34,169 bases of DNA. Origin: an uncultured Methylococcaceae bacterium. GTDB taxonomy: Bacteria; Pseudomonadota; Gammaproteobacteria; Methylococcales; Methylomonadaceae. The stretch is taken from assembly GCA_903934035.1 (NCBI GenBank), contig CAIZMK010000278.1:1-34169 (forward strand), read 5' to 3'. The notes beneath the pieces are model-generated. The model was not told the origin of the DNA, did not search any database, and was given only the letters and a program-made list of their open reading frames with translations. The translations under genes and the position numbers were made by a program. Shown here piece after piece: positions 1-34,169 of this stretch; position 1 is the stretch's first letter, and every line of letters starts with the position of its first letter.

Positions 1-339
1 CCTTTATCTTATAATGGTCTAAACCAAGAAAGCACTTCTGCTTTATTAGGTGTGCGTTTAGCAGGTCAGGTCTACAAGAACACCACGGTACAAACCAGTG
101 CTGGGTTTGAAGAAGACATGCACAACTCCGTTAATAATTACAGTGCCACAGGTCTTGCGGGTTTATCTGCAATCACCTTTAACCCTAATATTCAAAGAAC
201 CCGTGCAGTCGTGAATTTTGGCGCCTCTTATGAATTGGCGAAAGGTCATCATTTAGGTTTTAATACCATATACCGACAAGAGTCTTTTCAAGGTGTTGAT
301 ACTAAGATGGCGTACGTGAATTACTCGATGGGATTTTAA
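1..339 (+). CDS. C-terminal part of an outer-membrane/autotransporter beta-barrel protein, truncated by window start
   Basis: Frame is open from base 1 (PLSYNGLNQESTSALLGVRLAGQVYKNTTVQ...); alternating amphipathic strands; terminal residue Phe (YVNYSMGF). Confidence 0.7.
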   Translation, partial: PLSYNGLNQESTSALLGVRLAGQVYKNTTVQTSAGFEEDMHNSVNNYSATGLAGLSAITFNPNIQRTRAVVNFGASYELAKGHHLGFNTIYRQESFQGVDTKMAYVNYSMGF

Positions 340-382
340 GCCAGTGTGGGCAGCGCTCACTGCCCACCACTTAATCGGTAGT

Positions 383-413
383 GGTGTGCAAACAATAAAG
401 CTGTTTGCACACC
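383..413. terminator. Perfect 12-bp stem hairpin (GGTGTGCAAACA-ataaagc-TGTTTGCACACC), possible terminator/attenuator without clear T-tract
   Basis: Inverted repeat read directly, 44 nt after the stop of the barrel gene; a second hairpin GTGGGCAGCG/CACTGCCCAC lies just upstream. Confidence 0.4.
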
Positions 414-570
414 CATGTGTCTTAGATTTTCCTAGCGAGGTTTTGTTTGATTGTTTTCGATATTATGGGTAAGCGGCGGTTTTCTGTAACGACTCGTAAG
501 AGCAGGTAATGAAAACGTCCTACGACTTAAGGACTTATAAAATTGGATTGATATTTATAGCCCGTAATCC

Positions 571-650
571 GTAGCCTCGATGTAGCAAGGCGGAATCGAG
601 GATTAACAGCACTCCGATCCCCTCGCAGCACTGCGTTTCATCGAGGCTAC
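571..650. repeat. Inverted repeat GTAGCCTCGATG ... CATCGAGGCTAC (palindromic intergenic element)
   Basis: 12-bp perfect inverted arms at 571-582 and 639-650; the right arm overlaps the stop of the vapC-like pseudogene. Confidence 0.75.
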
Positions 651-1066
651 TTGCTAAACCAATTTTCAATGGATAAATCGGTAAAGTTAATAAAATCATC
701 TATGTTACGAGTGACTAAAATCAAATTATTTGCTTTAGCAACGGCTGCAATTTAAGTATCCACAAAGGGCGGTGTTTTACCCAATAATTGTAATCGTGCG
801 GCTGTTTGCCCCTGCCAATTTGCGGCAGTTTCCGTATAAGGCAATATTGGAAACATAAGCAAAACGGATTCAAGATAATCTTTTATTTTCAATCGTTTTG
901 AAGAGTCGGGCAATAATTCAACTCCTCGAACTAGCTCATAAACCACGAAAGCAGCAATGGCTATTTGCGCATGAAAACGTTCTATATTTTCTATAACTTG
1001 AATATTGGGCTTTGCTTTTAAATGTTCTGAGATGGTATTAGTGCCTAGCAAATAAACTAAACTCAC
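647..1066 (-). pseudogene. VapC-like PIN-domain toxin pseudogene: in-frame stop at 752-754 and active-site Asp replaced by Gly
   Basis: ORF MSLVYLLGTNTISE...PFVDT* continues in the same frame as IAAVAKANNLILVTRNIDDFINFTDLSIENWFSK*; the PIN motif LLDTNxISE reads LLGTNTISE. Confidence 0.85.
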
Positions 1067-1305
1067 AATCTAAAGTCCCTATCAGCATCTGATTTTCTAT
1101 TTTCTTCAAAAATACTCGTATCGATACCGCTTGCTTGATATTTATTTAAAAACTCTTTTAAAGCAAGGCCTGCATCGGTTTTCATTTGTGTTAATTCATA
1201 GATAATGGCAATCTTTGCCTTTCCAGTTGGAATAGTGTCCGGCAGTTGAAGATGCAAGCTATGATCACTAGGAATTTCGGCTTCTATTTCATAATAAGCT
1301 TGCAT
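1063..1305 (-). CDS. VapB-like antitoxin of PIN-domain toxin-antitoxin pair
   Basis: 80 aa immediately upstream of the PIN ORF with a 4-bp GTGA overlap; sequence type MQAYYEIEAEIPSDHSLHLQLPDTIPTGKAKIAIIYE typical of partners of PIN toxins. Confidence 0.7.
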   Translation of the reverse strand: MQAYYEIEAEIPSDHSLHLQLPDTIPTGKAKIAIIYELTQMKTDAGLALKEFLNKYQASGIDTSIFEENRKSDADRDFRL

Positions 1306-1549
1306 GATGAGGATTCCTTAAGAGTTAATAAGCCTTTTGCAGGCGGTATATCTCATATTGTTAATATCTAGTCACAATGCCGATAGCCTTATTAAATAGG
1401 TAATTGTAATTAAATAAGTTAAAACTCAATTTTAAATCGCCAACCGATGCACCACTAATGGCAATAGATACGTAAGTTCCGCTGCTTATGTGATAAGTCC
1501 GTAAGCTGTAGGTTGGTTTCGCGACAGAAACAATAAAAAAAACACCGTA

Positions 1550-1570
1550 GGGGCGTATTCAATACGCCCC
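1550..1570. terminator. GGGGCGTATT-C-AATACGCCCC hairpin downstream of the MMPL transporter
   Basis: Perfect 10-bp stem; same core sequence as the MITE-like repeats elsewhere in the window. Confidence 0.45.
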
Positions 1571-1606
1571 TTCCCGCTGCGATGAGATTTATAACTTACA
1601 TCAACT

Positions 1607-4264
1607 TCAAGCAATTTTATCTTTTAAAACTAATTTACTAATCGCTGGCAATACCACAAAGGTACACATCATGATCCAAAAGATACCGATAGTGATTACT
1701 AAGCCCATGCTGGCTATGCCTTCATGAGGTGAAAATGCCAAGCCAGCAAAACTTGATGCTGTGGTTAAGGCACCATAAAACATCGCTCTCGCGGTACTGG
1801 ATTGATAAATATTTTGGTCTTCTGATAAAGAATGATGTAATTTTTCAACCATGTGTATGCCGTTATCGACACCTAAACCTAATAACAACGGTAAAGCGAT
1901 AATGTTGGCATAATTGATGGGCGTATGCGTCAGCACGGTACTCGCCATCGTAAATAAACCCGCTAATATCAAGGGTGTCATCACCAAAAAGGTATCAGTA
2001 AAATTACGTCGTATGGCATACAACAACAAAGTAATGGTGATCAGCGCGATGATAATGGCTTTTTGAAAGGCCGCTATCACTTCTTTCATAGACTCCCAAT
2101 AAATAATCGGCAAATCTGTGGTTTCTGGTGCGACGGTTTGCACTTCATTAATAAACTCTTGCAAATTAGCGAGATCATTTAAATCTTTCTTAGGAAATAT
2201 TTGAATACGATACCAGCCTTCTTTACTCAACCAACGATCTTTAATATCTGCTGGCAAATCTGACAAAGTAACTTCCTTAGCGCCCATACCGACTAACAAT
2301 TCATTCATAGCATCAGGTAACGTACCTAGCAATGTCGTTTGCATTTTCTCTATAAACAAACGTCGACTGGGCTGTTGCCTTGTATCGAGCTCAATTAACA
2401 TATCCTGTAATTCTTTCTTAAAACAACCTAAGGCAGCCAACTCATGGGCATCCGTTTTTTCAAGTAAGCGTTGATCTATCGCTTTAATCAAGCGATTAAT
2501 ACCAGGAATCGGATCGTTATCCACTTTCAAGGTAGGAAATCCTTGAGCTTGTGCACCTAACATCAGTGCCATATCTTCTATAACGGCTAATTTGTCTTCT
2601 TGTTGTTCCGGTACAAAATCAAAGACACTGATGGTTTTATCAACACTAGCCAAGCCTAATAACTTTTGTTCCATATCCTTGGCTTTTTGGGCATCTTCTG
2701 CCAATACCGTCAAGGTCATAGGCGTGGTATCTGGATTTTTATTTAAGTTCTTAAAAGCAATGACTGATTCTGTATTAGGATCACGTAAATTAATAGGATT
2801 AAAGTCTGTTTGAACTTTAAAAACTAGGCCTATGGATAAAATAGTAAACAACAAAGTCGCTATAGCAATAGGCTTTGCATAATGCAGCGTGTGATTGGCC
2901 ATCTTTTCAGCTAAGGTAGCCAAAAATGGATGCGTTGCTAAGGGTTCTGATTTATCAGCGACAGGAATAAACCTTAGGAAAGCTGGCATGACGGTTAAAG
3001 TCACCACTAAACTAATAAACAAACTAGTACCAGCCAACAATCCTAGTTCAGACACGCCTCTATAATCAGTCGGTACAAAAGCAAAAAGCCCAATTGAAGT
3101 GGTCCCTGCGCATAGTAACAAAGAAGGCCCTGTCGATATTAAAGTACTGTGTATTGCTCTTTCACGATTCACATGATGTTGGATATTATCTTTATAACGC
3201 AGACAAAAATGGATGGCGTACTCTACGCCCAAACCTATATTCGATACGGCAAAAGCGACAGAAATCAAATTCAGTTCTTTAACAGCTAGCGCTGCAAAAG
3301 CACCGCAAAACACCATACCTAGAGCTAGGGTAAATAAGGTCGCTAAAGTAAATAAAATAGAACGATAAGCCACTAACAATATAACTAATACCAACACCAC
3401 TGAAAAAATACAGGCATTAAAAGTACCATTACTCATGCCTACAACTTCATCATCTTCTAAGCCCACTTCGCCAGTAATCCAAACCTTAACCTCTGGCAAG
3501 TCAGGCTGCTGAATTTCAGCAATGGCTTTACGCACTGATTCTATAGCGTGTTCAGCAGGTCGTATTTGTGAGTATTCAAACTTAGGTGAAAGCATAATAA
3601 AGCCTTTACCGCCATCTTTACCACTGAGCTTGTTGTCTGCGATCAAGCTTTCCCATGACAATAGATTATTTTCACCATTCATGCTTTTATGCAAAGCCAA
3701 AGCGACTTTATCGATCAAGGTGGCTAAATCAACTGGCAAGTCTTGCTTATCGGCTTTAGCACTCAAAGCATCTTCAAAGATAGAGAAAAAACCCGTTAGA
3801 TTAGGCTCTTGAGAGATACGCCCTATAAAAGGTTGGGCTTGAGATAGGTTATTAGAAACCGCTTGTAATTCGGTCGGTGCTAAATAGAGCAGACCATTTT
3901 TATGAAAGAATTCATTTTCACTAGGGATATATACCGTCTCAAAATTAGTCTTGTCGGCATTTAATAAACGACCTAAGCGTTTAGTCGCAGCTTTGGTTAA
4001 CTCAGGCGTGTCTGATTCAACAACCAATAACAAGGTATGTAAATCCTGAGCAAAGGCTTTTTCATAATGACGTCTATTTTGTTGAAAAGGCGCATTAGGG
4101 GCGACCATATCTTGAGTATCGGTATCGATACTTAAGTGACTACCTGCATATTGCCCTGCCAATACGGTTAATACTGCAACGATTATTAATACTGAAAAAG
4201 GATGCTTTAACACCCAAGCGCCCCAAATTGAAAATAGATTATTGCTTTTGTTCTTAAACGTCAT
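1607..4264 (-). CDS. hpnN: MMPL/RND family exporter, hopanoid-associated HpnN-like
   Basis: 885 aa with two RND/MMPL halves (GLGVEYAIHFCLRYKD; LLGLGVDNGIHMVEKLHH) and large soluble loops; N-terminus DTQDMVAPNAPFQQNRRHYEKAF resembles HpnN. Confidence 0.7.
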   Translation of the reverse strand: MTFKNKSNNLFSIWGAWVLKHPFSVLIIVAVLTVLAGQYAGSHLSIDTDTQDMVAPNAPFQQNRRHYEKAFAQDLHTLLLVVESDTPELTKAATKRLGRLLNADKTNFETVYIPSENEFFHKNGLLYLAPTELQAVSNNLSQAQPFIGRISQEPNLTGFFSIFEDALSAKADKQDLPVDLATLIDKVALALHKSMNGENNLLSWESLIADNKLSGKDGGKGFIMLSPKFEYSQIRPAEHAIESVRKAIAEIQQPDLPEVKVWITGEVGLEDDEVVGMSNGTFNACIFSVVLVLVILLVAYRSILFTLATLFTLALGMVFCGAFAALAVKELNLISVAFAVSNIGLGVEYAIHFCLRYKDNIQHHVNRERAIHSTLISTGPSLLLCAGTTSIGLFAFVPTDYRGVSELGLLAGTSLFISLVVTLTVMPAFLRFIPVADKSEPLATHPFLATLAEKMANHTLHYAKPIAIATLLFTILSIGLVFKVQTDFNPINLRDPNTESVIAFKNLNKNPDTTPMTLTVLAEDAQKAKDMEQKLLGLASVDKTISVFDFVPEQQEDKLAVIEDMALMLGAQAQGFPTLKVDNDPIPGINRLIKAIDQRLLEKTDAHELAALGCFKKELQDMLIELDTRQQPSRRLFIEKMQTTLLGTLPDAMNELLVGMGAKEVTLSDLPADIKDRWLSKEGWYRIQIFPKKDLNDLANLQEFINEVQTVAPETTDLPIIYWESMKEVIAAFQKAIIIALITITLLLYAIRRNFTDTFLVMTPLILAGLFTMASTVLTHTPINYANIIALPLLLGLGVDNGIHMVEKLHHSLSEDQNIYQSSTARAMFYGALTTASSFAGLAFSPHEGIASMGLVITIGIFWIMMCTFVVLPAISKLVLKDKIA

Positions 4265-4398
4265 TTATGTCTTCCATTATTTTAATAATTCAACCCAGCT
4301 CTTTGTTGAGAGGGGCTAAAGGAGGCTGCCAACTTTAGGTACAGGATAAGGTCAAGCCTTTCACGGTACCCCGTCTCAAGTTAGCGCTTATACCCTAG

Positions 4399-4556
4399 AG
4401 ACTGTGAAAGTATTATGATTTTAGCTTCCCCCTTTGTAAAAGGGGGACTGAGGGGGATTTTTTGTGTTATGGGCTACTAAAATTTAATGATTATTTTTAA
4501 TAGACCAAATCTCCCCTAGCCCCTCTTTGCTAAAGAGGGGGAAACTTTCACAGTCT
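4399..4556. repeat. About 158-bp palindromic element with 13-bp terminal inverted repeats AGACTGTGAAAGT/ACTTTCACAGTCT
   Basis: Perfect 13-bp inverted ends at 4399-4411 and 4544-4556; two internal hairpins (CCCCCTTT..AAAGGGGG and CCCCTCTTT..AAAGAGGGG). Confidence 0.7.
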
Positions 4557-4573
4557 TCCTACCTTCCCAACTC

Positions 4574-5614
4574 TCATTCAATAGTAATTTTATCTAAAGT
4601 ATTCAGCGCATCACTTTTAGATTCGATAAGTTCAGAGCCCTGCTGTTGAATAAATAAAGCAGGGATATGAGCGACATTAGCGGCTTGCAGACCTTCTTTT
4701 TGACCCAAACACAATAAAGCGGTATCCCAAGCATCAGCAATAGTAGGGTCTTCATGAATAACGGTGACTGATACTAAGTCATGAGTAATTGGCCGGCCAT
4801 TACGTGCATCTAAGATGTGGCTATAACGCTGACCTTGATAATCAAAATAATGATTATAAGTACCGGAAGTCATCACCGCCATCTGGGACTCCTTAGGCAT
4901 GGTGATTCTTTTTTGCATGTGCATATCACCAGGCAAGGGTCTTTCTAAGGCGATACGCCAAGCTTGCTGATCAGGTTTATAACCCCGAGTCTGCAATTCA
5001 CCACCAATTTCCACTAAATAATCAGTAATGCCCTGCTCTTCTAATACTTGACTAATTTTACCGACGCTATAGCCTTGGGCAATAGATGATAAATCGACTT
5101 TTAAATCTGCTTGCTGCTTGCGTAAATGACTATCATCAATGATATCGAGTTTCGCCATACCAATACGCGCCTGCAACTTTTGTATCGATGCTTCGTCAGG
5201 CATAGCAGGAGCCTCACCACGAAAACCCCATAAATCAAACAGCGGCTTCATGGTTAAATCGTAACAACCTTTAGATGCTACAGAGACTGTTTGAGCGATA
5301 CGAACCAGCTTTACAATTTCAGCCCCCACTTCCTGGCTATCTGTATTTTCAGTGCTATTAAAGACTTCAATAACTGAGTCTGGACGATAGTTTGAAAGGG
5401 CTTTATCAATGACATCTAGTTCATTTTTAACAGCACTGGCAACTGCTGCGTTATCTATCGAAGTTTTTGACCAATAACTGATATGATAAGTCGTACCTTG
5501 AGCCGCGCCTTCAAGCTTTTGTATACTTGGACCTGAACAAGCGATCAGTTGGCTAAATATAAAAAAGACAGCTAGTACTTTTAATAATGGGGAATTGTTC
5601 TGAGTAGATTTCAT
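4574..5614 (-). CDS. apbE: FAD:protein FMN transferase, ApbE family lipoprotein
   Basis: Lipobox-like FSQLIACSG, GTTYHISYW, DLSSIAQGYSVGKI, MTSGTYNHYF and SHILDARNGRPI motifs; ORF begins at 5650 but MKSTQNNS... is the likelier start. Confidence 0.85.
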   Translation of the reverse strand: MKSTQNNSPLLKVLAVFFIFSQLIACSGPSIQKLEGAAQGTTYHISYWSKTSIDNAAVASAVKNELDVIDKALSNYRPDSVIEVFNSTENTDSQEVGAEIVKLVRIAQTVSVASKGCYDLTMKPLFDLWGFRGEAPAMPDEASIQKLQARIGMAKLDIIDDSHLRKQQADLKVDLSSIAQGYSVGKISQVLEEQGITDYLVEIGGELQTRGYKPDQQAWRIALERPLPGDMHMQKRITMPKESQMAVMTSGTYNHYFDYQGQRYSHILDARNGRPITHDLVSVTVIHEDPTIADAWDTALLCLGQKEGLQAANVAHIPALFIQQQGSELIESKSDALNTLDKITIE

Positions 5615-5841
5615 AATACTTCTGGTGGTTATGTGTTGATTCATTATCATCGCTAGCAGTTACTATATTATTACGAGATGAGTTTTCTTAAGTTTAACCA
5701 CATCAATAAACTGGGTTAATATCTGATTCATAGCAGTTATCGAAGGCTATGCACTCAACAAAGCGACTAAGAAAGCGGTTATACCCAACATTATAAAGGT
5801 ATTGTGGTTTGATTTCTAAAAATGAAACTACCCTAATAACT

Positions 5842-5887
5842 ATAAGTAGATGTCGATCGTAATGTAGGGACAGGTCGTGACCTGTCC
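5842..5887. repeat. Repeat ATAAGTAGATGTCGATCGTAATGTAGGGACAGGTCGTGACCTGTCC (inverted copy near 16025-16073)
   Basis: Reverse-complement match with 16025-16073; contains palindrome GGACAGGTCgtGACCTGTCC. Confidence 0.65.
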
Positions 5888-5908
5888 TTACTGTGTAAAA
5901 TGTACCAA

Positions 5909-5960
5909 TGCCGGAAACGCTTTTCTCGCTGACGCTCGTAAAGCCTTATTCCGGCCTACA
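5909..5960. repeat. REP-like element (TGCCGGAAACGC...TTATTCCGGCCTACA)
   Basis: Matches 14841-14956 and 31452-31505. Confidence 0.7.
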
Positions 5961-6077
5961 ATAAGTTCACAATTCATTAACTGTTGGCAGTGACCAAAAA
6001 TATAGAGTTGTGTAAAGGTTCTTATTACCCTTACCGCCAACCTAACCATCAATTTGTTAATACATCGATAGGTCATA

Positions 6078-9000
6078 ATGATGAATAATGTTTTAGTTAA
6101 AAAGATAGGCAATTTAATTCCTTACACTTTACTAACAGGTCTTTTATTGTTGAGTTATAAGGTACTTAATGAGCTATTGATACCACTGACCTGGGCCATC
6201 ATTATTGCTTATGTAATGTGGCCTGCTTACCAAAGGTTAAGGCATCAACTTAATAATAGAAATACCTTAAGTGCTAGTGTAATGACAGGCCTAATAACTA
6301 TCGTCATTTCGTTAAGCCTCTACTGCTTAGGTTCCTTATTACAAAATGAAACTAAAATTGCTTACCAAAGCCTATCAATTAACTTTACTAACAATGCCTA
6401 TCACCTACCGAAACCTATAAGCCAAATTCCATGGCTAGGGCGACAGTTACAAGATCTTATTGATCAACTCATTGATAACCAAGCTGAAATCAGCGACCAA
6501 CTCACTAACTGGGTAGGACAATGGCTGGGAGAATTTACGCAATTGCTTGGCAGTATTGGTCGAAATATCATGAAGTTGGGTGTTATTTTAGTCACGGTAT
6601 TTTTTTGTTTTCGAGATGGACTTAATATTATTAAGCAATTGCAGCAAGGCATCATTAGTTTTTTAGGCTCATATCAACATGTTTACCTAGAAACTGCTGG
6701 AGCCACTACTCGCGCAGTAGTTTACGGCCTAGTTCTTGCAGCACTTAGTCAAGGTTTACTAGCAGGAATAGGTTATGCGGTAGCGGGTATCAAGGCACCC
6801 TTATTATTTGGACTGATAACAGCCTTCCTGGCCATTATTCCTATGGGAGCGACATTGATATGGCTGCCTTTAAGCATAATACTAATCGTCTCTAATCAAT
6901 TCTGGTCTGGTATTGGTTTATTACTTTGGGGATTTCTAGCTGTTAGCACCATAGACAATGTGGTGCGTCCATTAGTTATTAGCGGTGCTGGTCGAGTACC
7001 TTTCCCCATCGTATTATTCGGCGTGCTTGGAGGCTTATCAACTTTCGGAGCTGTTGGGCTATTTTTAGGGCCAGTGATTCTGGCAGTACTGCTCTCTGTT
7101 TGGCAAACTTGGCTAAAACTACAGCAAATAGAATTATCTGAACATGAATACTCTCAACCCATCTGGCACACACTTTCGACAGAAAGGGTCATTGCCGAAT
7201 TAGATTCAGATTATGGTCTGGGTTTAAGTACAGAAGAGGCGCAAAAACGCTTAAATCAAAGTGGAGCTAATAGTCTTACTGAAATAGCTCAGCGCTCCGC
7301 ATTGCATTTATTACTATCCCAATTCAAAGGTGTCCTTATTCTTGTATTGTTGGCAGCGGCCATATTAGCAACCACTATAGGTGACTTAAAAGACGGTCTT
7401 GTGATTTTAGTCGTTGTCATTATTAACGCTTTGCTGGGATTTTATCAGGAATTTCAAGCTGAAAAGTCTTTGTGCGCTCTAAAAAAAATGCTGCCTTTAC
7501 AAGCGATAGTTCGTCGTAATGGACAAGCAATCGAATTATTAGCTGAGCAATTAGTAGTTGGAGATATTGTTATCCTCGAAGCGGGTAGAAAAATACCTGC
7601 GGATGGCCGCATCCTGTTCGCACAAGCCTTAGAGGTTGATGAATCGTCGTTGACAGGCGAATCAGCGCCTATTACCAAACAAGACATGATTCTTGAACCA
7701 TCTTTAGTACTCGTAGAACGATGCAACATGCTTTATATGAACAACTCAGTCACTCATGGGCATGGAGAAATGATAGTCACAGCCACAGGGATGAATACTG
7801 AAATAGGCAAGCTTGCCAACTTACTAACGCAAAGCCAAGAGGTAGCCACACCATTACAATTGCAGTTAGATAATCTAGGAAAACGCATCGCTGTGTGTGC
7901 GCTAGCTATAATTGTCCTATTATTTTTTAGTGCATTAATGCGTGGAGAAGCACTGATTATTAATGCCATCAATACTATTGCCCTAGCCGTAGCTGCGATA
8001 CCCGAAGGATTACCAGCTGTTGTAACAGTCACACTGGCCTTAGGTATGCACCGCATGGCTAGACAACGTGCCATCGTTAAACGATTAGCGTCTGTTGAAA
8101 CTCTAGGCTGTACGACCGTTATCTGTAGCGACAAGACCGGCACTTTAACGGTTAACCAAATGACAGTACGTAGCTTTTTTTATAATAATCAGCACTATAA
8201 CGTCAGTGGAAAGGGTTACGAGCTCATCGGTAAAATTTCACCTGATTGTTCAGTAGAACATTTTTCTAAGCTACTGATACCGCTAGTGCTCTGTAACAAC
8301 AGCCACATACAAAATGATCAATTCATAGGCGATCCCATGGAAGCCGCCTTGTTGGTACTTGCAGCTAAAGGCGGTATCGACCAAAAACAAGTAACTGATC
8401 AATTACCCAGACTCGCAGAAATTCCTTTTGATGCTAAACATAAATTCATGGCCACCTTTCATCAGAAAAATGATGAAATCAAAGTTTTTATTAAAGGCGC
8501 ACCCGAAGTAATACTCAAACTTTGTCAAAACTCTATCAATGTCCATCAGGACGTTAATAAAGCTTTTCTGGCTCAAAATGAACTTATCGCTAGTGCCGGT
8601 TATCGAGTTCTCGGCCTCGCAGAAACGACATTGCCCTCTGCTACGTTTAAAATAGATAGCGATTTATTTAGTTATATTAATAATCTTAACTTTATCGCTT
8701 TAATAGGTCTAATGGATCCACCCAGAACTGAAGTAAAAGCAGCAATCAAGCAATGTCAGCAAGCAGGTATTGCCGTCAAAATGATTACTGGCGATCAAAA
8801 AACAACGGCCGTAGCGATAGCAAAAGAATTGGGTTTAATAGGCAATGTCATTGAGGGTGATACGCTCGCTGGTCTTGCTGATGACGCATTATCTGCATGT
8901 ATTAATAGTATAGATGTGTTCGCTCGCATCGCACCTGAACAGAAAGTACGTATTATAAAAGCACTAAAAGCAAATCATCATATCGTTGCTATGACAGGTG

Positions 9001-9806
9001 ACGGCGTTAACGATGCGCCTGCCTTAAAAATAGCCGATATCGGCATTGCTATGGGCTTATCAGGTAGCAATGTCGCTCAGGATGCAGCCACGATCATATT
9101 AACGGATGATAATTTCACAACTATCGTCTTGGCCGTTAAAGAAGGCCGAAATGTTTATAGTAATATCGTTAAGTTTGTTCGATTTCAACTTTCAACTAAT
9201 ATCGGAGCAATCCTCACAGTCGCTTTAGCACCTTTATTGGGACTGCCTATCCCCTTTACTGCAATACAACTACTTTGGATTAACATTATCATGGATGGTC
9301 CACCTGCCCTTTCTCTGGGCGTAGACCCCGCACAAAAAGAGAGCATGTTGGAAGCTCCCCGAAATCATAATGCACGCATACTTTCTTGGCCGCGCTTAAC
9401 TAATTTATTGAGCTATGGAATGGTCATGGCGATAGGAACTTTGGGCGTTTTAAACTATGGTTTACAAACGAGTGATCATCTTCATGCTACATCTCTCGCC
9501 TTTACTACCTTTGTATTGTTTCAAATCTTTAATGCTTTTAATGCACGATCTGAAAAAAGCAGCATCTTTAATCGAGACCTCTTTGCCAATAAAATACTCT
9601 GCTTATCAATTAGTTTAGTAGTCCTATTACAAATCGTGGTTATACATTGGCTGCCCGCACAAATACTGTTTCATACCACAGCACTGTCAATGAGCGATTG
9701 GTTAATGGCCTTTGCAGTTGCAGCATCTATTGTGTTTTTTGAGGAATTACGTAAATCAATAAAGCCTGCACGCTCAAAATTAAAATTAAACAACACTATA
9801 CTTTGA
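6078..9806 (+). CDS. Fusion protein: N-terminal AI-2E/PerM-type permease plus C-terminal type IIA (PMR1/SPCA-like, Ca2+/Mn2+) P-type ATPase
   Basis: Residues ~1-350 multi-TM AI-2E family type (GLVLAALSQGLLAGIGYAVAGIKAPLLFGLITAFLAIIPMGA, DNVVRPLVISG); residues ~365-1242 full P-type ATPase (SLTGESAP, IPEGLPAVVTVTLALG, CSDKTGTLT, MTGDGVNDAPALK, QLLWINIIMDGPPALSLGVDP). Confidence 0.9.
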   Translation: MMNNVLVKKIGNLIPYTLLTGLLLLSYKVLNELLIPLTWAIIIAYVMWPAYQRLRHQLNNRNTLSASVMTGLITIVISLSLYCLGSLLQNETKIAYQSLSINFTNNAYHLPKPISQIPWLGRQLQDLIDQLIDNQAEISDQLTNWVGQWLGEFTQLLGSIGRNIMKLGVILVTVFFCFRDGLNIIKQLQQGIISFLGSYQHVYLETAGATTRAVVYGLVLAALSQGLLAGIGYAVAGIKAPLLFGLITAFLAIIPMGATLIWLPLSIILIVSNQFWSGIGLLLWGFLAVSTIDNVVRPLVISGAGRVPFPIVLFGVLGGLSTFGAVGLFLGPVILAVLLSVWQTWLKLQQIELSEHEYSQPIWHTLSTERVIAELDSDYGLGLSTEEAQKRLNQSGANSLTEIAQRSALHLLLSQFKGVLILVLLAAAILATTIGDLKDGLVILVVVIINALLGFYQEFQAEKSLCALKKMLPLQAIVRRNGQAIELLAEQLVVGDIVILEAGRKIPADGRILFAQALEVDESSLTGESAPITKQDMILEPSLVLVERCNMLYMNNSVTHGHGEMIVTATGMNTEIGKLANLLTQSQEVATPLQLQLDNLGKRIAVCALAIIVLLFFSALMRGEALIINAINTIALAVAAIPEGLPAVVTVTLALGMHRMARQRAIVKRLASVETLGCTTVICSDKTGTLTVNQMTVRSFFYNNQHYNVSGKGYELIGKISPDCSVEHFSKLLIPLVLCNNSHIQNDQFIGDPMEAALLVLAAKGGIDQKQVTDQLPRLAEIPFDAKHKFMATFHQKNDEIKVFIKGAPEVILKLCQNSINVHQDVNKAFLAQNELIASAGYRVLGLAETTLPSATFKIDSDLFSYINNLNFIALIGLMDPPRTEVKAAIKQCQQAGIAVKMITGDQKTTAVAIAKELGLIGNVIEGDTLAGLADDALSACINSIDVFARIAPEQKVRIIKALKANHHIVAMTGDGVNDAPALKIADIGIAMGLSGSNVAQDAATIILTDDNFTTIVLAVKEGRNVYSNIVKFVRFQLSTNIGAILTVALAPLLGLPIPFTAIQLLWINIIMDGPPALSLGVDPAQKESMLEAPRNHNARILSWPRLTNLLSYGMVMAIGTLGVLNYGLQTSDHLHATSLAFTTFVLFQIFNAFNARSEKSSIFNRDLFANKILCLSISLVVLLQIVVIHWLPAQILFHTTALSMSDWLMAFAVAASIVFFEELRKSIKPARSKLKLNNTIL

Positions 9807-10095
9807 ATGGCTACCAACTTAAGACGGTACAGTATAAGGTAAACCGGTCGTGGTGAGCCCAGTCGAACCATGAGCGGCTTAAGTTGATAACCCCTTAAAT
9901 GATGAAGCACATGCTTTCTTTCATAACCTTGCCTTGCCAATACATAAGCATATTGCTAGTTTATTCAATGTTCAGGTTATAATGCACGCCATAAATTAAG
10001 CATAACTGTTATTTAAGATCACTATGTTTTGTTTCACAGCAAGTCTACATAGACTTAATAAACCAGTTAATTAAAATGAGTACCCCAAAAAAGTT

Positions 10096-11451
10096 ATGAC
10101 ACAAAAACTTTATATTCAAACCAATGGTTGTCAGATGAATGAATACGACTCTGATAAAATGCGCGATGTACTTCAAGCTTCGCATGGTTTCGAATTAATC
10201 GATGACCCAAAATTAGCCGATGTTTTATTACTTAACACCTGCTCCATACGCGAAAAAGCTCAAGAAAAAGTATTCTCAGCGCTGGGTAAATGGCGAAAAA
10301 TCAAAGACAAACGCCCTGACGTTATTATCGGTGTAGGCGGCTGCGTGGCTAGTCAAGAAGGCGCTGCCATTCAAAAACGCGCACCGTTTGTTGATATGGT
10401 ATTTGGCCCGCAAACTTTGCATCGTTTACCACAATTACTCGATGAAGTTCGCAAGCAACATAAACCTGTAGTTGACATCTCCTTCCCTGAAATTGAAAAG
10501 TTTGACTCTTTGCCCGAACCTCGAGCAGAAGGCCCTAAAGCTTTTGTTTCAATCATGGAGGGCTGTAGCAAATATTGTACTTTCTGCGTTGTGCCTTATA
10601 CGCGAGGTGAAGAAATTAGCCGTCCGCTTAATGATGTGGTTGCCGAAATCACTATCTTGGCTAAGCAAGGTGTGCGAGAAATCAATTTATTAGGTCAAAA
10701 TGTTAATGCCTATCGCGGCTTGATGGATGATGGCGACATCGCTGATTTTTCTTTGTTACTGCATTATGTTGCCGCCATTGAAGGCATTGATAGATTGCGT
10801 TTCACGACCTCTCATCCGATGGAATTCACTGACAGCCTAATTGAAGCCTTTGCTGAAATTCCTCAATTGGTTGATCATTTGCATTTACCCGTACAAAGCG
10901 GCAGTGATCATATTTTAAAAATGATGAAGCGCGGACATACCCGCGAAGATTATCGAGAAATTATTCGTAAACTACGCTTAGTCCGCCCTAACATTTGTTT
11001 GTCATCAGACTTTATTATCGGTTTTCCAGGTGAAACTGACGAGGAGTTTGAAGAAACTTTAGCGTTTGCAACCGAAATCGGTTTTGATTTATCATTCAGC
11101 TTTGTCTATAGCGCAAGACCTGGAACACCTGCCGCTGATTTACCAGACAATGTTCCTGCTGAAGTTAAAAAACAGCGCTTAGAGCGTTTTCAACAACGCA
11201 TTAACGAAATGGCCAACGCAATTTCTGAGAACATGATAGGCACGGTACAAACAGTTTTAGTTGAAGGTCAATCCAAAAAGAATACGCTGCAAATGCAAGG
11301 TAGAACTGAAAATAACCGTGTGGTTAACTTTATTGGTCATCCACGCTTAGCGGGTCAGTTTGTTGATGTTTATATTAACGAATCGCTACCCAATTCCTTA
11401 CGTGGTCGTATGGTCGAAGACACTGTCGCTAAAATTAGTATTCCAAACTGA
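10096..11451 (+). CDS. miaB: tRNA-2-methylthio-N6-dimethylallyladenosine synthase MiaB
   Basis: [27 protein letters not shown], radical-SAM [18 protein letters not shown]-terminal TRAM domain. Confidence 0.96.
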
Positions 11452-11453
11452 CC

Positions 11454-12443
11454 ATGTCCTTAATTTCACAAGATCTTATTCTTCTTCCCGTTGATAACGA
11501 CAGGCTGTCAAACTTTTGTGGGCAACTTGACAGCCATTTACGGCAAATTGAAACAAGATTACAGGTTGAGATTGCTAATCGAGGCAATCAATTCAAAGTG
11601 ACTGGCAGTGAAAGCTCGGTACAATCCGCATGTTTACTAATGCAGAATTTATTTGCTAATACTGAAAGCGAACAGCTAAGTGCCGAATTGATACACTTAG
11701 CCATGCAGGAATCATCGATCGCTGATTTATTAACAAACTCAACAACAGTCAATGAAGTTACGGAACAAGCTCAAGTAACCATCAAAACTAAATTTGGCCT
11801 CATTAAAGGTAGAGGCGTTAATCAACAAGACTATTTAAAGAAAATTCTCAGTCATGACATTAACTTTGGTGTTGGACCAGCAGGAACGGGTAAAACCTAT
11901 TTAGCGGTTGCATGTGCTATTGAAGCCTTACAAAACGAACAAGTCAGAAAAATCATACTCGTGCGACCTGCTGTAGAGGCCGGTGAAAAGCTAGGTTTTT
12001 TACCCGGCGATATGGCGCAAAAAGTCGACCCTTATTTACGACCACTCTACGATGCCTTATACGAAATGCTAGGCTTTGAACGCGTCGAAAAAATGATGGA
12101 AAAAGGCATCATTGAAGTCGCTCCCCTCGCATTTATGCGAGGCCGAACCTTAAGTGACGCGTTCATTATTTTAGATGAAGCACAAAACACCACCACCGAA
12201 CAAATTAAAATGTTTCTAACTCGAGTAGGCTTTGGCTCTACCGCTGTTGTGACTGGCGATATAACTCAAATCGACTTGCCTTCAGAAAAAATGTCCGGCT
12301 TAAGACATGTGCTAAGCGTTTTAAAAGACGTCGAAGGTATTAGCTATACTTTTTTTAACACTAAAGATGTAGTCAGACATCCTTTAGTTCAGCGCATAGT
12401 CACTGCCTATGAAAACTATGAGCAACAGCAAAATAAATCATGA
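11454..12443 (+). CDS. ybeZ: PhoH-like ATPase (YbeZ)
   Basis: Walker [16 protein letters not shown], Walker B-like [10 protein letters not shown], followed by ybeY. Confidence 0.94.
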
Positions 12444-12901
12444 ATTACATTGAGATTCAAAATATTTATCAGGCTAGCAATATCCCTGATGAACAACCAA
12501 TACAACACTGGATTGATGCAGCACTTAAAGATCATCCTACCGATACTGAAATAGTCATACGAATAGTTGATGAGCAAGAAAGCACTGAACTCAATGAGCA
12601 ATATCGCCATAAAAAAGGCCCCACTAATATACTCAGTTTTCCCGTTGAAATACCCGAAGGTATTGAATTGGACTTACTAGGTGACTTAGTGATTTGCGCA
12701 CCTATTTTAGAAAAAGAAGCCCTGGAGCAACAAAAAGTCTTGGTTGATCATTGGGCGCATATTATCATCCACGGTGTTTTACATTTATTAGGCTATGATC
12801 ATATTGAAGAAGACGAAGCCGAGTTGATGGAAAATAAAGAAATAAGTATTTTAGAATCCTTATCAATAACCAACCCTTACCAACAGGATAATAACGCATG
12901 A
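12440..12901 (+). CDS. ybeY: Endoribonuclease YbeY (rRNA maturation)
   Basis: Zinc motif [24 protein letters not shown] overlap with the phoH-like gene. Confidence 0.95.
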
Positions 12902-13740
12902 GCGACGATCAACCTCCGAGTAGTAGCGCCCCCCGAAAACGCTGGGTAGAAAAAATTAGCCATCTATTTTCTGGGGAGCCACATGATTTGGATGATCTTC
13001 TAGGTATATTACGAGAAGCTCGCGAAAACAAACTGTTAGATACTGATGCCTTATCTATGATGGAAGGCGTTTTACAAGTATCACAAATGCGCGTAAGAGA
13101 TATTATGATCCCTCGCGTACAAATGGTCGTACTGCCACAAGAAGCAGAATTAGAGACTATATTCCCTTTAGTGATTGAATTTTGTCATTCTCGCTATCCT
13201 GTTATTGACGGCGATCGCAGTAAAGTCGTTGGCGTTTTACTTGCTAAAGATTTACTGGCTCATGTCTTGCAAAATAAAACCATGACCGTTAAAGAACTCA
13301 TGCGCCCCGTCTGTTTCGTGCCAGAAAGTAAACGCTTAAACGTCTTGCTACAAGAACTACGTACTAAAGGCAATCACATGGCCATCGTTGTTGATGAATA
13401 TGGACAAGCTGCCGGCCTAGTCACCATTGAAGATGTGTTAGAAGAAATCGTCGGTGAAATCGAAGACGAACACGATGATCATGACGACGAGGGTTATGTT
13501 TTTCAACGTAACGCCAATGAATTTGTCATTAAAGCTTTAATGCCCATCGATGAGTTTGATGAACATTTTGCTACCCAATTAGCGACTGATGAATACGATA
13601 CTATTGGTGGCTTTTTGGTAAATCAACTCGAACACATGCCAACAAAAGGTGAAAGTCTAGTCGTTGACAAATTACGCTTTGAAGTCATACGTGCCGATAA
13701 TCGACGCGTACATTTATTAAAACTTAAAATAGCGTCCTAA
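12898..13740 (+). CDS. corC: CorC/HlyC family protein with CBS domains and transporter-associated domain
   Basis: [50 protein letters not shown] overlap with ybeY. Confidence 0.93.
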
Positions 13741-13752
13741 GGAGTCTAGCTC

Positions 13753-14802
13753 ATGAACAATCAGACTGTTTTAATAACCGGTGGCGCAGGCTATATAGGC
13801 AGTCATGCTTGCCTTGAATTATTACAAGCAGGCTTTAAGGTCGTTGTGGTTGATAATTTAGCAAATAGTAAAGTAGAGTCTTTAACACGCGTACAACAGA
13901 TTGCTGGTAAAACACTGAATTTTTATCAAGCAGACATCCGAGATAAACAAGCGCTCAAAGATATTTTTGCAAAAGAAGCACCCGATACTGTTATACATTT
14001 TGCAGGTTTAAAAGCCGTTGGTGAGTCTTGCGCACTCCCGCACTTGTATTATGAAAACAATGTTTACGGGACTTTAGTATTGACTGAGGTAATGAGTGAG
14101 GCTAATGTCAAACAATTGGTTTTTAGTTCATCGGCTACGGTTTATGGCGAATCGGATAGCCCTCAATATTCAGAGCATTTTCCTTTAGGTGCCATCAATC
14201 CTTATGGTCGCTCTAAAGCGATGATAGAAGATATATTGCGAGACTTATCAGCGGCGGATAAGCTTAATAAAACAGAGAAACCTTGGAAAATTGCCTTATT
14301 ACGCTACTTTAATCCGATAGGCGCTCATGATAGCGGAATGATCGGTGAAGACCCTAACGGCATTCCTAATAACTTGATGCCCTATGTTGCCCAGGTTGCT
14401 ATTGGTAAACTGCCTCAATTATCGGTGTTTGGCAACGATTATCCAACTCCCGATGGTACAGGCATTAGAGACTATATTCATGTGGTTGATTTAGTCCAAG
14501 GACATATTAAAGCCATAACTGCGCTCAACAGTGAACATTTTGCAGAGGGTGCTTGCAAAGCTTATAACTTAGGAGCAGGCAAAGGCTATAGTGTTTTAGA
14601 AATCATCGAGGCTTTTGAGCGTGTTACTGGTAAAAATATACCTTATCAAATGTCTCCACGTAGAGCAGGCGATCTAGCAGAATGTTTTGCGAATCCAGCG
14701 CTAGCCTTAGAAGAACTTAACTGGAAAGTAGAAAAAGATTTAGATGATATGGTAAACGATACTTGGAACTGGCAAACTAAAAATCCACAGGGTTATCAGT
14801 AA
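13753..14802 (+). CDS. galE: UDP-glucose 4-epimerase
   Basis: GGAGYIGSHACLELL, SSSATVYGE, NPYGRSK, RYFNPIGAHDSGMIGEDPNGIPNNLMPY. Confidence 0.95.
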   Translation: MNNQTVLITGGAGYIGSHACLELLQAGFKVVVVDNLANSKVESLTRVQQIAGKTLNFYQADIRDKQALKDIFAKEAPDTVIHFAGLKAVGESCALPHLYYENNVYGTLVLTEVMSEANVKQLVFSSSATVYGESDSPQYSEHFPLGAINPYGRSKAMIEDILRDLSAADKLNKTEKPWKIALLRYFNPIGAHDSGMIGEDPNGIPNNLMPYVAQVAIGKLPQLSVFGNDYPTPDGTGIRDYIHVVDLVQGHIKAITALNSEHFAEGACKAYNLGAGKGYSVLEIIEAFERVTGKNIPYQMSPRRAGDLAECFANPALALEELNWKVEKDLDDMVNDTWNWQTKNPQGYQ

Positions 14803-14840
14803 GCTAATACTGGAACGATGCAAGTGTAATCATTATAATT

Positions 14841-14956
14841 GTAGGCCAGTGAAGGCTTTTCGAGCGTAAGCGAGGAAAGTGTTTCCGGCATAGGCAACCA
14901 CGAGTGCCGGAAACGCCACCTGCGCTTCGTTTAGGTGGTCTTATTCCGGCCTACGA
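14841..14956. repeat. Composite inverted REP/BIME-like element
   Basis: GTAGGCCAGTGAAGGCTTTTCGAGCG..GTTTCCGGCAT followed by inverted GTGCCGGAAACGCC..TTATTCCGGCCTACG. Confidence 0.75.
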
Positions 14957-14981
14957 CTACATTGATACTAGCCAACCCCTT

Positions 14982-15329
14982 TCAAAAGTCAGCACACTCT
15001 CCACTATAACTGTCTTTATTCCAATTCCAATAAATCAATCTTAACCACCAAGCCATTTTTTTAGATTCACATAATTCTCTTAAGGCATTTCGTTCTGCTC
15101 TCTTCTTTTTGATCTCACATTTTTTAAGACAAAACTTTTTCTTTATTCCACCACTTTTAGAACACTGAACTTCGCAAGATTCCAGCGGCACTTTTTTTTC
15201 TATTTGATTAGGTACAGAGGGTAGAGACGCTGATTGTTCAAGCACGGGATCTTTATGAAAAAAATAAGAACATCCATTTAATAAAAATAATGTCATTAAA
15301 AAAGATATGATTACTAACCTCCTACTCAT
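14982..15329 (-). CDS. Small lipoprotein with twin CX3C motif
   Basis: Signal peptide with lipobox (LLNGCSYFF) and CEVQC-x10-CLKKC. Confidence 0.6.
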   Translation of the reverse strand: MSRRLVIISFLMTLFLLNGCSYFFHKDPVLEQSASLPSVPNQIEKKVPLESCEVQCSKSGGIKKKFCLKKCEIKKKRAERNALRELCESKKMAWWLRLIYWNWNKDSYSGECADF

Positions 15330-15641
15330 ACTCTAAACAACCTTAGCTATAATCTAAAAAATTATGGACGAGCAAGTATATAATGTAAAAAAAAATGTGC
15401 AAACAAAGTACAAATATCTAAAGTGATTGCAGCATATTATTTCAATGTAAGAAACTATAAGACAATTAATCTAGCCATACACACACTGATTCCGCTTTGG
15501 TTTCTAATTGCTAAACAAAACATTAATCTTAGTTTTTTATATTTTGTAAATTAGAACATATTTATTATAATAAATAAGCTTATTAGTCACTTCTACTTTG
15601 AATGGCATTAATTTGACGTTATTATTTAATAGGTAAATTAA

Positions 15642-15821
15642 TTGGAATATTGTGATTACTGTGGTTTAGAAGTAAAAATTGCTGGATTTAAAATAGATGA
15701 TAGGGACATAAAAAAGAATTTTTGCTGTGAAGGTTGTAAGTCTATTTACAAGTTATTTGGGGATGCTCATTTACTAAAAACCAAAGAACATGACCCTATC
15801 GACAATTCAATGAAACGTTAA
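15642..15821 (+). CDS. Small orphan metal-binding protein (CxxC...CCxxC), resembling the N-terminal metal-binding domain of heavy-metal P-type ATPases; TTG start
   Basis: 59-aa frame: (M)EYCDYCGLEVKIAGFKIDDRDIKKNFCCEGCKSIYKLFGDAHLLKTKEHDPIDNSMKR*; AGG-type SD 8 nt upstream of TTG; in-frame TAA immediately before it. Absent from supplied ORF track. Confidence 0.65.
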   Translation: MEYCDYCGLEVKIAGFKIDDRDIKKNFCCEGCKSIYKLFGDAHLLKTKEHDPIDNSMKR

Positions 15822-16024
15822 TCATTGTCGAATTAGGTCAAATCGGCGCGCTGTGATTCGTGCCAAAAGCAAACGCATCTATCGAAATCATTTCGACTCT
15901 ATAATGATGCTACCTATCGTTTGATAAACTCTCACTGAATTAATCCATCAACCATACCCAGCGCTTGATACTCGCCTAGTAATCTAACACAAATAAGTTC
16001 GCATTATCGGTAACTACACACCAC

Positions 16025-16073
16025 AGGAACAGGTCGCGACCTATCTCTAAATTACGATCGACATCTACTTGTA
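16025..16073. repeat. Inverted copy of the 5842-5887 repeat
   Basis: GGAACAGGTCGCGACCTATCTCTAAATTACGATCGACATCTACTTGT is the reverse complement of the 5842-5887 type. Confidence 0.65.
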
Positions 16074-16112
16074 CGAATCATGCCCACGAGAAGCGTGTGC
16101 AAATGCTAACTA

Positions 16113-16225
16113 TCATCGTAGGGGCGTATGCAATACGCCCATTTATCGAAACTTCAATGTTATAGGTTTAGTTTTTAAGGGCGTATGCAATACGCCCCTA
16201 CAATCTTCACCACAATGTTATAGTT
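16113..16225. repeat. Degenerate copy of MITE-like repeat (paired GGGGCGTATGCAATACGCCC palindromes)
   Basis: Two inverted palindromes plus the shared arm CAATCTTCACCACAATGTTAT. Confidence 0.65.
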
Positions 16226-16344
16226 CATCCATAGAATAGATAATAGTGTGATCTTAATACAGGAGTTTGGATAATAACAAAAGCAACAAACTAAACTTCC
16301 AATCAAAACCATCTCACTTCAACTTAGCCACCTTTAATTAAACT

Positions 16345-16381
16345 GTGTTATTTAACGCACTAAGTGTGGCATATGCCTCAC
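16345..16381. promoter_or_regulatory. Putative regulatory dyads GTGTTATTTAACGCAC and GTGTGGCATATGCCTCAC upstream of the TonB receptor
   Basis: Near-perfect palindrome AGTGtGGCATATGCCtCACT; same core at 22211-22244 and 27357-27410. Confidence 0.5.
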
Positions 16382-16618
16382 TTTTTTTCTCACCTAGCTC
16401 ATGAAAGCTCTAAAGACCCTATTATTCATAGAATGATAAGATTGGCACGATTATCGCATATATAGAACACAGATATCATTGGCACAACAACACAAACCTG
16501 CCATAAAGATATCCCATAGCTATTAATGCTTTATCTTGAAGGCATTAATAATGAGAACTAGCAACACGATAATCGTAAGGCTAACTCATTCATAAATAAC
16601 AAGACCCTAAGAGACACT

Positions 16619-19144
16619 ATGAATCAAATTAAACCTCCTTTTCCTCTAAATCCACGCTGTGCTTTAATTTGCCTGCTAATGCTAGCAACTCCGATTGCCA
16701 TGGCTGATACCGAAACTTCAGCAGTACCTAAGGATGACAAAGCAACAACTAGCAAAAAAGCTGCCGGCACAAAAGATAAAAACACAGCGAGTACATCGAA
16801 ACCCAACGCTGATCAAGTACTGCCTACCGTTGATGTTAAGGGGGAAGCTGATACGGCTATCAAGCCTAAAATTAAAACTGAACAACAAAAGTTCAAGCTG
16901 CCAAACACGACAGCCAGCATAACAGCTAAGGAATTAGAACAGGATGTCAATATGACAACCACTGAAGATTCCGTTAAATACATGCCCAGTTTAATGGTAC
17001 GTAGACGCTATGTTGGCGATACCAATGCACCGTTAGCAACTAGAACTACCGGCACTAGTTCTAGTGCCCGCACCATGATTTATGCCGATGGCGTCTTGCT
17101 ATCTACTTTTCTTGGCAATAATAATGGTAATACTGGCTCACCGCGCTGGAACACCGTATCACCTAGTGAAATTGATAGAGTCGATTTTTTATATGGACCC
17201 TACTCAGCCGCTTATGCTGGGAATTCTATGGGGGGCGTACTTAATATAACGACCAAAATGCCGACCAAATTCGAATTTGGTGCGGATACTCAAGGCAGCA
17301 TCTCAGACTATACTGTCTATAACAGTCAGGGCACGGCTTATAGTCAAAAATACGCCATGTATGCTGGAGATAAATACAAAGACCTATCATTCCGCTTTGA
17401 TTACAGTCACTTACTTAGTGATAGCATGCCAATTAGCTTTATGACTGGCACTCCAGCCACACAAACAGCATCATTATCTGGAGCGGTTCCAGTGACTGGC
17501 GCAGTAAGAAGCGCAAACCCTTATGGTGCTGCTATGGATGTTTATGGAGCAGGTAGTTTAAACCGTACTGAACAGGATAATTTTAAATGGAAATTAGCTT
17601 ATGACATTACGCCCACCCTACGCGCGGCTTATACACTAGGATTATGGCAAAACACCGCTAACTCTGGCGTACAAAGCTTTTTAAAAGATGCCAATGGTAA
17701 TTCCGTTGTTAGCGGCAACGTTAAAATTAATGGTAAAGACTATGCTCTCGGCACAGCCTTTGCCCCCTCACTCATAGACCAAACCACTTGGTCACATGGC
17801 ATGAGCATAAAATCTGACACTGGTGGTAAATTTGATTGGGAACTTAACGGTAGCTTAGTTGAATTAGGCACCGACACTCAGCGCACTGCCGCTCAAGACC
17901 CTGTCGCTTTAGCTGCTTCATCAACTGGAGGCTTAGGTAAAACTACAGTACTTACAGGCTCTAACTGGAATACCGCGGATGCTAAAGGTATTTGGCGCCC
18001 GGGCGATTTTTACGGTGTACATGAAATCAGCTTCGGCTTCCACAATGATTCTTATCAACTAGTCAATCCAGTCTATAACACGCTTAATTGGCAAACCGGC
18101 GGCAATACCAGTGTAGTTTCTGACTCTGAAGGTAAAACCCGCACGCAAGCCTATTGGGCTCAAGATACATGGGATTTTGCTAAACAATGGAACTTTACAC
18201 TAGGCGGACGTCTGGAAGACTGGAATGCCTTTGATGGCTTAAACTCCTCTGTCGTTAGCAATAAATTAACGACTGTTTACCAAGCTGATAAAAGTTCCGT
18301 CAATTTCTCTCCCAAAGGTAAGCTAACTTGGACGCCGCAAGATTCATTGCGTTTTGGTATTTCTATGGGACAAGCCTTTCGCTACCCTACCGCTGCAGAA
18401 CTCTTTCAAACCACTGCTACGACCGTCGGCGGGGTGAATACCTTAGTTAATGGCAATCCTAATCTAAAGCCTGAAGATGTATTGTCTTCGGAAGTATCAA
18501 GTGAATATTTCTTACCTAAAGGCAACTTGCGCTTAAGCTTTTTCCAAGAGCGTGTTAAAGATGCTATTTATTCACAAGCATCATTATTATCTAATAACAC
18601 GGTGGCAACCTATACTACCAATATGGGACAAACTGATACCTTTGGTCTTGAATTAGCAGGTAATGCCAAAGACGTCTTTATTGATAAATTAAATTTTTAC
18701 GCCAGCGGCACTTGGGCTGACTCTACTATTACTGATAATAAAGCCAGTGATGCGGCTCTTAATGCACAATCTGCAGCTGCAAAAGCGACAGCACTCCTAA
18801 CCAATCCAGGCGCGTTAAATCCTACAACAGGCATGATGCAATCTAGAGTTCCTACATGGAGATCGTCGTTTACCTTAAGCTATAGCCCATTGCCGAAGTT
18901 AACAACTTCTGTTAGTGGTCGCTATAGTAGTGCTGCCTATGGTCAGAATAATAATAGCGATATCAATCACTTTACTTATGTCGGTGTTAGCTCTTATTTT
19001 GTAGTAGATACTAAAGTTAATTACCAATTTACTAAACAATGGTCTATGAATGCAGGTATCGATAATATTAATGGCCAAAACTACTGGATATACCATCCTT
19101 TCCCACAAAGAACTTATACAGCACAAATTAAGTTCAATTACTAA
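16619..19144 (+). CDS. TonB-dependent outer-membrane receptor
   Basis: Signal peptide, TonB-box-like LPTVDVKG, plug domain (IDRVDFLYGPYSAAYAGNSMGGVLNITTK), 22-strand-type barrel ending QIKFNY. Confidence 0.93.
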   Translation: MNQIKPPFPLNPRCALICLLMLATPIAMADTETSAVPKDDKATTSKKAAGTKDKNTASTSKPNADQVLPTVDVKGEADTAIKPKIKTEQQKFKLPNTTASITAKELEQDVNMTTTEDSVKYMPSLMVRRRYVGDTNAPLATRTTGTSSSARTMIYADGVLLSTFLGNNNGNTGSPRWNTVSPSEIDRVDFLYGPYSAAYAGNSMGGVLNITTKMPTKFEFGADTQGSISDYTVYNSQGTAYSQKYAMYAGDKYKDLSFRFDYSHLLSDSMPISFMTGTPATQTASLSGAVPVTGAVRSANPYGAAMDVYGAGSLNRTEQDNFKWKLAYDITPTLRAAYTLGLWQNTANSGVQSFLKDANGNSVVSGNVKINGKDYALGTAFAPSLIDQTTWSHGMSIKSDTGGKFDWELNGSLVELGTDTQRTAAQDPVALAASSTGGLGKTTVLTGSNWNTADAKGIWRPGDFYGVHEISFGFHNDSYQLVNPVYNTLNWQTGGNTSVVSDSEGKTRTQAYWAQDTWDFAKQWNFTLGGRLEDWNAFDGLNSSVVSNKLTTVYQADKSSVNFSPKGKLTWTPQDSLRFGISMGQAFRYPTAAELFQTTATTVGGVNTLVNGNPNLKPEDVLSSEVSSEYFLPKGNLRLSFFQERVKDAIYSQASLLSNNTVATYTTNMGQTDTFGLELAGNAKDVFIDKLNFYASGTWADSTITDNKASDAALNAQSAAAKATALLTNPGALNPTTGMMQSRVPTWRSSFTLSYSPLPKLTTSVSGRYSSAAYGQNNNSDINHFTYVGVSSYFVVDTKVNYQFTKQWSMNAGIDNINGQNYWIYHPFPQRTYTAQIKFNY

Positions 19145-19294
19145 GCTGCAATAGCTTGAGAGGTTACGTTTTGAGGTAGCCTCTCGCCCAGTCTTTAATA
19201 TTGTGTTTGATGATTAATCCCAGACCCACTTCCCCCTTGTTGCTGCTTTACTATTTGCATAGAATTTTAAAGTAGTGGCGCCTTCTCTCCAAGC

Positions 19295-19496
19295 CATAGG
19301 TATCTACACATGTTTCTTATCGGCGTGGAAACGATAAAAATCTCAGTAGGGGCGTATTGCATACGCCCTTATAAAATAAGCTCTATAACATTGGACTTTT
19401 AATAAATGGGCGTATGCAATACGCCCCTACGATCTTCACCACAATGTTATCGTTCGCGCGTGGGAATGCTAACAATTATTTGTGTAGATACCTATG
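19295..19496. mobile_element. MITE-like non-autonomous element, 202 bp, 16-bp TIRs, 10-bp target-site duplication (CTCTCCAAGC)
   Basis: TIR CATAGGTATCTACACA / TGTGTAGATACCTATG; flanks 19285-19294 and 19497-19506 both CTCTCCAAGC; no transposase inside. Confidence 0.88.
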
Positions 19497-19605
19497 CTCT
19501 CCAAGCGGACTTGAGTGATACATTTCAGGTATCACTACTATTTATCCTCAAAAAAACCAAACATCAGAAAGCATCTACTAAAAAAATTGTAAATTAAGTA
19601 ATACC

Positions 19606-20328
19606 TCAATCAACAACCATACTTACTGGCTCAGTCCACACACCTGCTCCAGCACTACCAATACCACGCACACGCACCCAATAGACTTTCCCAATGACCA
19701 AACCTTCTAACAGAATATGAGCTGAAGTAGTTGATGACAGCGCGTGACGCCAGTTGGCTTCGATGGATGGATCGGATTCTGTGATTTGAACTTCATAACT
19801 ACCTGCGCCTATAAGCTTAGCGATATGAATGTCAAAAGTGCCACTTTTTGCACCATGCGCGACGCGAAAATCATTAGGTGCAGGCAAAATATCGCCACCA
19901 CCTCCACGAACGATGTCTTTACGCAGATCATAACCGGCCGTGGCCAAAATATGTGTATCGCCTTGAGCAACGAGTTCCAGATAAGGAATCAAGCGTTTTA
20001 AAAGATTAGTTAATGCTTGCCTAGCACTATTACGCAGGGCTATTTTAAGGCTATCATGATTAATGGCGGCATGATAACTATCTACATAATCCGTGTAGGC
20101 TGTCGTTAATTGCTCTAACGTGGGAACTTGCACGATCCAAGGCACAGGATAATGAATATTGGCCGTTAAGCTAGTCACAATAGTTCCAGACTTGGCCAAA
20201 AAATCAGCTTCATTTAGTTGATCAAAGTTAATAATAAGCTTAGCTTGCATACAGGTACTCCTCAATAAGATGAAAAAACACAGGGCTATCAGCGTGCGGC
20301 ATGGTTTAGCTAGTTTCATAGAGCACAC
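19606..20328 (-). CDS. Hypothetical protein with C-terminal fibronectin type III-like domain
   Basis: C-terminal GSYEVQITESDPSIEANWRHALSSTTSAHILLEGLVIGKVYWVRVRGIGSAGAGVWTEPVSMVVD is FnIII-like; the start may be the internal MQAKLIINFDQL (20250). Confidence 0.65.
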   Translation of the reverse strand: MCSMKLAKPCRTLIALCFFILLRSTCMQAKLIINFDQLNEADFLAKSGTIVTSLTANIHYPVPWIVQVPTLEQLTTAYTDYVDSYHAAINHDSLKIALRNSARQALTNLLKRLIPYLELVAQGDTHILATAGYDLRKDIVRGGGGDILPAPNDFRVAHGAKSGTFDIHIAKLIGAGSYEVQITESDPSIEANWRHALSSTTSAHILLEGLVIGKVYWVRVRGIGSAGAGVWTEPVSMVVD

Positions 20329-21010
20329 ATAGTAAGCTTACGATTTACACAGAAATCATGAGTTATTACATGTTTTCGACGGGGGAGTCAGGTAGAGGTT
20401 AAGTTTAACGTTTATATTTTTATAACTAGATAATAACGAATATCTTATGAGGCTGGCTAACTATATTCCTATGCTGACATAAGTCAAGATATAAGCTGTG
20501 TTTTAACAAAGAACGATTGAATTTAACGCAGTTTAAGGACAACTTTATCTTAGCGGAATGTAATTTAGGTATAAATTCTCGGGTTTTAAGCGACAAACTT
20601 CTAATTTGTTTAGCTCCGATTGCACTTTGATTAGCCAATTATCGCCGAGAAAAATATTTTTCAGCAATTAGTCATCAATCGCTGTCAATAGTGATGACTG
20701 AAATTGCAAATCGCGCGCAGCAAAGTTGCAACTCATCGCTATCAAATCCTAATTGGGCGCAAGCGATTCCAATTCGAGTTAAACGAAACTGCCTATTTGT
20801 CGCATCAAAGTACAATCGTCAGCTGATAAAGGCCAATTTGGCGCTGTAAAACTGCCTGTTTTTTTGCTTATTTTCAAGTATTTCGATACCTAAAAGACAG
20901 TCTATTAAATGTTAATGACTAAAAATAAATTAAAGTCATGAGGTTAGTACAGAGCAATCGTATTTCCCATTAGTAGTAGACAATGTATTTTTGCACATCT
21001 TACAAAATAA

Positions 21011-21160
21011 AAAGCTGTAAGGCGCATTATTTGTAGGTTGGATTCGCCGTTAGGCAATCCACCGCAAAACGGCTGGCTGTCATCGGCGGTTTGCTGGCGC
21101 TAAATCACCCTACGCCATACTATGATTTACGTTTTATTATGCTGAAATGGAAAGCCAAGT
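21011..21160. repeat. Direct repeat copy A flanking parDE
   Basis: GCTGTAAGGCGCATTATTTGTAGGTTGGATTCGCCGTTAGGCAATC...TTTTATTATGCTGAAATGGAAAGCCAAG; matches 21882-22048. Confidence 0.8.
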
Positions 21161-21210
21161 GGACAGTGTTTTTCTGCCCACCACACTTATTGACTGCTTG
21201 TTTTACATAG

Positions 21211-21513
21211 CTACCAAGAGCCACTAACATGTCTGGTTACGTCCATTCGGCAATGTAAAATACGAGCAACCTCGATTTCTGTTTTGCCGACACGGTAGAA
21301 AATAATATGACGATTAATATTAAAACTACGTACTCTCTCATCAATTTCATTTCGAAACTTACCAAGTTCTGGGGAAAGGACTAGATTTTCTAAGCCGCTT
21401 TTAATTTCAGAAAGGTATGCTTTTGTTTGCTTATTACCCCAAGTCATCAGTGTGTAGCTCTTAATATTTTGTAAATCATCCTGTGCTTCTTTTGATAATC
21501 TATATCCCTGCAT
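21211..21513 (-). CDS. parE: ParE/RelE-superfamily toxin
   Basis: MQGYRLSKEAQDDLQNIKSYTLMTWG...FRNEIDERVRSFNINRHIIFYRVGKTEIEVARILHCRMDVTRHV; paired with the upstream ParD. Confidence 0.88.
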   Translation of the reverse strand: MQGYRLSKEAQDDLQNIKSYTLMTWGNKQTKAYLSEIKSGLENLVLSPELGKFRNEIDERVRSFNINRHIIFYRVGKTEIEVARILHCRMDVTRHVSGSW

Positions 21514-21519
21514 TAACAA

Positions 21520-21762
21520 TTATTCCTTATCGAGCTCTTCAAAAAAGGCACGGCCATCGACGCTTTCACCTCTATCTAAATGTTTTATTCCTTTGTTAAC
21601 CTCGCTTCTAAGTTTATCCAGTTTTATCTGGTATATCCATGCTTCATGGGTTTCCATAAAACGTAAAGATTCTCGAATAACTTCACTGGCGTTGTTATAC
21701 ATTCCGCTGGCGACTTTCGCTTTTACCATTTTTTCAAGTTGATCTGTCAGTGATACATGCAT
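21520..21762 (-). CDS. parD: ParD-type antitoxin
   Basis: HVSLTDQLEKMVKAKVASGMYNNASEVIRESLRFME (ribbon-helix-helix ParD motif). Confidence 0.88.
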   Translation of the reverse strand: MHVSLTDQLEKMVKAKVASGMYNNASEVIRESLRFMETHEAWIYQIKLDKLRSEVNKGIKHLDRGESVDGRAFFEELDKE

Positions 21763-21881
21763 GTTTTGCCTCCTTGGTGCTTAAGGCCTAATGATACAAA
21801 GATTATCAAAGATTGACAATCGAATGAGGGCAGGAAAGGCAAGTGGTTTGCATACGATAAGTCCTTAATTCCGTAAGTCCT

Positions 21882-22048
21882 AAAACTGTAAGGCGGATTA
21901 TTTGTAGGGTGGATTCGCCGATAGGCAATCAACCCTACAAAGGCTGGCTGTCATCGGCGTTGTGCGATGATTGGCGGTTTGTTGACGCGAAACCACCCTA
22001 CACCATACTATTGATTTAGGTTTTATTATGCTGAAATGGAAAGCTAGG
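21882..22048. repeat. Direct repeat copy B flanking parDE
   Basis: AACTGTAAGGCGGATTATTTGTAGGGTGGATTCGCCGATAGGCAATC...TTTTATTATGCTGAAATGGAAAGCTAG. Confidence 0.8.
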
Positions 22049-22210
22049 TAAGCAATGCTCACCGCTCACCATTTTTATCAGCAAAAAGTGGGCAAACAAT
22101 AAATAAATACTTGCTTAGATTCCAGTCATAACTGCCATCGATAATAAAGAAATTTGTAAACAGTACACAGCTATTGTTTGTTGTCTTTGGCAGCCTTAAT
22201 TAAAAAGTAA

Positions 22211-22244
22211 GGCATATCACCTAATGACTGTGTCATATGCCACA
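22211..22244. promoter_or_regulatory. Putative regulatory tandem sites GGCATATCACC and GTGTCATATGCCACA, 21 bp apart
   Basis: Shared motif with 16364-16381 and 27357-27410; all three follow a TTAATTAA block. Confidence 0.45.
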
Positions 22245-22517
22245 TTTTTTATCTTTATTACCTAAAGAAACATTGAAAAACAAGGCTTTTAATCACTTAT
22301 CAACAAACAAAACTAATAGTTAATGCAAACACTATGCCAACTATAGCGGCATAATGTCGCGCGGCAATATGCCACATTTTCAGGACTTTTGATTGTCATT
22401 AGAATGCTTGCAACTCTTCTGTGCTCCTGCTCTTATAGGATTAGAGTTACCTTCCTTCCTCTCTTAATACGGTCAGTTTCTTGGCCGTATCTTTTTTTTA
22501 TACTGTTGGTGCGAATC

Positions 22518-23180
22518 ATGAAAAGATCCCATTTAATTGATATTCCCCCTATCACCAATGATGCAGAATTTATTAGGCAAGTTGCTTTTCACGAAGCAGG
22601 TCACGCCGCCGCTATTCATATTAGAAACAAACAACAACAATTGCCGCCTATCTATTTTCAAATCTACATTAATCACGCTTATAAAGGCAAAGAATGTACT
22701 TACAGAGCTTATGAAAACGCTAGCGCCTATCTAACTAAAATAGAAGATGGCCGCTTGATCCATACCCTGCCTTCTTCAGTTGCTAAAGCGATTAGTGATT
22801 TCACGCCAGCGCAAGAATTCCAATATCAAGTCGCTTTTGAAGCCGACATCGTTAATTTATTAGCAGGGCCGCTGTCTGAGGCCAACTATATAGCCCTGAG
22901 AGATGATGAACCTATCAATCCTAATTTAATTCATCTGGATGCCCTACATTTTTATGGTGGTCGTTCTGACATAGCAACCATTAACGACTATATCGATTGC
23001 CTTGAGCTGACTCTAGCGCAACGCCAAGCAAAATTAGTATCACTCTTTTTAAAAGCCTTTGCCTTCATTAAAGACCCAGCAAATTGGCGCGCAATTTTAA
23101 CGTTAGCGGAATACATTATTTCCAGCAAAAAAAACATCATCGTTTATGAAAATATTGCCAGCGTATTAGCAATCTCATGA
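22518..23180 (+). CDS. M41/FtsH-protease-like zinc-binding protein without ATPase domain (HEAGH motif)
   Basis: VAFHEAGHAAAIHI, then FEADIVNLLAGPLSEANY...LHFYGGRSDIATINDYI, reminiscent of the FtsH peptidase domain; ORF in the track begins at 22389 but MKRSHLI is the better start. Confidence 0.65.
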   Translation: MKRSHLIDIPPITNDAEFIRQVAFHEAGHAAAIHIRNKQQQLPPIYFQIYINHAYKGKECTYRAYENASAYLTKIEDGRLIHTLPSSVAKAISDFTPAQEFQYQVAFEADIVNLLAGPLSEANYIALRDDEPINPNLIHLDALHFYGGRSDIATINDYIDCLELTLAQRQAKLVSLFLKAFAFIKDPANWRAILTLAEYIISSKKNIIVYENIASVLAIS

Positions 23181-23350
23181 GCTCATTAAGTAATGAAGAG
23201 TTGCTTGCGAAAATAGAAAAGATGCTGTTGGCTAAAGAAGACCCTGTCTTTATATACGACGATAAGTTTATAGCACTATTAGAAGTATTAAAATACAGAG
23301 CCATTCAGAGGCTTAAATACGGCAAGACGCAATACTGGGAACGTCAATAG
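23177..23350 (+). CDS. Small 57-aa protein translationally coupled (ATGA) to the HEAGH protein
   Basis: MSSLSNEELLAKIEKMLLAKEDPVFIYDDKFIALLEVLKYRAIQRLKYGKTQYWERQ*; ATG overlaps upstream TGA. Too short for the supplied track. Confidence 0.6.
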   Translation: MSSLSNEELLAKIEKMLLAKEDPVFIYDDKFIALLEVLKYRAIQRLKYGKTQYWERQ

Positions 23351-23625
23351 CCCATTGCGTCAAATCAAGTTACAAGTCAAACCTCGTCATCTTCTTGGCA
23401 ATGAGACTGCGTTGATAGCTGATAGTCCTGAGCTAAAGCCCGAATAGACACTATCTGTTGCAGCAACATGCAGTTTGTAACAAAATCAATCTTTGATTGT
23501 CCCATCCAGTTTTTCAAGATTGCTCGGATTTATAGACTAGCCACTTAACATGGGACAAAGCATTTGCATAGATATTACGGTAGGTTGGACTAACGGCTCT
23601 ATCGTTAACCCAACATTGATGCCGA

Positions 23626-23664
23626 GTAGTGTGGGTTAACGATAAAGTTGTTTACCCACACTAC
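23626..23664. terminator. Hairpin GTAGTGTGGGTTAAC/GTTTACCCACACTAC downstream of the ABC operon
   Basis: 15-bp stem with one mismatch, immediately past the stop of the minus-strand operon. Confidence 0.5.
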
Positions 23665-23679
23665 AAACTAAATCACCAC

Positions 23680-25056
23680 TCATGATTTAGCAAACTGTCT
23701 TCGCAAGGCAAACAATAAGCCCAAAAAAGCCAGCGCGATAAGGGCTTGAATACCTGATAAGCGCCAACAGGCTGCGTTATCTTGCTGAGCATTAAAGGCA
23801 AAGCTTGGTAGCGGTGCGGATTCATTAGCAGACCAAGGACTATTAGCCATAATGCTTGGTACAAAGCGTGCTCGCCATTGATCTTCAAAATGATTCACCT
23901 GGGCTATAAAATCGGCATAACGCGGCGCATCTAAACCCGCTAAGCGATCGGCCATTAAAACCATGGCTAAAGCCGGTGATAGCGCAGACCAACGTTCCAT
24001 GAACTCAAACTGGCTTTTACGCGCCGCATCAAAACTAACCATCAAGGGTCGTATTTGGCTATCTAGTTCCAAACCTGCAGGCAAGGCGCTAATCTCGCGG
24101 GCTAATTCTGTCGTCGGTGGCGTGATCTCGGGATGATCTGTGTACCACTTGCTTAACAAACTTTGTCGCTGCTGATTACTGAGTTCTTGGAAATGACGTA
24201 TATCAATAATAGCAGTCAAGCGTGAGGGCATTGTGCTATGTTGATTAGCTGCAAACGATAAGCCCGCCGGTACGGCAAAGGTTAGTATTAACCAAACCCC
24301 TAGCATGACTAGGGCAGCAGCCCCCGAAGAAATTCGTAGCAATAAAGCTAAGCCTGCGATAGCAAACCACAGCAAGGCATAACAACTAATAAAGATTAGC
24401 CACTGCGCTAATGCCGCAAGGCTAGAGCCTGAATCTAAAGCAAAAGTAATGCCTGAACTTATGAACATGAGCATTAACACTAAGCCAAAGCGCACTGCCA
24501 AAGCCGTAAAGACCAGCATCCAAGGTTTTGTACTTTGTGTACAGACTAAGCGCCAAACGCCACTTTCTCTATCTTCTTGTATCAAACCATAACTTAAAGC
24601 AATTATAAGCAGCGGTGTAAACAAAGCTAATAAGGTAGAGAAATCCAAAAAGCCTAATTCGTGCATTAAGGGATTAAATAAAGGGTCGCTGGTGCGGCCA
24701 TCGGTATGGCGATTACGAATTGAAGCGTTAATGGTCGTGCTTATAAAATCCAATTGACTAACATTAAGTGCCAACCCCCCCAAGACTGGCATGTGCAAGG
24801 CTTGTGCCTTAGAGCCTAAAGCATAAGCGCTGGCTTTTTCAGCTGATTCATGGGCTTTTGGCGCGTCATGCATTTCTGCTTGATTAACCCCTGCGTGAAT
24901 CTTAACGGGTGTCGCTTCCGTATGCCGATATTCGCGTGCGACTAGGCCAGACCAAGTAGCGCTCACTGTCATCAGTACAAAAAATAAAGCTAGCACCCAC
25001 AAGTTAAGGGGGGTGCGGCTAAAACGTAGCCATTCTATCGGGATCAAGGTCATCAT
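23680..25056 (-). CDS. ABC-2 type permease, DUF3526-like
   Basis: N-terminal TM, long periplasmic loop, then LSYGLIQEDRESGVWRLVCTQSTKP; overlaps the upstream permease. Confidence 0.8.
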   Translation of the reverse strand: MMTLIPIEWLRFSRTPLNLWVLALFFVLMTVSATWSGLVAREYRHTEATPVKIHAGVNQAEMHDAPKAHESAEKASAYALGSKAQALHMPVLGGLALNVSQLDFISTTINASIRNRHTDGRTSDPLFNPLMHELGFLDFSTLLALFTPLLIIALSYGLIQEDRESGVWRLVCTQSTKPWMLVFTALAVRFGLVLMLMFISSGITFALDSGSSLAALAQWLIFISCYALLWFAIAGLALLLRISSGAAALVMLGVWLILTFAVPAGLSFAANQHSTMPSRLTAIIDIRHFQELSNQQRQSLLSKWYTDHPEITPPTTELAREISALPAGLELDSQIRPLMVSFDAARKSQFEFMERWSALSPALAMVLMADRLAGLDAPRYADFIAQVNHFEDQWRARFVPSIMANSPWSANESAPLPSFAFNAQQDNAACWRLSGIQALIALAFLGLLFALRRQFAKS

Positions 25057-26465
25057 GGAGTTAATCTCTTAGCGGATAAGGACAATAATAACAGTGCTAC
25101 GAGTAGCCAAGCCGTCAAAACGACTAGATCTAACTGTGCCTGTTGCAAAGCAAACCGGCTATCGGGTGGGCTATAGTTAAAATCTTTTACGCTACGCCAA
25201 TCAGCACTCTCTCCTTTGGCATTGCGCTCAGTGCCATGGCTGCGCTCTCTGTCCCAGTCTTCGGTCAGGTTAATAAAGTAATGGCGATACTCTTCTGCGG
25301 CGTCTTCAAAATGACGCTGATGCGCTAAATCCATACCGGCTAAGGTCATAGACAAAGAACGCATAGCTAAGCTTGGGCCTAAGCTAGAGCCGATAAGTGT
25401 TAAATGTTGTTGCCTTAAGAAGTTATCGCGCAAGCGATCAAAATGCAGGGCATGGACACGACTAGAATAATGATCATTAAATTGACGATTTAACGACACA
25501 AAACCCACGGGCAATTCGTCTTTACTATTGACGTGATACTGCGCCAATAATTGTGCTTCAAAAGCTTTGTTACGCTGCTCGTGATTGCCCTCACCATTAA
25601 GGCCTAGGTCGATATCTTGTTTAATCGCCGCCCAAAAAACCTCAGCACTCGGATTAGGCGATAACGCTTGCGCCAATACCGCACCCAAGCGCGGGCCAAT
25701 AAACACAGAGCCTAGCCAGAAAGCCAATAAAAAGAATAAAGTAACGCGACTGGTTTTAAAGTAAGCCGAAGCGGCAATAGCAAGGGCTGCAAATATCGCG
25801 TAATACAACAAAAATGACAGTAACAACAAACCCAGACGAAGCCCTTCATCAGCGCTTAAGTTAAAGCTTTCTTGTAGCAGCAAAAAAGCCAGTAGTAAGG
25901 CCGGCGACAACACCAAACTAAATGCGGCTAGAAGCCCCAGCAATTTACCAAACACTAAAGCTTGGGTATTCAGCCCCAAGCTATGCAGCATACGCAAGGT
26001 GCCGCGTTCACGTTCTTGGCTGATGGTGTCAAAGGTTAGCGCCACGATCAGTAAAGGCAGTAAAGCATAGAGTACAAAGCTGGTGGTCATTTGCCCAAAA
26101 CGATGAGCCAGTGTTTCATCGGCACTAGGATTAAAGCGTTCAAAATTGCGCTTATGCGGCTCTAGCCATAAAGATTGACCGATAAAAGGTCTTAAGCCTG
26201 GATCTAAGGCGGCTACAGCTGTATCGGGTTTAAAGACATAAATACCGTAATGGGCTGCCGCATGGGGGCTCTTAACGCTTTGCGTGTCCCATTGTTGTTT
26301 AGCAGTGCTGCCGACACTGAGTTTTTCAGCACGTAGTTGTTGCGTCTGCATAGTCGAGGATAATAAAAAGCCTACAAAAATCACCAGCAATGAACAGCCC
26401 AGTATCAATAAGCGGCCATCACGCAAGGTAGAAACAAATTCTTTGTGGACAATAGCGCTTATCAT
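25053..26465 (-). CDS. ABC-2 type permease, DUF3526-like
   Basis: ALTFDTISQERERGTLRMLHSLGLNTQALVFGKLLG; ATGA-type overlaps with both neighbours. Confidence 0.8.
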   Translation of the reverse strand: MISAIVHKEFVSTLRDGRLLILGCSLLVIFVGFLLSSTMQTQQLRAEKLSVGSTAKQQWDTQSVKSPHAAAHYGIYVFKPDTAVAALDPGLRPFIGQSLWLEPHKRNFERFNPSADETLAHRFGQMTTSFVLYALLPLLIVALTFDTISQERERGTLRMLHSLGLNTQALVFGKLLGLLAAFSLVLSPALLLAFLLLQESFNLSADEGLRLGLLLLSFLLYYAIFAALAIAASAYFKTSRVTLFFLLAFWLGSVFIGPRLGAVLAQALSPNPSAEVFWAAIKQDIDLGLNGEGNHEQRNKAFEAQLLAQYHVNSKDELPVGFVSLNRQFNDHYSSRVHALHFDRLRDNFLRQQHLTLIGSSLGPSLAMRSLSMTLAGMDLAHQRHFEDAAEEYRHYFINLTEDWDRERSHGTERNAKGESADWRSVKDFNYSPPDSRFALQQAQLDLVVLTAWLLVALLLLSLSAKRLTP

Positions 26466-27190
26466 GCCAAGCCTCGGGCATGAGCCAGATACTTATGCTC
26501 TAACTCATCATGCTGCACAGTATGGGCATCAAACTCTTCGACTAAGCGACCTTGCTTCATGATGCCGATACGATCAGCCACTTGTTTAGCATTAAATAAA
26601 TCATGGGTGGCCATTAATACCGCCATACCTAAATCGGCTGCAGCCCTAATGCGTCCGGCAAAATCATTAGCCGCACTGGGATCGAGTCCTGAGGTTGGTT
26701 CATCTAACAACATAGCTTTAGCATTTTTGGCCGTGGCAATCGCCAAGCCCACTTTTTGGCGCATGCCTTTGGAATAACTGCCCACGCGTTTAACGTGGGC
26801 ATCTGCTTGCAAACCACTATCAGTTAATAACTGACGGGCTAACTCAGTGCTAATATTAATGTCTGCCAAGGTGCAGAAAAACGTTAAGTTTTCTACGCCA
26901 GTCATCAATTCATATAAGGCTACATTTTCGGGTAGATAAGCAATCTTGGCACGCACTAAGGCTGAGTGCTCATGAGCGGAGAGCCCCTCTATCAACACTA
27001 GGCCACTCGTCGGTCGATTGAAAGTTAAAAAAGTACTAATGGTTGTGCTTTTACCCGCTCCGTTGCCGCCTAACAAAGCATAAACACAGCCTTCAGGCAC
27101 GCTCAGATTTAAAGAGTCGATAGCAAGATGTTGTTTGTAATGAACGATTAATTTTTTGGCTTCGAGTACAGGGGTAGGGTTAGTCATGGG
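26462..27190 (-). CDS. ABC transporter ATP-binding protein
   Basis: Walker A GGNGAGKSTT, signature YSKGMRQKV, Walker B AMLLDEPTSGLDP; ORF begins at 27205 but MTNPTPVLEA is a plausible start. Confidence 0.93.
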   Translation of the reverse strand, partial: PMTNPTPVLEAKKLIVHYKQHLAIDSLNLSVPEGCVYALLGGNGAGKSTTISTFLTFNRPTSGLVLIEGLSAHEHSALVRAKIAYLPENVALYELMTGVENLTFFCTLADINISTELARQLLTDSGLQADAHVKRVGSYSKGMRQKVGLAIATAKNAKAMLLDEPTSGLDPSAANDFAGRIRAAADLGMAVLMATHDLFNAKQVADRIGIMKQGRLVEEFDAHTVQHDELEHKYLAHARGLA

Positions 27191-27356
27191 CGGGGTATAT
27201 TCCAAATAAACAGCGTTTTGTAAAAAGCAGCTTTTTATAACTGCGTTTAGGTCAGGGGTGGTGGGGCGGGCAAAGAATAATACAGAAGATTAGCGTGGGT
27301 AAAGCATTAATTTTAAAGACTAAAATATCCGGCATTAATTAAGATCTCGCCCAATT

Positions 27357-27410
27357 AACAAATAAGGCATATGCCTTATTTGTTAAATAGAAAGTGTGGC
27401 ATATCACACA
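27357..27410. promoter_or_regulatory. Perfect palindrome CAAATAAGGCATATGCCTTATTTG followed 32 bp on by GTGTGGCATATCACAC
   Basis: 24-bp perfect dyad plus TGTG-N6-CACA site; shared with 16364-16381 and 22211-22244. Confidence 0.5.
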
Positions 27411-27539
27411 GTTTTATTTAATGTTAAAGAAAGCCTTTTCTCCGCAACTATATGAATAAATGGATAAGTTACAGATTGGTCTACTTTGTGCTTTAACAAA
27501 TAAATCATTCAATTTATTTATTTTAAGGAGATATGTTTT

Positions 27540-27680
27540 ATGTCAATTATTGAGCCGCAATCAGAGCCTTCTGATTTTACAATTGAGAAAGCTACCAATC
27601 TTATTGCCTTGAGCAATAAGATCAAGTCGTTTATTAGTAAATTAACGCTTAGAAAGATTCTACTAAAGCTCCACCTTTAA
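27540..27680 (+). CDS. Small 46-aa protein of unknown function
   Basis: Strong SD (TTTTAAGGAGATATGTTTTATG) precedes MSIIEPQSEPSDFTIEKATNLIALSNKIKSFISKLTLRKILLKLHL*. Absent from supplied track. Confidence 0.55.
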   Translation: MSIIEPQSEPSDFTIEKATNLIALSNKIKSFISKLTLRKILLKLHL

Positions 27681-27805
27681 TAGTTTACGTTAGCCGATTA
27701 CATTTCGGTAATTATCTATATTAATTCACCTTTTCTTTAACATAGTCTATTTAAGGAAGAGCTGTTAGCATAACGATTCATCAATATTTTTATAAGAGAT
27801 AAAAC

Positions 27806-28345
27806 ATGCAAAAGAAAAGATCTATCCTAAAACAACTGGCAGTCTTATTGTCTTGGTTACCCTTTGCAACAGCTGTGCACGCAGATGTTTTGACTATAGG
27901 TCAACCAGCCCCACAATTTCAATTAAAAGCACAAGATGGCACGGAGTTTAACTTGGCTGCTCGTAAAGATATAGGCTGGACGGTACTGTATTTTTATCCA
28001 AAAGCAGGAACTCCTGGCTGTACAAAACAAGCTTGTGCATTCCGCGACGCGATTCAGGTCATTCGAAATAATAATGCTGAAGTTTATGGCGTCAGCACTG
28101 ATGAAGTACAAAAGTTACTCGAATTTCATCAAGAACATAAGCTCACCTTTAATTTATTATCTGATCCAGACGCAAAAGTAACTGATGCTTACGGTGTAAA
28201 AATGCCCGTTATAAAAATGGCAAAACGCTGGACCTTTATTATCGATCCCTCCTTAATCATCAGACAGATTGATAACGATGTTGACCCTGCGTTAGATGCA
28301 CAGAAAGTTGCAGAGCAGTTAAAGAAGCTACAAGCGGAAAAGTAG
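27806..28345 (+). CDS. Exported PrxQ/Bcp-like peroxiredoxin
   Basis: Signal peptide (ends AVHADV), YFYPKAGTPGCTKQACAFRD with CxxxxC. Confidence 0.9.
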   Translation: MQKKRSILKQLAVLLSWLPFATAVHADVLTIGQPAPQFQLKAQDGTEFNLAARKDIGWTVLYFYPKAGTPGCTKQACAFRDAIQVIRNNNAEVYGVSTDEVQKLLEFHQEHKLTFNLLSDPDAKVTDAYGVKMPVIKMAKRWTFIIDPSLIIRQIDNDVDPALDAQKVAEQLKKLQAEK

Positions 28346-28593
28346 GTTTAGATAAAAGCTCTTCAATTTTTCTATCAAATTAGCAAGCTAATCTAAGTCC
28401 CACTAGCTACCTTGCTCCCTTACAATTTCTGAAATTCTTTACTGGAATCGATTATGAAGACATTGCTAGCGTATTAGACAATCAATTCTTTGTAGCCCAA
28501 AACCAATCATGGTGCTGATGAAAAGAACAAGACGTATATTTAACAAATCTTTGGCTCTATGAGAATTATAGTAGGAGAGGATGCAATATTTTA

Positions 28594-28623
28594 TTGTAGG
28601 GGCGAATTCATTCGCCCCTACAA
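28594..28623. terminator. 30-bp palindrome TTGTAGGGGCGAATTCATTCGCCCCTACAA
   Basis: Perfect 14-bp stem between the peroxiredoxin and GH17 genes; related to the GGGGCGTATGCAATACGCCCC repeats. Confidence 0.45.
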
Positions 28624-28785
28624 GATCATAAGCCTCGTAACAAGACTTGCAACATACAATGCATTATCATTTAGCAGTTCTTATATATTAGCCTTCTACC
28701 CACCTGTTTTTCATTGAGGCACTCAAAAATTCCAGCTTAATACGTTATGATAGGAACCTTATATCACTACCCTACTGCCCCACTC

Positions 28786-30681
28786 ATGAAAATAACTCGA
28801 CTGCTAGTGCTTTTTTTAATCATCCTAACGATTAATGGTCTAATAGCCTGGTTAAGTAATCTGCCACAAGACGCTGGCATTGATGTGCCTGATGGCAAAA
28901 TTAGCAGCGTTTCTTTCGCGCCTTTTCGAGAAGGACAAAGTCCTTTAACCAAAGTGTATCCAAGCACTGAACAAATCGATGCAGATTTAAAGCTACTCGC
29001 TGACCAAACCCATAGCATACGCACCTATGCCAGTTTAGATGGCATGCAAAGCGTCCCTGGCCTTGCCCGTAAATACGGGCTTACTATGATACAAGGCGCT
29101 TGGATAGGCAGTACTGATAAAACCAATCAGGCTGAAATTGCCCAACTCATCAAAGATGCCAATGACTACCCTGATGTCATTAAACGCGTAATAGTTGGTA
29201 ATGAAGTACTGCTTAGAGGCGAATTAAAACCTGAGCAATTATTAGCTTATATACGCCAGGTTAAACAGGCTGTTAAACAACCTGTCTCTTACGCTGATGT
29301 TTGGTCTTTTTATTTACGCTACCCAGAAATTGCCAAGGAAGTTGATTTCTTCACGGTACATATTCTGCCTTATTGGGAAGACGAGCCCTTAAACATAGAC
29401 ACTACCGCCGCTCACGTTGATAAAAATTATCAACGAATCCGTCAAACCTATGCTAATAAACCGATATTAATAGGCGAATCTGGTTGGCCCAGTGCCGGTC
29501 GTCAACGTGGCTGGGCCATACCCAGTGTCGTCAACGAAGCCAAGTATGTACGTTCTTTAGTACAACTAGCCAATAACAACCATTTCGACTACAACATCGT
29601 TGAAGCTTTTAATCAGCCCTGGAAAAGTAAACTTGAAGGCGTGGTGGGCGCTAATTGGGGACTTTATTCGGCAGACCGTCAGCGAGTATTCCCCTTAACG
29701 GGTGCAGTAACAGAAAATCCACTTTGGCTACAACAGTTGTTCTATGCAGGTTTGATAACACTACTGCTTATAAGCTCACAAGTAAAAAAGCTAGTGTCAC
29801 TTACGCCCTTACGCTTATTAATGTTTCTAGGTTTTACTCAACTACTCAGCGCCTTATTGGTCAATCAGCTCAGTGGACATTGGTATAGCAGTTACAATCT
29901 TATAGAACGACTACATGCATTATTTATCAGTGGCTTAAGTGCGCTATTAGCGGCATTAATACTTCAGCATACATTGTCCATGTTAAGACATAAAATCAGT
30001 ACAAAAACAGGCATCTGGATACATTATTTAATGCTCGCTTTCGTTGCTATTGCCTTATATCGCTCCCAAGGACTCGCATTAAGCGGTCGCTATTTAAGTA
30101 TTCCTTACCCTGTGACTTATATACCAGTGGCTGGATTATTAGGCTTTAAATTAATTCGTCATTGGGTCAAAGATCATAACTTGTCACTAGCACCAGAAAT
30201 TAATGATTTATTCGGCAATCAATTCCTACCTACTCAATGGCTTAAATCAGCTAGTTTCTTATTAACAATGACGGGGATTTTTGTCATTGCACTCGAAACT
30301 GTCGTGGTTATGAACGGCTCTAACTATGAACAAGCCTATCCCTTTTTAACCGATAGGATCTATGAAGCTTTCATGGAAACCACACATTACAGTCAACTCA
30401 TGGGCTGGTCATTATTGATCACAGCTGCCGTAATTCGCTTGCCATTAAGAAATTGTGCCTATGCACTGATCCTTATGATACCTGCTATTAGCATAGGTGA
30501 AACTGTCGCATTTATGACTGGACATGATTTTATTGAAAGCTATCCTAGCTTAGGTGAAAGACTTTGGACTGCGCTAATTTATACTTTTAGCAATCAACAA
30601 TTACTACTTTTGTTTGCTAGCTTATTGGTTCTCGCCTTGCCTCTATGGCATTATCAAGAGAAACAACCGACTGTACATTGA
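28786..30681 (+). CDS. GH17-like (beta-glucan-active) domain followed by multi-TM domain; beta-glucan synthase/glucanosyltransferase-like
   Basis: ISSVSFAPFREGQSP, QTHSIRTYASLDGMQSVPGLARKYGL, VGNEVLLRGEL, PILIGESGWPSAGRQRG; then about 8 TM segments. Track start 28747; M at 28786 likelier. Confidence 0.78.
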   Translation: MKITRLLVLFLIILTINGLIAWLSNLPQDAGIDVPDGKISSVSFAPFREGQSPLTKVYPSTEQIDADLKLLADQTHSIRTYASLDGMQSVPGLARKYGLTMIQGAWIGSTDKTNQAEIAQLIKDANDYPDVIKRVIVGNEVLLRGELKPEQLLAYIRQVKQAVKQPVSYADVWSFYLRYPEIAKEVDFFTVHILPYWEDEPLNIDTTAAHVDKNYQRIRQTYANKPILIGESGWPSAGRQRGWAIPSVVNEAKYVRSLVQLANNNHFDYNIVEAFNQPWKSKLEGVVGANWGLYSADRQRVFPLTGAVTENPLWLQQLFYAGLITLLLISSQVKKLVSLTPLRLLMFLGFTQLLSALLVNQLSGHWYSSYNLIERLHALFISGLSALLAALILQHTLSMLRHKISTKTGIWIHYLMLAFVAIALYRSQGLALSGRYLSIPYPVTYIPVAGLLGFKLIRHWVKDHNLSLAPEINDLFGNQFLPTQWLKSASFLLTMTGIFVIALETVVVMNGSNYEQAYPFLTDRIYEAFMETTHYSQLMGWSLLITAAVIRLPLRNCAYALILMIPAISIGETVAFMTGHDFIESYPSLGERLWTALIYTFSNQQLLLLFASLLVLALPLWHYQEKQPTVH

Positions 30682-30744
30682 TAAGTTGGTATTAGCTGTG
30701 GAGACTGTGAAAGTATTCTTTTTATTCCCCTCTTTGCTAAAGAG

Positions 30745-30943
30745 TATAGGTATCTACACAAGTTTCTTATCGGCGTGGAAACGATAAAAACACCGTAGGG
30801 GCGTATTGCATACGCCCAACATTGAAAGTCCCATTTTATAGGGCTTATTTTATAAGGGCGTATGCAATACGCCCCTACGATCTTCACCACAATGTTATCG
30901 TTCTTGCGTGGGAATGCTAACAATTATTTGTTAGATACCTATT
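30745..30943. mobile_element. Second MITE-like copy, inserted in a palindromic repeat
   Basis: TATAGGTATCTACACA...TTAGATACCTAT; flanks TGCTAAAGAG (30735-30744) and TTCTAAAGAG (30944-30953) as a 9/10-matching duplication; internal sequence very similar to 19295-19496. Confidence 0.85.
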
Positions 30944-30978
30944 TTCTAAAGAGGGGGAACTCAATGCTAGCAAGCAAA

Positions 30979-31356
30979 CTAATTAGGTAATTCAATAATT
31001 TCTATGGTATTGCCATCGAAATCTCGAAAAAACATGGCTCTACGCCCTGAGATACTCATCGTGTAAGTAATATCCGCTTTAGTTAAAGCCTCTTGTATCG
31101 GCGTCAATGACAAGGCATTTAAGGCAATATGACGATCACGCCCCCCATGAACGGGACGCCCAGTAATAGGATCAGGGTTATTTAATTCCAATAAATGAAT
31201 TTGTTGTGTACCTAATTGCAACCAAGCACCCGGGAAACCCAAATCAGGTCGATCAACTTGCTGCAAACCCAAAATATCACGGTAAAATACTAACGAAGCT
31301 TCTGTATTGCTTACTATAAAACTAGCGTGATTCAAAGACACAATATTACTAGACAT
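30979..31356 (-). CDS. VOC (glyoxalase/bleomycin resistance) family protein
   Basis: LNHASFIVSNTEASLVFYRDILGLQQVDRPDLGFPGAWLQLG...HIALNA...MFFRDFDGNTIEIIEL. Confidence 0.9.
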   Translation of the reverse strand: MSSNIVSLNHASFIVSNTEASLVFYRDILGLQQVDRPDLGFPGAWLQLGTQQIHLLELNNPDPITGRPVHGGRDRHIALNALSLTPIQEALTKADITYTMSISGRRAMFFRDFDGNTIEIIELPN

Positions 31357-31451
31357 GATTTATTTAATTTATTTTTAAAAAGGACGTAAATTATAACGCC
31401 TCAGCTCAACAGCAACCAAAGAATCTTAAACTATAGTAATATTTGATGAAC

Positions 31452-31559
31452 CGTAGGCCGGAATAAGACTTTTCGAGCGCAGCGAGTAAAGCGTTTCCGG
31501 CATAGGTAGCGATATTGTGCCGAAAACGCCAACACGCGCCAAGCTAGCATGGTCTTCTT
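31452..31559. repeat. REP-like element, third copy
   Basis: GTAGGCCGGAATAAGACTTTTCGAGCGCAGCGAGTAAAGCGTTTCCGGCAT. Confidence 0.7.
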
Positions 31560-31659
31560 CTAAACTTCAATCTTAAATGTAGGCAGTGAGGCACAGGTAT
31601 TACCTAACATCTTAACCGATTGCCTTATAATAAGTTTTTACAATATCACCCGCATCAAT

Positions 31660-32982
31660 ATGAGCGACTATAAATTAGACTCTGAACTATCAAACAAGCT
31701 ACCTAGCGGCATACCCTATATCGTAGGCAATGAAGCTGCCGAACGCTTTAGCTATTATGGTATGCGAGCCATCCTCATTGTTTATATGACCCAATATCTA
31801 GTCGATACATCAGGTCAACTTGCGGTCATGTCTGAAAATGAAGCTCAAGGCTACTTTCATTTATTTGTCTCTGCTGTTTATTTTATGCCCTTATTCGGTG
31901 CCTTATTAGCCGATGGCTTATTGGGCAAATACCGCACTATTATGTTGTTATCGCTGATCTATTGTTTGGGTCACTTTACTTTGGCCTTAGATAATACCCG
32001 CATGGGCTTATTACTAGGACAAAGCCTTATCGCTATAGGCTCAGGCGGCATAAAACCCTGCGTATCCGCACAAATAGGTGATCAATTTAATCCTAGCAAC
32101 CAACACTTAATGTCTAAGGTGTATAGCTGGTTTTATATCGCTATTAATTTAGGTGCCTTTGCCGCCATGTTAATAATTCCATGGTTACTCGACCATTCAG
32201 GCCCTGCTGTCGCTTTTGCCGTTCCAGGCTTACTCATGTTGCTGGCTACCGTTTTACTTTGGTCAGGACGTCATCACTACATCCACAAACCACCAGCCGG
32301 CATAAAGTTTATAAAAGAAATGTGCAGTCAAATCGGACTAAAACGTTTAGCTAAGCTAGGCTCTATTTATGCTTTCTTTAGCATATTTTGGGCTTTGTTT
32401 GATCAAACGGGTTCTTCATGGATAATTCAAGCACAAAAGATGGATCGAATGCTCTGGGGCGGAGAACTACTGCCATCACAAATTCAAGCCGCTAATCCCC
32501 TACTGATAATGCTGCTAGTACCATTATTTACCTATCTGGTTTATCCCTTGCTTAATCGCTGCTTTGTTTTAACAGCCATCAGAAAAATGCAACTAGGCTT
32601 ATTCATCACCGTAATTGCTTTTGCTATCCCTAGTATTATACAAATGCAATTAGACGCCGGCATCAGTCCATCTATACTCTGGCAACTATTAGCCTATGTA
32701 TTATTAACCTCTGCCGAAGTCATGGTATCTATTACTTGCCTAGAGTTTTCATACACCCAAGCACCCGCCACCATGAAGTCTTTTGTGATGGCCTTTTATT
32801 TTCTATCGGTAGCCCTAGGAAATCTGTTGACCAGCGCTGTCAATTTCTTCATCCATAATGTCGATGGCAGCAGCAAACTAGCCGGCGCTGATTACTATTG
32901 GTTTTTTACTGGTTTAATGCTGATAACAGCGATTTTATTTATGTGGGTGAGTCAGGGTTATCGAGAAACGGATATTGATTAG
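31660..32982 (+). CDS. POT/PTR family peptide transporter (MFS)
   Basis: GNEAAERFSYYGMRAILIVYMTQYL, FGALLADGLLGKYRTI, IGSGGIKPCVSAQIGDQF, FYIAINLGAF. Confidence 0.9.
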   Translation: MSDYKLDSELSNKLPSGIPYIVGNEAAERFSYYGMRAILIVYMTQYLVDTSGQLAVMSENEAQGYFHLFVSAVYFMPLFGALLADGLLGKYRTIMLLSLIYCLGHFTLALDNTRMGLLLGQSLIAIGSGGIKPCVSAQIGDQFNPSNQHLMSKVYSWFYIAINLGAFAAMLIIPWLLDHSGPAVAFAVPGLLMLLATVLLWSGRHHYIHKPPAGIKFIKEMCSQIGLKRLAKLGSIYAFFSIFWALFDQTGSSWIIQAQKMDRMLWGGELLPSQIQAANPLLIMLLVPLFTYLVYPLLNRCFVLTAIRKMQLGLFITVIAFAIPSIIQMQLDAGISPSILWQLLAYVLLTSAEVMVSITCLEFSYTQAPATMKSFVMAFYFLSVALGNLLTSAVNFFIHNVDGSSKLAGADYYWFFTGLMLITAILFMWVSQGYRETDID

Positions 32983-33018
32983 GTTTTTAAATCCTTAGAT
33001 ACACTGAACTGACTGTTC

Positions 33019-33294
33019 TCAAAGCAACTTTACTAACGCAGCGACTAGAACTGCCTGAGCTATCAACATACCAGCTATCCATTTGATCATGTCATATTTT
33101 ACTTCGTTAATTTTAGCCTCAAGACGTAGCTCAAGTTCTTTCAGATCATATTTTGTCGCAAGCTCAGCATCACTTTGGGCATCTTTAAATGCCTCTGAAA
33201 ACGCTTCGGCCTGATTTTCGGGTTCTCCCGCAGCTTTTGGTGTGCGAACAAATTTTAAGGTATCGAAAGTTATGGTAGTCAGGTAATTTAGCAC
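33019..33294 (-). CDS. DUF1640-like coiled-coil protein with C-terminal TM helix
   Basis: ITFDTLKFVRTPKAAGEPENQAEAFSEAF...LATKYDLKELELRLEAKINEVKYDMIKWIAGMLIAQ. Confidence 0.75.
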   Translation of the reverse strand: MLNYLTTITFDTLKFVRTPKAAGEPENQAEAFSEAFKDAQSDAELATKYDLKELELRLEAKINEVKYDMIKWIAGMLIAQAVLVAALVKLL

Positions 33295-33521
33295 CAGAGA
33301 AAATTTTATTTAGTTCAATGTAAACGTAAATGCTACCTATTGTCAATACAGAATAATCAGACATAATCTGGTAAGCACTAACTCAACACCCTATAACGCT
33401 TTGATAAATCATCCCAATTATTTGCAAGCAATAATTCTGAAGCGTTAGTAAGTTGAAATCTAAATGCTCTAAGCCCTGACATAATCAAAGTAATTGTGGT
33501 AACACCCCGATAAACATATTG

Positions 33522-34169
33522 TTAGAATCTTAGTTGTAAATTCAATTTAAAATAAATTTTTCCATCATTTTCGGCTATCAAACTTCCAAATCTATGTCGA
33601 CTTGTTGACGGAGTATCAAATTTAATGTTTTCGAATAAATATGACTCTAATTCATTTATTTCAATAATATGAAATCCGACTTGCTCACCGTTATCTTTGA
33701 TAAAAATAGCGCCATTAGCAGTGTATTTTCCATCCCATTTTTGTCCAGAAAAAAGGCCTAATAATATTGCAACTAGCAACCTTTTTAATTTAACCTCAAT
33801 CGACAATAGATCTTCATTTTTAAAATTTTTAAGCTCATTTTTTTCATATAAGGCATTAAGATTTTTATTTATACTAGAGGTTCTATTAATATAGAATTCG
33901 ATTAACATTTTAGATATAAGTTCTGGAATTATTGAGTCAACCATGTTTAAGTTGTATGTCATTGAATCTCTCTCAGCTTTAATGAATATCAATTTTCCAT
34001 TCAATTCATGAATACGCTCTATGCGATCTTTAAGCTTACTTCTTGTAGTAATTGAATTAACTTCATCAATATGTAAAATATTTAAACCTTTCACTTCAAA
34101 TATAAAATTAGTATTACTTGATGCATTTAAGAGAGTTGGTTTATTACCTAAATATGACTTAATACCGAA
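33522..34169 (-). CDS. HpaII-family type II restriction endonuclease, C-terminal part (N-terminus beyond window edge)
   Basis: Frame stays open to the edge: FGIKSYLGNKPTLLNASSNTNFIFEVKG...; C-terminus TANGAIFIKDNGEQVGFHIIEINELESYLFENIKFDTPSTSRHRFGSL...KIYFKLNLQLRF resembles HpaII-type enzymes. Confidence 0.75.
   Translation of the reverse strand, partial: FGIKSYLGNKPTLLNASSNTNFIFEVKGLNILHIDEVNSITTRSKLKDRIERIHELNGKLIFIKAERDSMTYNLNMVDSIIPELISKMLIEFYINRTSSINKNLNALYEKNELKNFKNEDLLSIEVKLKRLLVAILLGLFSGQKWDGKYTANGAIFIKDNGEQVGFHIIEINELESYLFENIKFDTPSTSRHRFGSLIAENDGKIYFKLNLQLRF

Follow-up and report, generated by a model that had tools for sequence, protein, structure and literature searches.

Does a reading frame that begins as a membrane permease and ends as an ion pump encode a genuine two-part protein, and what would its two parts do for each other? 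The question is raised by a gene in a 34,169-nt stretch of methanotroph DNA (hereafter, the window), which a first-pass annotation had read as a full AI-2E permease joined in frame to a full PMR1/SPCA-like ATPase.

One reading frame with two transporter families

The gene occupies positions 6078-9806 of the plus strand, starts with ATG and encodes 1242 amino acids without interruption. A Pfam search of this protein found the AI-2E_transport domain and all segments of a P-type ATPase in one chain, in agreement with the first-pass annotation, which had looked to PF01594 together with E1-E2_ATPase and Cation_ATPase_C as the diagnostic combination. The TqsA/YdiK-like AI-2E domain spans residues 18-345 (6129-7112), with a PF01594 score of 138.5 bits against a gathering score of 34.3 (E = 3.8e-40) and coverage of profile positions 6-326 of 327. 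A complete type IIA ATPase of the SPCA/PMR1 kind follows at residues 363-1227 (7164-9758), comprising Cation_ATPase_N (363-430), E1-E2_ATPase (471-663, E = 1.5e-51), Hydrolase (681-987) and Cation_ATPase_C (1057-1227, E = 1.5e-48).

A linker of 17 residues (346-362; 7113-7163) separates the last AI-2E helix, whose end is near residue 345, from the ATPase N-domain, which starts at residue 363. The earlier observation that the linker lacks an in-frame ATG, GTG or TTG holds: none occurs between GTG 7074, which falls within the final AI-2E helix, and TTG 7302, which encodes residue 409 and is already within the ATPase. In 25 of 35 distinct fused relatives some in-frame GTG, TTG or ATG is found near the linker, at no conserved position. 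We therefore rejected an internal second start. All 35 share the same boundary, in which ..GPVILAVLLSVWQAWLKLQQ is followed by the linker and then by WHTLS.., with linker length and sequence varying between them. Rough pairwise dN/dS estimates are low for the two halves (0.07-0.09 and 0.12-0.18) and higher for the linker than for either of them (0.26-0.38), and by this measure constraint on the AI-2E half is no weaker than on the pump. As frame, boundary and purifying selection are conserved among relatives to either side of the linker, the fusion is real and far beyond chance. We found no published account of an AI-2E/P-type ATPase fusion in the open-access literature, where the earlier remark that the architecture lacked a known description thus stands; it is built from known parts and is new as far as our literature search reached.

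Properties of the pump and permease halves

The best PDB relative of the C-terminal half is human SPCA1 (E = 2.1e-178). An AlphaFold2 monomer model covering 1200 residues of the fusion (pLDDT 73) likewise gave SPCA1 as its best Foldseek match and matched SPCA and SERCA folds. Four plus-strand motifs mark the pump. The TM4 ion-site motif AVAAIPEGLP (7986-8015) shows little or no variation among 31 fused and nine solo ATPases, and the phosphorylation motif DKTGT with Asp685, located at 8130-8144 just as first annotated, is invariant. The hinge motif TGDGVNDAPA (8994-9023) was placed by alignment of fused and solo ATPases, and the TM6 ion-site motif WINIIMDGPPALSLGVDP (9276-9329), which holds Asn1069 and Asp1073, by alignment to SPCA1 and by conservation. 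Single conservative changes aside, TGES, DKTGT, KGAP, MITGD and TGDGVND are invariant in the 31 fused proteins. The residues of Ca2+ site II (V638, A639, I641, E643, N1069 and D1073) align with those of SPCA1, and the catalytic motifs and site-II residues (V/A/I/E in TM4, N/D in TM6) are intact in 30-31 of the 31. Given the conservation of these catalytic residues and of the single, SPCA-type Ca2+ site, the C-terminal half should, by its family, be an active outward pump.

The likeness to the secretory-pathway Ca2+/Mn2+-ATPase SPCA1/PMR1 (PDB 8iwp, 7yag) spans the whole ATPase half and includes the catalytic motifs, AAIPEGLP in TM4 and WINIIMDGPPA in TM6. The fused protein differs in its N-terminal permease, in an Asn in TM5 where SPCA1 has Ser, and at the position of Pmr1 Gln783, where it carries Leu1078. 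LMCA1 of Listeria (lmo0841; PDB 6zhf, 9euq), a bacterial single-chain type IIA Ca2+-ATPase, is a further relative (E = 4.4e-159), more distant than SPCA1 and without a fused permease. Among NCBIfam models the top match is TIGR01522, the PMR1-type calcium ATPase, at 758.0 bits; this is below the equivalog cut-off of 798.3, as are the scores of solo and fused relatives, so that the ion must be regarded as uncertain. Gln783 in TM6 of Pmr1 has a role in Mn2+ selectivity (Mandal et al. 2000, as cited in PMC8890496). The corresponding residue is Leu or Met in 40 of 40 aligned ATPases (31 fused, nine solo). Mn2+ would thus be a less likely substrate than Ca2+, so that Ca2+ is favored within the Ca2+/Mn2+ transport first proposed. 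Na+/Ca2+ antiporter genes adjoin solo relatives of the ATPase on plasmids, which fits calcium handling. The SPCA-like ATPases on large plasmids (L225, L228, L221, L223) often lie amid genes for universal stress proteins, Hsp20 or Na+/Ca2+ antiporters, an arrangement resembling a stress island.

The N-terminal half retains the residues conserved across the AI-2E family. Its best PDB relative is E. coli YdiK (7ot9, E = 1.5e-21), and an AlphaFold2 model of this half (pLDDT 81) matched only TqsA (7nb6) and YdiK (7ot9) in the PDB at E ≤ 0.001, with moderate TM-scores of 0.43-0.68. TqsA and YdiK resemble it in fold and sequence, at a low identity of 18% in the Foldseek alignments, but are stand-alone proteins. 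The AI-2E family is widespread in bacteria and, to our knowledge, few of its members have a known substrate.

The first-pass annotation had suggested Na+/H+ antiport for this half, and a relative within the AI-2E family, UPF0118 of Halobacillus andaensis, is indeed an Na+(Li+)/H+ antiporter (PMC5379678, PMC7221264). The signature of that antiporter group is E179-R182-K215-Q217-D251-R292-R293-E296-K298-S307 (PMC7221264). When Motifs C and D from the same source were aligned, the AI-2E half did not carry it: Ala252 stands at the D251 position, and DNVVRPL is found here in place of the RRTVEPK of the antiporter group. Thus R292, R293, E296, K298 and D251 are replaced by D, N, R, L and A; these D, N and R are invariant in all fused proteins and the A is present in 30 of 31. 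With its signature residues replaced and a fold that matches only TqsA/YdiK, the suggestion of antiport is unsupported.

The fusion also bears on membrane topology. Since the N-terminus of the pump is cytosolic, the C-terminus of the AI-2E half should face the cytosol. This conflicts with PhoA-based work that placed the UPF0118 C-terminus in the periplasm (PMC7221264), unless topologies differ within the family, and makes the fusion a natural topology reporter for the AI-2E half.

Distribution, separate origins and decay of the fusion

The first-pass annotation had proposed counting the genomes that share the boundary. To judge from its nearest named relatives, the window itself comes from a Methylococcaceae methanotroph. 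A fused gene was found in 38 of 201 sampled Methylococcaceae genomes, joined at about the same place; these include genomes in one to three contigs, some of them in a single contig, and among them are Methylobacter tundripaludum SV96 and Methylovulum miyakonense HT12. Among the matches listed from 369 genomes sampled across the class, none outside the family was fused, and on plasmids we found only separate neighboring genes. In one fused gene (L027:4281 and L054:8733) an in-frame TGA interrupts the ATPase part, giving frames of 935 + 316 aa, through either a sequencing error or a broken gene. A contig assigned to a Geobacteraceae MAG (CAIYDX010000087.1), on which the gene is cut at 551 aa, is 96% identical to the fused gene and its neighbors and is probably mis-binned methanotroph DNA.

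The fusion arose separately at least three times, because the halves of different fusions belong to different subfamilies. The L147 fusion combines an AI-2E half of the main subfamily (64%) with an ATPase of another subfamily (41%) that groups with outgroup ATPases, and the L100 and L150 fusions join a distant AI-2E half (27-29%) to an ATPase at 53%. The AI-2E and ATPase trees both require several changes of state; we claim only three fusions because these counts are inflated by rows cut at contig ends. Frames of 1201-1277 aa around ATPase matches of 41-43% were considered as extra fusions and rejected, as they have ordinary ATPase N-termini and no AI-2E domain.

In the window, an RND/MMPL-like exporter gene (1607-4264, minus strand) and a divergent ApbE-like flavin transferase gene (4574-5650, minus strand), both named from their own sequences, precede the fused gene. 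The two are kept at the AI-2E locus in many genomes of the family, the ApbE-like gene beside both fused and unfused AI-2E genes, and genera with separate halves (L183, L184, L186) have their AI-2E gene at this RND-ApbE locus, as the window does. Within Methylobacter, synteny links the fused locus of M. tundripaludum (L041) to two loci (L165, L166) in which a CAG codon of the linker has become TAG. Behind this stop, the start of a decayed ATPase stays in frame in L165 (214-446), and only a short ATPase scar persists in L166 (9035-9193). The AI-2E frame is intact in both and has remained under purifying selection after the decay of the ATPase. A fused ancestor has here acquired a linker stop that left an intact AI-2E gene and a dying ATPase pseudogene, in effect a natural knock-out of one half. 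The Methylobacter group thus offers, for comparison, close relatives in which one locus is fused, split or lacking the pump.

The halves also occur as separate genes. AI-2E precedes the ATPase by 43-97 nt in L071 and L089, and the order is reversed, with a gap of 35 nt, in L072 and L167; a decayed version of the latter order is seen at L164:9190-9541, where the C-terminal remnant of an ATPase precedes a close AI-2E gene that is itself intact. On Burkholderia and Rhizobium plasmids separate halves overlap by 4 nt, in both orders. In the haloarchaeon Haloplanus unfused genes are adjacent, and in Paraburkholderia aromaticivorans (L223) they are adjacent and divergent, and an ApbE gene flanks the ATPase on its far side. 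These adjoining pairs in Burkholderiales, Rhizobium and a haloarchaeon suggest a functional link. Within the family, co-occurrence of the unfused halves gave counts of 27/13/33/94 (p = 3.5e-6, not corrected for phylogeny). Linkage between unfused close AI-2E genes and type II ATPases is weak in general and is not claimed here as strong: four of 40 had such an ATPase within 3 kb, compared with one of 20 distant paralogues, and the other 36 were not near one. Ten further plasmid regions around SPCA-like ATPases were examined, and the nine annotated ones contained no AI-2E neighbor. A further AI-2E/P-type pairing occurs at L201:2557-6255, where a distant AI-2E paralogue follows a different P-type ATPase (31% identity, 879 aa) by 21 nt. 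Finally, solo ATPases without a close AI-2E gene are present in 13 genomes of the family, and solo ATPases of the same clade bear a single extra N-terminal helix where AI-2E sits in the fusions.

Proposed working of the fused protein

The reading we favor, and hold with reasonable though not high confidence, is that the polypeptide comprises two complete, separately working transporters, tethered in one place at a fixed ratio. The pump half would use ATP, via Asp685, to carry a single divalent cation, most likely Ca2+, out of the cytosol into the periplasm, while the permease half, being of the TqsA/YdiK type, would probably pass a small organic or anionic solute. YdiK entry 7ot9 contains five chains; if the AI-2E half were likewise pentameric, one permease core would be encircled by as many as five pumps. 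In related genomes either half can persist without the other, and for this reason the halves probably work independently while tethered, rather than as one obligate machine.

An alternative that we consider unlikely, but worth serious attention, is that the AI-2E half serves the pump mainly as an additional membrane anchor at the N-terminus or as a platform for assembly, its joining to the pump being a tolerated accident of neighborhood with no coupling of transport. The lone N-terminal helix of the solo ATPases lies at the same place, the linker is variable and less constrained, and the fusions are, within our sampling, confined to one family, where they have also been lost again. However, a mere anchor would hardly keep its family-wide conserved residues under constraint at least equal to that of the pump, nor survive alone under selection once the pump is lost, and it sits poorly with at least three origins and with unfused pairs that recur in distant taxa. 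Another alternative is a coupled machine whose ATPase cycle would power or gate the AI-2E pathway; recurrent fusion and overlapping gene pairs speak for a tight link in function. A P-type ATPase works with a second membrane transport subunit in the KdpFABC potassium uptake complex, as it might in the fusion. The KdpFABC subunits, however, are separate and mutually dependent, with a fold unrelated to AI-2E, whereas AI-2E persists after loss of the ATPase and 13 family genomes hold solo ATPases; moreover, the two-domain model (pTM 0.53) gives no interface evidence and is used for no interface claim. We therefore regard a machine of the KdpB/KdpA kind as improbable. Its fullest form, five calcium-type pumps around an AI-2E pentamer with ATP-driven ion pumping that drives or gates AI-2E solute transport, seems to us just as doubtful; if true, it would make the AI-2E half a primary-active transporter and provide a second, unrelated example of a P-type ATPase that acts via a partner permease.

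Much less probable still is the coupling of ATP-driven Ca2+/Mn2+ transport to an Na+/H+ antiporter, for which the UPF0118 precedent speaks (PMC7221264) and against which the replaced R292, R293, E296, K298 and D251 and the TqsA/YdiK-like fold and sequence weigh. That two genes were joined by an assembly error, a frameshift or read-through of a pseudogene is scarcely credible, and we rejected it. In some relatives the halves are indeed separate, or a stop interrupts the linker, and to this extent the objection anticipated by the first-pass annotation was sound; the error itself is excluded by the dozens of fused genomes, several of them in a single contig and SV96 and HT12 among them, and by the low dN/dS on both sides of the junction.

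The architecture is therefore conserved and repeatedly evolved in methanotrophs, and the benefit of joining may lie in, for example, co-localization of the tethered transporters. Fusion to an SPCA-like pump, with at least three origins, ties one branch of the AI-2E family to the handling of a divalent cation, probably calcium. Gene pairs in distant taxa mirror the fusion, and together they provide a testable lead on AI-2E function.
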